Program-made: the position numbers and the translations under genes
The notes under the pieces: generated by a model
Database searches by the model: none
The model's input: only the letters and a program-made list of their open reading frames with translations
Told to the model about the DNA's origin: nothing
In this document: piece by piece, positions 1 to 64,000 of the stretch
How the letters are laid out: each line of letters opens with the position of its first letter
How positions within the stretch are numbered: position 1 is the first letter of the stretch
Origin: Streptomyces sp. A012304
Lineage (GTDB): Bacteria; Actinomycetota; Actinomycetes; Streptomycetales; Streptomycetaceae
Reading direction: 5' to 3'
Length of the DNA: 64,000 nucleotides
Assembly (NCBI RefSeq): GCF_026008495.1
Contig: NZ_BQUN01000003.1
Location: 62,001 to 126,000 of the forward strand

Positions 1-812
1 GCGAACACCAGCAGGCCCTGCTTCAGACCGCTCATCTGGGAGGCGATCAGCTCCGCCAGGTCGTCGGCGAGTTGCTCGCCGGTGGTGGTCTCGACGAGGT
101 CCTTCGGCAGGGCCTTGTCGAGGGCGGTCTTCAGCGCGGTCTGGGAGGTGCCGGCGGCGGCCTTGACGTCGATCTCGTCGTAGGTGCCGGCCTTGCCGAA
201 CAGCTGCTGCGCGGTGGCGGTGTCGAACAGGGCGAGGCTGCCGCCGGCGGCGACGTTGCCGTCGTCGGTGGTGAAGATGCCGGTGATCTTCGGCGTGAGG
301 ACCGGGCCGTCGACGGAGATGCGGACGGTGTCGCCGACCTGGTAGCCGGCCCGTCGCGCGGTCTCGGAGTCGAGGACGACCTGACCGGCACCGTGCGGGG
401 CGGAACCTTCCTTCAGCGGGTAGCGGGGGTCCTTGTCCCCCCAGTAGTTGCCGCCCCGCGACTGGAAGCCGCCGCCGACGAGCTTGCCGTTCTTGTCGGC
501 GATCGCGGTGAAGTCCGTGACCACGCCGATGGCGGAGGCGGCGCCGGGCACCTTCGCGCTCCGGTCGAGCAGGGCCTGCGTCAGCTCGGGGGTCCTGCCG
601 ACCCGGTCCCCCTCGCTCTCCTGGTACTCGGGCGTGACGGCGACGTCGACCTGGTCGAAGCCCTTGGCGGAGCTCTTCTGGTAGGCGTCGGAGATGGTGT
701 TGGTGAAGACCAGGGTCCCCGACACGAAGGCCACGCCGAGCATCACGGCGAGGACGGTCATCAGGAGCCGGGCCTTGTGCGCGAGGACGTTGCGCAAGGC
801 GGTGCGGAACAT
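1..812 (-). CDS. ABC transporter permease, FtsX/MacB type (3' end beyond window)
   Basis: Inner-membrane subunit of an ABC transporter, probably an exporter or an extracytoplasmic complex of the MacB/LolCE type. The protein starts MFRTALRNVLAHKARLLMTV, with one membrane helix at about residues 15-37. A long extracytoplasmic MacB-PCD-like domain follows, containing GDTVRISVDGPVLTPKITGI. The gene runs off the left edge, so only about 270 residues are visible and the C-terminal FtsX helices are missing. It lies 45 bp downstream of the ATPase gene on the same strand, so the two form one operon. The substrate cannot be told from the sequence. Confidence 0.85.
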   Translation of the reverse strand, partial: MFRTALRNVLAHKARLLMTVLAVMLGVAFVSGTLVFTNTISDAYQKSSAKGFDQVDVAVTPEYQESEGDRVGRTPELTQALLDRSAKVPGAASAIGVVTDFTAIADKNGKLVGGGFQSRGGNYWGDKDPRYPLKEGSAPHGAGQVVLDSETARRAGYQVGDTVRISVDGPVLTPKITGIFTTDDGNVAAGGSLALFDTATAQQLFGKAGTYDEIDVKAAAGTSQTALKTALDKALPKDLVETTTGEQLADDLAELIASQMSGLKQGLLVF

Positions 813-857
813 GTGGGTTTCTACTCCGAAGGTGATTGACCGGATGTCAGCCGGACG

Positions 858-1628
858 TCAGCTGGTGCGGCCCTTGGCGTCGAACTGCTTCATCCGGTCC
901 AGCACCGAGTCGGCGGTGGGCCCGTACACCTCGTCGACGATCCGTCCGTCCGCGAGGAAGACCACCCGGTCCGCGTACGCCGCGGCCACTGGGTCGTGGG
1001 TCACCATCACCACCGTCTGCCCCAGCTCCCGAACGGAGTTGCGCAGGAAGCCCAGGACCTCGGCGCCCGAGCGCGAGTCGAGGTTTCCGGTCGGCTCGTC
1101 ACCGAAGATGATCTCCGGTCGGGAGGCCAGGGCGCGGGCCACGGCGACGCGCTGCTGCTGGCCGCCGGAGAGCTGGGAGGGCCGGTGGCCGAGCCGGCCG
1201 GACAGCCCCACCATCTGGATCACCTTGTCGAGCCACTCCTTGTCCGGCTTGCGGCCCGCGATGTCCATCGGAAGGGTGATGTTCTCCAGAGCGGTCAGCG
1301 TCGGCAGCAGGTTGAACGCCTGGAAGATGAACCCGATCTTGTCCCGGCGCAACTTGGTGAGCTGCTTGTCCTTCAGGGAGCCCAGCTCGGTGTCGCCGAT
1401 GCGTACGGAACCGGAGGAGAAGGTGTCCAGACCGGCCACGCAGTGCATCAGCGTGGACTTGCCGGAGCCGGAGGGGCCCATGATCGCGGTGAACTCGGCC
1501 TGGCGGAAGTCGACGGAGACGCGGTCCAGGGCGACCACCTGGGTCTCGCCCTGTCCGTAGATCTTGGACAGGTCCGTGGCGCGTGCGGCCACGGCGGTGG
1601 TCCGGTCGACGAGAGGGCTGGTGGTCAC
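858..1628 (-). CDS. ABC transporter ATP-binding protein (MacB/LolD type)
   Basis: ATPase partner of the downstream permease. Over 256 residues it has Walker A GPSGSGKST (about 51-59), the Q-loop in GFIFQAFNLLPTLTALENI, the signature LSGGQQQRVAVARA, Walker B IIFGDEP and the H-loop VTHD. The combination of FIFQAFNLLPTLTALENITLP with GDEPTGNLDS is typical of the LolD/MacB/FtsE class, which powers FtsX-like permeases rather than solute importers. I chose the GTG at 1628 because AGGAG lies 8 nt upstream; the frame stays open to an ATG at 1682 without a better ribosome-binding site. No regulator or two-component pair is adjacent. Confidence 0.9.
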   Translation of the reverse strand: MTTSPLVDRTTAVAARATDLSKIYGQGETQVVALDRVSVDFRQAEFTAIMGPSGSGKSTLMHCVAGLDTFSSGSVRIGDTELGSLKDKQLTKLRRDKIGFIFQAFNLLPTLTALENITLPMDIAGRKPDKEWLDKVIQMVGLSGRLGHRPSQLSGGQQQRVAVARALASRPEIIFGDEPTGNLDSRSGAEVLGFLRNSVRELGQTVVMVTHDPVAAAYADRVVFLADGRIVDEVYGPTADSVLDRMKQFDAKGRTS

Positions 1629-2023
1629 GGGTACGACTCCTGTCGGACGGTGGTTTCTTCCCGGAAGGGGGACGTGAACCATCGTCCCGGCCGCTTGCCG
1701 CCGTGTAGTCAGTCGCAGTTCCCGTTCCGAGGGCAGACTTCGGTCGGACAGCGGGCGGCCGTGTCATCCCAAAGGATGACGGCCACCCTGGAGAGACGGT
1801 TCGTCAAGAACCGGTGGAGCACCCTCGTTCGGGCGGTGAAATTCCGTCATTCCGCATGCGCGGCAGACCGGCGCACGCGAGGCTATTGGCAAGTGCGGAT
1901 GGCCAGTTCCCGGGGCTGATGCTCCCTCAGACCTCAATAAAATAAGACAACATCGGTCCGCTCTTCGGCTGTTCGAGGGACGCGTCCCGATAGGCTCGGA
2001 CCTCGACGCGGAGCCCATGGCCT
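1629..2023. other. gene-free stretch between the ABC operon and bldA
   Basis: No credible gene. It must hold the promoter of the leftward ABC operon and that of the rightward tRNA gene. An A-rich patch lies at 1931-1951. TAGGCT at 1991-1996, about 28 nt before the tRNA, is the only reasonable -10 candidate I see for bldA; no good -35 is at the right distance. Confidence 0.4.
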
Positions 2024-2106
2024 GCCCGGATGGTGGAATGCAGACACGGCGAGCTTAAACCTCGCTGCCCCTCGCGGGCGTACCGGTTCAAGTCCGGTTC
2101 CGGGCA
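2024..2106 (+). tRNA. bldA: tRNA-Leu(UAA), the bldA tRNA
   Basis: An 83-nt class II tRNA. The acceptor arms GCCCGGA (2024-2030) and TCCGGGC (2099-2105) pair perfectly, with A2106 as discriminator; CCA is not encoded in full. The anticodon stem GCGAG/CTCGC closes the loop CTTAAAC, giving anticodon TAA at 2056-2058. A long variable arm, as in leucine tRNAs, precedes a perfect T arm (ACCGG, TTCAAGT, CCGGT). In Streptomyces this tRNA is the only reader of the very rare UUA codon. It is dispensable for vegetative growth but needed for aerial mycelium and many antibiotics, because UUA sits in developmental and pathway regulators (established knowledge). By eye I found no in-frame TTA codon in the genes annotated here. 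Confidence 0.95.
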
Positions 2107-2205
2107 CCTCCGACCCACGCGGTCGGGGCGCATCCTTCTCCTCGGCTCCCTCGACCCCTCGGCTTCCCGGCCCCTCGGCTGCCCCGTGCGCGGCGCGGCC
2201 GGCCG

Positions 2206-2234
2206 TTGACACCCGATGAAGACGGGCGCAGACT
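2206..2234 (+). promoter_or_regulatory. predicted promoter of pobA
   Basis: TTGACA at 2206-2211, a 17-bp spacer, then CAGACT at 2229-2234: a near-consensus housekeeping promoter 74 bp upstream of the pobA start. Confidence 0.6.
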
Positions 2235-2248
2235 CACATCCGACAAGA

Positions 2249-2264
2249 GTGAAGAAAATTTCAC
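2249..2264. promoter_or_regulatory. candidate operator upstream of pobA
   Basis: The dyad GTGAAGAAAATTTCAC (half-sites GTGAA and TTCAC) lies just downstream of the predicted -10 box, where a bound repressor would block elongation. Regulators of pobA in actinomycetes are often IclR-type, but no regulator gene is adjacent. Confidence 0.4.
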
Positions 2265-2307
2265 CACACGAACAAGCAGTCTGGACATCCTCCCGAAGGG
2301 ACGCCCG

Positions 2308-3492
2308 ATGCGCACCACCGTCGGCATCATCGGCGCCGGCCCCGCCGGCCTCCTCCTCGCCCGCCTCCTCCACAACGCCGGCATCGACTCGGTCGTCCTG
2401 GAGAGCCGTGACCGGGCCTACGTCGAGCACCGGCAGCGGGCCGGGATCCTGGAGCAGGGCACGGTCGACGTGCTGCGCGCGGCCGGCGCCGGGGAGCGCA
2501 TGGACCGTGAGGGACTGCGCCACGACGGTATCGAGCTGCGGTACGCCGCGCGGCGCCACCGCGTCGACTTCCCCGCCCTCACCGGCGGCCGGTCGGTGAT
2601 GGTCTACGCCCAGACCGAGGTCTGCAAGGACCTCATCGCCCTCCAGCTGAAGGAGGGCGGCCCGCTGCTCTTCGAGGCGGAGGCGCTCGCCGTCGAGAAC
2701 GTCGCGGACGACGCCGCCGGCCGCCCCCGCGTCCGCTTCCGGCGCGAGGGCACCGAGGACGTCCTGGAGTGCGACTACGTCGTCGGCTGCGACGGCTTCT
2801 GGGGCGTGGCCCGCAAGGCGGTCCCCGCGGAGCTCACCCGCGTCTTCGAGCGCGCCTACCCCTTCGGCTGGCTCGGCATCCTCGCCGACGTGCCGCCCTC
2901 CCACGACGAGCTGGTCTACGCCCGCCACGACCGCGGCTTCGCCCTGCTGTCCATGCGCTCCCCGTCCGTCTCCCGCCTCTACCTCCAGGTGCCCGAGGGC
3001 ACGGACGCCGAGAGCTGGACCGACGAGGAGATCTGGGACGAGCTGGAGCGCCGCTTCGAGACGGCCGACGACTGGCGGCTGGAGCGGGGGCCGATCACCC
3101 AGAAGTCGGTGACACCGATGCGGTCCTACGTCCACGAGCCCATGCGGCACGGCCGGCTCTTCCTCGCCGGGGACGCCGCGCACATCGTGCCGCCGACCGG
3201 CGCCAAGGGCCTCAACCTGGCCGTCGGCGACGTCGTCACCTTCGCGCGCGCCCTCACGCACCAGAAGGAGACCGGATCGGCGGAGCTGCTCGACGCCTAC
3301 TCGCAGACCTGCCTGCGCCGGGTCTGGCAGGCCGAACGGTTCAGCTACGACATGACCACCCTGCTGCACCGCGCCCCCGACGCCACCCCCTTCGACGACC
3401 GTATCCAGCTCGCCCGCCTGGAGCGGATCGCCACCTCCCGGGCGGCCGAGACCGACCTGGCCGAGGGGTACACGGGGTTCCCGTTCGGGTGA
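2308..3492 (+). CDS. pobA: 4-hydroxybenzoate 3-monooxygenase (PobA)
   Basis: FAD-dependent flavoprotein hydroxylase converting 4-hydroxybenzoate to protocatechuate with NAD(P)H and O2, the entry to the beta-ketoadipate pathway. The 394 residues match the family length of about 394. Visible are the N-terminal FAD-binding GAGPAGLLLARLL (about 9-21), the middle CDYVVGCDGFWGVAR (the DG motif) and the C-terminal GRLFLAGDAAHIVPPTGAKGLNLA (the GD motif binding the FAD ribose). The ATG at 2308 follows GAAGGGA; the open frame extends upstream to 2206, but that part overlaps the promoter. The gene is monocistronic. The protocatechuate genes that would follow in the pathway are not in this window. Confidence 0.93.
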   Translation: MRTTVGIIGAGPAGLLLARLLHNAGIDSVVLESRDRAYVEHRQRAGILEQGTVDVLRAAGAGERMDREGLRHDGIELRYAARRHRVDFPALTGGRSVMVYAQTEVCKDLIALQLKEGGPLLFEAEALAVENVADDAAGRPRVRFRREGTEDVLECDYVVGCDGFWGVARKAVPAELTRVFERAYPFGWLGILADVPPSHDELVYARHDRGFALLSMRSPSVSRLYLQVPEGTDAESWTDEEIWDELERRFETADDWRLERGPITQKSVTPMRSYVHEPMRHGRLFLAGDAAHIVPPTGAKGLNLAVGDVVTFARALTHQKETGSAELLDAYSQTCLRRVWQAERFSYDMTTLLHRAPDATPFDDRIQLARLERIATSRAAETDLAEGYTGFPFG

Positions 3493-3614
3493 CGTCAAGG
3501 CGGTGTGAGCGACTGATCTCCGGCCGGTTCCGGGCAGGTACCGGGTTGGTCATGAATGAGGTCCTCCGGTGCCGGGAATCAGGGATCCACGTAGCGTGTT
3601 GCGCAGCACGATGA

Positions 3615-3630
3615 GGGAAAGATCCTTCCC
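3615..3630. promoter_or_regulatory. dyad upstream of the Bax1-I-like gene
   Basis: Near-perfect palindrome GGGAAAGATCCTTCCC in the 214-bp gap before the membrane-protein gene, just upstream of a possible -10 TAGGGT (3637-3642). Possible operator; the regulator is unknown. Confidence 0.3.
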
Positions 3631-3706
3631 AAGCAGTAGGGTCAATCCTTTGCCTACCCATTACCCTTGAGGCCAAGGCCACGCAGCGTGGCCATGGAGG
3701 AGTGAA

Positions 3707-4588
3707 ATGGAGAGCAGAAACCCGGTCTTCTCGCGACGGGGGTTCAGCCGCGACAACGGCTACGCGGGCTTCAACGCGCAGGCCGGGGGACCCGCTGTCG
3801 GTACGCAGGCCAACCCGTACGCCCAGCAGGCGGGCAACCCGTACGCGCAGAACCCTTACGCCCAACAGGGCGTGGGCGCCCCGCCGCAGGCCCCGGTCAC
3901 CCCGGGCGCCATGACCATGGACGACGTCGTCGCGCGCACCGCGACCACGCTCGGCACCGTGGTGCTCACCGCGGTCCTGTCCTGGCTGCTGCTGCCCGTC
4001 GACGAGGCCAACCTCGGCAAGTCGTACGGCATCGCGGTCGGCGCCGGTCTGGTCGCGATGGTGCTGGCGCTCGTGCAGTCCTTCAAGCGCCGTCCCGCGC
4101 CCGCGCTGATCCTGTCGTACGCCGCCCTGGAGGGCGTGTTCCTCGGCGTGATCTCCAGCGCGGTGTCGACGTACATCTCGGACGGTGTGGTCGCCCAGGC
4201 CGTGCTCGGCACCATGGCGGTATTCGCCGGTGTGCTCGTGGCCTACAAGGCGGGCTGGATCCGCGTCAACCGCCGCTTCTACGGCTTCGTCATGGCCGCC
4301 GCGCTCGGCTTCGTCCTGCTGATGGCCGTGAACCTCCTGTTCACCGTCTTCGGCGGCGGCGACGGCCTCGGCTTCCGCAGCGGTGCGCTCGGCATCGTGT
4401 TCGGTGTCATCGGCATCATCCTCGGTGCCTGCTTCCTCGCCCTGGACTTCAAGCAGGTCGAGGACGGCATCGCCTACGGCGCCCCGCGCGAGGAGGCCTG
4501 GCTCGCGGCCTTCGGCCTCACGCTGACGCTGGTGTGGATCTACATGGAGTTCCTGCGACTCCTCGCGATCCTCAACAGCGACGACTGA
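3707..4588 (+). CDS. Bax1-I/YccA-like integral membrane protein
   Basis: A 293-residue membrane protein with a cytoplasmic N-terminal tail of about 75 residues carrying repeated NPYAQ motifs (three close copies near residues 27-48). About seven membrane helices follow, with TTLGTVVLTAVLSWLLLP first and WLAAFGLTLTLVWIYMEFLRLLAIL last. The size, the seven-helix layout and the EGVFLGVIS segment fit the bacterial Bax inhibitor-1-like family (PF12811). Its function in bacteria is not established; calcium leak or stress roles are suggested for relatives. The ATG at 3707 has GGAGG 7 nt upstream. It stands alone, and two hairpins follow. Confidence 0.8.
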   Translation: MESRNPVFSRRGFSRDNGYAGFNAQAGGPAVGTQANPYAQQAGNPYAQNPYAQQGVGAPPQAPVTPGAMTMDDVVARTATTLGTVVLTAVLSWLLLPVDEANLGKSYGIAVGAGLVAMVLALVQSFKRRPAPALILSYAALEGVFLGVISSAVSTYISDGVVAQAVLGTMAVFAGVLVAYKAGWIRVNRRFYGFVMAAALGFVLLMAVNLLFTVFGGGDGLGFRSGALGIVFGVIGIILGACFLALDFKQVEDGIAYGAPREEAWLAAFGLTLTLVWIYMEFLRLLAILNSDD

Positions 4589-4593
4589 CGCCG

Positions 4594-4616
4594 CCGGACC
4601 GGCCGCGCCGGTCCGG
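4594..4616 (+). terminator. hairpin after the Bax1-I-like gene
   Basis: A 9-bp perfect stem CCGGACCGG/CCGGTCCGG with a 5-nt loop, starting 5 nt after the stop codon. It forms the first of two consecutive hairpins. Confidence 0.55.
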
Positions 4617-4622
4617 CACACA

Positions 4623-4652
4623 CGAAGGGCCCCGGTTCGCCGGGGCCCTTCG
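4623..4652 (+). terminator. strong terminator hairpin with TTCG loop
   Basis: A 13-bp perfect GC-rich stem (4623-4635 with 4640-4652) closed by a stable TTCG tetraloop. It sits between a rightward gene ending at 4588 and a leftward gene ending at 4689, so it may serve both directions. Confidence 0.8.
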
Positions 4653-4688
4653 TCGTGTCGGTGTCCGGTGCGGTCTCGTGCTGGCGCG

Positions 4689-4916
4689 CTACAGCAGCTT
4701 GCGCGCGGCCCTCCTCAGGTCGTACTCGTGGATGATCGCCTTGGCGTGGCCGTACGCGAGGTTGTGCTCGTGGCGCAGCCAGCTGACCTTTTCCTCGAAG
4801 CGGAGAGCGGGGCCTTCGTCGACGGTGCGCAACCAGTCGGTGATGTCACGACCGGTGCATTGGGGGATGCGGGCTAGCAGGTTGCGATGGGTCTCCTCGG
4901 AGAAGACTTGGGACAT
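4689..4916 (-). CDS. small DUF4287-family protein
   Basis: A 75-residue soluble protein, MSQVFSEETHRNLLARIPQ..., with RDITDWLRTVDEGPALRFEEKVSWLRHEHNLAYGHAKAIIHEYDLRRAARKLL. The pattern of a short helix, W-L, then K-W-L-hydrophobic-H-G-AxxI-E is characteristic of the DUF4287 domain. The family has no assigned biochemical role; some members sit beside lyase or transport domains. The ATG at 4916 is preferred over an in-frame codon at 4934 because GGAGG lies 5 nt before it. The next gene is divergent. Confidence 0.7.
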   Translation of the reverse strand: MSQVFSEETHRNLLARIPQCTGRDITDWLRTVDEGPALRFEEKVSWLRHEHNLAYGHAKAIIHEYDLRRAARKLL

Positions 4917-4982
4917 CGGCGCCTCCGAACGCAATGGGCTGTAAGCCGGTCCTTCAGGTCACGGTGCCTGAGGGTTCGCCCG

Positions 4983-5013
4983 TTGGCAACAGTCCCGGTA
5001 CGACGCGTACGCT
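4983..5013 (+). promoter_or_regulatory. promoter for a leaderless transcript
   Basis: TTGGCA (4983-4988), 19 bp, then TACGCT (5008-5013). The GTG start codon at 5020 falls at the expected transcription start, and no ribosome-binding site is visible, so the mRNA is probably leaderless. Confidence 0.45.
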
Positions 5014-5019
5014 CACCGC

Positions 5020-5331
5020 GTGGTTGATACGACGCCTCTTACCCGTGCGGTGGATCACTTCGCCGACCGCCTTCGGGCGGCCCCCCAGAGCCGGCTCCAG
5101 CGAGGTGCGGCCGCGGAGGCGCTGGCCCTGGCCAGGGAGTTGGCGCTGTGGGCCCAGCGGATCGAGGACCCCTCGGGGGAGCAGCGGGTGATGCCGGACG
5201 CCGGTATGTTCGCCGCCGCCGACCAGATCACCGTCGCCGTGCACGACCTCGCCGTCGTCCTGCGGGACGAGGGCGAGGTGCAGGAAGCGGTGCGGCTCGT
5301 GGAGGAGGCGCAGAAGCGCGCCGGAGTGTGA
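5020..5331 (+). CDS. conserved hypothetical protein, 103 aa
   Basis: A small, soluble, mostly helical protein (MVDTTPLTRAVDHFADRL..., ending VRLVEEAQKRAGV). It has no signal peptide, membrane helix or recognisable catalytic motif. Alanine- and leucine-rich helices such as RGAAAEALALARELALWAQRI suggest a helical bundle. It begins with GTG directly downstream of a -10-like TACGCT, pointing to leaderless translation. It lies divergently from the DUF4287 gene and convergently with the next. I do not recognise a function. Confidence 0.6.
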   Translation: MVDTTPLTRAVDHFADRLRAAPQSRLQRGAAAEALALARELALWAQRIEDPSGEQRVMPDAGMFAAADQITVAVHDLAVVLRDEGEVQEAVRLVEEAQKRAGV

Positions 5332-5368
5332 GGGCGGGCCGGGGAGAGGCGGAGGCGCTCCGGGTCGG

Positions 5369-6160
5369 TCAGAGGCTCGCGATGACCCGGTCCGCCAGGA
5401 TGTAGACGTTCTCCTCGCCGCACGCGAACGTCAGCGTGTACGCGCCGGAGATGCCCGAGCCGCCCAGCAGGTAAGGGGTCTCGCCCGCCGTCAGGGCGGT
5501 CGCGAGGCGCTCCGCGGTCTCGCGGTGCCCCGGGGTCATGCACAGGGTGGTGCCGTCGGCGAAGACGTAGACGTCGAGGGTGCCCAGCGGGCCCGGACGG
5601 ACGTCGGTCAGCTCGGTGCGGGCGGCGGCCAGGTCCTCCAGCGCGGTGACCGTGCGCTCGTGGTCGCCCGCGACCGGCGACTGCACGGGCACGAAGTCCG
5701 GGTGCGAGGGGTGGCGCCGGCGGGCCGCGGCCAGCTCGGGGGACTCCCCGGCGAACTCGTCGATGTCCGCGGTCGGCTCGGTCACCGGCTCCAGCGGCTC
5801 CAGGCCCACGAAGTCGGTCTGACGGGGCAGGAACAGCTCGCTGTCCGGCAGGCCCAGCAGGGAGGGGGCGTCGGAGGCGTCACGGGCCTCCTGGGCGGCC
5901 CAGAAGGCGCGCGCCTCGGCCAGCTCCCGCTCCCGCTCCTCCGCGAGCGCCTCGGCCACCGCGGCGCGTATCTCGTCGGTGTCGGCGGGGGGGCGGGCGG
6001 CGGGCACCGAGCCGTGCGGCTGGGCGGTGTGCTGCTCGGTGAGCTGGGTGTGCAGGTCGGCCACCTGCCGACGCAGCTGCAGGAGGGTGCGCAGGACGGC
6101 GACGCCCACGGCGCCGGTGGCGGCCGTGGTGACCAGCATGGCGATCGGCATGGCGCTCAC
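5369..6160 (-). CDS. membrane-anchored coiled-coil protein, function unknown
   Basis: 263 residues. An N-terminal membrane helix (PIAMLVTTAATGAVGVAVLRTLL, about 5-27) is followed by a short coiled coil (LRRQVADLHTQLTEQH) and an acidic Ala/Glu-rich middle, including EALAEERERELAEARAFWAAQEARDA. A compact C-terminal domain of about 90 residues begins at LEDLAAARTELTDV and contains LDVYVFADGTTLCMTPGH. The product is probably anchored to the membrane with a cytoplasmic domain. The GTG at 6160 has GGGAG 7 nt upstream; the alternative ATG nine bases further in lacks one. Monocistronic. I do not recognise the family. Confidence 0.65.
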   Translation of the reverse strand: MSAMPIAMLVTTAATGAVGVAVLRTLLQLRRQVADLHTQLTEQHTAQPHGSVPAARPPADTDEIRAAVAEALAEERERELAEARAFWAAQEARDASDAPSLLGLPDSELFLPRQTDFVGLEPLEPVTEPTADIDEFAGESPELAAARRRHPSHPDFVPVQSPVAGDHERTVTALEDLAAARTELTDVRPGPLGTLDVYVFADGTTLCMTPGHRETAERLATALTAGETPYLLGGSGISGAYTLTFACGEENVYILADRVIASL

Positions 6161-6354
6161 TGACGTACTCCCGGTTCAAAGTCGACCCCCGACTTCCTAC
6201 ATCAGCTTGAAGGGTGGACTATCCAGCTGTCAGTGCGTAACGTCACGAAACGGACAGGGTCTTGGGTCCGCCGTGGGGGGTCGGACGGGTCTGAGCTGCG
6301 CTTTCCCTGTGGTGAGGGAGATAGGTCACATCCTGGGGGACATTCGATCACAGA

Positions 6355-6393
6355 ACGGCCCGGAGTCCAGGGGCTTCCCGGACTCCGGGCCGT
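6355..6393 (-). terminator. terminator of the thiolase gene
   Basis: A perfect 14-bp stem (6355-6368 with 6380-6393) around an 11-nt loop, 45 nt beyond the thiolase stop codon. Confidence 0.75.
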
Positions 6394-6438
6394 CGGCTCA
6401 CGATGGGTGCCGTGCCGGCTACCCAGCGGTGACGCCTT

Positions 6439-7656
6439 CTAGCTGAGGCGCTCGATGACCATCGCCATGCCCTGGCCGCCGCCCACGCACATCGTCTCCA
6501 GGCCGAACTGCTTGTCGTGCCACTGGAGGGAGTTGATGAGCGTGCCGGTGATGCGGGCGCCGGTCATGCCGAAGGGGTGGCCGACGGCGATGGCGCCGCC
6601 GTTGACGTTCAGCTTGTCCAGGTCGATGCCCAGCTCACGGTAGGAGGGGATCACCTGGGCGGCGAACGCCTCGTTGATCTCGACCAGGTCGATGTCGTCG
6701 ATGGTCAGGCCGGCCCGACGCAGGGCCTGCTGGGACGCCTCGACCGGGCCGAGGCCCATGATCTCGGGGGAGAGGCCGGAGACGCCGGTCGACACGATCC
6801 GGGCGAGCGGGGTGAGGCCCAGCTCGCGGGCCTTGGTGTCGCTCATGATGACGACCGCGGCGGCACCGTCGTTCAGCGGGCAGCAGTTGCCCGCCGTGAC
6901 CAGGCCGTCGGGGCGGAAGACCGGCTTGAGGCCCGCCACGCCCTCCATGGTGACGCCGGCGCGCGGGCCGTCGTCCTTGCTGACGACGGTGCCGTCGGGG
7001 AGGGTCACCGGCGTGATCTCGCGCTCCCAGAAGCCGTTCTTGATGGCCTCCTCGGCGAGGTTCTGCGAGCGGACGCCGAACTCGTCCATCTCCTGGCGGG
7101 TGATGCCCTTTGCGCGGGCCAGGTTCTCCGCGGTCTGGCCCATGGCGATGTACGGGTCGGGCAGCAGGCCGTCCTCGCGCGGGTCGTGCCAGGTGGTGCC
7201 CTCCTGCTGGGCGACCTCGGCGGTGCGGGCCTCGGCCTCGGCGAAGAGCGGGTTGCGCCCGCTCGGCATGTCGGAGGTGCCGTTGGCGTACCGGGAGACC
7301 ATCTCGACACCGGCGGAGATGAAGACGTCGCCCTCGCCGGCCTTGATGGCGTGCAGGGCCATGCGGCTCGTCTGGAGCGACGAGGAGCAGTAGCGGGTGA
7401 TCGTGCAGCCGGGCAGGTGGTCCATGCCCATCTGCACGGCGACGATCCTGCCGAGGTTGTGGCCCTGCTCGCCGCCGGGCAGACCGCAGCCGAGCATCAG
7501 GTCGTCGATGTCCTTCGGGTCCAGCTCGGGGACCTTGGCGAGGGCCGCCTGGATGATCGTGGCGGTCAGGTCGTCCGGGCGCAGGTCCTTGAGGGAGCCC
7601 TTGCCGGCGCGGCCGATGGGGGAGCGGGCGGTCGAGACGATGACGGCTTCGGGCAT
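6439..7656 (-). CDS. acetyl-CoA C-acyltransferase (thiolase)
   Basis: 405 residues, the usual thiolase length. It catalyses thiolytic cleavage of 3-ketoacyl-CoA, or the reverse condensation, in fatty-acid or acetoacetyl-CoA metabolism. The nucleophilic Cys is C90 in [16 protein letters not shown]. The C-terminal half has [10 protein letters not shown], the catalytic-His motif [11 protein letters not shown] and the second cysteine in [13 protein letters not shown]. The RYCSSSLQT form and the motif [25 protein letters not shown] favour a degradative acyltransferase of the FadA type over PHB-type acetoacetyl-CoA thiolases (inference). The ATG at 7656 has GGAG 5 nt upstream. Monocistronic, with a dyad in the promoter region. 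Confidence 0.9.
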
Positions 7657-7756
7657 CACGGCTCCATTGGCGTACGGGTTCTTTGAGGCACGGCTGTCTG
7701 GGAAGTTACCCGTACGTATGGTCAGGGTCACGGGGGTGGCGGTGTGACCCTGACCG

Positions 7757-7773
7757 CACTTTACTAAGCGCTT
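7757..7773. promoter_or_regulatory. candidate operator upstream of the thiolase
   Basis: A perfect AAGCGCTT palindrome at 7766-7773 adjoins a leftward -10 candidate TAAAGT (7757-7762), about 100 bp upstream of the thiolase ATG. TetR-type fatty-acid regulators bind such dyads, but no regulator gene is near. Confidence 0.35.
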
Positions 7774-7881
7774 GCTTTCCCGAGATCCGGCCGACCCTGG
7801 ACGGGCGCCCGGGCGGACCCGGGCGGGGCCTTCCCGGCGCACCTGGACGGGCCCCCGGTTGGACCCGGGCGGACCTCGTCC

Positions 7882-8913
7882 TCATACCCCGGACGGGCTG
7901 GTGGGGGTCGTCTCCGGTTCGGGGACCCGGCGCCGCCGTCGGCGCTTGAGCAGGGCCCACGGTCCCCGGGGGCCCGTCGGCATCGCCGCCGTGACCTCCG
8001 TACCGGCCTCGGAGGCCGCCTCCGCCGCCGCCCGGGCCACCGGCAGGAAGCCCTCGCGGCGTGCGACGTCCGGTCGCTCCTCCTCGGCCGGCCACAGGCC
8101 GAGCGCCGCGCACATCGTCGGCAGCACGGCCATCGCGGCCGTCGCGTAGCCCTCCGCCGAGGGGTGGTAGTGGTCGGGTCCGAAGAGTTCCCGGGGGTTC
8201 GCCTCGAACTCGGGACCGAGCAGGTCCCCCAGCGACACCGTGCGGCCGCCCTGCTCGACCACGCCGATCGTCTGGGCGGCCGCCAGCTGGCGGGAGGCAC
8301 GTCTGGCCAGCCAGCGCAGGGGCTGGCCGACCGGCTCGATGGTGCCCAGGTCGGGGCAGGTGCCGACGACCACCTCGGCACCGGCGGTGCGCAGCCGCCG
8401 TACCGCTGCCGAGAGGTGGCGGACCGAGCGGGTCGGGGGCATGCGGTTGGTGACGTCGTTCGCGCCGATCATGATCACACAGATGTCGGGCACCCGGTCG
8501 GCGTCGCCGAGGACCAGCGCGACCTGCCGGTCCAGGTCGTCGGACTGGGCGCCGGGCAGCGCCACGTTCCGCAGCTTCACCGGGCGTTCCGCCACCGCCG
8601 CGAGGCCGGAGGCCAGCAGCGCGCCCGGGGTCTGGCCGGCCCGGCGCACGCCCTGTCCGGCGGCCGTGGAGTCGCCGAGCAGGGTCAGCCGCAGGGCCTC
8701 GACGCCGGGGGTGGTGTAGGCCCGGCCGTACAGACCGTCGGCCTGCGGGACGCGGGGATTCTCGCCGTTGCCGTTGACATGGCGCCGGGCCAGTTGCGCC
8801 TCCGCCACCAACAGCCCGACGACCGCCGCCCCGGCCAGGCCGATCCCGCCGCCGCCGTAGGCCGCGCCGGCCGCGATCCGCCGGGCCACTCGTGCCCTGG
8901 ACATGCTCGTCAT
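7882..8913 (-). CDS. membrane-anchored SGNH/GDSL-family esterase
   Basis: 343 residues. After a short basic N-terminus, a membrane segment or signal anchor (GGGGIGLAGAAVVGLLVAEAQLA) holds an extracytoplasmic SGNH hydrolase domain. Block I is LTLLGDSTAAGQGV with the nucleophilic Ser. Block III is IMIGANDVTN, and the catalytic Asp/His pair is in GPDHYHPSAEGYA. Substrates are probably acyl esters of lipids or cell-wall glycans. The C-terminus is basic (LLKRRRRRRVPEPE). The start at 8913 (MTSM) was chosen over upstream codons because the signal anchor begins there and AGGAGG lies about 12 nt before. Divergent from the cystathionine beta-synthase gene. Confidence 0.82.
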   Translation of the reverse strand: MTSMSRARVARRIAAGAAYGGGGIGLAGAAVVGLLVAEAQLARRHVNGNGENPRVPQADGLYGRAYTTPGVEALRLTLLGDSTAAGQGVRRAGQTPGALLASGLAAVAERPVKLRNVALPGAQSDDLDRQVALVLGDADRVPDICVIMIGANDVTNRMPPTRSVRHLSAAVRRLRTAGAEVVVGTCPDLGTIEPVGQPLRWLARRASRQLAAAQTIGVVEQGGRTVSLGDLLGPEFEANPRELFGPDHYHPSAEGYATAAMAVLPTMCAALGLWPAEEERPDVARREGFLPVARAAAEAASEAGTEVTAAMPTGPRGPWALLKRRRRRRVPEPETTPTSPSGV

Positions 8914-9061
8914 GCCTCGCCGCCACCTCCTTGTGTCCGTACACCCACTCCTTGCCCCGTAAGGACCGTCGGCCAATCTCAGCAGCGAGTGAACGTCACG
9001 GCCGGGCCGTAGGCTGGCGGGACCACTAAGACCACTGTTTTGCAAGCAACCGGAGACAACG

Positions 9062-10450
<1,389 letters not shown>

Positions 10451-10831
10451 CTTTCGGGGCCCGGAAGGGAAACCTCCGGCAAACCTGCGGTGAACCGGCC
10501 CGTCGAGCGGTGAACTTCCGTCGGCCCGACGCGGTGTCGGACTTCGCGGAAGTGGTACGAGCGCGTCACGTCCGCGCAGCACACGCTTAACACGGGTCCG
10601 GCACATTTGGGGGTGTCGGCAGGGCGGGAGCGGCTCCCCGCCCCGGCCGGCACCGAAACGGCGTCACGGACCTCCGGAGCGGCTCCCGGACCTCCACAGG
10701 CGCCATGGACGCGAAGGCCCGGCCTGACCCGGCCCGCGTCCCTCGCGGGGACCGCCGTCGTCCCGCCCCCCGGTGACGGGGGTGCGGCGGTCCCCGCGCA
10801 CGACTTCCGCCCGGCATGAGAGCATCCCGGG
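10451..10831. other. gene-free stretch after cbs
   Basis: No gene or convincing promoter found. Open frames here are GC-driven and lack ribosome-binding sites. Confidence 0.4.
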
Positions 10832-11236
10832 ATGCCCCTGCCCCGCCCCCGTGACCTCACCTCGCTCGTGCTGCGCACCGACTTCGCCGACGACGCGGCC
10901 TGGGAGGCGCTGCGCGCCGCGTTCGACGAGGACCACGCCACCTTCGTCAGCGACCCCCGCTTCGCGGACGTGGGCATTGCCGCGCTGATGCACGAGGACA
11001 ACGCCGCCGCCGAGGACGAGAAGCTCGTCCACCTGTTCCTCGCGGACGCCGCCGCCCTGGCCGACCCGCGGCACCACCTGCTGGCCGTCGACCTCTACGA
11101 CGAGCCGGGACGGACCTTCCGAGTGCCGCCGGACCGGTTCCCGGACGTCTCCGCGAACCTGTGCCTGGCCAACCTCGACTTCGAGGACTACGCCGACAGC
11201 GTCGACGAGACGGGCACGTTCCGCGGCTTCCGGTGA
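10832..11236 (+). CDS. DUF6924-like acidic protein, 134 aa
   Basis: Small cytoplasmic acidic protein: LVLRTDFADDAAWEALRAAFDE near the N-terminus and ANLCLANLDFEDYADSVDETGTFRGFR at the C-terminus. The opening 'LVLRTDFSDDAAWEALR' pattern and the closing NMDFEDFA-like pattern are what I associate with the DUF6924 family, which has no known function. There is no catalytic motif, signal or membrane segment. The ATG at 10832 lacks a clear ribosome-binding site. It stands between cbs and a convergent membrane-protein gene. Confidence 0.65.
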   Translation: MPLPRPRDLTSLVLRTDFADDAAWEALRAAFDEDHATFVSDPRFADVGIAALMHEDNAAAEDEKLVHLFLADAAALADPRHHLLAVDLYDEPGRTFRVPPDRFPDVSANLCLANLDFEDYADSVDETGTFRGFR

Positions 11237-11306
11237 CGGTGGGCCGTCGGGCCGTCAGCCGGTGGGAAGCCGGTCGGCGGGCCGTCGGGCCGTCGGCCGG
11301 AGACCG

Positions 11307-11744
11307 TCAGTCCTTCCAGTCGTCGTCCCGGTCGGAGCCGCGGCGGCGCAGGCCGAACAGGCCGGGGCTGGTGCGCGCGGCCTGCACGACGTTGACGCCG
11401 ACGATGCCCACCCAGGTGACCAGCAGGCCCGGCAGATGGGCGGTGCCGGCGCCGATCGCGGAGAGCGGCACCGCGAGCACCAGCGACACGATGCCGAAGC
11501 CGAAGCGCTCGCCCCAGGAGTCCGTCGCCCCCGGGGAGCGGCTGTCGCGGGCCGCCGCCATCTGCGATTCCGCGAACTGGCGGCGCACCCGGCGCTCCAC
11601 CGCGGCGTCGACGCGCTGGTCGACCTTCTCCAGGAAGGAGTCCACCAGCGCGGACTCGTACTCCTCGCCCAACTCCCTGCGGGCCTGGAGGCTGGCGTCG
11701 AGTTCCCTCTTCAGCTCGGTGTCCCGTGCTTCCATTCCGGTCAT
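11307..11744 (-). CDS. small integral membrane protein with N-terminal coiled coil
   Basis: 145 residues. The first half is a charged helix or coiled coil (RDTELKRELDASLQARRELGEEYESALVDSFLEKVDQRVDAAVERRVRRQF). Two membrane helices follow: FGIVSLVLAVPLSAIGAGTA and LPGLLVTWVGIVGVNVVQAA. A basic/acidic tail ends RGSDRDDDWKD. The start at 11744 (MTGMEARDTEL) was picked because the helical domain begins there; no strong ribosome-binding site is visible and starts further upstream are possible. The family resembles actinobacterial SHOCT-less small membrane proteins of unknown role. Confidence 0.65.
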   Translation of the reverse strand: MTGMEARDTELKRELDASLQARRELGEEYESALVDSFLEKVDQRVDAAVERRVRRQFAESQMAAARDSRSPGATDSWGERFGFGIVSLVLAVPLSAIGAGTAHLPGLLVTWVGIVGVNVVQAARTSPGLFGLRRRGSDRDDDWKD

Positions 11745-11869
11745 GCCGTTCACGGTAGGGAGCGGCCGGGCCGGGGGCACTGGGGTTAGCCCCCCTCTTC
11801 GTACGGGTGGGAGCCGCCCCTGATCACCAGGGTGGGGATGAGGGTCCGCAGTCCGGACGCCTTGCCTGG

Positions 11870-11887
11870 CTGCATAGTGTCATGCAG
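11870..11887. promoter_or_regulatory. candidate operator upstream of the RpiR regulator
   Basis: Perfect 6-bp arms CTGCAT (11870-11875) and ATGCAG (11882-11887) with a 6-bp centre, 46 bp upstream of the regulator start; possibly an autoregulatory site. Confidence 0.4.
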
Positions 11888-11932
11888 AGTTCTTGGTGAG
11901 TGAATAGGTCGTCGATGGAGGGGGAGCGGGGC

Positions 11933-12799
11933 ATGAGCGGGGACAGGGACACCGGGGTGGGCGTGACGGACAGCCCCGCCGCACGCCTCCAGGCGCTCTT
12001 CGAGGGGCACCGGCTGACGCCCACCCAGCGCCGTATCGCGCACAGCATGGTGCGGCGCGCCGCCGACGTGCCGTTCCTCTCCAGCGTCGAACTCGCCGAA
12101 CTGGCCGGCGTCAGCCAGCCCTCCGTCACCCGGTTCGCCGTCGCCCTCGGCTTCGACGGCTACCCGGCGCTGCGCAGGCACCTGCGCGAGGTCGCGCCCG
12201 CCGAGCAGACGGCGGACGCGCGCGCGTACAACGAATACCAGCAGGCCGTCGAGGCCGAGATCGAGAACCTGCGCCACCTCGCCGAGGTGCTCGCCGACCC
12301 CCGGCCGGTGCGGCGGGCGGGGCGGCTGCTCGCGGCGTCGCGTCCGCTGCCCGTCCTCGGCCTGCGGGCCGCCGCCGCCCAGGCGTACGGCTTCGCGTAC
12401 TTCGCCGCCAAGGTCCACCCGGACGTCCGGCTGCTGCACGAGGGCGGCTCGATGCTGCACGACCGCGTCGACGCCGCAGTACGCGCCGGTGCCTCCGCCC
12501 TGCTCTGCTTCGCGCTGCCCCGCCACCCCCGTGAGGTCGTCGACGCCCTCTCCTACGCCAAGGAGGCCGGGCTGACGGTGGTGACGGTCGCGGACTCCGC
12601 GTTCGCGCCGGTCGCCAAGGTGTCCGACCTGCTGCTGCCGGCGGCCGTCGGCACCGGGCTCGCCTTCGACACCGCGTGCGCGCCGATGCTGCTCGGGCGG
12701 GTGCTGCTGGAGGCGATGTGCGACGACCTGCCGGAGGCGCAGGCCCGGCTGGAGGAGTTCGACGCGAAGGCGGCGGCGCGCGGGCTGTTCGTCGAATGA
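11933..12799 (+). CDS. MurR/RpiR-family transcriptional regulator with SIS domain
   Basis: 288 residues. The N-terminal helix-turn-helix is LSSVELAELAGVSQPSVTRFAVALGFDGYPALRRHLRE. A sugar-phosphate-binding SIS domain follows from about residue 130 (LPVLGLRAAAAQAYGFAYFAAK, GASALLCFALPRHPREVVDALSYAKEAGLTVVTVADS). RpiR regulators sense phosphosugars or small metabolites and usually repress nearby catabolic genes. It lies 3.5 kb upstream of the hut operon, separated by leftward genes, so a link to histidine use is only a guess. The ATG at 11933 follows GGAGGGGGAG; in-frame codons upstream to 11900 are less likely. Confidence 0.85.
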   Translation: MSGDRDTGVGVTDSPAARLQALFEGHRLTPTQRRIAHSMVRRAADVPFLSSVELAELAGVSQPSVTRFAVALGFDGYPALRRHLREVAPAEQTADARAYNEYQQAVEAEIENLRHLAEVLADPRPVRRAGRLLAASRPLPVLGLRAAAAQAYGFAYFAAKVHPDVRLLHEGGSMLHDRVDAAVRAGASALLCFALPRHPREVVDALSYAKEAGLTVVTVADSAFAPVAKVSDLLLPAAVGTGLAFDTACAPMLLGRVLLEAMCDDLPEAQARLEEFDAKAAARGLFVE

Positions 12800-12979
12800 C
12801 ACCCCCGGCGCCCGCGACACCGGCGACATCCGCGGCACTCTCGGCGGCCCGGCGGCCCCGATGTCCCGCTCGTCGCTCTCAGACTCGTCTCACGTTCGCT
12901 CGATAATCTGCTCGACCACACCCCTGTGGTGTCTGTCGGAAGTGTGTCGAGTCGTGTCGAGACGACGAGGAGGCGGATC

Positions 12980-13564
12980 GTGGCACGTGGAGGTCAGGGA
13001 CTGGCTCGGGTGGCCGTCGTCGTACGGGCCGGTGCGGCGCCCCTGTGGTGGCTCGGGGTGCTCGCGGCGGGCGTCGGCGTCCTGGTGCCGGGTGTCACCG
13101 GGCGGCGCATCGGCGTGATGGCCGGGGCGGCGCTGTTCATCGTCGCGACGGCGGTGGTGGCGCTGGCGCGCCGCAAGCGGTACACCGTCCTCGCCCGGGC
13201 GGCGGTCCGCGCGGGCAAGCACGATGTGCTCCAGGACCGCGGGGAGACCGTCCGCGACTGGCGCCGCGGTCACCGCTGGTGGCTGCTGCTCGCCTGCGCC
13301 GCCGCGCTGGGCTGCGCGTTCGCCGTGCCGGCCGCGGGCGGCATGCTGCTCGCCGGGTGCGGTGCGGGGCTCTGGCTGAAGGCCGCCTGGCTGGGGCGGC
13401 GCGAGCGGGTCGAGGGCGCCCTGCTGTGGGTGCGCGTCGACTGGCTCGCGGGCAACGGCGGCCGTCCGGCCGGCAAGGCGGTCAAGTCCTACCGCAGCAC
13501 GGGCATCGCGGCCGGCGACGCGGCCCCCGGAGGAGCACGCCGCCGCACCGCGGCACTCGTCTAG
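12980..13564 (+). CDS. integral membrane protein, 194 aa
   Basis: Probably four membrane helices: APLWWLGVLAAGVGVLVPGVTG, RRIGVMAGAALFIVATAVVALA, WWLLLACAAALGCAFAVPA and GGMLLAGCGAGLWLKAAWL. Charged loops (RRKRYTVLARAAVRAGKHDVLQDRGETVRDWRRGHR) and a basic tail lie between and after them. No motif indicates a function. The GTG at 12980 has AGGAGG 7 nt upstream and is preferred over the codon at 12926. A 9-bp tandem repeat begins at its stop codon. Confidence 0.7.
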   Translation: MARGGQGLARVAVVVRAGAAPLWWLGVLAAGVGVLVPGVTGRRIGVMAGAALFIVATAVVALARRKRYTVLARAAVRAGKHDVLQDRGETVRDWRRGHRWWLLLACAAALGCAFAVPAAGGMLLAGCGAGLWLKAAWLGRRERVEGALLWVRVDWLAGNGGRPAGKAVKSYRSTGIAAGDAAPGGARRRTAALV

Positions 13565-13634
13565 CGGGTCCAGCGGGTCCAGCGGGTTCAGTGGATCCAG
13601 CGGGTCCAGCGGGTCCAGTGGATTCAGGGGGTCA
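13563..13634. repeat. tandem repeat, exact 9-bp period, 8 units
   Basis: Eight consecutive units of the AGCGGGTCC type (variants AGTGGATCC, AGTGGATTC, AGGGGGTCA), starting inside the TAG stop codon of the preceding gene and continuing in its frame. Read-through would give repeated RVQ/WIQ triplets. Shortly downstream a second direct repeat, GCCGGACGTCGGGCGTC, occurs twice (about 13638 and 13660). Probably slippage-derived. Confidence 0.85.
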
Positions 13635-13686
13635 CCGGATGCCGGACGTCGGGCGTCTCAGCCGGACGTCGGGCGTCCGACCGGTC

Positions 13687-14061
13687 TCAGACCTCCAGAT
13701 CCCCCTCGATCCTCCGCAACTGGTGGCGGGCCATCGCCAGATTGGCCCGCTTGGCGTCCAGCACCAGGTACAGGAAGAGCCCGTTGCCGCCGCGCCCGCT
13801 GATCAGACGGATCAGGTGGTACTGGTCGGACAGCGTGATCAGGATGTCCTCGATCTGCGCCTTCAGCCCGAGGTGCTCCATGGTGCGCATCTTGGCGCGC
13901 ACCACGTCGGTGTTGCCGGCGGCGGCGACGTTGAGGTCGAAGCTCTTGCTGCCGCCCATCGTGCCCAGCGCCATGCCGCTGGTGTAGTCGACGAGCGCGA
14001 CGCCGGTGGCGCCCTCGATGGAGGCCAGCGCTTCCTTCAGCGCGGTTTCCGTGTTGGCCAT
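13687..14061 (-). CDS. roadblock/LC7-domain protein (third roadblock of the operon)
   Basis: A 124-residue single roadblock/LC7 domain: MANTETALKEALASIEGATGVALVDYTSGMALGTMGG..., ending LDAKRANLAMARHQLRRIEGDLEV. Such domains (MglB, CvnB) form homo- or heterodimers that bind and regulate small Ras-like GTPases. Here no GTPase, DUF742 or sensor-kinase gene accompanies it, unlike the Streptomyces conservons. It follows the second roadblock gene by 15 bp on the same strand. The C-terminal half closely resembles that of the operon's first roadblock protein (LGRSDGNLALARIRLGEMAGRLVL), which suggests duplication. Confidence 0.82.
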   Translation of the reverse strand: MANTETALKEALASIEGATGVALVDYTSGMALGTMGGSKSFDLNVAAAGNTDVVRAKMRTMEHLGLKAQIEDILITLSDQYHLIRLISGRGGNGLFLYLVLDAKRANLAMARHQLRRIEGDLEV

Positions 14062-14076
14062 GAGTGTGGATTCCTC

Positions 14077-14568
14077 TCAACTTTCCGTGGTGGTGCGCGC
14101 GTTGGTGGTGGCTGTGGTGCGCGCCGTTCTTGGTCGTGAGGGCAACCTGGACGGCGACCGTGCGGGCGCCGGCTCCCGGACCGGGGCGGCCCGCTGCTCC
14201 GCCGCGTCGACGATCGCCCCGATCCGGGCCCCCGTCCGCCGGCCCTCCAGGTGCAGGCGTCCGACGTTGACCCGGTCCTGCGCGAGCACTGTCAGCACGG
14301 CGGTCCGGCCGGCCGCGTACGTCGCGACGTAGCCGTTCTCGCCGCGCACGAGCAGCTCACGGAAGTCGCCGCGGCCGGTGGTGTCCGCCATCCGCAGGGC
14401 GACCGCGAGGGCCGTCGCGGTGAGCGCGGCCATGCCCTCCGGTTCGACGCCGGGCGTGTCGTGGGCGAGGACCAGGCCGTCCACGCCCGCCGCGAGCACG
14501 CCGGTCACCTGCGGGACACGGGTCCGCAGCCGTCGCAGCTCGTCGGCGATCTCGGGTGCGGCCGTCAT
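14077..14568 (-). CDS. roadblock/LC7-domain protein with disordered tail
   Basis: 163 residues. About 1-115 form a roadblock/LC7 domain (VPQVTGVLAAGVDGLVLAHDTPGVEPEGMAALTATALAVALRMAD..., YVATYAAGRTAVLTVLAQ). A basic Arg/Thr/Ser/Pro-rich tail of about 45 residues follows (PSRLPSRPRTARTTATTNA), probably disordered. The ATG at 14568 has AGGAG 7 nt upstream. It starts 34 bp after the DUF4388-like gene ends and lies 15 bp before the next roadblock gene, so co-transcription is likely. It probably pairs with the other roadblock proteins or with an unlinked GTPase. Confidence 0.78.
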   Translation of the reverse strand: MTAAPEIADELRRLRTRVPQVTGVLAAGVDGLVLAHDTPGVEPEGMAALTATALAVALRMADTTGRGDFRELLVRGENGYVATYAAGRTAVLTVLAQDRVNVGRLHLEGRRTGARIGAIVDAAEQRAAPVREPAPARSPSRLPSRPRTARTTATTNARTTTES

Positions 14569-14602
14569 CAGCTCGCTCCTCTCGGCGCGTGGTCGCTGCC
14601 GT

Positions 14603-15427
14603 TCAAAGGGCCTCCAGCGCATCCCTGAGCCTCTTCAGCAAGGTGATGTCGGGGTCGTCGACCCGGGGCAGGGCCAGGTCGGGCGGGGGCGGCGGGACGG
14701 GCGGCGGGAACCGCGCCGTCACCAGCCCGGCGGCCGCCAGCCGACGGACCTCGACCAGCGTGGGGAAGGCCCGCCGGCCCAGCTCCCGGGCGATGCCGGA
14801 CGCGGTGCGCACACCGTCCACCAGCGCCAGCACGCCCCGCTGCCGGGCGGTGAGCGGCGGTGCGGCGACGGGCTCGGTCGGCAGCAGCGGCGCGCTGTCC
14901 GGCAGGGGGTCCGGCCACAGGCGGTCCAGCAGCGCGCGGCGGCGCAGCGTCTCGCGCTCCAGCACATCGACCGGGACCGGCCGCAGCACGCCGAACCAGT
15001 GCCCGGTGCCGTACCGGAAGTGGCCGGGCGTGCTGCTGGGGGCGAGGGCGAAGTACGCGGCGTCGTACAGCGCCCCCAGGTGGCACAGCTCCAGGGCGCC
15101 CCGCCCGATCCGGCCGGACTCCAGCAGCAGCCGGGCCGCGCCCGCCTTCTCGTCGGCCCGCTCCACCGCCTCCCGCCAGGTCGCGGCGTCGAGCGTGCCG
15201 TGTGCGCACAGCAGCACCTCCAGGCCGGGGGAGAGCGGGCTCTCCGCGTGCACCACACGGCCCTCGACGAGGTGCAGCGCGCCGCGCTCGCGCTCCAGTA
15301 CGCCGGTGGCGCCCTCGGCGGCGAGCCGCCTGAGCATCGGCGAGAGCCCGCCGCCCGCGTTCTCCCGGGCCGCCGTCCTGTCCCGCACCGGCAGCCGGGG
15401 CGGTGGGGTGGTCCCCACGACGGTCAT
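14603..15427 (-). CDS. DUF4388/PatA-N-like protein with C-terminal winged helix
   Basis: 274 residues. The N-terminal part (GATGVLERERGALHLVEGRVVHAESPLSPGLEVLLCAHGTLDAATWREAV) has the DUF4388 signature, a short beta segment then 'ffxxGxivhA'. These are found in cyanobacterial PatA and delta-proteobacterial motility or polarity regulators. The middle continues with AARLLLESGRIGRGALELCHLGALYDAAYFAL. The C-terminal region (VLALVDGVRTASGIARELGRRAFPTLVEVRRLAAAGLVTARF) looks like a winged helix. Its start overlaps the upstream roadblock stop (ATGA), so the two are translationally coupled. Function unknown; a scaffold or regulator for the roadblock proteins is my inference. Confidence 0.65.
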   Translation of the reverse strand: MTVVGTTPPPRLPVRDRTAARENAGGGLSPMLRRLAAEGATGVLERERGALHLVEGRVVHAESPLSPGLEVLLCAHGTLDAATWREAVERADEKAGAARLLLESGRIGRGALELCHLGALYDAAYFALAPSSTPGHFRYGTGHWFGVLRPVPVDVLERETLRRRALLDRLWPDPLPDSAPLLPTEPVAAPPLTARQRGVLALVDGVRTASGIARELGRRAFPTLVEVRRLAAAGLVTARFPPPVPPPPPDLALPRVDDPDITLLKRLRDALEAL

Positions 15428-15828
15428 CCCAGCACCAGCCGTCCGGCCATCTCGCCCAGCCGGATGCGGGCCAGCGCGAGATTGCCGTCCGACCGGCCCA
15501 GCCACACGTGCAGGAACACGCTGCTGTCGAAGGACGTGGGCACGAACCGCAGCACGTGGTAGCTGTCCCGGTTGCTGATGATCAGGTCCTCGACCGGGGG
15601 ATCGGTGGCCTCCGCCGCCTCGCCGCCGTGGTTCTCGGGGGTGAACGCCCGCTGCTCGGCCGTCAGCCGCGCGACTTCCGCGGCCTCGGCCGCGGCGGCC
15701 TCGTGGTCGCCGCCCGGGAACTCCCCGACCGCGCCCAGGGCCAGTCCGCTGGTCCAGTCGACCAGCGCGGCTCCCCGGGCCCCGGGCAGCCGCATGGCCT
15801 CCAGGAGACACTCGTCGATTCCGGGCAC
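15424..15828 (-). CDS. roadblock/LC7-domain protein (first gene of the operon)
   Basis: A 134-residue roadblock/LC7 domain: CLLEAMRLPGARGAALVDWTSGLALGAVG..., PPVEDLIISNRDSYHVLRFV, VFLHVWLGRSDGNLALARIRLGEMAGRLVLG. The GTG at 15828 has GGGAG 7 nt upstream; the open frame reaches 15927, but that extension is unlike the family. First gene of a four-gene leftward operon, overlapping the DUF4388-like gene by 4 bp. Confidence 0.78.
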   Translation of the reverse strand: MPGIDECLLEAMRLPGARGAALVDWTSGLALGAVGEFPGGDHEAAAAEAAEVARLTAEQRAFTPENHGGEAAEATDPPVEDLIISNRDSYHVLRFVPTSFDSSVFLHVWLGRSDGNLALARIRLGEMAGRLVLG

Positions 15829-16189
15829 CGTTGGGCTCCCCTCCCGCCTGCGGTTCGGCTGAGTGAGGAAGAAGCTACGCACCGTGTGCGCGAAGCGTGA
15901 GGCTTCTGGCATTTTCCGGCGGAACATGCGCCGGTGTGACTAAGGTGGGTCGGCTGCCCCCCCGCCTCCTTCGGCGCGCCCGTCGAGCCGGCCCCTCGCC
16001 CGCCTCGACCTGATCGCCGCGCCCACCTCCCGCCCGCTCCGACCTGAGCGTCGTGTCCGCCCCCCGGGTCTCCCCCGCCTCCTTCTGTGCGATCGCCGTG
16101 GCCGCGGATCCTCGCGACCTTGCCCGCCTCAACCCCTGTCCGCGCCGGTGTCGCCCCCGCTGCCGGTGCCTCGTCATGCCCTCGGCGTA
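15829..16189. other. gene-free stretch between the roadblock and hut operons
   Basis: Pyrimidine-rich, highly GC-skewed DNA with degenerate CGCCC/CCTCG runs and no believable gene. It must include the roadblock-operon promoter, which I could not place. Confidence 0.4.
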
Positions 16190-16229
16190 TTGACTAGCTC
16201 TATTCAGAGGTTCAGGATGTGAATAAGAG
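16190..16229 (+). promoter_or_regulatory. hut operon promoter with overlapping operator dyad
   Basis: TTGACT (16190-16195), 17 bp, CAGGAT (16213-16218): a good housekeeping promoter 45 bp before the hutU ribosome-binding site. An inverted repeat, CTCTATTCA (16198-16206) and TGAATAAGAG (16220-16229), straddles the spacer and -10, where a repressor would occlude RNA polymerase. Confidence 0.6.
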
Positions 16230-16273
16230 CAGCAACAGTCCGCCGGGACATCCCATCCGCAAGGAGGCAGACC

Positions 16274-17938
16274 ATGTCAGGACCCCGCCCCGTACGAGCG
16301 CCACGCGGTACGGAACTGAGCGCCCTGGGATGGCAGCAGGAGGCCGCCCTGCGGATGCTCCAGAACAACCTCGACCCCGAGGTCGCCGAACACCCCGACA
16401 AGCTCGTCGTCTACGGCGGCACCGGGAAGGCGGCCCGCGACTGGCGCTCCTTCGACGCGATGGTGCGCACCCTGCGGACGCTGAAGCAGGACGAGACCAT
16501 GCTCGTGCAGTCCGGCCGCCCGGTCGGCGTCATGCAGACCCACGAATGGGCCCCGCGCGTCCTCATCGCCAACTCCAACCTCGTCGGCGACTGGGCCACC
16601 TGGGAGGAGTTCCGCCGCCTGGAGGCCCTCGGCCTGACCATGTACGGCCAGATGACCGCCGGCTCCTGGATCTACATCGGCACCCAGGGCATCCTCCAGG
16701 GCACCTACGAGACCTTCGCCGCCGTCGCCGCGAAGAAGTTCGGCGGCTCCCTCGCCGGCACCATCACCCTCACCGCCGGACTCGGCGGCATGGGCGGCGC
16801 CCAGCCGCTCGCCGTCACCATGAACGACGGCGTCGCCCTCTGTGTCGACTGCGACCCCCGCGCCATCGAGCGCCGCATCGAGCACCGGTACCTGGACGTG
16901 CGGGCCGACTCCCTGGAACACGCCCTCCAGCTGGCCGTCGAGGCCCGCGACCAGCGCAGGCCGCTCTCCATCGGCGTCCTCGGCAACGCCGCCGACCTCG
17001 TCCCGCAGCTCCTCGCCATGGGCGCCCCCATCGACATCGTCACCGACCAGACCTCGGCCCACGACCCGCTGTCCTACCTGCCGACCGGTGTCGCCTTCGA
17101 GGACATGGCGTCCTACGCCGCCAAGGACCCGGCCGGCTTCACCACCCGCGCGCGCGAGTCGATGGCCCGGCACGTCGAGGCCATGGTCGGCTTCCAGGAC
17201 GCCGGCGCCGAGGTCTTCGACTACGGCAACTCCATCCGCGGTGAGGCCCGACTCGCCGGATACGACCGGGCGTTCGCCTTCCCCGGCTTCGTCCCCGCCT
17301 ACATCCGTCCCCTCTTCTGCGAGGGCAAGGGACCCTTCCGCTGGGCGGCCCTGTCGGGCGACCCCGCCGACATCGCCAAGACCGACAAGGCCATCCTGGA
17401 ACTCTTCCCCGAGAACGAGTCCCTCGCCCGCTGGATCAAGCTGGCCGGCGAACGCGTCCACTTCCAGGGCCTGCCCGCCCGTATCTGCTGGCTCGGCTAC
17501 GGCGAACGCGACAAGGCTGGCGAGCGGTTCAACGACATGGTCGCCGCGGGCGAGCTGGCCGCCCCGCTGGCCATCGGCCGCGACCACCTCGACTGCGGAT
17601 CGGTCGCCTCGCCGTACCGGGAGACCGAGGCCATGCTGGACGGCTCCGACGCGATCGCCGACTGGCCGCTGCTGAACGCCATGGTGAACGTCGCCTCCGG
17701 CGCCTCCTGGGTCTCCCTCCACCACGGCGGCGGCGTGGGCATGGGGCGGTCCCTGCACGCCGGACAGGTGACCGTGGCCGACGGCACCAAGCTGGGCGGC
17801 GAGAAGATCCGCCGCGTCCTGACGAACGACCCCGGCATGGGCGTCATCCGCCACGTCGACGCCGGATACGACATCGCGGAGTCGGTCGCCGACGAACGCG
17901 GCGTGCGGGTGCCCATGCGTGAAGGTGACGACGCGTGA
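16274..17938 (+). CDS. hutU: urocanate hydratase
   Basis: 554 residues, the family norm. It hydrates urocanate to 4-imidazolone-5-propionate using tightly bound NAD+ as electrophile, the second step of histidine degradation. Recognisable are [21 protein letters not shown] at the N-terminus, the NAD-binding [26 protein letters not shown], and the catalytic-cysteine region [18 protein letters not shown]. The ATG at 16274 has AAGGAGG 7 nt upstream. First gene of the hut operon; its stop overlaps the next start (GTGA). The histidase gene hutH is not in this window. Confidence 0.95.
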
Positions 17939-19152
17939 CGTTCCACAGCATGTGGGCCGAGCTGCTGCCGATCGGCCGCAGCTCCGCCTCCGGCGGCTAC
18001 CGCCGCTACGCCTGGACCGCCGCCGACACCGACTGCCGGGCCTGGTTCGAGGCGCAGGCCCGGACCCGGGGGCTGGCCTACGAGGTGGACCGCAACGGCA
18101 ACCAGTGGGCGTGGCTCGGGGACCCGTCGGCCGGGGACGCCGTCGTCACCGGCTCGCATCTGGACTCCGTGCCCGACGGCGGCGCCTTCGACGGGCCCCT
18201 CGGCGTCGTGTCCGCCTTCGCCGCGCTCGATGAACTGCGCGCCCGCCGGGTGACGTTCACCAAGCCCCTCGCCGTCGTCAACTTCGGTGACGAGGAAGGC
18301 GCCCGCTTCGGACTCGCCTGCGTGGGCTCACGGCTCACCGCCGGACACCTCACCGCCGAGCAGGCCCACAAGCTCACCGACGGCGACGGCATCACCCTCC
18401 CCAGGGCCATGGCGGCCGCCGGACACGACCCCGACGCCATCGGACCCGACCCGGAACGGCTCGCCCGCATCGGCGCCTTCGTCGAACTCCACGTCGAACA
18501 GGGCCGCGCCCTCGACCTCAGCGGCGACCAGGTGGGCATCGCCAGCGCCATCTGGCCGCACGGCCGCTGGCGGTTCGACTTCCGCGGCGAGGCCAACCAC
18601 GCCGGCACCACCCGGCTGGCCGACCGCCACGACCCCATGCTGCCGTACGCCGAGACCGTCCTCGCCGCCCGCGCCGAGGCACGGCTCGCCGGTGCCGTCG
18701 CCACCTTCGGCAAGATCTCCGTCGAGCCGAACGGCGTCAACGCCATCCCCTCCCTGGTGCGCGGCTGGCTCGACTCCCGCGCCGCCGACCAGGCCACCCT
18801 CGACACCGTGGTCGGCGGCGTGGAGAAGGCCGCCCGCCAGCACGCCGCCGCGCACGGCGTCGACCTGGACGTCGTCCGTGAGTCGTTCACCCCCGTCGTC
18901 GAGTTCGACCACGCCCTGCGCGACGAACTCGCCCGCGTCCTCGGCAAGGACACCGACCTGAAGGTCCCGGTCCTGGGCACCGGGGCCGGACACGACGCCG
19001 GAATCCTCTCCGGGAGCATCCCGACCGCCATGCTGTTCGTGCGCAACCCCACTGGTGTCTCGCACTCCCCGGCCGAGTTCGCCGCCGAGGACGACTGCGT
19101 GGCCGGGGTGCGCGCACTCGCCGACGTACTGGAAGGGCTGGCCTGCACGTGA
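17935..19152 (+). CDS. M20-family amidohydrolase (allantoate/N-carbamoyl-amino-acid type) in the hut operon
   Basis: 405 residues of the allantoate amidohydrolase / N-carbamoyl-L-amino acid hydrolase family, dinuclear metal enzymes of the M20 peptidase fold. Metal ligands are visible in [30 protein letters not shown] and [13 protein letters not shown]. The lid/dimer segment is [23 protein letters not shown], and the C-terminal [12 protein letters not shown] carries another ligand. It is translationally coupled on both sides (GTGA overlaps with hutU and hutF). The HutF route yields N-formylglutamate, and no HutG-type deformylase is visible here. I infer that this enzyme removes the formyl group. 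Annotation as allantoate hydrolase would be by similarity only. Confidence 0.85.
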
Positions 19153-20522
19153 CCCCCACGCAGCGGACACGGACGTACTGGCTGGAGCACGCCTGGCTCG
19201 GCACCCACGTCGAGCCGGGCGTCGCCGTGGAGGTGACGACGAGCGGATCCGCCGCGGGGACCGACGGCCGGATCACCGCCGTCCGCACCGACACGCCCGC
19301 CCCGCCGCCCGGTGCGGAGGTGCTGCGCGGGCTGACCCTGCCCGGCCTGGCCAACGCCCACAGCCACGCCTTCCACCGCGCCCTGCGCGGCACCGTCCAG
19401 GTCGGCTCCGGCACCTTCTGGACCTGGCGCGAGGTCATGTACGCGGTCGCCGACCGGCTCACACCCGACACCTACCACGCCCTCGCGCGCGCGGTGTACG
19501 CCGAGATGGCCCTCGCCGGCATCACCGCCGTCGGCGAGTTCCACTATGTGCACCACGCCCCCGGCGGCACCCCGTACGCCGACCCCAACGCGATGGGCGA
19601 GGCCCTGATCGAGGCCGCCGCCGACGCCGGCATCCGCATCACCCTCCTCGACACCGCCTACCTGTCCTCCGGCTTCGGACAGCCGCCCACCACCCACCAG
19701 CTCCGCTTCTCCGACGGCACCGCGGACGCCTGGGCCGAACGCTGTTCACTTCTCAAGGAACGGGATCACGCGCGGATCGGGGCGGCCGTCCACTCCGTAC
19801 GGGCCGTGCCCGCCGAGCAGCTGGCGACCGTGGCGCGGTGGGCCGAGGAACGCGGGGCGCCGCTGCACGTGCACCTGTCCGAGCAGACCGCAGAGAACGA
19901 CGCCTGCCGTGCCGCCCACGGGTGCACCCCGACCCGGCTCCTCGCCGAGCACGGCGTCCTCGGAGCGCGCACCACCGGCGTCCACAACACCCACCTCACC
20001 GACGAGGACATCGCCCTCATCGGGGACTCCGGCACCGGCACCTGCATGTGCCCGACGACCGAACGGGACCTCGCCGACGGCATCGGCCCCGCCGTCGCCC
20101 TGCAACAGGCCGGCTCACCGCTCTCCCTCGGCTCCGACAGCCACGCCGTGATCGACCTGCTCGAAGAGTCCCGCGCGATGGAGCTCAACGAGCGGCTGCG
20201 CAGCCGCACCCGCGGCCACTGGACGGCCGCCGCCCTGCTGCGGGCCGCCTCCGCCGACGGTCACGCGGCCCTCGGCCGCCCGGACGCGGGCACCCTGGAG
20301 ACCGGCGCGGCCGCCGACTTCACGACGATCGCCCTCGACTCGGTCAGGACAGCGGGCCCGCCGCCGCGGCTCGGCGCCGAGACGGCCGTCTTCGCGGCGA
20401 CCGCGGCGGACGTACGGCACACGGTCGTCGCCGGCCGGCACGTCGTACGGGACGGGGCGCACACGCTCGTACCGGATGTGCCGCAGGCCCTCGCGCGGGC
20501 CGTGGCAGCCCTGCGCGCCTGA
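19149..20522 (+). CDS. hutF: formimidoylglutamate deiminase
   Basis: 457-residue amidohydrolase-superfamily enzyme that deaminates N-formimino-L-glutamate to N-formyl-L-glutamate and ammonia. Metal-ligand motif I is [33 protein letters not shown] carries the substrate and metal histidines, and [25 protein letters not shown] the catalytic aspartate. [14 protein letters not shown] and [14 protein letters not shown] fit the HutF group and differ from guanine deaminases. The start is a GTG at 19149 overlapping the previous stop by 4 bp. With hutI and hutU it defines the formylglutamate branch of histidine degradation. Confidence 0.9.
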
Positions 20523-20593
20523 CCACCGCCCCCGTCCTGGCCGACCCGGCCGCCCTGGCCGGCCCGGCCGTCCCCGCCACCGACAAGGACGTC

Positions 20594-21766
20594 ATGAGCA
20601 GCACCGTCATCACCAACATCGCCACGCTGGTCACCAACGACCCCTCCCTCGGTGACAACTCCCCTCTCGGACTGATCCGGGACGCGGCCGTCGTCATCGA
20701 CGGCGACCGCGTCGCGTGGACCGGTGAATCAAGCAAAGCACCCGCCACTGACAATCGGGTCGACGCCGGCGGCCGGGCCGTCCTGCCGGGCTTCGTCGAC
20801 TCCCACTCCCACCTGGTGTTCGCGGGCGACCGGACGGAGGAGTTCAACGCCCGCATGTCCGGGCGCGGTTACACCGCCGGCGGCATCCGCACCACCGTCG
20901 CCGCGACCCGCGCCGCCACCGACGAGGAACTCGAGGCCAACCTCACCCGTTACCTCACCGAGGCCCTCCGCCAGGGCACCACCACCTTCGAGACCAAGTC
21001 CGGCTACGGCCTGACGGTCGCCGACGAGGAGCGCGCCCTGCGCCTCGCCGCCCGCCACACCGACGAGGTCACCTACCTCGGTGCCCACATCGTCTCCCCC
21101 GACTTCGCCGACGACCCCGCCGCCTACGTCGCCCTCGTCACCGGCGAGATGCTCGACGCCTGCGCCCCGCACGCCCGCTGGATCGACGTCTTCTGCGAGC
21201 AGGGCGCCTTCGACGGCGACCAGGCCCGCGCGATCCTCACGGCGGGCAAGGCCAAGGGCCTGCACCCCCGCGTCCACGCCAACCAGCTCTCCTACGGGCC
21301 CGGCGTGCAGCTCGCCGTCGAACTCGACGCCGCCAGCGCCGACCACTGCACCCACCTCACCGACGCCGACGTCGACGCCCTCGCGAACGGCGACACGGTC
21401 GCCACGCTGCTGCCCGGCGCCGAGTTCTCCACCCGCGCGACGTGGCCGGACGCCCGCCGCCTCCTCGACGCGGGCGTCACCGTCGCGCTGTCCACCGACT
21501 GCAACCCGGGCTCGTCCTTCACGTCCTCCGTCCCGTTCTGCGTCGCGCTCGCCGTGCGGGACATGCGCATGACCCCCGACGAGGCCGTCTGGGCGGCCAC
21601 GGCCGGCGGCGCGGCCGCCCTGCGCCGCACGGACATCGGCCGCCTCACCCCCGGCGCCCGGGCCGACCTCACCCTCCTGGACGCGCCCAGCCACGTCCAC
21701 CTGGCCTATCGGCCCGGCGTCCCCCTCGTCTCGGCGGTGTGGCGCCGGGGCGTCCGAGTCGTCTGA
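20594..21766 (+). CDS. hutI: imidazolonepropionase
   Basis: 390 residues. It hydrolyses 4-imidazolone-5-propionate to N-formimino-L-glutamate with a single metal ion. Motifs: [81 protein letters not shown] and [25 protein letters not shown]. The ATG at 20594 follows AAGGA at 4 nt; the gap of about 70 bp after hutF makes this the only uncoupled junction in the operon. The last 61 bp overlap the 3' end of the opposing transporter gene. Confidence 0.93.
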
Positions 21767-22809
21767 CCACCGGCCGACCCCCGACCCGGCACCGGTCGCC
21801 CGGGCACCGCTCCGTCCTCCCCGTCACCCGTCCGCCCGGGCACCGCTCCCTGCTTCCCATCACCCGTCCGCCCGGGCGCGTCGGCGGGTTCCGGCACCGG
21901 TGCGGGCTCCCGCTTCCGGTCCGCCGCCGCGCGGCCCCACCCCGTCCCGACGAGGACGAGCACCGCGCCCGCGAGGCCGAGCAGCCCCGGGCGGTCGCCG
22001 GCCAGGGCGATGCCCACGGCCGCCGCCCACACCGGTTCCGTGCCCAGGAGCAGGCTGACCCGGGACGGGGAGGTGCGGCGGACGGCCCACATCTGCACGA
22101 AGAACGCGAACAGCGTGCAGAACACCGACAGGTACACCAGGCCCAGCCAGTCCCCGGTGTCGAAGGCGCCCGCGGCGGCCCACGGGGAGGCGCCCGTTCC
22201 CGGTGCCGCCACCAGCGCCGCGAAGACCAGTACGGCCGCGCCGAGTTGCACGGTCGTCAGGGACAGCGCGTCCGCGCCCCGCACCGACTCCATCCGGGCC
22301 ATGGCCAGCACGTGCGCCGTACGGGCCACCGCGGCTCCCAGCATCAGCAGATCGCCCCCCGAGGGAGCCGTGAAACCGGCGCCCTGCGTCAGCAGCGCCA
22401 CGCCCAGCACCGACAGACCGGCCGCCGCCAGGAACGGCCCCGGCAGCCGCACCCCACGCGCCCGGCTCTCCGCGAGCGGCGTGAACACCATGGTCAGGCT
22501 GATGATCAGCCCGGCGTTCGTCGCCGAGGTGTGCACGACTCCGTACGTCTCCAGCAGGAAGATCCCGGCGAGGAGCACGCCGAGCAGCCCCGCCCCGCGC
22601 AGCTGCCGTCCGTCGAGCGCGCGCAGCCGCCGCCACCCCGCCACCACCAGCACGGGCAGGACGACGGCGAAACGCAGCACCAGCACCGCCAGGACCGTGT
22701 CCGCGGTGGTGACACCCTTCGCGGCGAGGTAGCTGGACCCCCAGACGACGGCGACCAGCAGGACGGGCAGGTCGGCGAGCCGACCGAGACGCGCGGGGGT
22801 GACGGACAT
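21706..22809 (-). CDS. EamA/DMT-family permease with repetitive C-terminal tail
   Basis: 367 residues. Ten predicted membrane helices in two EamA repeats ([21 protein letters not shown]... and [51 protein letters not shown]), typical of drug/metabolite exporters. The last 75 residues or so form a soluble Gly/Pro/Arg-rich tail with a 12-residue repeat (PGRTGDGxxGAV), which is unusual for the family. The ATG at 22809 has GAGGAG 4 nt upstream. The 3' end overlaps that of hutI antiparallel by 61 bp. Substrate unknown. Confidence 0.85.
21797..21885. repeat. 36-bp direct repeats in the transporter tail
   Basis: The core CGCCCGGGCACC begins at 21797 and 21833, and a variant (CGCCCGGGCGCG) at 21869: an exact 36-bp period, which is 12 codons on the minus strand. 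Confidence 0.7.
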
Positions 22810-22950
22810 CGGGCTCCTCACGAGCAGAGGGCGGGGCTGGCCCAGCGGCTCTGCTGGTCAGAGGGCCGGCACAGCGTAAACGCCGGCACGGCCTGAGGTC
22901 AGCACCTTTTCTCACGACGAGGACGTCACATCACGGACACCGCACGAGGA

Positions 22951-22977
22951 CGCCCGCCCCGACGGCAGGGGCGGGCG
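22951..22977 (-). terminator. terminator of the sigma-factor gene
   Basis: A perfect 10-bp stem CGCCCGCCCC/GGGGCGGGCG around a 7-nt loop, 45 nt beyond the stop codon of the leftward sigma-factor gene. Confidence 0.65.
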
Positions 22978-23021
22978 GTCCGCACTGGTCTTCGGGGGAG
23001 GCCCGCTGAGGGGCCGCTGCC

Positions 23022-23951
23022 TCACTCCTCCAGCGTCAGCCCCTTGCGCAGCCGCACCAGGGTCCGCGACAGCAGGCGCGAGACGTGCATCTGCGAGATG
23101 CCGAGTTCCTCGCCGATCTCCGACTGGGTCATGCCGGCGACGAAACGGAGGGAGAGGATCTGCCGGTCCCGGGAAGGCAGTTCGGCGATCAGCGGCTTCA
23201 ACGACTCGACGTACTCGATGCCTTCGAGCCCGTGGTCCTCGTAGCCGATGCGGTCGGCGAGGGCGCCCTCGGCGTCGTCGTCCTCGGGCTGCGCGTCCAG
23301 CGAGGAGGCGGTGTAGGCGTTCGACGCGGCCATGCCCTCGACGACCTCCTCGTTGGAGATGCCGAGGCGCTCGGCCAGCTCCGCGACGGTGGGCGCGCGG
23401 TCGAGCTTCTGGGCCAGTTCGTCACCGGCCTTGGCGAGGTCGAGCCGGAGCTCCTGGAGCCGGCGCGGAACGCGCACCGACCAGGAGGTGTCACGGAAGA
23501 ACCGCTTGATCTCGCCGATGATGGTTGGCATCGCGAAGGTGGGGAACTCCACACCCCGGCTGAGCTCGAAGCGGTCGATCGCCTTGATCAGACCGATCGT
23601 GCCGACCTGGATGATGTCCTCCATGGGCTCGCTGCGGGAGCGGAAGCGGGAGGCGGCGAACTTGACCAGGGCGAGGTTCAGTTCGACGAGCGTGTTGCGA
23701 ACGTACGAGTACTCGTACGTGCCTTCCTCCAGCGACTCCAGCCGCTCGAAGAGGGTCTTGGACAGGGCCCGCGCGTCGACGGGACCGACCTCGTCGTACG
23801 GGGGGATCTCCGGGAGCCCGGCGAGTACGTCCGTGGCGTCGTCGGCGGGATCACTGCCCCGCTCGGCGGGGGTCCCGAGGGGATCCAGGGGGTCCGGAGG
23901 GGGTGTCGACGTCGCTGTGTGGGTATGCGGGGCGTCGAGCCGGGATGACAT
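23022..23951 (-). CDS. SigF/SigB-family alternative sigma factor
   Basis: 309-residue group 3 sigma-70 factor. After a disordered Pro/Thr-rich N-terminus, regions 2-4 are all visible. Region 2 is LVKFAASRFRSRSEPMEDIIQVGTIGLIKAIDRF and GVEFPTFAMPTIIGEIKRFFRDTSWSVRVPRRLQEL. Region 3 is APTVAELAERLGISNEEVVEGM, and region 4.2 is DRQILSLRFVAGMTQSEIGEELGISQMHVSRLLSRTLVRLRKGL. This is the stress/development class controlled by partner switching. The ATG at 23951 has GGAGG 5 nt upstream; in-frame codons reach back to 24050. The antagonist gene is divergent, and the anti-sigma ATPase lies beyond it. Possibly the sigI-type locus of S. coelicolor (recalled, not checked). Confidence 0.9.
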   Translation of the reverse strand: MSSRLDAPHTHTATSTPPPDPLDPLGTPAERGSDPADDATDVLAGLPEIPPYDEVGPVDARALSKTLFERLESLEEGTYEYSYVRNTLVELNLALVKFAASRFRSRSEPMEDIIQVGTIGLIKAIDRFELSRGVEFPTFAMPTIIGEIKRFFRDTSWSVRVPRRLQELRLDLAKAGDELAQKLDRAPTVAELAERLGISNEEVVEGMAASNAYTASSLDAQPEDDDAEGALADRIGYEDHGLEGIEYVESLKPLIAELPSRDRQILSLRFVAGMTQSEIGEELGISQMHVSRLLSRTLVRLRKGLTLEE

Positions 23952-24202
23952 GATGTCCTCCATCGTTCTCGGCATATGGCTGCCGAAGCCAGTGCGTGCA
24001 CTACGGTGTGCGGCGCCTCCAAAGCCGGCCGTGTCGGTTACGTGTTCCATCTAGCCCTACCTGCTTTACTCGACCGATCGCAAGTGCATTTTGTTCGGTT
24101 ATGTCCGTTTGTGGGTGGTTGTTCGGCTGTTGAAGCACGCACCGAAGGCGTAGTGTTCGGGGGCGTCAGGTAGCAGTCACGAGCCTCGGGAGAAGAGACG
24201 GC

Positions 24203-24592
24203 ATGGACCGCGGGACGGTCGGCAGCGCACAGTCTGGCCGGCTTCTGGTGGAGGTGCGGGAAGAGGGCTCCAGTGCCGTCGTGACCCCCGCCGGTGAGTT
24301 GGATCACCATACGGCCGATCTGTTGCGCGAGCCTCTCGAGGAGTGCCTCTCCAAGGGGCTGAGCCGACTGGTCATCGACTGCACCCGGCTGGAGTTCTGC
24401 GACTCCACGGGCCTGAACGTGCTGCTCGGCGCCCGCCTGAAGGCGGAGGCGGCCGGTGGCGGGGTGTATCTGGCCGGGATGCAGCCGGTGGTGGCGCGGG
24501 TCTTCGAGATCACCGGGGCGGACGCCGTCTTCTCCGTGCACGACACGCTCGCCTCGGCCCTCGCGGACAGCGGCGGGGACGGGGACGGCTGA
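24203..24592 (+). CDS. anti-sigma factor antagonist (STAS domain)
   Basis: 129 residues with an SpoIIAA/RsbV-like STAS domain: SAVVTPAGELDHHTADLLREPLEECL and LVIDCTRLEFCDSTGLNVLLGARLKAEAAGGGVYLAGM. The phospho-accepting serine is S68 in FCDSTG. Unphosphorylated, it would bind the anti-sigma kinase and free the sigma factor. It is divergent from the sigma gene and 432 bp upstream of the ATPase gene. The start ATG at 24203 follows GGGAGAAGAGA. TAGTGT at 24151-24156 is a possible -10 box. Confidence 0.88.
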   Translation: MDRGTVGSAQSGRLLVEVREEGSSAVVTPAGELDHHTADLLREPLEECLSKGLSRLVIDCTRLEFCDSTGLNVLLGARLKAEAAGGGVYLAGMQPVVARVFEITGADAVFSVHDTLASALADSGGDGDG

Positions 24593-25023
24593 CCGGTGCC
24601 ACGCCCGGCGTCCCGCGAACCTGCCCTGCCCCGGTCGACCTGTCCTGCCCCCGCCTCGGCCTGTCGTGCCCACGCCGCCGTCCCGTCGGCCTCGGCAGCC
24701 GCTCCGCGTCCCTCCCGTCTCTGCCGTGTTCACCGTGCCCGCCGTGTTCACCATGTGATTAGGGAATCCCGGGTCTTCCGCGGGCCACGGTTCCCGGGTC
24801 CGGACAGGGCGGGTCACATCCGGGCGAACGGGGGGTGTTCCGCCGGGCCCGTCGGGCAGGAGAACATCCTGAACATGTCGGTGGCACGAGTACCACGAGT
24901 ACCGAGAGAGGGCGGGATGCGCAGACCGACCGTGCGACGGCCGCGGACCGTGTGTACTGACTTCTGTGGACATCCCGTCCACCGTCTCCATCGTGAACTG
25001 GTGAATCGGTGAGGTGAAGCGCT
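24593..25023. other. gene-free stretch between antagonist and anti-sigma genes
   Basis: Low-complexity C/T-rich first half with CCTGCCCC-type runs; the second half has a CACGAGTAC duplication near 24894-24904. I see no gene, and no promoter I would defend. Long open frames here have no ribosome-binding site. Confidence 0.4.
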
Positions 25024-25024
25024 G

Positions 25025-25507
25025 ATGAGCACCACCCGGCCTTACTCGCCGGGCGAGCGCGGCCCGGAGCCCAGCGGCGCTTCCGGAGCGTCCGCGGGTC
25101 GTCAGGTCCGCAGGCTGAGCTTCGACGGCGCCAGCGGGGTCGTTCCACTCGCCCGCGACTTCGCCCGTCAGGCGCTGTACGCGTGGGGCTGGCTGCCCGC
25201 CGCCGGCGCCGAGCAGCGGGCCGCCGCCGAGGACGTACTGCTCGTCGTCTCCGAACTGGTCACCAACGCCTGCCTGCACGCCGAGGGCCCGGACCAGCTC
25301 GTCCTCGGCTGCGACAACAAGGTCATCCGCGTCGAGGTCTCCGACCGCGGCACGGGCCAGCCGGCCCCGCGCACCCCGCACCGCGCGGGCCGTCCCGGCG
25401 GCCACGGCATGTTCATCGTGCAGCGGCTCTGCCTGGACTGGGGGGTCGTACGCAACCCGGGCGTCGCGGGCAAGACGGTCTGGGCGGAACTGGGCGCCCC
25501 CGCGTGA
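25025..25507 (+). CDS. anti-sigma regulatory ATPase (RsbW/SpoIIAB-like, HATPase_c_2)
   Basis: 160 residues. GHKL ATPase motifs: the N box in LLVVSELVTNACLHAEG, G1 in IRVEVSDRGTGQP and G2 in GRPGGHGMFIVQRLCLDWGV. An N-terminal Gly/Ser-rich extension of about 25 residues precedes the domain. Such proteins bind a sigma factor or phosphorylate a STAS antagonist. The neighbouring sigma and STAS genes suggest a complete partner-switching module, though the ATPase is not contiguous with them. The start ATG at 25025 has only a weak GAGGTGAAG site. Its last codons lie within a 16-bp tandem repeat. Confidence 0.85.
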   Translation: MSTTRPYSPGERGPEPSGASGASAGRQVRRLSFDGASGVVPLARDFARQALYAWGWLPAAGAEQRAAAEDVLLVVSELVTNACLHAEGPDQLVLGCDNKVIRVEVSDRGTGQPAPRTPHRAGRPGGHGMFIVQRLCLDWGVVRNPGVAGKTVWAELGAPA

Positions 25508-25576
25508 GGCCGCCCCCGCGTGAGCCCGCCCCCGCGTGAAGCCGCCCCCGTGTGAGCCCACCCCCACGTGAAGCCG
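25497..25576. repeat. tandem repeat, exact 16-bp period, 5 units
   Basis: Units start at 25497, 25513, 25529, 25545 and 25561 and have the form CCCCCGCGTGAGGCCG with small changes. The first unit contains the ATPase stop codon TGA, and every later unit repeats a TGA at the same place, so the array grew from the 3' end of the gene. Confidence 0.9.
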
Positions 25577-25659
25577 TCGCATCGGGCCGGATGCCGGTCA
25601 CGCCGATGAACCTCCGGAAATTCGTTTCTCCCCGTCCGCCCCGGCCGCCTACCCTCACC

Positions 25660-25915
25660 TGCAACGCGCTGACGGAGACAAGTAGCCCGGGTCCCGCGAG
25701 TGCAGAGAGCCGCCGGAAGCTGAGAAGGCGGCCTCGCGCCCCGAGGTGAATCCCCTCCCGAGTGCGGGGAGGCAATGCCCCGCCGGCCGGCCCCCGTCAC
25801 CGGGCCCGAACGAGACCGCCGTACGGCCGTGCAGCAGAGTGGGCACGCGGATACGGCGGTGAAGGCGTGGTGGCACCGCGAGCACCCTCTCGCCCACGCC
25901 CCGAGGGACCACCCC
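25660..25915 (+). promoter_or_regulatory. T-box riboswitch, serine specifier, upstream of serS
   Basis: Leader with the T-box landmarks in order: AAGTAG (25680-25685, the AGUA box of stem I), AGAGAG (25704-25709, distal bulge), GGAAGCTGAGA (terminal-loop region, about 25715-25725), GTGAA followed by TCC at 25751-25753 as candidate specifier codon (Ser), and the T-box sequence TGGTGGCACCGCG (25868-25880) that pairs with the uncharged tRNA NCCA end. A CCCCG/CGGGG stem follows (about 25900-25919). No U-run terminator is visible, so translational control, as in other actinobacterial T-boxes, is more likely. A serine specifier before seryl-tRNA synthetase fits. Confidence 0.85.
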
Positions 25916-25960
25916 GGGGCGGCCCGCGTCCGTCCCGGCCGATCGGACGGAGCGCCTGCC

Positions 25961-27394
25961 ATGCTCGACGTCACCCTCATCCGCACCCGGCCCGACCAGG
26001 TCCGCGAGGCCCTGCGCAAACGCGCCGTGGATCTCGACGTCCCGGCCTTCCTGGCCCTGGACACCGCGTACCGCGAGGCCCGCACGGCGGTGGAGCACCT
26101 GCGCGCCGAACGCAACCGCCTCACGGCCCGCATCGCGGCCCACCACCGCGCCGCCATCGCCATCGACCCCGACACCGCGACCGCACCCGCGGCCGAGCAC
26201 ACAGCCGAGCACGGAACGGATCGCACAGGAGAGCACACAGCCGAGCACCGAACCGACCCAACAGAAGAGCACACAGCCGAGCACGGCCCCGCACACCGAA
26301 CCACGGCCGACCCCCAGGCCCTCCGCCGCGCGGCCGCCGCTCTCGGTGTGCGCCTGGCCGACGCCGAAGCGGAACTCGCCCGGTTGGCCGCCCGCCATCA
26401 GGCGTTTCTCGACGCTCTGCCCAACCTCCCCGACGACGACGTGCCCGCGGGCGGGAAGGAGGCCAATCAGGTGGTGCGGGTCGGCGGGCGGCGGCCGGAG
26501 TTCGGCTTCGCGGCCAAGGACCACGTCCGCCTCGCGGAGGACCTCGGCCTGGTCGACCACCGGCGCGGCGCGGCGCTCGCCGGCCGCGGGCACTGGGTCT
26601 ACCGGGGGCAGGGCGCCGCCCTGGAGTGGGCGCTGCTCAACCACTTCCTCGACACGCACCGCCTGGCCGGATACGAGTTCGTGCTGCCGCCGCATCTGCT
26701 GACCTACGAGGCCGGGTACACGGCCGGCCAGTTCCCCAAGTTCGCCGACGAGGTCTTCGTCACCGAGCGGGGCGAGGACGGCCGGCCCGCCCGCTTCCTC
26801 CTGCCCACCGCGGAGACCGCGCTGGTCAACCTGCACCGCGGCGAGACCCTCGACGACCGCGACCTGCCGCTCAAGTACGTGTCGTACACACCGTGCTACC
26901 GCAGGGAGGCGGGCGCCCACCGGACGGCGGAGCGCGGCACGCTGCGCGGGCACCAGTTCAACAAGGTGGAACTCGTGCAGTTCGTACGGCCCGAGGACTC
27001 GGAGCAGGCCCAGCGGGAACTCCTCGCCCGCGCCGAGGAGCTGGTCACGGGGCTCGGCCTGCACCACCGCGTCACCAAGCTCGCCGCGGGGGACACGAGC
27101 CCGGCGCAGGCGAAGACGTACGACGTCGAGGTGTGGCTGCCCAGCCTCGGGGCGTACGCGGAGGTCAGCTCGGTGTCGAACGCCCGTGCCTACCAGGCCC
27201 GGCGCGGCGGTATGCGCTACCGGCCGGCGGAGGGCGGCCGGGCGCGGTACCTGCACACCCTCAACGCCTCGGGCCTGGCGACCAGCCGGCTGCTGCCCGC
27301 ACTGCTGGAGCAGCACCAGCGGGCCGACGGGACGGTGGCCGTGCCGGAGGTGCTGCGGCGCTGGGGCCTCCCCGACGTCCTCACCGCCCCCTGA
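25961..27394 (+). CDS. serS: seryl-tRNA synthetase, divergent, with repeat-expanded tRNA-binding arm
   Basis: 477-residue class II synthetase charging tRNA-Ser. The N-terminal arm starts MLDVTLIRTRPDQVREALRK. The catalytic domain has LLPTAETALVNLHRGE, motif 2 as CYRREAGAHRTAERGTLRGHQFNKVELVQF, and motif 3 region as LNASGLATSRLLPALLEQHQ (usually NGSGLAVGRTLVAILEN). These deviations suggest a second SerRS rather than the housekeeping one. Between about residues 70 and 120, where the coiled-coil hairpin turns, is an insertion with three 12-residue repeats (EHTAEH...). The ATG at 25961 follows GGAG. Governed by the T-box upstream. Relatives serve in resistance or antibiotic pathways; no such genes are adjacent. 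Confidence 0.88.
   Translation: MLDVTLIRTRPDQVREALRKRAVDLDVPAFLALDTAYREARTAVEHLRAERNRLTARIAAHHRAAIAIDPDTATAPAAEHTAEHGTDRTGEHTAEHRTDPTEEHTAEHGPAHRTTADPQALRRAAAALGVRLADAEAELARLAARHQAFLDALPNLPDDDVPAGGKEANQVVRVGGRRPEFGFAAKDHVRLAEDLGLVDHRRGAALAGRGHWVYRGQGAALEWALLNHFLDTHRLAGYEFVLPPHLLTYEAGYTAGQFPKFADEVFVTERGEDGRPARFLLPTAETALVNLHRGETLDDRDLPLKYVSYTPCYRREAGAHRTAERGTLRGHQFNKVELVQFVRPEDSEQAQRELLARAEELVTGLGLHHRVTKLAAGDTSPAQAKTYDVEVWLPSLGAYAEVSSVSNARAYQARRGGMRYRPAEGGRARYLHTLNASGLATSRLLPALLEQHQRADGTVAVPEVLRRWGLPDVLTAP
26195..26284 (+). repeat. 36-bp in-frame repeat within serS
   Basis: GAGCACACAGCCGAGCAC occurs perfectly at 26195, 26231 and 26267, a strict 36-bp (12-codon) period, encoding EHTAEH units at residues 79, 91 and 103. 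The segment is richer in A than its surroundings. Confidence 0.92.
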
Positions 27395-27475
27395 CGGCCC
27401 CGCCCGTCCGGTGCGCCGGATCGTCACAACTCCGGCGCACCACGTCTCTTCCTTCCTCACGGCCCCGGGCGTACC

Positions 27476-27503
27476 TTGACGGCTCGATCTGATGAAACGT
27501 CAG
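27476..27503 (+). promoter_or_regulatory. promoter region and dyad upstream of the LPxTG protein gene
   Basis: TTGACG at 27476-27481 is a -35 candidate. CTGATGAAACGTCAG at 27489-27503 is a dyad (CTGATG/CGTCAG) about 40 bp before the start codon. I think similar motifs occur before other Streptomyces secreted-protein genes, but could not check. Confidence 0.35.
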
Positions 27504-27543
27504 TAACAGTCGGGATGTCAGCACAGTCAGGAATGAGGGGACC

Positions 27544-28227
27544 GTGTCCTACCGGAAGCGAACCGCCGCGCTCGCGACTGCCGCGGCCCTGGCCGGCGCG
27601 GCGGTATGGACGGCCGCCCCCGCGGCCGTGGCCCAGGTCGTCGACGTCAGCTACTCCTGCAAGACGCCCATCGGTGACAAGAGCGCCGTCTCGCCCATCG
27701 ACATCAAGGGCGTGAGGAGCGGCGACGGCTACAGGATCACCATGTCCTGGCAGAAGGGCGTCTCCTCCAGCCCGGTGGAGCTCGGCAAGGGCTCCATGAA
27801 ACCGAGCGCCACGATCGAGCTGGGCGGTGCGGACAGCGGCACCCTCACCGTGACGGGCCCCGCCAACCAGACCGCCATCCCGGCCGACACGCCCATCAAG
27901 ATCAGCGACCTGAGCGGCACCTACACCCCGAGGAAGACCGGCAAGGTCACCTTCACGGCCGGTGTGCTCACCATCAAGGCGCTCGGTACGACCACCACCT
28001 GCACGCCCACCGGCAGTGCCGGACCCTCGCTGACCCTCGACGTGACGGCCGCCACGGGAGGCGGAAGCGGGGGCAAGGACGGCAACGGCGGTGACGGCGA
28101 CGGCGGCACGCTTCCGCAGACCGGCCCCGAGGACTCCGCGATCGCCCTCGCCACCTTCGGCGGAACGGTCCTGCTCGTCGGCGCCGCGGGCACCCTCTGG
28201 CTGACCCGCCGCCCCCGGACGCGCTGA
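27544..28227 (+). CDS. secreted, sortase-anchored protein (LPQTG)
   Basis: 227 residues: signal peptide (RKRTAALATAAALAGAAVWTAAPAAVAQ), then a beta-rich domain of about 125 residues (VVDVSYSCKTPIGDKSAVSP... to ALGTTTTCTP) with two cysteines likely forming a disulfide. A Gly/Asp-rich spacer follows, then the sorting signal LPQTGPEDS with a membrane helix and RRPRTR tail. The sortase would link it to peptidoglycan. The same domain recurs in the gene at 29403. The GTG at 27544 has GAGGGG 4 nt upstream. Function unknown; surface display in hyphae is likely. Confidence 0.82.
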   Translation: MSYRKRTAALATAAALAGAAVWTAAPAAVAQVVDVSYSCKTPIGDKSAVSPIDIKGVRSGDGYRITMSWQKGVSSSPVELGKGSMKPSATIELGGADSGTLTVTGPANQTAIPADTPIKISDLSGTYTPRKTGKVTFTAGVLTIKALGTTTTCTPTGSAGPSLTLDVTAATGGGSGGKDGNGGDGDGGTLPQTGPEDSAIALATFGGTVLLVGAAGTLWLTRRPRTR

Positions 28228-28275
28228 CCACCCGCTCCGCCCTGAAGGCCTGGAGCCGAGCCGCTGGAGCCGCCG

Positions 28276-29406
28276 ATGTCGCAGAGATCGCAGAGGTCAC
28301 CGATGCCGCCGACGTCGTACGCCGCCGTCCTCCGGGCGACGGCGGTCGCGCTGGCGCTGGTCCTGCTGCCCTGGGCGGCGGGGCCGGCCACCGCGGCGGA
28401 CACCCCGACCGTCCGCCTGTCCACGGCCCAGGCGGGGACGGGCGGTTCGATCACCGTCAGCGGCAGCGGCTGGCGGCCGAGGGCGCTGCTGATGCTGCTG
28501 ATCTGCGGGCAGGCCGAGTCGGCCAGGGGGATCGTCGGCGGCACCAACTCCTGTGCCAACGCGGACGGCCGGGCCGTCACCACCGACGCCGACGGCCGTT
28601 TCAGCCGCGCCCTGCCGGTGGCCGACCCGCCGGTGCCGTGTCCCTGCGTGGTGCACGTGGCCACCGCGACCGGGCCGAAGGCACAGGCCGACGCGGTGTT
28701 CCAGGTGGCCGGGCACCCCGTCCGGCCGCTGCCCGCCGAGCGGGCCGGGGGACGCCTGTCGGTGCTCACCAGCCCCCGCCTGGAGGGCTCCGACGGATTC
28801 CTCACCTGGTTCGGGGCCCCGCCCGCCCGCACCCTGGTCCTCACCGTCGGCAACCTCGGCACCGGGGCCGTGCGCGACCCCGTCTTCCAGGTGGGAACCG
28901 CCCACGGGGTGTTCGCCCCGCAATGGGACGAACGGCAGTGGCGCGGCAGCATCGCCCCCGGTGAGAAGGCCCGCGTCGAACTGCCCGTCGAACTCGCCGC
29001 CGGCGCCCACGGCGACTACACCGTCTCCCTGAGGTACGGCGGGAAGGTCCTCGCCGAGCAGCCGTGGGGCGTCGCCCGGCCGTGGGGCGTGACCCTGTTC
29101 TGGGTCCTGCTGTGCCTGGTGGTCCCGGCGGCCGTGTTCCGCGTCGGGATGGCGGTGGTGGACCGGGTGCGTCCGGCCCCGTCCGCCACCCGCGCGTCCC
29201 GGAGCCGGGCCGGCGTCCTCCCGTGGCGCCGGACCGCTGCCCCGGAACGGGCCCCCGCCCCCGGCCGGGCCCCCGCGCCGGCTCGGGCCTCGACCTTGCC
29301 GTGGTTCGCCCCCGACTCCGGTCCGGGCACCGCGGGCCGGCTCTCCGCACCGCACGACGCCCCTCCGACCACTCCCACGACACCCGGCAGGAAGGCAGCC
29401 CCGTGA
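28276..29406 (+). CDS. secreted, membrane-anchored protein with Ig-like domains
   Basis: 376 residues. Signal peptide (AAVLRATAVALALVLLPWAAGPATAADT); a neocarzinostatin-like beta domain (VRLSTAQAGTGGSITVSGSGWRPRALLMLLICG... CANADGRAVTTDADGRFSRALPV); and a second beta region (ARTLVLTVGNLGTGAVRDPVFQVGTAHG, IAPGEKARVELPVEL). A membrane helix (PWGVTLFWVLLCLVVPAAVFRVGMAV) is followed by a basic Pro/Ala-rich cytoplasmic tail. The start at 28276 has GGAG 6 nt upstream. It overlaps the next gene by 4 bp, so it acts with the sortase-anchored neighbours, perhaps as membrane partner or chaperone (inference). Confidence 0.72.
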   Translation: MSQRSQRSPMPPTSYAAVLRATAVALALVLLPWAAGPATAADTPTVRLSTAQAGTGGSITVSGSGWRPRALLMLLICGQAESARGIVGGTNSCANADGRAVTTDADGRFSRALPVADPPVPCPCVVHVATATGPKAQADAVFQVAGHPVRPLPAERAGGRLSVLTSPRLEGSDGFLTWFGAPPARTLVLTVGNLGTGAVRDPVFQVGTAHGVFAPQWDERQWRGSIAPGEKARVELPVELAAGAHGDYTVSLRYGGKVLAEQPWGVARPWGVTLFWVLLCLVVPAAVFRVGMAVVDRVRPAPSATRASRSRAGVLPWRRTAAPERAPAPGRAPAPARASTLPWFAPDSGPGTAGRLSAPHDAPPTTPTTPGRKAAP

Positions 29407-30761
29407 GCAAGCGCGCGAGAGCCGAGACATCCGTATCCCGAGGACGGCGGCCGGCCGCCACCGCGGCCGTCACCGTCCTGGCCTGCGGGGCCGCCCTCCT
29501 GCTGGGCGTGGCCGTCCCGCAGGCCCAGGCCGCCGAGGTGTCCTACGCCACCCGCTGCGTCCCGCCCGCCGGCATCGGCCTGCCCGAGGTCAACGGCACC
29601 ACCAAGGTGGAGATCACCGCCCCGGCCACGGCGAAGGTCGGCGACACCGTGGAGATCGTCTGGAAGTTCACCCAGGCCGCCTCCAAGAACCCCGACATCA
29701 TCGATCTGCCCGCCGATTCGGTGCAGCCCTCCGGCACGCTCAAGGCGGCCGGCGCGCAGACCGCCGCCGTCGCGATGCGGGGCCCGCGCGAGAACCCGCC
29801 GATCCCCAAGGGCGGCGCCATGACCCTCTCCGAGATGAAGGGCACCCTGAAGCTGACGGCGGCCGGACAGGTGACGCTGACACCGGACGCGTACGTCGTC
29901 AACGCCCTGTCGACGGACACCAGGTGCGCGCCGACGGAGCCGGTGCAGCCGGCGGCGACCATCACCGTGACGGCGGGGGGCGGCCCGTCGAGCGGCTCCC
30001 CGTCCCCCTCCCCGTCGCCGTCCCCGAGCCAGTCCCCGTCACCGTCGCAGTCGCCGTCCCCGTCGGCCTCGCCGAGCCAGTCCCCGGCCCCCTCCCCGTC
30101 CCCTTCCGGCAGCGGCGGCGGTCAGACCGACTTCACGGGCAAGGTCGTCGACATCCCCTACACCTGCGCCTCGCCGATCGGCGAGAAGAAGGCGACCTCG
30201 CCCGTGCAGATCAACGCCCGTAGGAACGGCGGGAGCTACGACCTCACCGTGCAGTTCAAGAAATCGGTGATGGACAGCCCGATCGACATCCCCGCGAACG
30301 CCGTCAAGCCGTCGATGCAGATCGTGCTGGGCGGCTCGGACCGGGGCTCGGTGCGGGTGGAGGGCCCGACCAACGCCGCCGCGATCAAGTCGGGAGCCCC
30401 GATCGAGATCCCCGACCTGACCGGCACGTACAAGCCCGGTGCGACGGGTGAGTCGACGCTCTCGCCCGGCGTCCTGACCGTGGAGGCGCTCGGTACGACC
30501 ACCACCTGCACCCCCGACCGGACGGCCGTCTCCCTCACCCTCGACACCACCGAACAGGCCAGCGGCGCCTCCGGCGGCGGCAACGGCGGCGCGGGCGGTT
30601 CCTCCTCCGCCGCGGGCGGTACGTCCACCAGCGGCGGCCTCGCGGAGACCGGCGGCGGCGACCACGGCACCCTGAAGGCCCTCGGCCTGGTCGCCGGGAC
30701 GGCGATCCTGCTCGGCGGGGCGGTGTTCACCTTCATGCCGGGCCGACGCGACGCCCGCTGA
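29403..30761 (+). CDS. secreted, sortase-anchored protein with two related domains (LAETG)
   Basis: 452 residues. Signal peptide (AATAAVTVLACGAALLLGVAVPQAQAAE); a first domain (VSYATRCVPPAGIGLPEVNG...) distantly like the second; a (SP)n-rich linker with SPSPSQSPSPSQS; then a second domain (VVDIPYTCASPIGEKKATSPVQI... ALGTTTTCTP) clearly homologous to that of the protein at 27544. After a Gly/Ser spacer comes LAETGGGDHG, the LAxTG signal used by Streptomyces class E sortases, then a helix and RRDAR. The GTG start overlaps the previous stop (GTGA), with GGAAGG upstream. A duplicated cell-wall display operon; no sortase gene is in this window. Confidence 0.82.
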   Translation: MSKRARAETSVSRGRRPAATAAVTVLACGAALLLGVAVPQAQAAEVSYATRCVPPAGIGLPEVNGTTKVEITAPATAKVGDTVEIVWKFTQAASKNPDIIDLPADSVQPSGTLKAAGAQTAAVAMRGPRENPPIPKGGAMTLSEMKGTLKLTAAGQVTLTPDAYVVNALSTDTRCAPTEPVQPAATITVTAGGGPSSGSPSPSPSPSPSQSPSPSQSPSPSASPSQSPAPSPSPSGSGGGQTDFTGKVVDIPYTCASPIGEKKATSPVQINARRNGGSYDLTVQFKKSVMDSPIDIPANAVKPSMQIVLGGSDRGSVRVEGPTNAAAIKSGAPIEIPDLTGTYKPGATGESTLSPGVLTVEALGTTTTCTPDRTAVSLTLDTTEQASGASGGGNGGAGGSSSAAGGTSTSGGLAETGGGDHGTLKALGLVAGTAILLGGAVFTFMPGRRDAR

Positions 30762-30837
30762 ACGACCCGGGCAGAACCGCAAGCCCGCAGAACCGCAGCC
30801 ACACAGAAACCGCAGTCACACGGAACCGCGGAAAACA

Positions 30838-30877
30838 CGGCAGGGCCGCCGCGACCGAAGTCACGGCGGCCCTGCCG
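30838..30877 (-). terminator. terminator between convergent genes
   Basis: A 14-bp perfect stem (30838-30851 with 30864-30877) around a 12-nt loop, 11 nt beyond the stop of the leftward POT transporter and 77 nt after the rightward LAETG gene. Probably bidirectional. Confidence 0.8.
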
Positions 30878-30888
30878 GCGGGCCGACG

Positions 30889-32385
30889 TCAGTTGACGTC
30901 GCCCATGAGCTCCTTGACGCGCTTGCGGTACATCCACACCGCCGTACCGGCGATCACGGCGAGCACGGCCTCCAGGGCCACGACGCCCGTCCGGTTCAGG
31001 TCGACGCCGGCGATGGAGAGCAGACCGGTCGTGGCGTCACCGGCGGTGACCGCCAGGAACCACACGCCCATCATCTGCGAGGCGTACTTCGCGGGCGCCA
31101 TCTTCGTGGTGACCGACAGGCCGACCGGGGAGAGCGTCAGCTCACCGACGGTCTGCACGAAGTAGATGCCGACCAGCCACATCGCCGCCGCCTTGTGACC
31201 GCCCTCGGCGATCGACAGCGGGGCGAGGAACAGGAAGAAGGACGCGCCGATCAGGACCAGGCCCATCGCGAACTTCACCGCGGTGCTCGGTTCCTTGCCG
31301 CGCCGCGCCAGCGCCAGCCACGCCCAGGCGAAGACCGGAGCCAGCGCCATGATCATGACCGGGTTGACCGACTGGTACCAGGAGACCGGGAACTCCCAGC
31401 CGAAGACGCTGTTGTCGGCCGAGGCCTCGGCGAACAGGGAGACGGTCGAGCCACCCTGGTCGTAGATCATCCAGAACACGGCCGCGGCGACGAAGAACCA
31501 GATGTACGCGGACATCTTCGACTGCTCGGCGCGGTCCAGCTCCTTGTCCCGCTTGATGCGGGTGATGACCATGACCGGGATGACGAGACCGGCGACGGTG
31601 ATCGGGACCAGCAGCCAGTTCAGCGTGTAGTGGCCGGAGAAGCCGACGATCGCGTAGAAGACGGCCGCGACGGCCGCCCACAGCGCCGCCTTGCGCAGCG
31701 TGGCCGTCTTCTCCGCGGCGGTCATCGGCGTGGGGACGACGTCCGAGCGGGAGCTGAGGTGGCGGCCGCCGATCAGGAACTGGGCGAGGCCCAGCGCCAT
31801 GCCGAGCGCGGCGAGCGCGAAGCCCAGGTGCCAGTTGACGTTCTCGCCGATGGTGCCGATGACCAGCGGGGCGGCGAAGGCGCCGAGGTTGATGCCGATG
31901 TAGAAGACGGTGAAGCCGCCGTCGCGGCGCGGGTCGTCCGGGCCGTCGTAGAGGTGGCCGACCATCGTGGAGATGTTGGCCTTCAGCAGACCGGAACCGA
32001 TCGCGACCAGGCCGAGGCCGGCGTAGAAGGTGCCGGTGGCCGGCAGGGCGAGGGTGAGGTGGCCCAGCATGATGACCGCGCCCGCGACGGCGACCGTCTT
32101 GCGGGGGCCCAGGACACGGTCCGCGAACCAGCCGCCCGGGAGGGCGAGCAGGTACACGAGGGACAGGTACACCGAGTAGATCGCGGTCGCGGTGGCCGCG
32201 CTCAGGTGCAGGCCGCCCGGTGCCACCAGGTACAGCGGGAGCAGAGCCTTCATGCCGTAGTAGGAGAACCGCTCCCACATCTCGGTCATGAAGAGAGTGG
32301 CCAGTCCGCGGGGGTGGCCGAAGAAGGTCTTCCCGGAGCCGGGGGTGCCCGGACGGGCCGAGTCCTTCGTCAGGCTGGACGCCAT
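30889..32385 (-). CDS. proton-dependent oligopeptide transporter (POT/PTR2 family)
   Basis: 498 residues, about 12-14 membrane helices. It imports di- and tripeptides with protons. PTR2 signatures: LFMTEMWERFSYYGMKALLPLYLV near the N-terminus (the ExxERFxYYG motif) and DGGFTVFYIGINLGAFAAPLVIG (FYxxINxG). Later segments such as ASVFWMIYDQGGS-like FVAAAVFWMIYDQGGSTVSLFAE fit the family. The ATG at 32385 has AAGGAA 5 nt upstream. Monocistronic, followed by a strong hairpin, and divergent from the two-component genes, which might regulate it. Confidence 0.93.
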   Translation of the reverse strand: MASSLTKDSARPGTPGSGKTFFGHPRGLATLFMTEMWERFSYYGMKALLPLYLVAPGGLHLSAATATAIYSVYLSLVYLLALPGGWFADRVLGPRKTVAVAGAVIMLGHLTLALPATGTFYAGLGLVAIGSGLLKANISTMVGHLYDGPDDPRRDGGFTVFYIGINLGAFAAPLVIGTIGENVNWHLGFALAALGMALGLAQFLIGGRHLSSRSDVVPTPMTAAEKTATLRKAALWAAVAAVFYAIVGFSGHYTLNWLLVPITVAGLVIPVMVITRIKRDKELDRAEQSKMSAYIWFFVAAAVFWMIYDQGGSTVSLFAEASADNSVFGWEFPVSWYQSVNPVMIMALAPVFAWAWLALARRGKEPSTAVKFAMGLVLIGASFFLFLAPLSIAEGGHKAAAMWLVGIYFVQTVGELTLSPVGLSVTTKMAPAKYASQMMGVWFLAVTAGDATTGLLSIAGVDLNRTGVVALEAVLAVIAGTAVWMYRKRVKELMGDVN

Positions 32386-32733
32386 GGTCGTTCCTTGCTG
32401 GTCGGGACGCACGGTGCGGAACCGGCGGATGTCGGCCCGCACACAAAGAAGACCTCCAGCGTCGAACGGCCGAAGGTCGTTGTGTGCTACATGCGTCTTT
32501 CACCATACGGCAGGACAGCGCCGGAAATGGAAGGACATGAGACAGGTATCACAGGTGATCATGGAGCCAGGGGCGCGGTTTCCAAGGTCCATACCAGGAT
32601 GACATCTCCGGACCCCAGGTCCGTACCAGTACGGCCGGACGTCGGCGATCGGCTTGTCCGGCATGTCCACAGGTAAGAAACAGCGGTCGTCGTCACACCT
32701 CTGGGCGCGCCCCGACCGGACTACCATCGGCTC
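32386..32733. other. regulatory gap between POT transporter and response regulator
   Basis: No gene. Contains the palindrome ATCACAGGTGAT (32548-32559), an 8-bp inverted repeat GCACACAA/TTGTGTGC (32439-32446, 32480-32487), and TACCAT (32722-32727) exactly 6 nt before the response-regulator ATG, suggesting a leaderless start. The dyads are candidate operators for either gene. Confidence 0.5.
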
Positions 32734-33411
32734 ATGACCCGTGTACTGCTCGCCGAGGACGACGCGTCCATCTCGGAGCCGCTGGCCCGCGCACTGCGCC
32801 GGGAAGGGTACGAGGTCGAGGTACGTGAGGACGGACCGTCCGCGCTCGACGCCGGAATCCAGGGCGGCGTCGACCTGGTCGTGCTGGACCTCGGCCTGCC
32901 CGGCATGGACGGCCTGGAGGTCGCCCGTCGACTGCGCGCCGAGGGCCACGCCGTGCCCATCCTGATCCTGACCGCGCGCGCCGACGAGGTGGACACCGTC
33001 GTCGGTCTGGACGCGGGCGCCGACGACTACGTCACCAAGCCCTTCCGCCTCGCCGAACTGCTCGCCCGGGTCCGGGCCCTGCTTCGGCGCGGCTCCGCGG
33101 AGCCGGCCCAGCCGCCGGCCACCCACGGCGTGCGCATCGACGTCGAGTCGCACCGGGCCTGGATGGGCGACGAGGAGCTCCAGCTCACGGCCAAGGAGTT
33201 CGACCTGCTGCGGGTGCTCGTGCGGGACGCGGGACGGGTCGTCACACGGGACCAGCTGATGCGTGAGGTGTGGGACACCACATGGTGGTCCTCGACCAAG
33301 ACGCTCGACATGCACATCTCCTGGCTGCGGAAGAAGTTGGGTGACGACGCGGCGAACCCTCGTTACATCGCCACCGTGCGGGGAGTCGGGTTCCGGTTCG
33401 AGAAGAGCTGA
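32734..33411 (+). CDS. OmpR-family response regulator
   Basis: 225 residues. Receiver domain 1-115 with acidic pocket AEDD (8-10), phospho-acceptor D52 in VVLDLGLPGMDG, T in ILTARAD and K in DDYVTKPFRLAELLARV. The C-terminal winged helix (LQLTAKEFDLLRVLVRDAGRVVTRDQLMREVW and SWLRKKLGDDAANPRYIATVRGVGFRFE) binds direct repeats. No ribosome-binding site precedes the ATG; a -10-like TACCAT lies 6 nt before it, implying leaderless translation. It is followed 130 bp later by its histidine kinase. Confidence 0.93.
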   Translation: MTRVLLAEDDASISEPLARALRREGYEVEVREDGPSALDAGIQGGVDLVVLDLGLPGMDGLEVARRLRAEGHAVPILILTARADEVDTVVGLDAGADDYVTKPFRLAELLARVRALLRRGSAEPAQPPATHGVRIDVESHRAWMGDEELQLTAKEFDLLRVLVRDAGRVVTRDQLMREVWDTTWWSSTKTLDMHISWLRKKLGDDAANPRYIATVRGVGFRFEKS

Positions 33412-33423
33412 GCGCCACCCCCT

Positions 33424-33463
33424 GGGCGGGTCGCCCTAGGAGGTCTCCGTGGGCGGGTCGCCC
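33424..33463. repeat. duplicated hairpin in the RR-HK spacer
   Basis: GGGCGGGTCGCCC occurs at 33424-33436 and 33451-33463; each copy is itself a 5-bp hairpin. GGTCTCC runs follow. May reduce read-through into the kinase gene. Confidence 0.6.
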
Positions 33464-33541
33464 AGGGGGGTCTCCCTAAGGGGGTCTCCCTCGAGGGGTC
33501 GTCCCCCCGCCCGTCCCAGAAGTCACCGCCCGGAGGGCACC

Positions 33542-34816
33542 GTGCGTCGCCGTCTCATCCAGTCCACCCTCGCCGTCGTGCTCGTCGTGATCGCCGTGTT
33601 CGGGGTGTCGCTCGTCATCGTCGAGACGCGGACGATCAGCAACAGCGCGCAGGAGCGGGTGGACCTGGAGGCGGCGCGGCTGGCGAGCATCGTGGACAGC
33701 CGGCTGCTGGGCGCGGGCGCCGTCGACGCGGAGGTCCTGCGCGACCAGGTCACGCAGGACCGTTACGCCGTGATCCGTATCCCCGGTCAGCGGGCCATCG
33801 AGGTCGGCACCAAGCCCGCGGGCGACGTCATCCGGGGCGAGGCGCGGGGCGAGGAGGGCGAGACCGTCGTCATCGAGGAGCCGCGTTCCTCGGTGACCCG
33901 GGAGGTCGGCCGGACCCTGCTGATCATCGCGCTGGTGGCGCTGCTCGCGGTGGTCGCCGCGGTCCTGCTGGCCATCCGCCAGGCCAACCGGCTCGCCTCC
34001 CCGCTCACCGACCTCGCCGAGACCGCCGAACGCCTCGGCTCGGGCGACCCCCGCCCCCGGCACAAGCGTTACGGCGTCCCCGAGCTGGACCGGGTCGCGG
34101 ACGTGCTGGACTCCTCCGCCGAACGCATCGCCCGCATGCTCACCGCCGAGCGCCGCCTGGCCGCCGACGCCTCCCACCAGCTGCGCACCCCGCTGACCGC
34201 GCTGTCGATGCGGCTGGAGGAGATCACCGTCACCGACGACCCTGAGACGGTGAAGGAGGAGGCGACGATCGCGCTGACGCAGGTGGAACGCCTCACGGAC
34301 GTCGTGGAGCGGCTGCTGACGAACTCCCGCGACCCCCGCACCGGCTCCGCCGTCACCTTCGACCTCGACGAGGTGATCCAGCAGCAGCTCGCCGAGTGGC
34401 GCCCGGCCTACCGCGGTGTGGGCCGCGCGATCGTCAGCTCCGGCAAGCGGCACCTCCAGGCGGTCGGCACCCCGGGCGCGGTCGCGCAGGTGCTGGCGGC
34501 CCTGATCGAGAACTCCCTCATGCACGGCGGTGGCACGGTCGCGCTGCGCACCCGGGTCACCGGCAACCAGGCGGTCATCGAGGTCACCGACGAGGGCCCC
34601 GGCGTCCCCGCCGACCTGGGCGCCCGTATCTTCGAGCGCGCGATCAGCGGCCGCAACTCCACGGGCATCGGGCTCGCGGTCGCCCGGGACCTGGCGGAGG
34701 CCGACGGCGGCCGGCTGGAGATGCTCCAGGCCCAGCCGCCGGTGTTCGGCCTGTTCCTGTCCAGGACCCCACCGGAGAAGAAGGCCGCGCAGGGCGATGA
34801 GCCCACGGTCAGATGA
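33542..34816 (+). CDS. sensor histidine kinase
   Basis: 424 residues. Helix 1 at about 5-27 (LIQSTLAVVLVVIAVFGVSLVIV), a roughly 95-residue extracellular sensor, helix 2 at about 125-145, and a HAMP region (ANRLASPLTDLAETAERLGSGD). The DHp domain carries H212 in AADASHQLRTPLTALSMRL. The ATPase has the N box in VLAALIENSLMHGG, G1 in IEVTDEGPGVP and G2 in GRNSTGIGLAVARDLAEADGG. The GTG at 33542 has GGAGG 5 nt upstream. It pairs with the response regulator just upstream; the stimulus is unknown, but the extracellular loop suggests an envelope or medium signal. Confidence 0.92.
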   Translation: MRRRLIQSTLAVVLVVIAVFGVSLVIVETRTISNSAQERVDLEAARLASIVDSRLLGAGAVDAEVLRDQVTQDRYAVIRIPGQRAIEVGTKPAGDVIRGEARGEEGETVVIEEPRSSVTREVGRTLLIIALVALLAVVAAVLLAIRQANRLASPLTDLAETAERLGSGDPRPRHKRYGVPELDRVADVLDSSAERIARMLTAERRLAADASHQLRTPLTALSMRLEEITVTDDPETVKEEATIALTQVERLTDVVERLLTNSRDPRTGSAVTFDLDEVIQQQLAEWRPAYRGVGRAIVSSGKRHLQAVGTPGAVAQVLAALIENSLMHGGGTVALRTRVTGNQAVIEVTDEGPGVPADLGARIFERAISGRNSTGIGLAVARDLAEADGGRLEMLQAQPPVFGLFLSRTPPEKKAAQGDEPTVR

Positions 34817-34858
34817 GCCGGGTCCTCCACCGATAAACCCCCGGCCGGACGAGCCGGC

Positions 34859-35371
34859 TCAGCTGACCCGCTGCCTGGGCTTCTGCCTGCGCGACTCCGC
34901 CGCGAGCATCGACTCGGCCCCCGCCACGGCCTCCCGAAGGGGCAGCGCCCGGAACACCCAGGTGCGGTACGACCAGAACCGGAACAGCGTCGCGATCCCG
35001 ATCCCGAGGAACTTGAAGACGTTGCTCTGCAAGGGGCTGTCCCAGCCGAAGCCGTACGTCGCGAGGAACAGCAGCCCGTTCTCGATGACCAGCCCCACCG
35101 CGCTGAACAGCAGGAACAGGGTCATCTCACGGGTGCGCCGGGTCTTGTCCCGGTCGCGGTAGGCGAAGTACCGGAAGCCGACGTAGTTGAAGGCGATGGC
35201 GACGACCGTCGCGATGACGCTGGCCCGCACCACCTGGAGGTCGGTGACGTGCCGCACGAGGTTGAACACACCCAGGTTGACCAGGAGCCCCACGCCGCCG
35301 ACCGCGCCGAACTTGGCGACCTCGCGGGCGAGTCTCCGCAGCCTTCCGTCCCCCGAGGAACCATGTCCCAT
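34859..35371 (-). CDS. GtrA-family membrane protein
   Basis: 170 residues, four membrane helices: FGAVGGVGLLVNLGVFNLV, VRASVIATVVAIAFNYVGFRYFAY, LFLLFSAVGLVIENGLLFLATYGF and SNVFKFLGIGIATLFRFWSYRTWVF. The family (PF04138) is linked to transfer of lipid-linked sugars across the membrane, as in arabinogalactan or O-antigen modification. A basic C-terminal tail follows. The ATG at 35371 lacks a strong ribosome-binding site. Convergent with the histidine-kinase gene and divergent from purK; it fits the glycopolymer theme of the region. Confidence 0.87.
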   Translation of the reverse strand: MGHGSSGDGRLRRLAREVAKFGAVGGVGLLVNLGVFNLVRHVTDLQVVRASVIATVVAIAFNYVGFRYFAYRDRDKTRRTREMTLFLLFSAVGLVIENGLLFLATYGFGWDSPLQSNVFKFLGIGIATLFRFWSYRTWVFRALPLREAVAGAESMLAAESRRQKPRQRVS

Positions 35372-35570
35372 GGTCGTACAGGCCCCCGTCCGGGTGTCGG
35401 TTTCGTCAACTCAGCCATGCTAACCACCCCTCTTCCAGGTTTCCTGTGGTGGGATTCACGGGTCGCGACCGGAAGGTGAAGAACGCCGGGAAGATGGCGG
35501 AAAAGGCCAGGTATGAGGCTGGAAAGAGGCGGGTGAGAGCCGCGGAATCCGGCCGGTCCGGCGTGGCCGA

Positions 35571-35576
35571 TACCCT
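35571..35576 (+). promoter_or_regulatory. -10 box for a leaderless purK transcript
   Basis: TACCCT, then 6 nt, then GTG at 35583. No usable ribosome-binding site precedes the start and no good -35 is visible. Confidence 0.45.
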
Positions 35577-35582
35577 AGGGGC

Positions 35583-36725
35583 GTGACGTTCCCGGTAGTC
35601 GGCATGGTCGGCGGTGGCCAGCTCGCTCGTATGACACACGAGGCGGGCATCCCGCTGGGCATCAGGTTCAAGCTCCTCAGTGACACTCCTCAGGATTCCG
35701 CGGCGCAGGTCGTCGGTGATGTCGTCGTCGGCGACTACCGCGACCTCGACACGCTGCGCGAGTTCGCGCGCGGCTGTGACGTGATCACCTTCGATCACGA
35801 GCACGTGCCCACCGAGCACCTCAGGGCGCTGGAGGCGGACGGCATCCCCGTCCGCCCGGGCCCGGACGCGCTCGTGCACGCCCAGGACAAGGGCGTGATG
35901 CGGGCCAGGCTCACCGAGATCGGTGTGCCGTGCCCGCGGCACCGCATCGTGACCGACCCGCAGGACGTGGCCGCCTTCGCGGCGGAGGGCGGGGGAGGCT
36001 TCCCCGTCGTCCTCAAGACCGTCCGCGGCGGCTACGACGGCAAGGGCGTATGGGTCGTCGACTCCGTCGAGGAGGCCGCGGAGCCCTTCCGCGCGGGTGT
36101 CCCCGTCCTCGCCGAGGAGAAGGTCGACTACGTCCGTGAGCTGGCCGCCAACGTCGTACGGTCGCCGCACGGCCAGGCGGTCGCCTACCCGGTGGTCGAG
36201 TCCCGGCAGGTCGACGGCGTCTGCGACACCGTGATCGCCCCGGCGCCCGACCTGGAGGCCGCCCTGGCGCTGAAGGCCGAGGAGATGGCCCTGACCATCG
36301 CCAAGGAGCTGGACGTCGTCGGCCACCTCGCCGTCGAGCTGTTCCAGACCCGCGACGGCCGCATCCTCGTCAACGAGCTGGCGATGCGCCCGCACAACTC
36401 CGGCCACTGGTCCATGGACGGCGCGATCACCAGCCAGTTCGCCAACCACGTCCGCGCGGTCCTCGACCTGCCGCTGGGCGACCCGCGTCCGCGCGCGAAG
36501 TGGACGGTCATGGTGAACGTGCTGGGCGGCGACTACCCGGACATGTACCCCGCGTACCTGCACTGCATGGCCCGCGACCCCCAGCTGAAGATCCACATGT
36601 ACGGCAAGGACGTGAAGCCCGGCCGCAAGGTCGGCCACGTCAACACCTACGGCGACGACCTGGACGACGTGCTGGAGCGCGCCCGTCACGCTGCCGGCTA
36701 CCTGAGAGGCACGATCACCGAATGA
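35583..36725 (+). CDS. purK: N5-carboxyaminoimidazole ribonucleotide synthase
   Basis: 380-residue ATP-grasp enzyme of purine biosynthesis, making N5-CAIR from AIR, bicarbonate and ATP. N-terminal [17 protein letters not shown], middle [15 protein letters not shown] (usually TYEFE), ATP-grasp [18 protein letters not shown], and metal ligands in [31 protein letters not shown], near the PurK signature RPHNSGH. The GTG at 35583 is placed by the leaderless promoter. Its stop overlaps purE (ATGA). Confidence 0.95.
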
Positions 36726-37246
36726 GCCCGGTTGTAGGCATCGTCATGGGGTCGGACTCCGACTGGCCCGTCATGGAGGCCGCCGCCAAGGCCCTCGACG
36801 AGTTCGAGATCGACTACGAGGTCGACGTCGTCTCCGCGCACCGCATGCCGCGCGAGATGGTCGCCTACGGCGAGCAGGCCGCCGACCGCGGCCTGAAGGT
36901 GATCATCGCCGGCGCCGGGGGAGCGGCCCACCTGCCGGGCATGCTCGCCTCCGTCACCCCGCTGCCGGTCATCGGCGTGCCCGTGCCGCTGAAGTACCTC
37001 GACGGCATGGACTCCCTGCTGTCGATCGTGCAGATGCCGGCCGGTGTGCCCGTCGCGACCGTCTCCGTCGGCGGCGCCCGCAACGCCGGTCTGCTCGCCG
37101 CCCGTATCCTCGCCACCCACGACGAGGACCTGCTCTCCCGCATGCGGGACTTCCAGCAGGACCTCAACGACCAGGCCAGCGAGAAGGGCAAGCGGCTGCG
37201 CGCCAAGGTCGAGGGGTCCGCGAACGGCTTCGGCTTCGGGAAGTGA
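36722..37246 (+). CDS. purE: N5-CAIR mutase
   Basis: 174-residue class I PurE, moving the carboxyl of N5-CAIR to give CAIR. Characteristic motifs: [26 protein letters not shown] with the catalytic histidine, [14 protein letters not shown] and [43 protein letters not shown]. Translationally coupled to purK upstream (ATGA) and to the dipeptidase downstream (GTGA). Confidence 0.96.
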
Positions 37247-38430
37247 CGCCGATGACCCGGCTGGAGGAGGCCCGGGAACTGCTGCGGGAGTTCCCGGTCG
37301 TCGACGGGCACAACGACCTGCCCTGGGCGCTGCGCGAGCAGGTCCGCTACGACCTCGACGCCCGTGACCTCACCACCGACCAGACGGCCCACCTGCACAC
37401 CGACCTGCCCCGCCTGCGCGCGGGCGGGGTCGGCGCGCAGTACTGGTCGGTGTACGTACGCGCGGACCTGCCCGACGCGGTCCCGGCCACACTGGAGCAG
37501 ATCGACTGCGTACGGCGGCTCATCGACCGCCACCCCGGTGAGCTGCGCGCCGCGCTGACCGCCGCCGACCTGGAGGCGGCGCGCGCCGAGGGCCGTATCG
37601 CCTCGCTGATGGGCGCCGAGGGCGGGCACTCCATCGCCAACTCCCTGGGCACCCTGCGCGGGCTGTACGCGCTCGGCGTGCGCTACCTGACGCTCACCCA
37701 CAACGACAACGTGGACTGGGCGGACTCCGCGACCGACGTGCCGAGGACCGGCGGCCTGTCGGCGTTCGGCCGTGAGGTGGTCCGGGAGATGAACCGGCTC
37801 GGCATGCTGGTGGACCTCTCCCATGTGGCGGCCACCACCATGCGCGACGCGCTGGACACCTCCACCGCGCCGGTGATCTTCTCCCACTCCTCCGCGCGGG
37901 CCGTCTGCGACCACCCGCGCAACATCCCGGACGACGTACTGGAACGGCTGCCCGGCAACGGCGGGCTGGCGATGGTGACGTTCGTGCCGAAGTTCGTGCT
38001 CCAGGCGGCCGTGGACTGGACGGCCGCCGCCGAGAGGAACATGCGCGCCCACGGCTTCCACCACCTCGACACCACCCCCGAGGCGATGCGGGTCCACCAG
38101 GCCTTCCAGGAGGCCCACCCCCGCCCCGTGGCCACCGTCGCGAGCGTCGCCGACCACCTGGACCACATGCGTGAGGTGGCCGGCATCGACCACCTCGGCA
38201 TCGGCGGCGACTACGACGGCACGGCCTTCACCCCGCAGGGCCTCGACGACGTCTCCGGCTACCCCAACCTCATCGCCGAACTCCTCGACCGGGGCTGGTC
38301 GAAGACCGACCTCGCCAAGCTGACCTGGCAGAACGCGGTACGGGTACTGGGCGCCGCCGAGGACGTGGCGCGCGGCCTTCAGCAGACCCGGCCGCCGTCG
38401 AACGCGACGATCGAGGCACTGGACGGCTGA
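37243..38430 (+). CDS. membrane dipeptidase (M19 renal-dipeptidase family)
   Basis: 395 residues. Zinc-dependent dipeptidase of the amidohydrolase fold. Ligands: HxD in [10 protein letters not shown], the bridging Glu in [14 protein letters not shown] in [12 protein letters not shown] in [16 protein letters not shown], and Asp in [12 protein letters not shown]. It has no signal peptide, so it is cytoplasmic and may recycle dipeptides or process a metabolite. The start is the GTG at 37243 overlapping the purE stop, though an ATG nine bases later is possible. An association with pur genes is positional only. Confidence 0.9.
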
Positions 38431-38443
38431 TCGTCCTCACCCA

Positions 38444-38478
38444 GGGCGGGGTGGTCGGTGCATCCGGTCGCCCCGCCC
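38444..38478 (+). terminator. possible terminator after the dipeptidase
   Basis: GGGCGGGG (38444-38451) pairs with CCCCGCCC (38471-38478) across a 19-nt loop, starting 13 nt after the stop codon. Confidence 0.4.
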
Positions 38479-38520
38479 ACATCCATCAGGTACCGGTCCC
38501 GCAGGGGTTCAGCGGCGCGC

Positions 38521-38721
38521 CACCCGCAGGACCTCACCGACGTCTCCGGCTACCCGCACCTCATCGCCGAACTCCCGCGCCGGGGTTGGCCGGACGCCGA
38601 CATCACCCTGCTGACCTGGGGCAACATACAACGCGTCCTGCGCAGCGCGGAGTTCGTCGCAGGGGCGGCCGGGGAACGCCGGCAGCCGTCGACGGCGATG
38701 ATCGCGGAACTCGACGGCTGA
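38521..38721 (+). pseudogene. remnant of a second M19 dipeptidase (C-terminal about 65 codons)
   Basis: From HPQDLTDVSGYPHLIAELPRRGW to IAELDG this stretch aligns with the last 65 or so residues of the dipeptidase just upstream ([22 protein letters not shown]... IEALDG), with about half the residues identical. All the metal ligands lie outside it. Upstream of 38521 there is no homology, and the frame opens only at an ATG at 38458 without a ribosome-binding site. So a tandem paralogue has probably lost its first 85%. The frame is intact and ends with its own stop, so expression as a small protein cannot be excluded. Confidence 0.65.
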
Positions 38722-38727
38722 CGCGGC

Positions 38728-39117
38728 TCACGGGCGTTCGATCCGGCACAGACAGAACGGATGCCCGGCCGGATCGGCGTACACCAGGAAGTCCTTCTTC
38801 TCCCGGTCCTCCAGGTCCAGCGGACGCGCGCCCAGCGCCAGCACGCGCCGATGGGCCGCGTCGACCTCCTCCCAGGTGGCGCCCGCGTCGAAGTCCAGGT
38901 GGAACTGCTGGGAGTTCCGGTCGGCCCGCGGCCACTCGGGCGGGGTGAAGCCCTCCGCCCGCTGGAAGGCGAGCTGCGGCCCGTCGGGGACACGCAGGAC
39001 GACCCACTCGTTGTCGGCCTCGGGAGTGCCGCCCGCGACGGCCGCGTAGAACTCGGCCAGGGCGTGGGGATCGGGGCAGTCGATCACCACGGAACGCACA
39101 GGGATGACGGGTGCCAT
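38728..39117 (-). CDS. VOC-superfamily (glyoxalase/bleomycin-resistance-like) protein
   Basis: A 129-residue VOC fold: VIPVRSVVIDCPDPHALAEFYAAVAGG..., WVVLRVPDGPQLAFQRAEGFTPPEWP, QQFHLDFDAGATWEEVDAAHRRVLALGARPLDLE and VYADPAGHPFCLCRIERP. The FHLDF histidine and PAGHPFCL region are typical metal-site positions of small uncharacterised actinobacterial members. The substrate cannot be inferred. The ATG at 39117 has GGAGG 6 nt upstream. Downstream of UDP-glucose dehydrogenase but separated by a strong terminator, so it has its own promoter. Confidence 0.85.
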   Translation of the reverse strand: MAPVIPVRSVVIDCPDPHALAEFYAAVAGGTPEADNEWVVLRVPDGPQLAFQRAEGFTPPEWPRADRNSQQFHLDFDAGATWEEVDAAHRRVLALGARPLDLEDREKKDFLVYADPAGHPFCLCRIERP

Positions 39118-39215
39118 GCCCGACCTCCTCGTCCTCGGGGCCAGAACGAGTGCCCGGCCGCGCCCCCGCGGTAACCCCGCCCACCGCCCGCGCCCGTACG
39201 GCAGAATGCATCCAG

Positions 39216-39254
39216 ACACCGGTTCGGCCGACTGAGCCTCGGCCGAACCGGTGT
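39216..39254 (-). terminator. terminator of UDP-glucose dehydrogenase
   Basis: A perfect 16-bp stem (39216-39231 with 39239-39254) around a 7-nt loop, 27 nt beyond the stop codon: the strongest hairpin in the window. Confidence 0.85.
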
Positions 39255-39280
39255 CGCCCGGGACGCGGAATCCGTCGCTC

Positions 39281-40624
39281 TCAGGCCGTCGGCCGGCCCA
39301 TCGCCCGGTACGTCCAGCCGGCCTTGCGCCAGAGTTCGGGGTCGAGGGCGTTGCGGCCGTCCAGCAGGACGCGGGCCGCGGCGACCTCCCCGAGGGCGGC
39401 CGGGTCCAGGTCGCGGAACTCCCGCCACTCGGTGAGGTGCAGGACGACGTCGGCCCCGCGTACGGCCTCCAGCGCCGAGTCGGCGTAGCCCAGCGTCGGG
39501 AAGACACGGCGGGCGTTGTCCATGCCCTTCGGGTCGTAGACGGTCACCTGGCCGCCCTGGAGGTGGATCTGCCCGGCGACGTTCAGCGCCGGGGAGTCGC
39601 GGACGTCGTCGGAGTCCGGCTTGAAAGTGGCGCCCAGCACCGCGACCCGCTTGCCCAGGAAGGGCCCGCCCCCGAGCGCCTGCCGCGCCAGCTCCACCAT
39701 CTGCCCGCGCTGGCGCATGTTGATGGAGTCGATCTCGCGCAGGAAGGTCAGCGCCTGGTCGGCGCCCAGCTCACCGGCCCGGGCCATGAACGCCCGGATG
39801 TCCTTCGGCAGGCACCCGCCGCCGAAGCCGATCCCCGCCCGCAGGAACTTCCTGCCGATCCGGTCGTCGTACCCGATGGCCTCCGCCAGCTTGGCGACGT
39901 CACCGCCGGCCGCCTCGCACACCTCCGCCATCGCGTTGATGAAGGAGATCTTCGTGGCGAGGAAGGAGTTCGCGGCGGTCTTCACCAGCTCGGCGGTCGG
40001 GAAGTCGGTGACGACGAACGGCGAACCCTCCGCGATCGGCGTCGCGTACACCTCGCGCAGCAGCTTCTCGGCCCGCTCGCCGCGCACGCCGACGACGATC
40101 CGGTCGGGGTGCAGCGTGTCCTCGACGGCGAACCCCTCCCGCAGGAACTCCGGGTTCCACGCCAGCTCGGCGTCCTCACCGGCCGGCGCCAGCGAGGCGA
40201 TCGTCCGGGCCAGCCGGTCCGCGGAGCCCACCGGCACGGTCGACTTGCCGACGACCAGGGCGGGCCCGTGCAGATGCGGCGCCAGCGAGGCGATCGCCGA
40301 CTCGACGTACGACATGTCGCAGGCGTACTCGCCGTGCTTCTGCGGGGTGTTCACACAGACGAAGTGGACGTCGCCGAAGGCGCCCAGCTCCGCCCAGTCC
40401 TGGGTGAAGCGCAGCCGCCCGGTGGATCCCTCGAACCCCGGCACATGCCGGCGCAGCAGCTCCTCGAGACCCGGCTCGTACATCGGGGTCTCGCCCCGCT
40501 CCAGCTTCTCGATCTTCTCGCGCACGATGTCGAGGGCGAGCACCTCGAAGCCCAGCTCGGCCATGGCCGCGGCGTGCGTGGCACCGAGATAACCGGTACC
40601 GATCACGGTGATCTTGAGGGCCAT
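39281..40624 (-). CDS. UDP-glucose 6-dehydrogenase
   Basis: 447 residues. It oxidises UDP-glucose twice with NAD+ to UDP-glucuronate, a precursor of acidic envelope glycopolymers. The N-terminal Rossmann motif is ITVIGTGYLGATHAAAMAELGFEV. TVPVGSADRL and NPEFLREGFAVEDTLHPDRIVVG identify the UDPG/GDP-mannose DH family. The catalytic cysteine is in GIGFGGGCLPKDIRAFMA; the C-terminal domain has VLGATFKPDSDDVRDSPALNVA. The ATG at 40624 has AGGAG 7 nt upstream. Opens the 39-57 kb envelope region and probably feeds polymers attached by the LCP proteins (inference). Confidence 0.93.
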   Translation of the reverse strand: MALKITVIGTGYLGATHAAAMAELGFEVLALDIVREKIEKLERGETPMYEPGLEELLRRHVPGFEGSTGRLRFTQDWAELGAFGDVHFVCVNTPQKHGEYACDMSYVESAIASLAPHLHGPALVVGKSTVPVGSADRLARTIASLAPAGEDAELAWNPEFLREGFAVEDTLHPDRIVVGVRGERAEKLLREVYATPIAEGSPFVVTDFPTAELVKTAANSFLATKISFINAMAEVCEAAGGDVAKLAEAIGYDDRIGRKFLRAGIGFGGGCLPKDIRAFMARAGELGADQALTFLREIDSINMRQRGQMVELARQALGGGPFLGKRVAVLGATFKPDSDDVRDSPALNVAGQIHLQGGQVTVYDPKGMDNARRVFPTLGYADSALEAVRGADVVLHLTEWREFRDLDPAALGEVAAARVLLDGRNALDPELWRKAGWTYRAMGRPTA

Positions 40625-40771
40625 GAAGCTGCTCCTGGGCTGGACGGAGGCCGGACGCGCATGAGCATAGTCGGGGCGTACGCCCGCCCCTCACCGGGCA
40701 GTTCTCCCTTGCGATTCGTCCTGTCGCCAAGCTCACGTATCACTCCCGTGGGCAGGGCCCTAAAATTTGAG

Positions 40772-40785
40772 TTACTTAACGGTAA
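40772..40785. promoter_or_regulatory. candidate operator upstream of the acyl-CoA dehydrogenase
   Basis: The dyad TTAC-TTAACG-GTAA (40772-40785) lies in the most AT-rich patch of the region, 52 bp before the TTG start. Plausible TetR-type fatty-acid regulator site. Confidence 0.4.
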
Positions 40786-40837
40786 TTAGCGAGATCGTCC
40801 CGCGAGATCACCCCAGTGTTTTGGAGCGTGAGAAACC

Positions 40838-41995
40838 TTGGCCGGATCGGCTGACTTCGACCTGTACCGCCCGTCCGAGGAGCACGACATGCTCCGGGAC
40901 GCCGTCCGCGCGCTGGCCGAGGCGAAGATCGCGCCGTACGCCGCCGCGGTGGACGAGGAGGCCCGCTTCCCGCAGGAGGCCCTCGACGCGCTGGTCGCCA
41001 ACGACCTGCACGCCGTGCACGTACCCGAGGAGTACGGCGGCGCGGGCGCCGACGCGCTCGCCACGGTCATCGTGATCGAGGAGGTGTCCCGCGCCTGCGT
41101 GTCCTCCTCCTTGATCCCCGCGGTGAACAAGCTCGGCTCGCTGCCCGTGATCCTCTCCGGCTCGCAGGACCTGAAGAAGAAGTACCTGGCCCCGCTGGCC
41201 AAGGGTGACGCGATGTTCTCGTACTGCCTCTCCGAGCCGGAGGCGGGCTCGGACGCGGCCGGCATGAAGACCAAGGCGGTCCGCGACGGCGACCACTGGA
41301 TCCTCAACGGCGTGAAGCGCTGGATCACCAACGCGGGCGTCTCCGAGTACTACACGGTGATGGCCGTGACGGACCCCGAGAAGCGCTCCCGGGGCATCTC
41401 CGCCTTCGTCGTGGAGAAGTCCGACCCGGGTGTCTCCTTCGGCGCCCCGGAGAAGAAGCTCGGCATCAAGGGCTCCCCGACCCGCGAGGTCTACTTCGAC
41501 AACGTCCGCATCCCCGCCGACCGCATGATCGGCGAGGAGGGCACCGGCTTCGCGACGGCGATGAAGACCCTCGACCACACCCGCATCACCATCGCCGCCC
41601 AGGCGCTCGGCGTCGCCCAGGGCGCCTTCGACTACGCCAAGGGCTATGTCCAGGAGCGCAAGCAGTTCGGCAAGCCGATCGCGGACTTCCAGGGCATCCA
41701 GTTCATGCTGGCCGACATGGCGATGAAGATCGAGGCCGCCCGCCAGCTGACCTACGCCGCCGCGGCCAAGTCCGAGCGCGGCGACAGCGACCTGACCTTC
41801 CAGGGCGCCGCCGCCAAGTGCTTCGCCTCCGACGTGGCCATGGAGGTCACCACGGACGCCGTCCAGCTCCTCGGCGGCTACGGCTACACCCGCGACTACC
41901 CGGTCGAGCGCATGATGCGCGACGCCAAGATCACCCAGATTTATGAGGGCACGAACCAGGTCCAGCGCATCGTCATGGCGCGCAACCTGCCGTAA
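40838..41995 (+). CDS. acyl-CoA dehydrogenase
   Basis: 385 residues, the standard length. FAD enzyme catalysing alpha,beta-dehydrogenation of acyl-CoA. Motifs: FSYCLSEPEAGSDAAGMKTKAV, WILNGVKRWITNAGVSEYYTVMA, GFATAMKTLDHTRITIAAQALGVAQGAFDYA and the C-terminal TTDAVQLLGGYGYTRDYPVERMMRDAKITQIYEGTNQVQRIVMAR, with the catalytic Glu in YEGTNQ. The start is a TTG at 40838, with GGAG 11 nt upstream and no better in-frame codon before residue 17; TTG starts are rare. Stands alone between divergent and convergent neighbours. Confidence 0.92.
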   Translation: MAGSADFDLYRPSEEHDMLRDAVRALAEAKIAPYAAAVDEEARFPQEALDALVANDLHAVHVPEEYGGAGADALATVIVIEEVSRACVSSSLIPAVNKLGSLPVILSGSQDLKKKYLAPLAKGDAMFSYCLSEPEAGSDAAGMKTKAVRDGDHWILNGVKRWITNAGVSEYYTVMAVTDPEKRSRGISAFVVEKSDPGVSFGAPEKKLGIKGSPTREVYFDNVRIPADRMIGEEGTGFATAMKTLDHTRITIAAQALGVAQGAFDYAKGYVQERKQFGKPIADFQGIQFMLADMAMKIEAARQLTYAAAAKSERGDSDLTFQGAAAKCFASDVAMEVTTDAVQLLGGYGYTRDYPVERMMRDAKITQIYEGTNQVQRIVMARNLP

Positions 41996-42020
41996 CCGCC
42001 CCTGTCGCGGTCGACGACGG

Positions 42021-42054
42021 GGACGCCCCCGCCCGCTGCCGGGCGGGGGCGTCC
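42021..42054. terminator. bidirectional terminator
   Basis: A perfect 15-bp stem (42021-42035 with 42040-42054) with a 4-nt CTGC loop, between the convergent acyl-CoA dehydrogenase (ends 41995) and HAD (ends 42061) genes. Confidence 0.85.
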
Positions 42055-42060
42055 GTACGC

Positions 42061-42690
42061 TCAGACGAACAGCGGCGCGAGCGCCTGCTCCAGATCGGCC
42101 GCCTCGCGGAAGTGCACGGCCGTCATCCCCAGCGCGGCCGCCGCCTCGACGTTCTCCAGGGTGTCGTCCACGAACAGGCAGCGCTCGGGCCGTACGCCCG
42201 CCCGGGCCGCGGCGAGTTCGAAGATGCGCGGGTCGGGCTTGGCGAGGCCGACCCGGGCGCTGTTGACGACATGGTCGGCGAGTTCGGTCAGGCCGAGCGC
42301 GTCCAGGTCCCGTTCCAGGCCGAGCGTGGCGTTGGAGAGCAGGACCAGCGGCACCCGGATCTGCGCCCGGCGCAACAGGGTCACCACGGCCTCGTCGGCG
42401 TGGAAGGGCGACTCCAGCAGGGCCGTGCCCAGCGCCCAGCCCGTCTCCTCGTCCACCAGGCCGGCCAGTCCGGCGGCGATGGCCGCCACCCACTCCTGCT
42501 CGGTGATCCGGCCGAGCAGCAGCGGACCGTCGACCTCCGGGGAGAACGCCACCTTCTTGGTGGTGCCCTCGGTCAGCCCGGCGGCGCGTTCCAGCGCCTC
42601 CAGATGCGTGGAGTCGAAGTGCCGTATGACGTTGTCGACGTCGCACAGGACGGCGCCGAACGGCGGTCTGCCGCCGGGCTGGTCACTCAC
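42061..42690 (-). CDS. HAD-superfamily hydrolase
   Basis: 209 residues. Motif I is AVLCDVDNVIRHFD, with nucleophile D17 and acid/base D19; motif II is VLLSNATLG; motif III/IV is VGLAKPDPRIFELAAARAGVRPERCLFVDDTLENVEAAAALGMTAVHF. A helical cap lies between about residues 25 and 95. Probably a small-molecule phosphatase. The GTG start at 42690 overlaps the 3' end of the upstream LCP gene by 8 bp, so it is translationally coupled to it. Confidence 0.88.
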   Translation of the reverse strand: MSDQPGGRPPFGAVLCDVDNVIRHFDSTHLEALERAAGLTEGTTKKVAFSPEVDGPLLLGRITEQEWVAAIAAGLAGLVDEETGWALGTALLESPFHADEAVVTLLRRAQIRVPLVLLSNATLGLERDLDALGLTELADHVVNSARVGLAKPDPRIFELAAARAGVRPERCLFVDDTLENVEAAAALGMTAVHFREAADLEQALAPLFV

Positions 42691-43951
42691 TCGACACCGT
42701 GACCTTCTCGTCGTTCCTCAGCTCTGTGACCAACTGCTTCACCTTCGCCTTGTCCCAGACCAGGTTGCCGCCGGAGGAACCGGAGATCGGCATGTTCATC
42801 GACTTGCCGTCGCCGCCGCTGACGCCCTTCATCGCCCAGAACATCGACGCCAGGTCGTACAGGCCCATGTCCTTGTCGACGATCAGCGAGTCCAGGCCCG
42901 CGCCCATGGTCGGGTAGAGCTTGAACGGGTTCAGGATCGTGCCCGGGGTGGCCACCTGGTTGGCGAGGGCGGAGAGGAACTTCTGCTGGTTCTTCGTGCG
43001 GTCCAGGTCGGAGCCCGCGAGCGCGTACCGGGTGCGGACGAAGGCGAGGGCCTGCTCGCCGTTCAGGGTCTGCTTGCCCTTCTTGAGGTCCGCGCCGGAC
43101 TTGGTGTCCTTGATGTCCTGCGGGATGTCCATCTCGACGCCGCCGACCGCGTCCACGATGTTCGCGAAGCCGGCGAAGCCGATCTCGACGTAGTGGTCGA
43201 TGCGCAGACCGGTGTTGAACTCGACGGTCCGCACGAGCAGTTCGGGCCCGTCCTCGGCGTAGGCGGAGTTCAGCTTGGTGTGCCGGCCCGTGCCCTCGTA
43301 CCGCTTGCCGGACTCCGAGCCGACGAAGCTCGGGATCTCCACGTCGGAGTCGCGGGGCAGGGAGATCAGCGTGTCGCCGTTGTCGCCGACGTGCAGGATC
43401 ATCATCGAGTCCGTGCGCTTGCCGTCGGCGGACCCGGTGTGCAGTTCCTTCTTCTCCTCGGCGGACATGCCCTCACGGCTGTCGGAGCCGACGATCAGGT
43501 AGTTGGTGCCCTTGCCCTCCTCGGGCCGGTCGATGACCTTCGACAGGTCGACCTCCCGCTTGAGCTTGGAGTCGGCCCAGAAGTACGTCGAGACGGTCGT
43601 CACCACCAGCACGGTCGTGACGGTGATCGCCGTCCACTTGATGCGGCGCCGCCAGTTCGGCGCGGGACGCGGACCCCCGCCACCCGCCCCGCCTCCGCCG
43701 CCGGGCCCACCGTAGACCTGGCCCGTGTTGTAGCCGCTGTCGTACCCGGTGTTCCGGGCGTTCGTGAAGTCACCGTGTCCCTGGCCGTCGACGTACGACG
43801 GCTGCTGCGGGACGCCGCCGTGCGGCGGGGCGGCCGGCCCGCGACGGACCTGGCGCATCACGCGCGCGCTCTCCGGCTGTGCGCTCGCGCTGCCGCCGCC
43901 GTACCGGCTGCCGCGGTTGTCGTCGGACCATCGCTCGGGCCAATCGTTCAT
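42683..43951 (-). CDS. LytR-CpsA-Psr (LCP) family protein 1
   Basis: 422 residues. A cytoplasmic N-terminus of about 115 residues rich in Gly/Pro/Tyr, a membrane helix (IKWTAITVTTVLVVTTVSTYFWA), then the extracellular LCP domain. LCP landmarks: TNYLIVGSDSREG, ISLPRDSDVEIPSF, HTKLNSAYAEDGPELLVRTVE, IDHYVEIGFAGFANIVDAVGGVEMDIP and LNGEQALAFVRTRY...DLDRTKNQQKFLSAL. No LytR_C domain. LCP enzymes transfer lipid-linked glycopolymers onto peptidoglycan, using the conserved Arg/Asp residues. First of five LCP genes in 10 kb. The ATG at 43951 is the only good start. Confidence 0.92.
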   Translation of the reverse strand: MNDWPERWSDDNRGSRYGGGSASAQPESARVMRQVRRGPAAPPHGGVPQQPSYVDGQGHGDFTNARNTGYDSGYNTGQVYGGPGGGGGAGGGGPRPAPNWRRRIKWTAITVTTVLVVTTVSTYFWADSKLKREVDLSKVIDRPEEGKGTNYLIVGSDSREGMSAEEKKELHTGSADGKRTDSMMILHVGDNGDTLISLPRDSDVEIPSFVGSESGKRYEGTGRHTKLNSAYAEDGPELLVRTVEFNTGLRIDHYVEIGFAGFANIVDAVGGVEMDIPQDIKDTKSGADLKKGKQTLNGEQALAFVRTRYALAGSDLDRTKNQQKFLSALANQVATPGTILNPFKLYPTMGAGLDSLIVDKDMGLYDLASMFWAMKGVSGGDGKSMNMPISGSSGGNLVWDKAKVKQLVTELRNDEKVTVSSE

Positions 43952-44071
43952 GCGCCTTAGTGTGCCGGTCCAGGCTGTATGCCTTACAAGGGTCGTCGGA
44001 AAATAAGAGCGCCGCTGTTGCCAAGCTGACACAAAATCCCGCCTTGTCCCCCTCGGCATAAGGTGGAGGAC

Positions 44072-44629
44072 ATGACAGACCAGGTCACCGCAGCGGAGTC
44101 GGGCACCTCGGACATACCGGGCAAGCCCACGTCCGCGTCCCGTACCACCCTGAGCCACATCATGACCCACAGCGACACCAACCTCCTGGGCACGGTGCAC
44201 GGCGGGGTGATCATGAAGCTCGTCGACGACGCGGCGGGCGCCGTCGCCGGCCGGCACTCCGGCGGGCCCGCCGTCACCGCGTCCATGGACGAGATGGCGT
44301 TCCTGGAGCCGGTCCGCGTCGGTGACCTCGTCCATGTGAAGGCCCAGGTCAACTGGACCGGCCGCACCTCCATGGAGGTCGGCGTACGGGTCCTCGCGGA
44401 GCGCTGGAACGAGTCCGCGCCGCCCACCCACGTCGGCTCCGCCTACCTCGTCTTCGCCGCGGTCGACGCCGACGGCAAGCCCCGCCGCGTCCCCCCGGTC
44501 CTCCCGGAGACCGACCGCGACCGCCGCCGCCACCAGGAAGCCCAGATCCGCCGCACCCACCGCCTGGCCCGCCGCCAGGCCATCATGGCCCTGCGCGAAC
44601 AGCGAGCGGCCGAGGGCCTCGACGGCTGA
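44072..44629 (+). CDS. acyl-CoA thioesterase (hotdog fold)
   Basis: 185 residues, YciA/BACH-like: TTLSHIMTHSDTNLLGTVHGGVIMKLVDDAAGAVAGRH (the HGG motif with catalytic Asp), ASMDEMAFLEPVRVGDLVHVKAQVNWTGRTSMEVGVRVLAE and a basic C-terminal helix (DRDRRRHQEAQIRRTHRLARR). It hydrolyses acyl-CoA thioesters. TAAGGT at 44059-44064, seven nt before the ATG, suggests a leaderless mRNA; GGAGG is only 2 nt from the ATG, too close to act as a normal ribosome-binding site. Confidence 0.87.
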   Translation: MTDQVTAAESGTSDIPGKPTSASRTTLSHIMTHSDTNLLGTVHGGVIMKLVDDAAGAVAGRHSGGPAVTASMDEMAFLEPVRVGDLVHVKAQVNWTGRTSMEVGVRVLAERWNESAPPTHVGSAYLVFAAVDADGKPRRVPPVLPETDRDRRRHQEAQIRRTHRLARRQAIMALREQRAAEGLDG

Positions 44630-44676
44630 CCCCCGCCGTCGCGCGCCGCCCGGCGGCTCGGCCCGGGCCCCGCGAT

Positions 44677-44704
44677 GCCGGGACGATCCAGACGACAGGG
44701 CCTA
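44677..44704. repeat. copy 1 of a 3'-end palindromic element
   Basis: 28 nt matching 53157-53184 at 25 positions (shared core GACGATCC/GATGATCC and ACGACAGGGCCTA). It ends exactly with the stop codon of the leftward LCP gene. The left arm of the palindrome is degenerate here. Confidence 0.75.
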
Positions 44705-46165
44705 ACGGCACCCCACCTCGTCCCCCCGCACCACGCCCTGTGCCTCGAGGACCGGGTTATGGGGTTTCACCTTGCGCACCGGGCTCGAGGCCGTTCCCAC
44801 GGTCACCTTCAGGGTCGGGCCCAGGGACTTCACGGGACGCAGTTCGCTGCCGGGGAGGGCTGCGGCCAGGGACTTGGCGGAGCGGTCCCAGCGGGGGTCG
44901 TAGCTGATGACCGTGCGCCGCGCCGTGCGGTCCGCGGCGGTGCTCGGCCGGCCGGTGGTGGAGAAACCGACGGCGGCGAGCGCCGCGTCCATCCGCTTGG
45001 CGAGGCCGGGCGTGCGGGTGCCGTTCTCGACGTGCACCCGGATCCGCCGCGGTTCCACCTCCACCCGCGGTGTGACGTCGCGCACCCGGGACCGCTCCAC
45101 GGCCAGCGGCTTGTCCTCGCGCAGGGACTTGAAGAGCCGCTCCGACTTGACCGGGTCCCACTTCACGGTCGAGCCGATGCCCTTCACGGCGTATTCCATC
45201 CGCATGATGGGGACGGTCGTGAACTCCGAGGAGGACGGGGAGAAGGTGCGCATCGCCCGGCCGAGGTCGAGCAACTCGTCCGTGCCGAAGCCACGGTCGG
45301 CGCGGACCGAGCCGAGCACCGCCCGCGTCACGTCCCGGAACCGCAGCGGGTTCAGCAGGATCCCGGACGAGGTCGCCCGGTCGATCAGCGCGGCCATGAA
45401 CCGCTGCTGACGCTTCATCCGCCCGAGGTCCGAGGAGGCGTCGGCGTGCCGGGAGCGCACGTACTGCAACGCCGCGCCGCCCTTCAGCGTGTGCGTGCCG
45501 GGTGGCAGGTCGAGGCCCGTGTAGGTGTCCTTCAGCGGCTCGGCGGTGCAGACCTTCACGCCGCCGAGGACGTCGACGGTCTTCATGAAGCTGGTGAAGT
45601 CGACCTCCAGATAGTGGTCGATCTTCACATGGGTCATGTGCTCCACCGTCCGCACGGTCAGCTGCGGCCCGCCCTCCGCGTACGCCGCGTTGATCTTGAT
45701 GGGGTGCCCGGCGTGCGTCTCCCCGGTGGTGCCGTCGGTGTGCGGGGGCGTCTGCGCGTACGAGTCGCGCGGCAGGCTCACCACGCTGGCCCGCTCCCGG
45801 TCCTCCGAGATGTGCACGATCATCAGCGTGTCCGTGCAGTGGCAGGGCGCGCCGCCCAGCCGGTAGCGCCGCCGCTCCTCCGGCGTGATCCGCTCGCGGC
45901 CGTCGGTGCCGACGAGCAGCACGTTCATCCCGTGCCCGGCCCGCGGACGGTTCTTCATGTCCTTGAAGGCGTCGACCCGGGCGATGTTCGAGTCCAGGCT
46001 GCTGACCACCGAGTGGCCGATGCCCGCGGAGGCCATGATCACCACCGACAGCGTCATCGTCGCCCGCATGGCCCAGCGGGGACGTCTCCTGCGGACGGGC
46101 GGCCGCAGCGGCGGGCGGCGTGGGGGCCGGGAGGCGGCGGAGGACCGGGGCGGGGTGGGGGGCAT
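44702..46165 (-). CDS. LCP family protein 2 with LytR_C domain
   Basis: 487 residues. A short Pro/Arg-rich cytoplasmic N-terminus, helix (ATMTLSVVIMASAGIGHSVV), LCP domain (MNVLLVGTDGRERITPEE, SVVSLPRDSYAQTPPH, HPIKINAAYAEGGPQLTVRTVEHMTHVKIDHYLEVDFTSFMKTVDVLGGVKV, LKGGAALQYVRSRHADASSDLGRMKRQQRFMAAL). A C-terminal LytR_C domain follows (RRIRVHVENGTRTPGLAKRMDAALAAVGFSTTGRPS). The segment GGAPCHCTDTLMIVHI has two close cysteines not seen in the others. The ATG at 46165 has GGAGG 8 nt upstream. Divergent from the GT2 gene. Confidence 0.9.
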   Translation of the reverse strand: MPPTPPRSSAASRPPRRPPLRPPVRRRRPRWAMRATMTLSVVIMASAGIGHSVVSSLDSNIARVDAFKDMKNRPRAGHGMNVLLVGTDGRERITPEERRRYRLGGAPCHCTDTLMIVHISEDRERASVVSLPRDSYAQTPPHTDGTTGETHAGHPIKINAAYAEGGPQLTVRTVEHMTHVKIDHYLEVDFTSFMKTVDVLGGVKVCTAEPLKDTYTGLDLPPGTHTLKGGAALQYVRSRHADASSDLGRMKRQQRFMAALIDRATSSGILLNPLRFRDVTRAVLGSVRADRGFGTDELLDLGRAMRTFSPSSSEFTTVPIMRMEYAVKGIGSTVKWDPVKSERLFKSLREDKPLAVERSRVRDVTPRVEVEPRRIRVHVENGTRTPGLAKRMDAALAAVGFSTTGRPSTAADRTARRTVISYDPRWDRSAKSLAAALPGSELRPVKSLGPTLKVTVGTASSPVRKVKPHNPVLEAQGVVRGDEVGCR

Positions 46166-46297
46166 GCGGGTCACCTCCGGGCGACGGCCGTACGAGGGGG
46201 AGCCGTGAGCACAGTAGGCCGATACGATCTGTCGCCCGGCGCAGCGGACCCGGCGGGGCGCACCGGTGTCCCCCGTTCGCGGTAACGTGAGCCCCCT

Positions 46298-47332
46298 ATG
46301 AACGCCAAGTCCGACGTGCAGCTCCCCGCCGTGTCCGTCATCATGCCCGTCCTCAACGAGGAGCGGCATCTGCGCGGAGCCGTCCAAGCGATCCTCGCGC
46401 AGGAGTACGCCGGCGAGATGGAGGTCGTGATCGCCCTCGGTCCGTCCACGGACCGCACGGACGAGATCGCCGCCGAGCTCGTCGCCGAAGACCCGCGCGT
46501 GCACACGGTCCCCAACCCGACGGGCCGTACGCCCGCCGCGCTGAACGCCGCGATCAAGGCCTCGCGCCACCCGGTCGTCGTCCGCGTCGACGGGCACGGC
46601 ATGCTCTCGCCGAACTACATCGCCACCGCCGTACGGCTCCTGGAGGAGACCGGCGCGCAGAACGTCGGCGGCATCATGCACGCCGAGGGCGAGAACGACT
46701 GGGAGCACGCCGTCGCCGCCGCCATGACCTCGAAGATCGGCGTCGGCAACGCCGCCTTCCACACGGGCGGTCAGGCGGGCCCGGCCGAGACGGTGTACCT
46801 CGGTGTCTTCCGGCGTGAGGCGCTGGAACAGCAGGGCGGCTACAACGAGGAGTTCATCCGCGCCCAGGACTGGGAGCTGAACTTCCGCATCCGCGAGGCG
46901 GGCGGGCTGATCTGGTTCTCGCCCGAGCTGAAGGTGTCGTACCGGCCGCGGCCCAGCGTCAAGGCGCTCGCCAAGCAGTACAAGGACTACGGCCGCTGGC
47001 GGCACGTCGTCGCCCGCTACCACGAGGGCTCCATCAACCTGCGCTACCTCGCCCCGCCGACCGCCGTGTGCGCGATAGCGGCGGGCCTGGTCGTGGGCGC
47101 GGCCGTCACCCCGCTCGGTTTCGTCGTGCCCGGCGGCTACCTCGCGGCGATCGTCGCCGGGTCGGTTCCGGCCGGCAAGGGCCTGCCGCTGAAGGCGCGC
47201 CTGCGGATCCCCGTGGCCCTCGCCACCATGCACATGTCGTGGGGCTGGGGCTTCCTGACCAGCCCGAAGTCGCTGGCCAGGAAGGTCATCGCCTCCCGCC
47301 GTCCCGCGGTCCTCAGCGCCGAGACGCGCTGA
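46298..47332 (+). CDS. glycosyltransferase family 2, ExoA/succinoglycan type
   Basis: 344 residues. GT-A domain: VSVIMPVLNEERHLRGAVQAILAQEYAGEMEVVIALGPSTDRT, VVVRVDGHGMLSPNYIATAV (the DxD equivalent is VDGHG), and FIRAQDWELNFRIREAGGLIWFSPELKVSYRPR with the catalytic ED-like QDWE. Two membrane helices near the C-terminus (AVCAIAAGLVVGAAVTPLGFVV, GGYLAAIVAGSVP). Probably extends a lipid-linked glycan in the cytoplasmic leaflet. Flanked by LCP genes on both sides, which supports a role in the polymer those enzymes attach. No ribosome-binding site; TAACGT lies 9 nt before the ATG. Confidence 0.88.
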   Translation: MNAKSDVQLPAVSVIMPVLNEERHLRGAVQAILAQEYAGEMEVVIALGPSTDRTDEIAAELVAEDPRVHTVPNPTGRTPAALNAAIKASRHPVVVRVDGHGMLSPNYIATAVRLLEETGAQNVGGIMHAEGENDWEHAVAAAMTSKIGVGNAAFHTGGQAGPAETVYLGVFRREALEQQGGYNEEFIRAQDWELNFRIREAGGLIWFSPELKVSYRPRPSVKALAKQYKDYGRWRHVVARYHEGSINLRYLAPPTAVCAIAAGLVVGAAVTPLGFVVPGGYLAAIVAGSVPAGKGLPLKARLRIPVALATMHMSWGWGFLTSPKSLARKVIASRRPAVLSAETR

Positions 47333-47376
47333 GAGCCCCGGGAGACGCAGGACGCAGCACGCAGAAGGCTGTCACC

Positions 47377-47407
47377 GGACCCGGACTACCAGGTGTAGTC
47401 CGGGTCC
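47377..47407. terminator. hairpin overlapping the stop codon of LCP 3
   Basis: A 13-bp perfect stem (47377-47389 with 47395-47407) with a CAGGT loop, between convergent genes. The right arm encodes the last residues of the LCP protein, so the terminator lies partly inside the coding sequence. Confidence 0.7.
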
Positions 47408-49302
47408 ACGTGCATGCACTGGCTGGTGTCGGAGGCGTTCATCGCCCGCGCCGACTCCGGGGTCGTGTCGTCCTGCGCGGGCGCCTCGTACGTCGTCCCC
47501 GTCCGCCAGTCGGCGCCCACGAACAGCGTGACGCCGGAGACGTCGGTGGACTTCTTCACCGCGCTCGCCGGGATGCCCAGCGCCTTCGCCACCCGCTCGG
47601 CGTCGCCCTGGAGGTCGGCGCTCGGGTAGCGGACCACCGTCGTCTTCTCCGCGGTGGCCGGCGTGTTGTCCGCCACGGCCTCGGTGAAGCCCTGGTCGAC
47701 CAGCAGCCTCGCCACCGTGTTCGCCCGCCCGCGGGCCGAGCCCAGCTCGTCGGTGTAGGTGCTGTTGCGGACCTGCACCGCGATCTCACCGTCGGCGGCG
47801 GCCTGGTCGCCGGGGGAGGGCGAGGCGGTCGGGGTGGCGCCGGCGGTCGGGGTGGCACCCGCGGCCGGGGTGGCGCCGGCCGTGGGCTGAGCGGCGTCCT
47901 CGGTGCCCTTGGCGTCCTTGCCGTCCAGGGCGATGTCCTCGCGCACCAGCCGGAACAACTGCTGCGCGTCCTCGGTGGGCTCCACCCGGCTGCCGACATA
48001 GCGGTTGGGCATCGTCGTCATGGTGATGCGCTCGGTGGGCACCTTCTGCAGCTCGGTCGCCAGGTCGTACATCTTCTTGATGCTGTCCAGGCCGTCGTCG
48101 ACGGTGATCGCCTCGGTGGCCGCCTCGGCGAGCCTGCGCAGCGCGTTCGGGTTGGACAGCCTGGCCTCGGAGCGCAGCTGACGGACCATCGAGTTCATGT
48201 ACATGTGCTGCGCCTTGGCCCGGGCCAGGTCGGTGTCGTCCTCGAAGCCGTAGCGGGTGCGCAGCCACTGCAGGGCCTGCTTGCCCTTGATGTCGTGGGT
48301 GCCCTTGGCCAGCTTCAGACCGGAGCCCTTGCCGTCGCGGGTGTGCGAGTACACGTTGGCGTCCACGCACACCGGTACGCCGCCGATCGCGTCCGCCATC
48401 GACACCACACCCGCGAAGTCGATCATCATGAAGTGGTCGATGTGGATGTCGGTGAGCTTCTCCCACGTGGCCACCGTGCAGCCCGGACCGCCGCGGCTGA
48501 GCGAGCTGTTGGTCATCGCCCGCTCCAGCGCCTTGTACACGTGCCCGTCGTCGGGGTCCGTGCACTTGGGGATGGACAGCAGGGTGTCGCGGGGCATGCT
48601 CACCACCGACATGTTGCTGCGGTCCGCCGAGACGTGCAGCAGCATCTGCACATCGGCGAGCGGGGGACCGTTGAAGGTGTCCCGGGCGCCGCCGAGCTTC
48701 TGGTTCTCCTCGCTGTCCCGGGCGTCGGAACCGATCAGCAGGATGTTCAGCGCCTTCTGGCCGGCCGCGTTGGCCTTGGTGTCGGCCGCCCGGTCCTTGG
48801 CGTCACCCAGGTTCAGGTCGTCGCTCTTGATGTTGGCGTTGAGCCGCTCGTAGTAGAGGTAGCCGGCGCCCGCCCCGCCGAGTATGACCAGCGCCAGCAC
48901 CGTCGCCGACCAGCGCAGCACGCGCCGTCTGCGCCGTCTGCGGCCGGGTCTGTGCCCGTCGCCCGCACCACCGGAGTCGCCCGTACCGCCGGAGTCCTCG
49001 GCGTCGGTGGCTTCACCGGCGTCGGAGGCGTCGTCCGTGGTCCCGGCGTCCTTCGCGTCGGCGGGGTCCTCAGCGGTGGCGTCCGCGGCGTCGTCGGCGG
49101 TGGCGTCGGCGTCGTCGGCGGGGGATCTCCGCCCGTCGTCGGCCGTGTCCCGGTGCCGCGTGTCGTCCGTCGTGCTCCGGTCCTGCCCGTGGTCCGTGCT
49201 CCGGCCCTGGCCCTGGCCCTGGTCCTGTTCCTGGTCCCGGACCGCCGTGGATGTCGTGTCCTCGGTCCCGGGAGCCTCCCCCCGCACACTGCTCCGCGCC
49301 AC
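47386..49302 (-). CDS. LCP family protein 3 with acidic N-terminus and LytR_C domain
   Basis: 638 residues, the longest of the set. A cytoplasmic N-terminus of about 135 residues is almost entirely Asp/Ala/Thr-rich (DDADATADDAADATAEDPADAK), then basic residues and a helix (VLRWSATVLALVILGGAGAGYLYYERL). LCP domain: LNILLIGSDARDSEENQKLGG, MSVVSMPRDTLLSIPKC, IHIDHFMMIDFAGVVSMADAIGGVPVCV and IKGKQALQWLRTRYGFEDDTDLARAKAQHMYMNSM. After a Thr/Ala/Pro linker comes a LytR_C domain (IAVQVRNSTYTDELGSARGRANTVARLLVDQGF). Start: the GTG at 49302 with a GGGGA-rich upstream. The end overlaps a terminator hairpin. Confidence 0.9.
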   Translation of the reverse strand: MARSSVRGEAPGTEDTTSTAVRDQEQDQGQGQGRSTDHGQDRSTTDDTRHRDTADDGRRSPADDADATADDAADATAEDPADAKDAGTTDDASDAGEATDAEDSGGTGDSGGAGDGHRPGRRRRRRRVLRWSATVLALVILGGAGAGYLYYERLNANIKSDDLNLGDAKDRAADTKANAAGQKALNILLIGSDARDSEENQKLGGARDTFNGPPLADVQMLLHVSADRSNMSVVSMPRDTLLSIPKCTDPDDGHVYKALERAMTNSSLSRGGPGCTVATWEKLTDIHIDHFMMIDFAGVVSMADAIGGVPVCVDANVYSHTRDGKGSGLKLAKGTHDIKGKQALQWLRTRYGFEDDTDLARAKAQHMYMNSMVRQLRSEARLSNPNALRRLAEAATEAITVDDGLDSIKKMYDLATELQKVPTERITMTTMPNRYVGSRVEPTEDAQQLFRLVREDIALDGKDAKGTEDAAQPTAGATPAAGATPTAGATPTASPSPGDQAAADGEIAVQVRNSTYTDELGSARGRANTVARLLVDQGFTEAVADNTPATAEKTTVVRYPSADLQGDAERVAKALGIPASAVKKSTDVSGVTLFVGADWRTGTTYEAPAQDDTTPESARAMNASDTSQCMHVDPDYTW

Positions 49303-49337
49303 TTCCCCTGCCCTCCCCGCCCTGCGCCTGCCTGACA

Positions 49338-49377
49338 CGGGCCCGTCCCGCGTCACGTCAGACGCACGACGGGCCCG
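49338..49377 (-). terminator. terminator of LCP 4
   Basis: Two nested stems: CGGGCCCGTC/GACGGGCCCG (49338-49347, 49368-49377) and an inner GCGTC/GACGC, 21 nt beyond the stop codon of the leftward LCP 4 gene. Confidence 0.7.
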
Positions 49378-49397
49378 CAGGGTTACCTACTTGGTGA

Positions 49398-51149
49398 TTA
49401 CTTGGCGCACTCGACCTTGTCCGCCGTGGACTTGTCGACGGTGGCCGGCACCTTCGTCGGAGCGGTGAGCGAGACGCCCGCACCCTTGAAATCCTTGCCC
49501 AGCGTCAGCGTCATCGTCGGCAGCCCCTGGGCGTTCTCGACGCTCTCGCCCGGCTTGAGCGCGGTCCCCGGCAGTCCCATGACGGCGGCGAGCTTGCGCG
49601 CCTGGGCGGCCTGCTCCGGCGCGTACTCGAGCGTCGTATTGCTCAGTTCCCGCGGCGCGTTGCCCGCGTTCTCGGACTTCGTCACGCCCTCCTCGTTCTG
49701 CAGCCAGCTGAGGGTCTCCTGGGCGCTGCCGGCGGGGGCGCCGCCGTTCATCACCCGCACCCGCACCTCGGAGGCGGCGGACTGGGTGCCCTTGAGGCGG
49801 GCCGCCGCGGCCGCGGCCGCCGCGCTCTTCGACGCCTGCGCCTTCTCCTTCACCTCGGTGAAGGACACGTCGTCCCGGATCATCTGGAAGACGGTCGGCG
49901 CGGTCGACTGGTTGAGGACGACCGTCGCCTTCACCTTCTCCGCCGGGTTGTCGACCACCGGCACGGTCGTGAAGGTCAGGTTCTTGGTGTTGAGCTTGCC
50001 CAGCTCCAGACCCAGGTCCTTCAGCTTGCCGATGCTGTCCAGCTGGGAGTCGACGGTCAGCGCCTTGGTGCCCGCCTCCGCCAGCTTGATCATCTTGCTG
50101 GGGCTGGTGAGGGTGTCGTTCGACTTCAGCTTGCGCATCAGCGAGCTGAGGAACTGCTGCTGGATCCCGATCCGGCTCAGGTCGCCGCCGAAGCCCACCG
50201 AGTGCCGGGTCCGTACGAACGCCAGCGCCTGCTCGCCCTCGATGGTGTGTGTGCCCTTCGACAGCTTCAGGTGCGAGTCCGGGTCGTCGATGTCCTTGGC
50301 CAGGCACACCTCGACCCCGCCGACCGCCGTCGTCAGCGTCTTCACCGCGTTGAAGTCGGCCACCATGAAGTTGTCCGGGGTGATCCCGGTCAGCTCGGTG
50401 ACCGTGCGCATGGTGCAGCTGGGCGTACGGCCGTCCTGGCCGAGGCTCGTGTTGAAGCGGACGTTGTCCGAGCCCGGGATGACCTTCTTGGAGCCGTCCT
50501 CCTGCGTGGTCTCGCAGTCCGGGATGTCCACCAGCAGGTCGCGCGGGATGCTCAGCGCGGTCGCGTTCGTACGGTCCTTGGAGACGTGCAGCAGGATCGT
50601 GGTGTCGGCGTGGCCCACGCTGCCGGAGTCGCCGTAGCCCTCGTTGCCCGAGCCGGTGCGCTTGTCGGTGCCGATCAGCAGCAGGTTGATCGCCTTGTCC
50701 TTGCTGAAGCCGCCCGTGCTCGCGCCGTCGTCGGAGAGCGAGTTGATGTTGTCGTTGAGGTGCTCCAGGTAGAGGTAGGCCGCACCGGCCGTGCCCACCA
50801 GGACGAAGGCCATGACGCCGCCGGTCCACAGCAGGACCTTCTTCGCCTTCGACTTCTTCTTCACCGGCTGCCGACGCCCGCGCCGGCCCGGAAGCGGTTC
50901 CTCCGGCGCGGCCCGGCGGCGCCGCTGCCCCGGCACCTCCGCGGTCTCCCGGCCGGGGGCCGCCGTACGGCTCTCCTGTCCCGCCGTCCGGGCGCGTCCC
51001 GCGCGGGAGGCGCCCCTGCGGGGCGCCGGGACCGCCGGTTGCGGTGCGGAAGGGGTCAGTCGCAGTTCGTATTCGCCGGTGTCCGGATTGAGCACCCACT
51101 GGTCTGCGGGGTCGATGTTGTCCGCCCGCCCACGGCCTTGCGCGTCCAC
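49398..51149 (-). CDS. LCP family protein 4 with LytR_C domain
   Basis: 583 residues. A basic cytoplasmic N-terminus of about 105 residues, starting with an acidic NIDPADQWVLNPDTGEYELRL motif common in actinobacterial LCP proteins. Helix: VLLWTGGVMAFVLVGTAGAAYLYL. LCP domain: INLLLIGTDKRTGSGNEGYGDSGSVGHADTTILLHV, ALSIPRDLLVDIPDC, MVADFNAVKTLTTAVGGVEVCL and IEGEQALAFVRTRHSVGFGGDLSRIGIQQQFLSSL. A LytR_C domain follows an Ala-rich linker (EVRVRVMNGGAPAGSAQETLSWLQNEEGV). The GTG at 51149 has GGAGG 12 nt upstream. Same strand as LCP 5, 287 bp apart. Confidence 0.9.
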   Translation of the reverse strand: MDAQGRGRADNIDPADQWVLNPDTGEYELRLTPSAPQPAVPAPRRGASRAGRARTAGQESRTAAPGRETAEVPGQRRRRAAPEEPLPGRRGRRQPVKKKSKAKKVLLWTGGVMAFVLVGTAGAAYLYLEHLNDNINSLSDDGASTGGFSKDKAINLLLIGTDKRTGSGNEGYGDSGSVGHADTTILLHVSKDRTNATALSIPRDLLVDIPDCETTQEDGSKKVIPGSDNVRFNTSLGQDGRTPSCTMRTVTELTGITPDNFMVADFNAVKTLTTAVGGVEVCLAKDIDDPDSHLKLSKGTHTIEGEQALAFVRTRHSVGFGGDLSRIGIQQQFLSSLMRKLKSNDTLTSPSKMIKLAEAGTKALTVDSQLDSIGKLKDLGLELGKLNTKNLTFTTVPVVDNPAEKVKATVVLNQSTAPTVFQMIRDDVSFTEVKEKAQASKSAAAAAAAARLKGTQSAASEVRVRVMNGGAPAGSAQETLSWLQNEEGVTKSENAGNAPRELSNTTLEYAPEQAAQARKLAAVMGLPGTALKPGESVENAQGLPTMTLTLGKDFKGAGVSLTAPTKVPATVDKSTADKVECAK

Positions 51150-51436
51150 GGTTGTCCGAATCCTCCGTCGGGGCCACGCGGCGCCTTTCCCCCTCAGAAG
51201 GCGCTCGGGTCGTCTCGGTCACTCAGTCGCTCAGTGCACGACCCCAGGACGGACCTCGCGGCCGGGTGCACCGGATCGCTCACACTATCCGCCCAGTTCA
51301 GCGTGGAGCGACGACGGTGACAAATTCCACTTCCCTACAACCGGGCAATCCGTCCCATTTCCTTGAACTTAAGTTCGTTCGTGTGCGTCGGAAGACGTTT
51401 GGAAGGGGCTCGGGCGGGCCAGGCTTGGCAAGCGCT

Positions 51437-52681
51437 TTACCCGCACGTGTCCTCGGCGGCCGTGGTGCCGCGGAACGCGGGCGGCGGGGATTCGTACCCG
51501 GTGTGACCGCGCGACCGCGCGGAGGCAGGACGCTCGGCGCCCTTCGCGGTCCTCTTCTTCGGTTCGATCGGAACGGGTGCATCGGTGCGCAACAGTTCGA
51601 AGAGTTTCTCCGCCTCGGGCTCCACGAGTTGGTCGCGATTGGCGTTGTAGACGTACGACTCCCGCGGAACGGTCAGGAATCGCACCTGTTCGGTGGGAAT
51701 GTCGCGCAATCCGCGCACAAGGTCGTAGAGCCCGCGCAGACTCGCCAGATCCGGGTCGGTGGTGAGAGAGGACGTGGCGGCGTCCAGCACCGGATACAGC
51801 TTCACCGGATTCAGCAGGACGTCATTGCTCCGCACCTTGTTGACGAGCGCCGCGAGGAACCGCTGCTGGCGGTCCATCCGGTCGGTGTCGCTGCCGTTGC
51901 CGAGGGACTTGCGGGCGCGGACGTAACCGAGGGCCTGCTCGCCGTCGAGCGTCACCCGCCCCGCGGGCAGCCGCAGCTTGGCGTCCTTGTCGCGGATCGG
52001 CTCCTTCAAGCACACCTCCACCCCTTCGACGGCGTCGACCATCTTCTTGAAGCCGCGGAAGTCGACGACGACGTGGTGGTCGACGCGGATGCCGGTCAGC
52101 TTCTCGACCGTGCGGATCGTGCAGGCCGAGCCGCCGGTCTGAAAGGCGTAGTTGAACATCGCGAACATCGGTTCGGTCCGGGTCCCGTCCGGCCGCCGGC
52201 AGCTCGGCACGTCCACCATCAGGTCACGGGGCAGGGAGACGGCGGTGGCGCTGCGCCGCCCGGCGGACAGGTGCAGCAGGATCGTCGTGTCCGACCGCTC
52301 GGTCCCCGAGTCCCGCCCGTACTGTCGGTTGCCGGCGCCCGCGCGCGTGTCCGACCCGATCAGCAGGATGTTCCGCGCGTCCTTCACCAGCGAGGTCGGC
52401 CGCTCCTTCGCGTACCGCTCCAGCTCCGCCGCGGCGGCCTCGTCGGGCGTGATGTTCCCGTCGAGCTTCGCGTACACCGCCCACGCGGCCACCCCGGTGC
52501 CGACGACGAGAACGGCGACCGCGCCCGCCGCGCACCGCAGCCACCGGCGCCGACGCCGGCGTATGAGCCCCACCCCGAACGCCGAGGCCCCCACCTCCGG
52601 CCCGAGGGGCCCCTTGGCCGTGCCCGCGCTACCGCCCACGCCCACCACCCCTCCTGCCCACCGTAGGAGCCACGGCACCAC
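51437..52681 (-). CDS. LCP family protein 5
   Basis: 414 residues from the GTG at 52681; an internal GTG at 52639 with GGAGGGG 8 nt upstream is an equally likely start (400 residues). Helix: CAAGAVAVLVVGTGVAAWAVYAKL after an Arg-rich stretch. LCP domain: ARNILLIGSDTRAGAGNRQYGRDSGTERSDTTILLHL, AVSLPRDLMVDVPSC, VDHHVVVDFRGFKKMVDAVEGVEVCL and LDGEQALGYVRARKSLGNGSDTDRMDRQQRFLAAL. No LytR_C domain; a short basic tail ends the protein. Closest in layout to LCP 4, suggesting duplication. Confidence 0.9.
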   Translation of the reverse strand: MVPWLLRWAGGVVGVGGSAGTAKGPLGPEVGASAFGVGLIRRRRRRWLRCAAGAVAVLVVGTGVAAWAVYAKLDGNITPDEAAAAELERYAKERPTSLVKDARNILLIGSDTRAGAGNRQYGRDSGTERSDTTILLHLSAGRRSATAVSLPRDLMVDVPSCRRPDGTRTEPMFAMFNYAFQTGGSACTIRTVEKLTGIRVDHHVVVDFRGFKKMVDAVEGVEVCLKEPIRDKDAKLRLPAGRVTLDGEQALGYVRARKSLGNGSDTDRMDRQQRFLAALVNKVRSNDVLLNPVKLYPVLDAATSSLTTDPDLASLRGLYDLVRGLRDIPTEQVRFLTVPRESYVYNANRDQLVEPEAEKLFELLRTDAPVPIEPKKRTAKGAERPASARSRGHTGYESPPPAFRGTTAAEDTCG

Positions 52682-52777
52682 TCACCTGCCGCTCCTACGA
52701 CGATGGCCCGAGTGGGGGGCGGGGTGGGGGTGGAGGTAGGCCGAACGGGTGACGGGACGACGGCGGACCCCGGCGGT

Positions 52778-52985
52778 GCGGGGGTGGCGGCGGTGGGCCT
52801 CGGCGCGATGAGGGGGTGTGGGCGGTGGGGCTTGGCGTGGCGAGGGGGTGGCGGCGGTGGGCCTTGGCGCGCTGAGGGGGTGTGGGCGGTGGGGCTTGGC
52901 GTGGTGAGGGGGTGGCGGCGGTGGATCTCAGCGCGGTGAGGGGGTGGCGGCGGCGGTGGATCTCAGCGCGGCGAGGGGGTGGGTG
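52778..52985. repeat. G-rich minisatellite, 32-bp period, about 6.5 copies
   Basis: GAGGGGGTG marks units starting at 52810, 52842, 52874, 52906, 52938 and 52973, with a diverged unit from 52778. Spacing is 32, 32, 32, 32, then 35 bp (one extra CGG). Two unit types (GAGGGGGTGTGG and GAGGGGGTGGCGG) alternate at first, giving a 64-bp higher-order period, and later units share GGATCTCAGCGCGG. The period is not a multiple of 3 and there is no ribosome-binding site, so it is non-coding. The + strand is G-rich with many GGGG runs. Confidence 0.93.
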
Positions 52986-53142
52986 CCGGGGCTCCAGCGT
53001 CAGCAGGGCTGCCGCAGCTCACCCCGGCGGCGTGGTCGACGCCCCAGGACCCGGACCGGCGGCCCGGGCCTTGAAGCCCGGGTCGCGACAGCCGTGCGCG
53101 GGGCCGGCACCCGAAAAGGCACCCCGGCCCCGGTCGTCCGGC

Positions 53143-53185
53143 CTAGGCCCTGCGGCGCCGGGATGATCCGAACGACAGGGCCTAG
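53143..53185. repeat. copy 2 of a 43-nt palindromic element at a gene 3' end
   Basis: Perfect 10-bp terminal inverted repeats CTAGGCCCTG (53143-53152) and CAGGGCCTAG (53176-53185). The TAG stop codon of the leftward gene lies in the right arm (53182-53184). 28 nt are shared with 44677-44704. May act as a terminator. Confidence 0.75.
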
Positions 53186-53940
53186 CGGGCCGTGGCCGTC
53201 ACGCGCTCGCTTTCGATGCGCTTGTCGAGGGTCTCCTCGGACGCCTGGTCCAGGTTCCGGCACAGGACCACGGAGCCGCCGCTGGCCAGCGGCGCGTACA
53301 GGCCGGCGCTCAGCCCTTCCCAGGTGTCGTACGGCAGGCCCGACAGCAGCCGGGAGCCGGGGCCCGTCAGGCCGAGGCCCGCCGCGTCCGCCCGGGCCCG
53401 CTCGGTGATCTCCGCGCCGGTGTACTCCGCCCCGGCCACGATCAGCGCCGGCTCCTCCGGGTCCACCGGCGCGTACGCCACGAACCGGTCCCCGTGACTC
53501 GGCACGTCCACGGCGTAGTCGGCATACCCCTCCGGCGGCCCCGGCACGAACCGCCGGCCGAGCGGCGCGAGCGACAGCGCGTACCGCTCGCCCCGGCACG
53601 CCAGCCCCGCCTCGAACCGCCCGGGCCCGGCCACCACGAAGTCCGCGCGCGCGGGATCCCCGTCGACGTCCGCGACGACCCCGACCGACGCACACGCCAG
53701 CAGCCACGCCGCCGTCTGCCAGTGCGCGGGCAGCAGCAGCGCGACCCGGTCGCCGGGCTCGGCGGACATCCCGTCCTGGAGGAGGTTCGCGGTCTTGGCC
53801 ACCCAATTGGCGAAGGTGGCGACGGACAATTCGACCCGTTCCCCGGTGGCGTCGTCGTAGAAGGTCACCAGCGGGCGCGCGGGATCCGCGGCGAGCGCGG
53901 AACGCAGCAGGTCGGCAGGGGTGCGATCGGTGGCGTTCAC
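53182..53940 (-). CDS. TIGR03089-family protein (truncated AMP-binding-like)
   Basis: 252 residues resembling only the N-terminal part of acyl-adenylating enzymes: DRTPADLLRSALAADPARPLVTFYDDATGERVELSVATFANWVAKTANLLQDGM and EPGDRVALLLPAHWQTAAWLLACASVGVVADV. The ATP-binding P-loop and A8-A10 motifs of true ligases are absent. This fits TIGR03089, an actinobacterial family of unknown function next to cell-envelope genes. The GTG at 53940 starts it. The stop codon lies within a palindromic repeat element. Confidence 0.85.
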   Translation of the reverse strand: MNATDRTPADLLRSALAADPARPLVTFYDDATGERVELSVATFANWVAKTANLLQDGMSAEPGDRVALLLPAHWQTAAWLLACASVGVVADVDGDPARADFVVAGPGRFEAGLACRGERYALSLAPLGRRFVPGPPEGYADYAVDVPSHGDRFVAYAPVDPEEPALIVAGAEYTGAEITERARADAAGLGLTGPGSRLLSGLPYDTWEGLSAGLYAPLASGGSVVLCRNLDQASEETLDKRIESERVTATAR

Positions 53941-54067
53941 CCGGGCAAGCGTACGCGCCGCACGCTCCGGGCACCCCCCGCCGGGCCACCGGTTCGGCGG
54001 AACGGGCCCGACACCCCGTCAATTCCTCGATATGCGGATACGTATGGGTCTGTCCAGGATCAGTGCC

Positions 54068-55474
54068 ATGCGTGGATTGCTTGCTTCCTCGATCGGTGTC
54101 ACCTGTGCGGCGGCTCTCGCCCTTCCGCTGGCGCCGCCCGCCACCGCGGCGACGGTGCGGCCGGCGTCGACCGCGGAGACGGCGACCGCCGCGTCCCGGG
54201 CCACCGCCCCGACCACCGCCTCCCTACCCGGCCGCACCCAGTCACTGCCCCTCACATCCCTCACCCACGACCGCTCCCTCGGTCCCACCGGAGCCGAACA
54301 GGGCCTGACCCGCCGGGGCGTGCGCCCCTTCTCCCTGCTCGGCGTCGTCTGGGACGACCCCGGCGCCGAACTCCACGGCCGCGTCCAGGTCCGCACCCGC
54401 GCCACCGCCACCGGCATCTGGTCCGACTGGCAGGACGTCGACCCCCACAACATCGACCACGGCGCAGACCCGGACACCCCCGAACGCACCTCGGGACGCG
54501 TCCGCGGCGCCACCGCCCCGCTGTGGGTCGGTGACTCCGACGGCGTCGAACTCCGTGTCAGCCCCGCCGCCGGACACACCGAGCAGCACGCGAACGACCG
54601 TACGGACGACGTCGCCCGGGCCACCCGTACGGCGCCGACGGCCGCCGCACTCCCCTCGGGCCTGCACCTGGAACTCGTCGACCCAGGCACGACCGGCCTC
54701 ACCCCGGCCCACGCCCCGGTGGGCTCACCGCGCACCCGCGCCCTGCCGGCCACGGCCCGCACCGACGCCGCAGCCGTCGTGAAGGCGGCCGAACCGGCGG
54801 CAGCAGCCGTTGCCGCGCCGGCCGTCCCGGCCGGAGCGAAGCTGACGAAGGGTCAGCGGGCCAAGCCGTACATCGGCCCGCGCCCGCGCATCGTCACACG
54901 CGGCGGCTGGAGCGCCGACGAGACGCTGCGCGAGAAGGGGTTCCGCTACACCACGACGGTCAAGGCGGCTTTCGTGCACCACACGGCCTCGGGCAACAAC
55001 TACAAGTGCGCGCAGGCCCCGTCCGTCATCCGCGGTATCTACCGCTACCACGTGGTGAGCATGGGCTGGCGGGACATCGGCTACAACTTCCTCGTCGACA
55101 AGTGCGGAAACATCTACGAGGGCCGGGCCGGGGGCGTGACGAAGCCCGTCCTGGGCGCCCACACCCTCGGGTTCAACAGCAACAGCATGGGGATCGCCGT
55201 CCTCGGCACCTACACCAAGACCAAGCCGCCGGCCGCGACCGTGACGGCCATCGCTCGGCTGACCGCGTGGAAGTTGGGTCTCTTCGGGGCCAATCCGAGC
55301 GGAAAGACATATCTGAAGTCCGGAGGTGGCAATCTCTACCGAAAAGGTAAGAACGTACGACTGAACGTCATCTCCGGCCACCGGGACGGCTTCGCCACGG
55401 AATGCCCAGGGCGGCAGCTATACGGCAAGCTCGGCTCGGCCCGCTCCGCCGCGGCGCGCCTCCAGGGGCGCTGA
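54068..55474 (+). CDS. secreted peptidoglycan-recognition / N-acetylmuramoyl-L-alanine amidase protein
   Basis: 468 residues from the ATG at 54068 (in-frame ATGs at 54032 and 54044 are alternatives without ribosome-binding sites). Signal peptide GLLASSIGVTCAAALALPLAPPATAA. The N-terminal half is a beta-rich, Thr/Ala-rich region with FSLLGVVWDDPGAELHGRVQVRTRATATGIWSDWQDVD. The C-terminal PGRP/amidase_2 domain runs from about residue 280: RIVTRGGWSADE, KAAFVHHTASGNNY (zinc His), IRGIYRYHVVSMGWRDIGYNFLVDKCGNIYEGRAGG, LGAHTLGFNSNSMGIAVLG, and NVISGHRDGFATECPGRQLY with zinc His and Cys. It cleaves the amide bond between MurNAc and L-Ala. Confidence 0.88.
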   Translation: MRGLLASSIGVTCAAALALPLAPPATAATVRPASTAETATAASRATAPTTASLPGRTQSLPLTSLTHDRSLGPTGAEQGLTRRGVRPFSLLGVVWDDPGAELHGRVQVRTRATATGIWSDWQDVDPHNIDHGADPDTPERTSGRVRGATAPLWVGDSDGVELRVSPAAGHTEQHANDRTDDVARATRTAPTAAALPSGLHLELVDPGTTGLTPAHAPVGSPRTRALPATARTDAAAVVKAAEPAAAAVAAPAVPAGAKLTKGQRAKPYIGPRPRIVTRGGWSADETLREKGFRYTTTVKAAFVHHTASGNNYKCAQAPSVIRGIYRYHVVSMGWRDIGYNFLVDKCGNIYEGRAGGVTKPVLGAHTLGFNSNSMGIAVLGTYTKTKPPAATVTAIARLTAWKLGLFGANPSGKTYLKSGGGNLYRKGKNVRLNVISGHRDGFATECPGRQLYGKLGSARSAAARLQGR

Positions 55475-55629
55475 GGCAGGCCGGAACGCGTGCCCCGGGG
55501 CCTGGGGAGGCCCCGTGGGACACGTGCGCGTTCAGTGGGGGGCACATTCCACAGCCGTCGGGGGGACAGCGCATGGAGTACCGCATGCGACACCGCACGG
55601 CCATCGAAGTTGCCGCACAACGGTCTGCA

Positions 55630-55661
55630 TACACTGGCCGGCCGAAAGACAGTTCGGCCGG
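55630..55661 (+). promoter_or_regulatory. -10 box and leader hairpin before the nucleotidyltransferase
   Basis: TACACT (55630-55635) as -10, then at the expected transcript start a 9-bp hairpin CCGGCCGAA/TTCGGCCGG (55638-55646, 55653-55661) with loop AGACAG, 24 nt before the GTG. It may be an operator or mRNA-stabilising 5' structure. Confidence 0.45.
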
Positions 55662-55685
55662 TCCCGGCAGGAAGCAGAGACGAAG

Positions 55686-56768
55686 GTGACAGAAGCGATC
55701 CTCCTGGTCGGCGGCAAGGGCACCCGGTTGCGCCCGCTCACGGTGCACACGCCCAAGCCCATGGTCAGGGCGGCCGGAGTGCCGTTCCTGACGCACCAGC
55801 TGGCGCGGGCCAAAGCCGCAGGCGTGGACCACATCGTCCTCGCCACGAGTTATCTGGCGGAGGTCTTCGAACCGTACTTCGGGGACGGCTCGTCGCTCGG
55901 CCTGCACATCGAGTACGTCACCGAGGACGAACCCCTCGGCACGGGCGGCGCGATCCGCAACGTCGCCTCCCGGCTGCACTCGGGCCCCGACGACCCGATC
56001 CTGGTCTTCAACGGCGACATCCTGACCGGCCTCGACATCCGCAGGCTGGTCGACACCCACGAGACGACGGGCGCCGACGTCTCCCTGCACCTGACGAAGG
56101 TGACGGACCCGCGCGCCTACGGCCTGGTCCCCACCGACGACACGGGCAAGGTCCTCGCCTTCCTGGAGAAGCCCCAGACGCCCGAGGAGATCGTCACCGA
56201 CCAGATCAACGCGGGTGCCTACGTCTTCCGCCGCTCGGTCATCGACACCATCCCGCTCGGCCGCCCGGTGTCGGTGGAACGGGAGACCTTCCCCGGCCTC
56301 CTCGCGGCGGGGGCACACCTCCAGGGCATGGTGGACTCCACCTACTGGCTGGACCTCGGCACCCCGGCGGCCTTCGTCCGCGGCTCCGCCGACCTGGTCC
56401 TGGGCCGGGCGCCCTCCCCGGCGATCCCCGGCCGCTGCGGCGACCGTCTGGTCCTGCCGACGGCGACCGTGGCCCCCGACGCGAAGCTGACCGGCGGCAC
56501 GGTGGTCGGCGAGGGCGCGTTCGTCGCGGAAGGGGCGAGGGTCTTCGGCTCGACGATCCTGCCCGGCGCGGTCATCGAACCCGGCGCCGTCATCACCGAC
56601 TCCCTCATCGGCACCCGCGCCCGCGTGGGTTCACGCTCCGTCCTCACCGGCACGGTCATCGGGGACGGCGCGATCGTCGGCCCCGACAACGAACTGCGCG
56701 AGGGCGCACGGGTGTGGTGCGACGCGAAGATCCCGGCGGGGGCCCTGCGGTTCTCGTCGGACCAGTAG
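55686..56768 (+). CDS. mannose-1-phosphate guanylyltransferase-like nucleotidyltransferase
   Basis: 360 residues. NDP-sugar pyrophosphorylase domain: EAILLVGGKGTRLRPLTVHTPKPMVRAAGVPFL (signature GGKGTRLRPLT and the PKPM lysine), EDEPLGTGGAIRNVA, ILVFNGDILTGLD and INAGAYVFRRSVIDTIP. The C-terminal left-handed beta-helix (VVGEGAFVAEGARVFGSTILPGAVIEPGAVITDSLIG) is typical of the ManC/GMPP-B-like group. It most likely makes GDP-mannose, but other sugar-1-phosphates are possible. The GTG at 55686 follows GGAAG 11 nt upstream. Fits the glycopolymer genes around it. Confidence 0.88.
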   Translation: MTEAILLVGGKGTRLRPLTVHTPKPMVRAAGVPFLTHQLARAKAAGVDHIVLATSYLAEVFEPYFGDGSSLGLHIEYVTEDEPLGTGGAIRNVASRLHSGPDDPILVFNGDILTGLDIRRLVDTHETTGADVSLHLTKVTDPRAYGLVPTDDTGKVLAFLEKPQTPEEIVTDQINAGAYVFRRSVIDTIPLGRPVSVERETFPGLLAAGAHLQGMVDSTYWLDLGTPAAFVRGSADLVLGRAPSPAIPGRCGDRLVLPTATVAPDAKLTGGTVVGEGAFVAEGARVFGSTILPGAVIEPGAVITDSLIGTRARVGSRSVLTGTVIGDGAIVGPDNELREGARVWCDAKIPAGALRFSSDQ

Positions 56769-57015
56769 CCGCCGGTAGCGCGAGAAGCCGCCGGCAGCCG
56801 GCGCACGCAGCGCGAGGCGACACAGACAGCGCGAAGAGCGCGAGGAGCCGCCGGCGCTGGCGCACGGAGCGCGAGGCGGCGCAGATAGCGCGAGGAGCCG
56901 CCCGGAGCGCGAAAAAGACGTCGGCAGCGCGAAGAGACGCCGACAGCGCAAGAAGCGCGGGGAGGCGCCGGTAGTACGAGGCGGCGCCGGTAGCGCGAGG
57001 CGGCGCGCACAGGCG
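56769..57015. repeat. degenerate AGCGCGAG repeat array
   Basis: About ten copies of AGCGCGAGG/AGCGCGAAG spaced irregularly by roughly 10-45 bp, separated by CGCCG-rich spacers, starting just after the nucleotidyltransferase stop. No gene; the repeat spacing is not regular enough for a CRISPR array. The stretch to 57095 holds nothing else I can identify. Confidence 0.7.
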
Positions 57016-57095
57016 TGACTCGGCCCGTCGGTACGCTCTCGGCGGGCCCGAGCACGAGCAGCCCGTCCGGGTGCGCGCCCCCGGGCCGGGGGACG

Positions 57096-58112
57096 TCACA
57101 ACCGCCCGATGTCCCCCCGGGGCATCCGCGGCGCCCGCCGCGCCGGCACCTTCCCGCTCAGCAGGATCAACCGAGCCGCCCGATGCCGCTGGCCCGCGTA
57201 CGGCTCCAGCAACTCCAGCATCACCGCGTCGTCCGCGTCGCGGTCCCCCGCCAACGCCCACCCCACGATCCCCGGCAGATGCAGATCGCCCACCGTCACC
57301 GCGTCCGCCGCCCCATGACTGCGCTGCACCGTCTCCGCCGACGTCCACGGCCCGATCCCGGACACCACCTCCAGCCGGGCCTGCGCCTCGGCCGGAGACA
57401 TCCGCACGGCCTCCTCCAGCCGCCCCGCCACCCGAACGGCCCGCAGGATCGTCGACGCCCGCTTGTTGTCGACCCCGGCCCGATGCCACTCCCACGACGG
57501 GATCAGCGCCCATGTCCGAGGCGCCGGCATCACCCACATCGGCCGCTCACCGGCCCCGGCGGGACCCGGCGCCGGCTCCCCGAACTTCCGCACCAGCCGC
57601 CGCCACGCCCGGTACGCCTCGTCGGTGGTGACCTTCTGCTCCAGGATCGAGGGGATCAACGACTCCAGCACCAGTCCGGTCCGCGTCAACCGCAGCCCCG
57701 GCCGCCGGTGCCGCGCCATCGCCACCAGCCGATGCCGCGGTACGAAGGCCTCCGGATCGTCGGCGGCCCCGAGCATCTCCGGCATCCGCTCCAGTAGCCA
57801 GTCGGCCCCGGGCCCCCAGGCCTCCCCCCGCACGGCCCCGCCCCCGGGGACCGCGACGACCCGCAGCGTCCCGGGCCCGGCGGGCGTCAGGCTGGCCCGC
57901 CACACCGACCCGTCGGGCGTCGTCCGGAACGTCGGATCCCCGGGCCCCCGCCTGAGCGGCCCCAGCACCAGCCCGAGCTCGAGCGGCCCTTCCGGCACCC
58001 ACGTCCGCACCCGCCCCGTGACCGGCCGCGCGCCGTCCCGCGCGCCGGGCACGGCGACGTACCCGCCGCGTACGGTCGTCCGCGTGGGCCGGGGAGCGAA
58101 GCGTCCTGCCAC
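57096..58112 (-). CDS. DNA-3-methyladenine glycosylase, AlkA-like (HhH-GPD)
   Basis: 338 residues. An N-terminal beta domain, then the helix-hairpin-helix base-excision fold: GLVLESLIPSILEQKVTTDEAYRAWRRLVRKFG, the hairpin VVSGIGPWTSAETVQRSHG, and the catalytic Asp in ADAVTVGDLHLPGIVGWALAG. The C-terminal WMLEPYAGQR-like LELLEPYAGQRHRAARLILL is typical. Removes alkylated bases from DNA. The start is the GTG at 58112. Monocistronic and downstream of the fbi genes on the same strand, 124 bp away. Confidence 0.87.
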   Translation of the reverse strand: MAGRFAPRPTRTTVRGGYVAVPGARDGARPVTGRVRTWVPEGPLELGLVLGPLRRGPGDPTFRTTPDGSVWRASLTPAGPGTLRVVAVPGGGAVRGEAWGPGADWLLERMPEMLGAADDPEAFVPRHRLVAMARHRRPGLRLTRTGLVLESLIPSILEQKVTTDEAYRAWRRLVRKFGEPAPGPAGAGERPMWVMPAPRTWALIPSWEWHRAGVDNKRASTILRAVRVAGRLEEAVRMSPAEAQARLEVVSGIGPWTSAETVQRSHGAADAVTVGDLHLPGIVGWALAGDRDADDAVMLELLEPYAGQRHRAARLILLSGKVPARRAPRMPRGDIGRL

Positions 58113-58236
58113 GGAAGAAGTCCTGGGGAAGTAGGGAGTGCGGGAGCCGAAGAAGAGACAGCAGGGAAGAGGAGGAGCGGGGCGAGCGGGAACGGGAACG
58201 GGCTGGTACCGCCCCTAAGAGACTAGGCGCCCCGCC

Positions 58237-59577
58237 TCACCGCACCTCGATGAACCCTCCCGCGTCCCGCTCCGGCCGAGCCCGCGGCTCCTCCGCCGGA
58301 CGCCCGACCGCGACCGCGCCCATCGGGTCCCAGTGCTCCGGCAGCTCCAGTACCTCGCGCACCACGTCCCGGCAGAACATCGTCGACGACACCCACGCGG
58401 AGCCCAGCCGCTCCCCGGCCAGGGCGACCAGGAAGTTCTGCACCCCGGCGCCGGCCGCGACGACGAACATCTCCCGCTCGGCCGCGTCCCGCCGCGGGTC
58501 GCCGTAGGTGTGCGACCCGTCCATCACCAGGCACGGCACCACCAGATAGGGCGCGTTGCGCAGCACGTCCCCCCGCCGGACCCGCTTGGCGATCGACTCC
58601 TCGCTCTTGCCGTCCCGCCGCAGGTCCGCGATCCACGCGTCCCGCATGGCGTCCAGCAGCCGCACCCGCGCCGCCTGCGACTCCAGCAGGACGAACCGCC
58701 AGGGCGTGGTGTGGTGCGGAGCCGGCGCCGTGACGGCCGCGGCGACCGCCCGCCGTACCGCGCCGGGGTCCACGGGGTCGTCGGTGAAGGCGCGCACCGT
58801 ACGTCGCTGGGTGACCGCGAGCCGGACCGCCTCCGAGGTGCCCAGCCGGAACATGTCGTCGCGTGCCCCGCGCACCATGGCCCGCGCGCCGTCCTCGTCC
58901 CCGCCGGTCAAGACGACGTGCGCCAGGCCGCGTACGACGGCCACGGGCAGCCCGGCGGCCTTGCCCTTGACCAGGTCGCCGGCGGCGGCCAGCTCGTCGG
59001 CGGTGGCGACGACGGTCGCGCTGAGCGGATTGCCGTACGCGTCCGTGCCCCCGCGCAGGTCGTCCAGGACGCGCACGCCGGCGGCGCCGATCGCCATGTC
59101 GGTGAGCCCGGCGCGCCAGGGCCGCCCGCATGTGTCGGTGACGACGACCCCGACCCGCACGCCGAGGATGTCCCGCAGCCCGTCGCGGATCGCGCGCGCG
59201 GAGGCGTCCGGGTCCTCCGGCAGCAGCAGCACCGTCCCGGCGGGGGTGTTGGAGGCATCGACGCCGGCGGCCGCCATCACCAGGCCCTGCCGGTTCTCGA
59301 CGATCCTGAGGGTCCCGCGCCGGGCCACGACCCGGACGGTCTCCGCGTCGATCGCGGCCTCCCGGTCGTCGGCCCGCACGACACGGCCCTCCGCCTTGGA
59401 CACGATCTTGGAGGTGACCAGCAGCACGTCCCCGTCGGCGAGCCCCGGCTCGGCGGCGGCGATCAGCTTGGCCAGGTCGTCGCCGGGGCGCACCTCGGGC
59501 AGGCCGGGCACGGCCCACACCCGGTACCCCCGGTCACCGGCCTCGTCCTCCAGGGTGCTGTCGACGGTATCGGTCAC
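58237..59577 (-). CDS. fbiB: bifunctional F420-0:L-glutamate ligase / FMN reductase
   Basis: 446 residues with both domains of the actinobacterial FbiB. The N-terminal CofE ligase (about 1-250) has [32 protein letters not shown] and [26 protein letters not shown]. The C-terminal nitroreductase fold runs from [45 protein letters not shown] to [32 protein letters not shown]. Adds the first glutamates to F420-0 and reduces the dehydro precursor. The GTG at 59577 overlaps the fbiA stop by 4 bp. Confidence 0.93.
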
Positions 59578-60533
59578 GCCCCGCGCACCTCCTCCGCCAG
59601 CGCCAGCGCCTCCTGGGCCATCCGCGCGGTGGCGTCGATGTCGGTCATCATCAGCGGGACGGCGCGGCAGCGGATCCCGGCGGCCTCGACCCGCTCCACG
59701 GTGCCCGCGTCGACGGTGTCGACGAGCCAGCCGTCGAGGAGGCCCGAGCCGTAGTGTTCGGCGACCGCGGCGGCCGTCGACTCCACGCCGACCGCCGCGA
59801 GCACCTTGTCGGCCATGCCGCGCACGGGCGCGTCCCCGACGATGGGGGACAGGCCCACCACCGGCACCCCGGCCTCGGCGATGGCCTCCCGGATGCCGGG
59901 CACGGCCAGGATCGTGCCGATGGAGACGACCGGGTTGGACGGCGGGAAGAGGACGACGTCGGCCTCCGCGATCGCCTCCAGCACCCCGGGCGCGGGCTTG
60001 GCCTGCTCCGCGCCGACGGGCACGATCGCCTCGGCCGGCACCGACGCCCGCAGCCGCACCCAGTACTCCTGGAAGTGGACGGCCTTGCGTTCGCCGTCCA
60101 CCTCGACGGCGACATGGGTCTCGACGCGGTCGTCGGTCATCGGGATCAGCCGCACGCCCGGCTGCCACCGGTCGCACAGCGCCTCGGTGACCGCGCTGAG
60201 CGGATACCCGGCGCCGATCATCTGGGTCCGCACGATGTGCGTGGCGAAGTCCCGGTCGCCCAGCCCGAACCACTCCGGCCCGACGCCGTACGCGGCGAGC
60301 TCCTCCTTCAGATGGAAGGTCTCGTCGGACCGGCCCCAGCCCTGCTCCTCGTTGATGCCGCCGCCGAGCGTGTACATCACCGTGTCGAGGTCCGGGCAGA
60401 CCTTCAGCCCGAAGAGGTGGATGTCGTCGCCGGTGTTGCCGATGACCGTGATGTCCGCGTCCGGCACGGCCCGCTTCAGACCGCGCAGGAACCGGGCACC
60501 GCCGATGCCGCCTGCCAGAACCACAATGCGCAT
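59574..60533 (-). CDS. fbiA: phospho-lactate/enolpyruvate transferase for coenzyme F420 (CofD/FbiA)
   Basis: 319 residues. It joins Fo to the phosphoenolpyruvate- or lactate-derived moiety, forming (dehydro)F420-0. Motifs: [84 protein letters not shown] and [20 protein letters not shown] leaderless start is likely: on the minus strand CAGACT (60541-60546) lies seven nt before the ATG at 60533. Coupled to fbiB; fbiC and fbiD are not in the window. Confidence 0.94.
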
Positions 60534-60567
60534 GGGGGCAAGTCTGGCAGGCGGGTACGACAACGCG

Positions 60568-61059
60568 TCACGCGCTCACGGTGGTCGCCGAGCACTGGAA
60601 GGAGTGCACGGGCATCTCCGTGAGCCCCGGGTAGTACACGTGCAGGCTCACGGCCGGCTCGAGCGCGTCGTTGACGACCTCGTGCACGTACCCCGGCGCG
60701 AAGACGCGCTGCGCGCCCGCGCCCAGCGCGCGCGTGCCGCGCTCGGTGCGCTCGGTCAACGTGCCCTCCAGGACGGTGAGGACACCGGAGGAGCGTCCGT
60801 GGCCGTGCGGCCCGCTGCCCTGGCCCGGCACCCAGGACAGCAGCCACACCTCGTAGCCCGGTCCGGTGCGCAGCCGGTGGTACCAGCGGCTGGTCGCGTC
60901 GTAGCGGACCAGGTGCTCCCACGCGGAGCGGTCGGCGGCGATGGAGCGGGCCAGGCCGACGAACTCGGCGACGGTCGCCGGGTGCTCGCGCGGGGCCTGG
61001 AGGAGGTGCGGGACTTCGAGGATGTCGCCGGCGATCTGAAGGTCGCTGTCGCTGTTCAT
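60568..61059 (-). CDS. cysteine dioxygenase
   Basis: 163-residue cupin of the bacterial CDO family. Oxidises L-cysteine to cysteine sulfinate with Fe(II) and O2. Iron ligands sit in GSGPHGHGRSSGVLTVLEGTLTER (HxH) and the distal His in GYVHEVVNDALEPAVSLHVYYPGL. YEVWLLSWVPGQGS begins the cupin barrel. Start: the ATG at 61059 (MNSDSDLQIAG) with GAGGAA 11 nt upstream. The frame is open for a further 89 codons to a GTG at 61326, but that segment is low-complexity and overlaps the Cys-rich leader peptide in another frame. Expression is probably controlled by that leader. Confidence 0.88.
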   Translation of the reverse strand: MNSDSDLQIAGDILEVPHLLQAPREHPATVAEFVGLARSIAADRSAWEHLVRYDATSRWYHRLRTGPGYEVWLLSWVPGQGSGPHGHGRSSGVLTVLEGTLTERTERGTRALGAGAQRVFAPGYVHEVVNDALEPAVSLHVYYPGLTEMPVHSFQCSATTVSA

Positions 61060-61216
61060 GGAGTGCGTGGTTCCTCGGGGAAGGAGCGGAGGAGTGGGGG
61101 GCTGGTGTCGCGTACCGCCGCCCGGGTCACGGGCGGGAGGAATGCCCGGGTCGGGGCGGGGAACAAGCAGCCGAGTCGCGGTGGACTCAGGGGAGGTCGG
61201 CCGGAGCGCTATGGGC

Positions 61217-61312
61217 TCAACAGCCGGAACAGCAACAACAGCTACAGCGAGCACGGGCAGCACCGTGGGACCCGGCGGTGCGGGTCGAGGTGAGCGCCAA
61301 GTTCGCGAGCAT
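61217..61312 (-). CDS. cysteine-rich leader peptide (31 aa), attenuator-like
   Basis: 31 codons from the ATG at 61312 to the TGA at 61217-61219, upstream of cysteine dioxygenase on the same strand, 157 nt before its ATG. The first 22 residues are unremarkable (MLANLALTSTRTAG then SHGAARAR); the end is CSCCCCSGC, six Cys in nine residues at positions 23, 25-28 and 31. Five of these Cys codons are TGT, the minor codon in high-GC Streptomyces. A TTGACA/TGTCCT promoter ends seven nt before the ATG, so translation is probably leaderless. Ribosome stalling at the Cys run when Cys-tRNA is low would set the RNA fold before the cdo start. Function is inferred; no protein role is implied. Confidence 0.72.
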   Translation of the reverse strand: MLANLALTSTRTAGSHGAARARCSCCCCSGC

Positions 61313-61319
61313 GCCCACA

Positions 61320-61348
61320 AGGACACCGGTTCACACCTCCGCTGTCAA
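61320..61348 (-). promoter_or_regulatory. promoter of the leader peptide-cysteine dioxygenase transcript
   Basis: On the minus strand TTGACA (61348-61343), 17 bp, TGTCCT (61325-61320), then seven nt to the A of the leader ATG at 61312. The -35 is consensus; the -10 is weak. Confidence 0.55.
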
Positions 61349-61675
61349 CTCGACAGCCGGCATGTGGGACCGGTTCACCTCATCCGGTTCATCTGTCAGG
61401 TGAAAGGTTTGTGCACATGGCTGCCGGGACACATGGCGCACAAGCCGGGCGCGCAAGCCTCGTTGTCATCCCGTGATCCGACTGTGATCCGGTTCGCTTC
61501 CGCGCACGTGTCGGAACGGGATCGAACCCGTGGGCGTCCTTCCCCTTAGAGGCGCCGCGCGGGCCGGGAGCCCTCCGGGACCCCAGCTGCGTGTCAAGGT
61601 ATATGGCGATTTGAGTACTTAACGCACGCCCTTGGTTCCGCAGAGTGAATAAGGGGCTCAATAGCAGATCTCGGC

Positions 61676-61705
61676 TTGACTCGCCCGGAGCAGCACACTT
61701 GTAAT
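61676..61705 (+). promoter_or_regulatory. candidate whiB promoter
   Basis: TTGACT (61676-61681), an 18-bp spacer, TGTAAT (61700-61705), about 75 bp upstream of the whiB ATG. The upstream gap 61349-61675 contains no gene; an AT-rich patch with GAGTACTTAACG lies at 61613-61624. Confidence 0.5.
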
Positions 61706-61780
61706 TTCACTCGTGTCGTTCAGCCGCAATCGGTAACGGCCACGTCACGGGGACGCGAAAAGACAGAGCGAGGGGCGCAC

Positions 61781-62044
61781 ATGACCGAGCTGGTGCAGCA
61801 ACTGCTGGTCGACGACGCGGATGAGGAACTCGGCTGGCAGGAGCGCGCGCTGTGCGCCCAGACCGACCCCGAGTCCTTCTTCCCCGAGAAGGGCGGCTCC
61901 ACCCGCGAGGCCAAGAAGGTCTGCCTCGCGTGCGAGGTCCGCTCCGAATGCCTCGAGTACGCCCTCGCCAACGACGAGCGCTTCGGCATCTGGGGCGGCC
62001 TGTCCGAGCGGGAGCGCCGCCGGCTGAAGAAGGCGGCCGTCTGA
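61781..62044 (+). CDS. whiB: WhiB, iron-sulfur transcription factor of sporulation septation
   Basis: 87 residues. The 4Fe-4S cluster ligands are C25, C48, C51 and C57 (CxxC at 48-51, then x5-C), followed by the GIWGG turn (69-73) and the basic C-terminal RERRRLKKAAV. The length and the sequence LGWQERALCAQTDPESFFPEKGGSTREAKKVC match developmental WhiB itself rather than other Wbl proteins. WhiB works with WhiA to stop growth and start septation in aerial hyphae (established knowledge). The ATG at 61781 has GAGGGG 5 nt upstream. Confidence 0.93.
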   Translation: MTELVQQLLVDDADEELGWQERALCAQTDPESFFPEKGGSTREAKKVCLACEVRSECLEYALANDERFGIWGGLSERERRRLKKAAV

Positions 62045-62222
62045 GCCCACGGCACGCCTCCACACCCGTAGATCACGAACGGCCCGTCGCCCGTGGGTTG
62101 TCCACAGGCGGCGGGCCGCCGTCATGCCCAGCCGATAGTGTGGTCGCTCGTCCGAGAAGCCCCGCCGCCCCCACGCGGCGCAGGCATCCACCGCAGTCCA
62201 TCGAACCGGGGCCCGTACCTCG

Positions 62223-64000
62223 ATGTCCGTGCACAGCCAACCGGCAGCCCACCAAGACGTCGCTGCCACACCTGAGTTCCCGCGTCATGTCGTGACCGCG
62301 GTGCTCGTCTCCCACGACGGTGCCCGCTGGCTGCCCGACGCGCTCGCCGGGCTGCTCGGCCAGGAGCGCCCCGTCCAGTCCGTCATGGCCGCCGACACCG
62401 GCAGCGCCGACGACTCCGCCCAGCTGGTCACCGACGCCCTCGGCGCCGACCGCGTCCTGCATCTCGCCCGGCGCACCGGCTTCGGCCAGGCCGTCGAGGA
62501 GGCCAACCGCACGGCCCCGGTCCTCACCCCCGAGGAACTGCCCTACCTCAAGCGCCCCAGCGGCTGGGACCCCGTCACGCGCACCTGGCGCGACGACGCC
62601 TACGACCTGCCCGAGCTGCCGCACGGCGAACCCGTCCAGTGGCTGTGGCTGCTGCACGACGACTGCGCCCCCGAACCCGACGCCCTCGCCGAACTCCTGC
62701 GCGTCGTGGAGAACGAACTCGAACTCGGCCGCGACGACGTGGCGATCGTCGGCCCCAAGCTGCGCGGCTGGTACGACCGCCGCCAGCTGCTGGAGGTCGG
62801 CGTCACCATCGCCCACTCCGGTCGCCGCTGGACCGGCCTGGACCGCCGCGAACAGGACCAGGGCCAGCACGACCACGTCCGCCCCGTGCTGTCCGTCTCC
62901 ACCGCCGGCATGCTGATCCGCCGCGACGTCTTCGAGGAACTCGGCGGCTTCGACCGCCGCCTGCCCCTCATGCGCGACGACGTCGACCTGTGCTGGCGGG
63001 CCAACGCCGCCGGCCACCGCGTCCTCGTCGCCCCCGACGCCGTCGTCCGGCACGCCGAGGCCGCCTCCCGCGAGCGACGCACCGTCGACTGCGCGGGCCG
63101 CACCACGGCCTCCCCGCACAAGGTCGACAAGGCCGGCGCCGCCTACACCCTCCTCGTCAACAGCCGTACCGCGCTGCTGCCCTGGATCCTGGTCCGCCTG
63201 GTCCTCGGCACGCTCGTGCGGACCGTCGCCTACCTCGTCGGGAAGGTCCCCGGCCAGGCCATCGACGAGATCCGCGGCCTGCTGGGCACCCTGCTGCGCC
63301 CCGAGCGGATCGTCGCCGGCCGGCGACAGCGTGGAAAGCCCCAGGTCGACAAGGGCGAGCTGCGGCCCCTGTTCCCCCCGCCCGGCGCGACCGTCCGGGC
63401 CACCGTCGAACAGGTCGCCGGCGACCTCTTCGGCGCCTCCGACTCCGAGACCGCCACCGGGGCGGGCCGGCACGGCGGCGCCATCGAGTCCGGCCCGGGC
63501 GGCGACGACGCCGACTTCCTGGAGATCGAGCAGTTCGCCCGCCTCAAGCGCATCGCCCGCAAACCCGGCCCGGTGCTCTTCCTGGTGCTGCTGCTGGTCT
63601 CCCTCGTCGCCTGCCGCAACCTCCTCGGCGGCGGGGCCCTCGCGGGCGGCGCCCTGCTGCCCGCCCCGGCCGACGCCTCCGAGCTGTGGTCGCGCTACCT
63701 GGACGCCTGGCACCCGGTGGCCGCCGGCGGCACCTCCTCCGCGCCGCCCTACCTCGCCGTCGTCGCCCTGCTGGCCTCGCTGCTGTTCGGCTCGACCGGC
63801 CTCGCCGTCACCGTCCTGCTGGTCTGCTCGGTGCCCCTGGCGGGCCTCACCGCCTACTTCGCCTCCCGCCCGCTGGTCGCCTCCCGCCTCCTGCGCGCGT
63901 GGGCCGCGGTCGTCTACGCCTTCCTGCCCGCCGCCACCGGCGCCCTCGCCGGCGGCCGCATCGGCACCGCCGTCCTCGCCGTCCTGCTGCCGCTCATCGC
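62223..64000 (+). CDS. large GT2-family membrane glycosyltransferase (3' end beyond window)
   Basis: At least 592 residues, still open at the edge. The N-terminal GT-A domain has VTAVLVSHDGARWLPDALAGLLGQ, SVMAADTGSADDSA, WLWLLHDDCAPEPDALAELL (the DDC is the DxD motif), STAGMLIRRDVFEELGGFDRRLPLMRDDVDLCWRANAAGH (the ED-like catalytic region) and VVRHAEAASRERR. From about residue 310 several membrane helices follow (TALLPWILVRLVLGTLVRTVAYLVG, PVLFLVLLLVSLVACRNLL, YLAVVALLASLLFGSTGLAVTVLLV, AAVVYAFLPAATGALAGGRIG). Starts at the ATG at 62223 without a strong ribosome-binding site. Probably assembles a cell-surface glycan; product unknown. Confidence 0.88.
   Translation, partial: MSVHSQPAAHQDVAATPEFPRHVVTAVLVSHDGARWLPDALAGLLGQERPVQSVMAADTGSADDSAQLVTDALGADRVLHLARRTGFGQAVEEANRTAPVLTPEELPYLKRPSGWDPVTRTWRDDAYDLPELPHGEPVQWLWLLHDDCAPEPDALAELLRVVENELELGRDDVAIVGPKLRGWYDRRQLLEVGVTIAHSGRRWTGLDRREQDQGQHDHVRPVLSVSTAGMLIRRDVFEELGGFDRRLPLMRDDVDLCWRANAAGHRVLVAPDAVVRHAEAASRERRTVDCAGRTTASPHKVDKAGAAYTLLVNSRTALLPWILVRLVLGTLVRTVAYLVGKVPGQAIDEIRGLLGTLLRPERIVAGRRQRGKPQVDKGELRPLFPPPGATVRATVEQVAGDLFGASDSETATGAGRHGGAIESGPGGDDADFLEIEQFARLKRIARKPGPVLFLVLLLVSLVACRNLLGGGALAGGALLPAPADASELWSRYLDAWHPVAAGGTSSAPPYLAVVALLASLLFGSTGLAVTVLLVCSVPLAGLTAYFASRPLVASRLLRAWAAVVYAFLPAATGALAGGRIGTAVLAVLLPLI

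Follow-up and report, generated by a model that had tools for sequence, protein, structure and literature searches.

The window analysed here, a stretch of 64,000 nt from Streptomyces sp. A012304, carries on its minus strand, at 60568..61059, a gene encoding a protein of 163 aa that belongs to the cysteine dioxygenase type I family (PF05995, 64.7 bits for a cut-off of 23) and is called cdo below. Its product fits the PF05995 profile, has the metal-ligand His pattern of cysteine dioxygenase type I, and matches cysteine dioxygenases from the PDB, with E-values down to 1.2e-9. The Arg that binds the carboxylate of cysteine is Arg60 in the rat enzyme; the window protein has an Arg (YHRL) near this site, but the alignment does not place it there. 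A second cdo, located elsewhere in the genome, encodes a more typical member of the family (164.6 bits). Reading of the sequence places a Shine-Dalgarno-like (SD) GAGGAA ahead of the window cdo, at 61071..61076 (minus strand). Upstream, a WhiB gene (61781-62044; product of 87 residues, PF02467) lies on the opposite strand. Downstream, cofD, a gene of F420 synthesis (TIGR01819), starts 34 nt past the cdo stop (60533-60568, minus strand); if cdo and cofD are co-transcribed, any control exerted by the leader described below might extend to cofD.

The cdo upstream ORF and its putative promoter

A short ORF of 31 codons, MLANLALTSTRTAGSHGAARARCSCCCCSGC, extends on the minus strand from an ATG at 61312 to the end of a TGA at 61217. 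The peptide terminates in RCSCCCCSGC, the Cys codons being in order TGT TGT TGT TGC TGT TGT (5/6 TGT), and a gap of 157 nt separates this upstream ORF (uORF) from the cdo ATG at 61059. The ORF, its tail, its codon usage and its distance to cdo had all been described in the original prediction and are confirmed in the sequence. The Cys run (TGT AGC TGT TGT TGC TGT TCC GGC TGT; 61220..61246, minus strand) is also recognized through in-frame Cys counts across relatives. In the window, TGT is a rare codon, with 12 TGT versus 104 TGC in 41 long ORFs, which were chosen by composition. Only two of the 280 ATG ORFs of 12-50 codons found in the whole window have at least 3 Cys within their last 10 codons and, among its 46 TTGAC sites, a single one, that of the uORF itself, is followed by an ATG at +36/37. 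The peptide encoded by the window uORF matched no NCBIfam or Pfam family, including NF042933 and NF042934, and an Rfam search over 60900-61800 gave no match at E 1 or better.

The uORF is probably leaderless. A -35-like TTGACA lies at 61343..61348 (minus strand), the ATG of the uORF being 36 nt from its first T, and the spacing between TTGAC and this ATG is kept in 136 of the 141 Streptomyces regions compared; from this conserved spacing, we infer that the transcript would start at the uORF ATG. In the -35/-10 pair proposed initially, the -10-like TGTCCT (61320..61325, minus strand), to which letters similar by eye are seen in many relatives, is a poor match to the consensus, and a consensus promoter scan of 60500-61800 returned 0 promoters. 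Farther from the uORF, at 61371-61410 and 61471-61490 (minus strand), AAACCTTTC then CCGGATGAGGTGAACC are encountered, plus GGATCACAGTCGGATCACGG farther up, and the three are also found by eye upstream of TTGAC in other Streptomycetaceae. The putative promoter is flanked by GTGAACCGG-like repeats.

Conservation and codon choice

A cdo match was detected in 292 of 295 Streptomyces genomes, and the upstream DNA was read for 146 Streptomyces cdo loci (L003-L148), corresponding to 141 distinct regions. A uORF was accepted when an ATG ORF began 24-47 nt from TTGAC and encoded at least one Cys in its last six residues, the start at 36-37 nt being taken in the seven loci that offer two candidate starts. 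Such a uORF was found in 136/141 distinct regions. The distance from the first T of TTGAC to the ATG is 36 nt in 107 of these 136 uORFs and 37 nt in 29, and every one ends with TGA and carries three or more Cys among its last 10 codons, the total per uORF being 3 to 7. In a further sample of 80 named genomes, some of them shared with the first set, 79 possess an ORF that starts at 36-37 nt and whose last 10 codons include three or more Cys; in the remaining genome (L280), an ORF is seen by eye at 35 nt.

As for the Streptomyces exceptions, L119, L122 and L144 keep TTGAC and lack the uORF, L088 keeps the ATG with a tail that appears degenerate by eye, and L110 could not be resolved. The leader before cdo is short in L119, L122 and L144, and the first residues of cdo differ there too (MDND, MNND); these natural deletions would be of use as controls.

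In the other genera of Streptomycetaceae, the uORF was found in 33 of 35 loci, each time with three or more Cys among its last 10 codons; of the two exceptions, L167 runs into a contig end and L176 has no uORF. The latter is a second cdo-like copy in its genome (G588), whose other copy (L177) does have one. The body of the uORF in these genera is 41% identical to that of the window in an ungapped comparison, and the Cys run before the stop persists. The mean number of in-frame Cys in the last ten codons is 4.96 in Streptomyces and 4.24 in the other genera, versus 0.01-0.09 out of frame. Outside the family, the few loci examined (L149, L150, L186-L190) have no such Cys run; by eye, L150 has short ORFs resembling NF042934 leaders, and a similar short ORF in L189 reaches 17.6 bits, below the cut-off of 27. 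An alignment of the region upstream of cdo had been proposed together with the original prediction: the Cys run is kept both in Streptomyces and in the related genera, in the proportions just given. By the window counts, the uORF stands above chance, and its conservation across relatives establishes that this Cys-run leader of a cysteine dioxygenase gene is real.

Codon choice in the uORF favours TGT. TGT:TGC amounts to 555:142 in the Streptomyces uORFs, versus 0:51 in the portions of cdo examined in those genomes, and to 107:61 in the uORFs of other genera. Concerning the body (codons 2-22, 80 sequences), an omega-like ratio (amino-acid-changing to silent differences) of 1.06 of the unconstrained expectation was obtained with a rough and noisy measure, for which control frames gave 1.19 and 0.60, and third positions are no more variable than first and second ones. 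Selection on the peptide body, which was considered, is not supported by this ratio. In our reading, the residues of the body are not what is conserved, and the Cys run is maintained as codons across genera.

Predicted RNA pairings around the uORF stop and the cdo start

Two hairpins are predicted from covariation in an alignment of 78 leaders, all of them of the long-spacer class and from the main Streptomyces clade. The first one, P1 (CGGCUGUUGAGC / GCUCCGGCCG), spans the stop codon of the uORF at 61198..61226 (minus strand; window coordinates derived from the L003 alignment row), its first arm lying in the last codons and the stop; 95.2% of its cells are paired and A-U is replaced by G-C in 10 sequences. 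The second one, P2 (CUGAGUCCACCGCGACUCGG, then CUGCUUGUUC; 61171..61190, minus strand), resembles a terminator and was also picked out by a terminator scan; it is 85.5% paired and 4 of its 5 pairs have changed on both sides, the two outer pairs reaching 78.9%. Taken together, the 17 pairs are 90.6% paired, and sliding the partners by 1 to 3 columns lowers this figure to 17-40%. Of five covariation measures, three lie above every shuffle; the two others, the number of double-change pairs and the further pair types, do not exceed every shuffle. A small hairpin within the Cys run shows little covariation. Furthermore, folding around the stop is somewhat stabler than that of shuffles, with a mean z of -0.96 in Streptomyces (n=136) and -0.68 in other genera (n=33); for the 60 nt preceding the stop region, z is +0.55 and +0.47, respectively.

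These hairpins raise the question of transcription attenuation, in which RNA polymerase would stop at P2, or at a Rho site within the C-rich spacer, depending on the speed of uORF translation, an explanation compatible with either sign of control. P2 is the sole terminator-like site found in 60500-61800 and it covaries, spacers of more than 40 nt contain on average 48% C and 24% G, and the published effect on SCO3035, in the part of PMC4991794 used here, is at the RNA level. However, one terminator-like site where 0.6 are expected is a weak argument, P1 and P2 share no bases, so that no mutually exclusive terminator/antiterminator pair was found between them, and the spacer from uORF to cdo varies from 42 to 302 nt across relatives. 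Attenuation is considered somewhat less likely than not.

A second type of pairing brings together the Cys run and the start of cdo. RNAalifold pairs the run with AUGAACAGCGACAGCGAC (61042..61059, minus strand) in two sets of sequences (78 and 19), and the support for this partnership is mixed. In Cys codons -4, -5 and -6, the third base agrees with the letter that it would face: codons -4 and -6, opposite A, are TGT:TGC 117:6 and 111:10, and codon -5, opposite G, is TGC in 67 cases versus TGT in 7. In a synonymous-codon test, the native duplex outperforms 190 or more of 200 randomisations in 107/136 leaders, a result biased towards pairing because U can pair with A as well as with G. The modal pairing register is the best one in 95/136 (0.876, versus 0.73 and 0.69 for the in-phase slides of -6 and -3).

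In favour of the pairing, Streptomyces tails reach -29.0 with a typical clade A start, versus -22.7 for tails of other genera; with a clade B start, the values are only -20.3 and -19.0. Against it, when tails are swapped within clade A, the main clade, the native one does as well as or better than 59% of the others, and clade A starts are paired more strongly by the tails of clade B (-29.5) than by those of clade A (-23.7). In the other genera, whose cdo start letters differ, no general advantage of the tails in pairing with their own cdo start was seen. The slides, the tail swaps and the clade B result weaken the idea of the Cys run and the cdo start as a co-adapted helix. In the same way, pairing with the cdo start as the explanation of TGT is weakened, TGT being enriched also in genera without such pairing. 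On these predictions, the pairing may be restricted to Streptomyces. In 19 short-spacer relatives, the GAGGAA of cdo is predicted to pair with an upstream GUUCCC. Family-wide conservation could be shown for no pairing that hides the ribosome-binding site of cdo, a feature for which the original prediction suggested looking.

The duplex bears on two readings of the Cys run. According to the first, the run would not sense Cys-tRNA at all: the uORF would only load ribosomes, or the run would be kept for its RNA pairing with the cdo start. The RNAalifold helix in two sets and the matching third bases of codons -4, -5 and -6 are in its favour, but the run persists in genera with other cdo start letters and without a general pairing advantage, the last Cys codon, which lies outside the pairing, is TGT in 125/136, and Cys codons abound in frame while being nearly absent out of frame; this reading is unlikely. 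According to the second, the run would be sensor and switch at once in Streptomyces, stalling the ribosome and acting as the antisense of the first cdo codons, so that Cys shortage would open the start and cdo would belong to a Cys-starvation regulon, which we consider quite improbable.

Relation to known Cys leaders and direction of control

The likeness to the Cys leaders of mycobacteria that was put forward at first is supported, and the Cys-run uORF ahead of cdo is conserved. As in the mycobacterial leaderless poly-Cys ORFs (Ms5788A, NF042933), a short ORF lies apparently at the transcript start, with its Cys near the end and a cysteine-metabolism gene downstream, and the Streptomyces cdo uORFs have the Cys run close to the stop by which the mycobacterial leaders are recognized. 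The differences are that the enzyme encoded downstream is here a cysteine-degrading one and that a covarying hairpin is present at the stop. For the mycobacterial poly-Cys ORFs, Canestrari et al. 2020 reportedly proposed that stalled ribosomes free the downstream ribosome-binding site. In the sections of PMC4633059 referred to here, Cys-run ORFs are described before cysA2 and nirA, the cysA2-linked one being occupied by ribosomes in M. smegmatis and cysteine dioxygenase not being named there, and a passage of PMC9031893, citing earlier work, states that the elongation speed of the ribosome depends on Cys availability. The sections of Seliverstov et al. 2005 (PMC1262725) used here present Cys leader peptides for the cys operons of Mycobacterium and P. 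acnes and for the cbs gene of B. longum. They share with the cdo leader Cys codons near the stop, the lack of a clear terminator and a pyrimidine-rich spacer, Rho being suggested; the difference is that these sections report none for Streptomyces or for cysteine dioxygenase. Similarly, the list of 8 leaders for S. lividans in the portion of PMC8079986 considered includes none for cdo. Within the open-licence literature searched, the Cys-run leader of cdo is apparently undescribed and would add an apparently unnamed leader family. Whereas Cys-run leaders are known ahead of cysteine-making or salvage genes, this one is found family-wide ahead of a cysteine-destroying gene.

Other Cys leaders are present in the genome, where NF042934 (cis_reg_atten) leaders above the cut-off occur at five sites. 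The genes that follow are of cysteine-synthase, second cdo, sulfite/nitrite-reductase, flavin-reductase and sulfurtransferase types, assignments that are at family level (NCBIfam below curated cut-offs, some from partial sequences; Pfam for the second cdo). The cysteine-synthase-type fragment begins about 0.65 kb past its leader, so that a small gene may intervene. The leader of the second cdo (G000:C17, L192), VTDTCVRLWRRVHMDLVRYAGCVCRPSC, is of the annotated type, scoring 37.1 bits with NF042934 (cut-off 27) and 17.9 bits with NF042933 (cut-off 45), and 14 of 20 related loci have a recognizable copy of it. A Cys-coding leader thus precedes each of the two cdo paralogues present here.

It is likely that the cdo uORF senses Cys-tRNA. 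The reading that we favour, tentatively and with a probability of roughly 0.45, is that of a cis-acting, probably leaderless uORF in which slow decoding of Cys raises the expression of cdo, that is, with the ordinary sign. Through the Cys run, which lies directly before the stop, the speed of the ribosome would report the supply of charged tRNA-Cys to cdo expression. Slowing of the ribosome within the run would keep the run and the first arm of P1 unpaired, which would make the cdo start more accessible, and a shortage of Cys-tRNA would thus give more cdo, with the same sign as in the leaders of sulfur-assimilation genes. The final step could be translation start or transcription past P2, and we lean towards translation start.

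The original prediction had proposed the reversed sign: with ample Cys, the ribosome would reach the uORF stop and cdo would be on, whereas at low Cys it would stop early and cdo would be off. Metabolic logic speaks for this reading, which suits a degradative enzyme; conversely, the destruction of Cys being switched on at low Cys is metabolically odd, and this counts against the ordinary sign. TnaC, the leader of tryptophanase, in which arrest occurs through the nascent peptide plus free Trp, offers a precedent of a degradative operon switched on by its substrate. It likewise precedes a degradative gene for the amino acid that is sensed, but it needs the nascent peptide, whereas no constraint was seen on the body of the cdo uORF. 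Furthermore, a ribosome at the stop would mask the first arm of P1, while at the first Cys it leaves this arm free.

The folding of 136 Streptomyces leaders was modelled with a ribosome held in place at the first Cys or at the stop. Without ribosome, the region of cdo from -15 to +13 has a mean modelled openness of 0.444; this value becomes 0.535 when the ribosome stands at the first Cys and 0.507 when it stands at the stop. Relative to the free RNA, a ribosome at the first Cys opened this region in 100/136 models and closed it in 6; compared with the stop position, it left the region more open in 76/136 and less in 34, which argues against the reversed sign. However, a ribosome at the stop leaves the modelled AUG and SD on average slightly more accessible, as the reversed sign would have it. 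Mean openness is 0.623 (free), 0.646 (first Cys) and 0.691 (stop) for the AUG, and 0.225, 0.215 and 0.234 for the SD; compared with the first-Cys position, the stop position exposes the AUG more in 69/136 models and less in 42, and the SD more in 44/130 and less in 26. These effects are modest and partly contrary, and such models do not settle the sign.

Expression studies in other Streptomyces provide further indications. SCO5772 is presumably the second cdo of S. coelicolor. SCO3035 is likely the counterpart of the window cdo, given that its number is next to that of SCO3034, identified as whiB in the part of PMC4255298 cited, and that a whiB gene neighbours cdo here. In S. coelicolor exposed to 0.15 mM H2O2 for 2 h, SCO3035 and SCO5772 rose 6.54x and 8.00x together with the genes leading from sulfate to cysteine, according to the portion of PMC4991794 drawn upon, and this speaks in favour of a single sign for all these genes and against the reversed one. 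The same portion indicates that the induction depends on HbpS-SenS-SenR, so that it may act at the promoter. In a feather medium compared with LB, two Streptomyces cdo genes were up 50.2x and 8.3x (PMC7181669, in the part cited). This rise, which can be put to the credit of the reversed sign, is compatible with induction by excess Cys and can be read either way; the two media differ in many ways, and that part of PMC7181669 does not state which paralogue is cdo1.

Because genes of Cys-assimilation type and the second cdo alike have NF042934 leaders in this genome, and because of the H2O2 data, the reversed sign is not supported and is considered unlikely, and the ordinary sign appears more likely, mainly from the company of the leader and one expression study. 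The cdo leader makes the sign of control by Cys leaders testable and questions the cellular role of these thiol dioxygenases.

The kinship between the cdo uORFs and the NF042934 leaders was addressed with a profile of seven NF042934-type leaders of this genome. The NF042934 leaders lie here before sulfur-type genes and the second cdo; the HVDLxR core of NF042934 is absent from the Streptomyces cdo uORF. Five of 169 cdo uORFs scored 8.7-13.5 bits, the best of 2000 shuffles reaching 7.5. All five come from two other genera and share an LRR-ASALC-like core, and no Streptomyces cdo uORF rose above the shuffles. A common origin of the cdo uORFs and the NF042934 leaders would thus be plausible, through these two other genera only. 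Finally, two NF042934-like leaders scoring below the cut-off (L196 and L197) precede a ROK-family gene and a 2OG-Fe(II) oxygenase gene, which are perhaps further sulfur-responsive genes.
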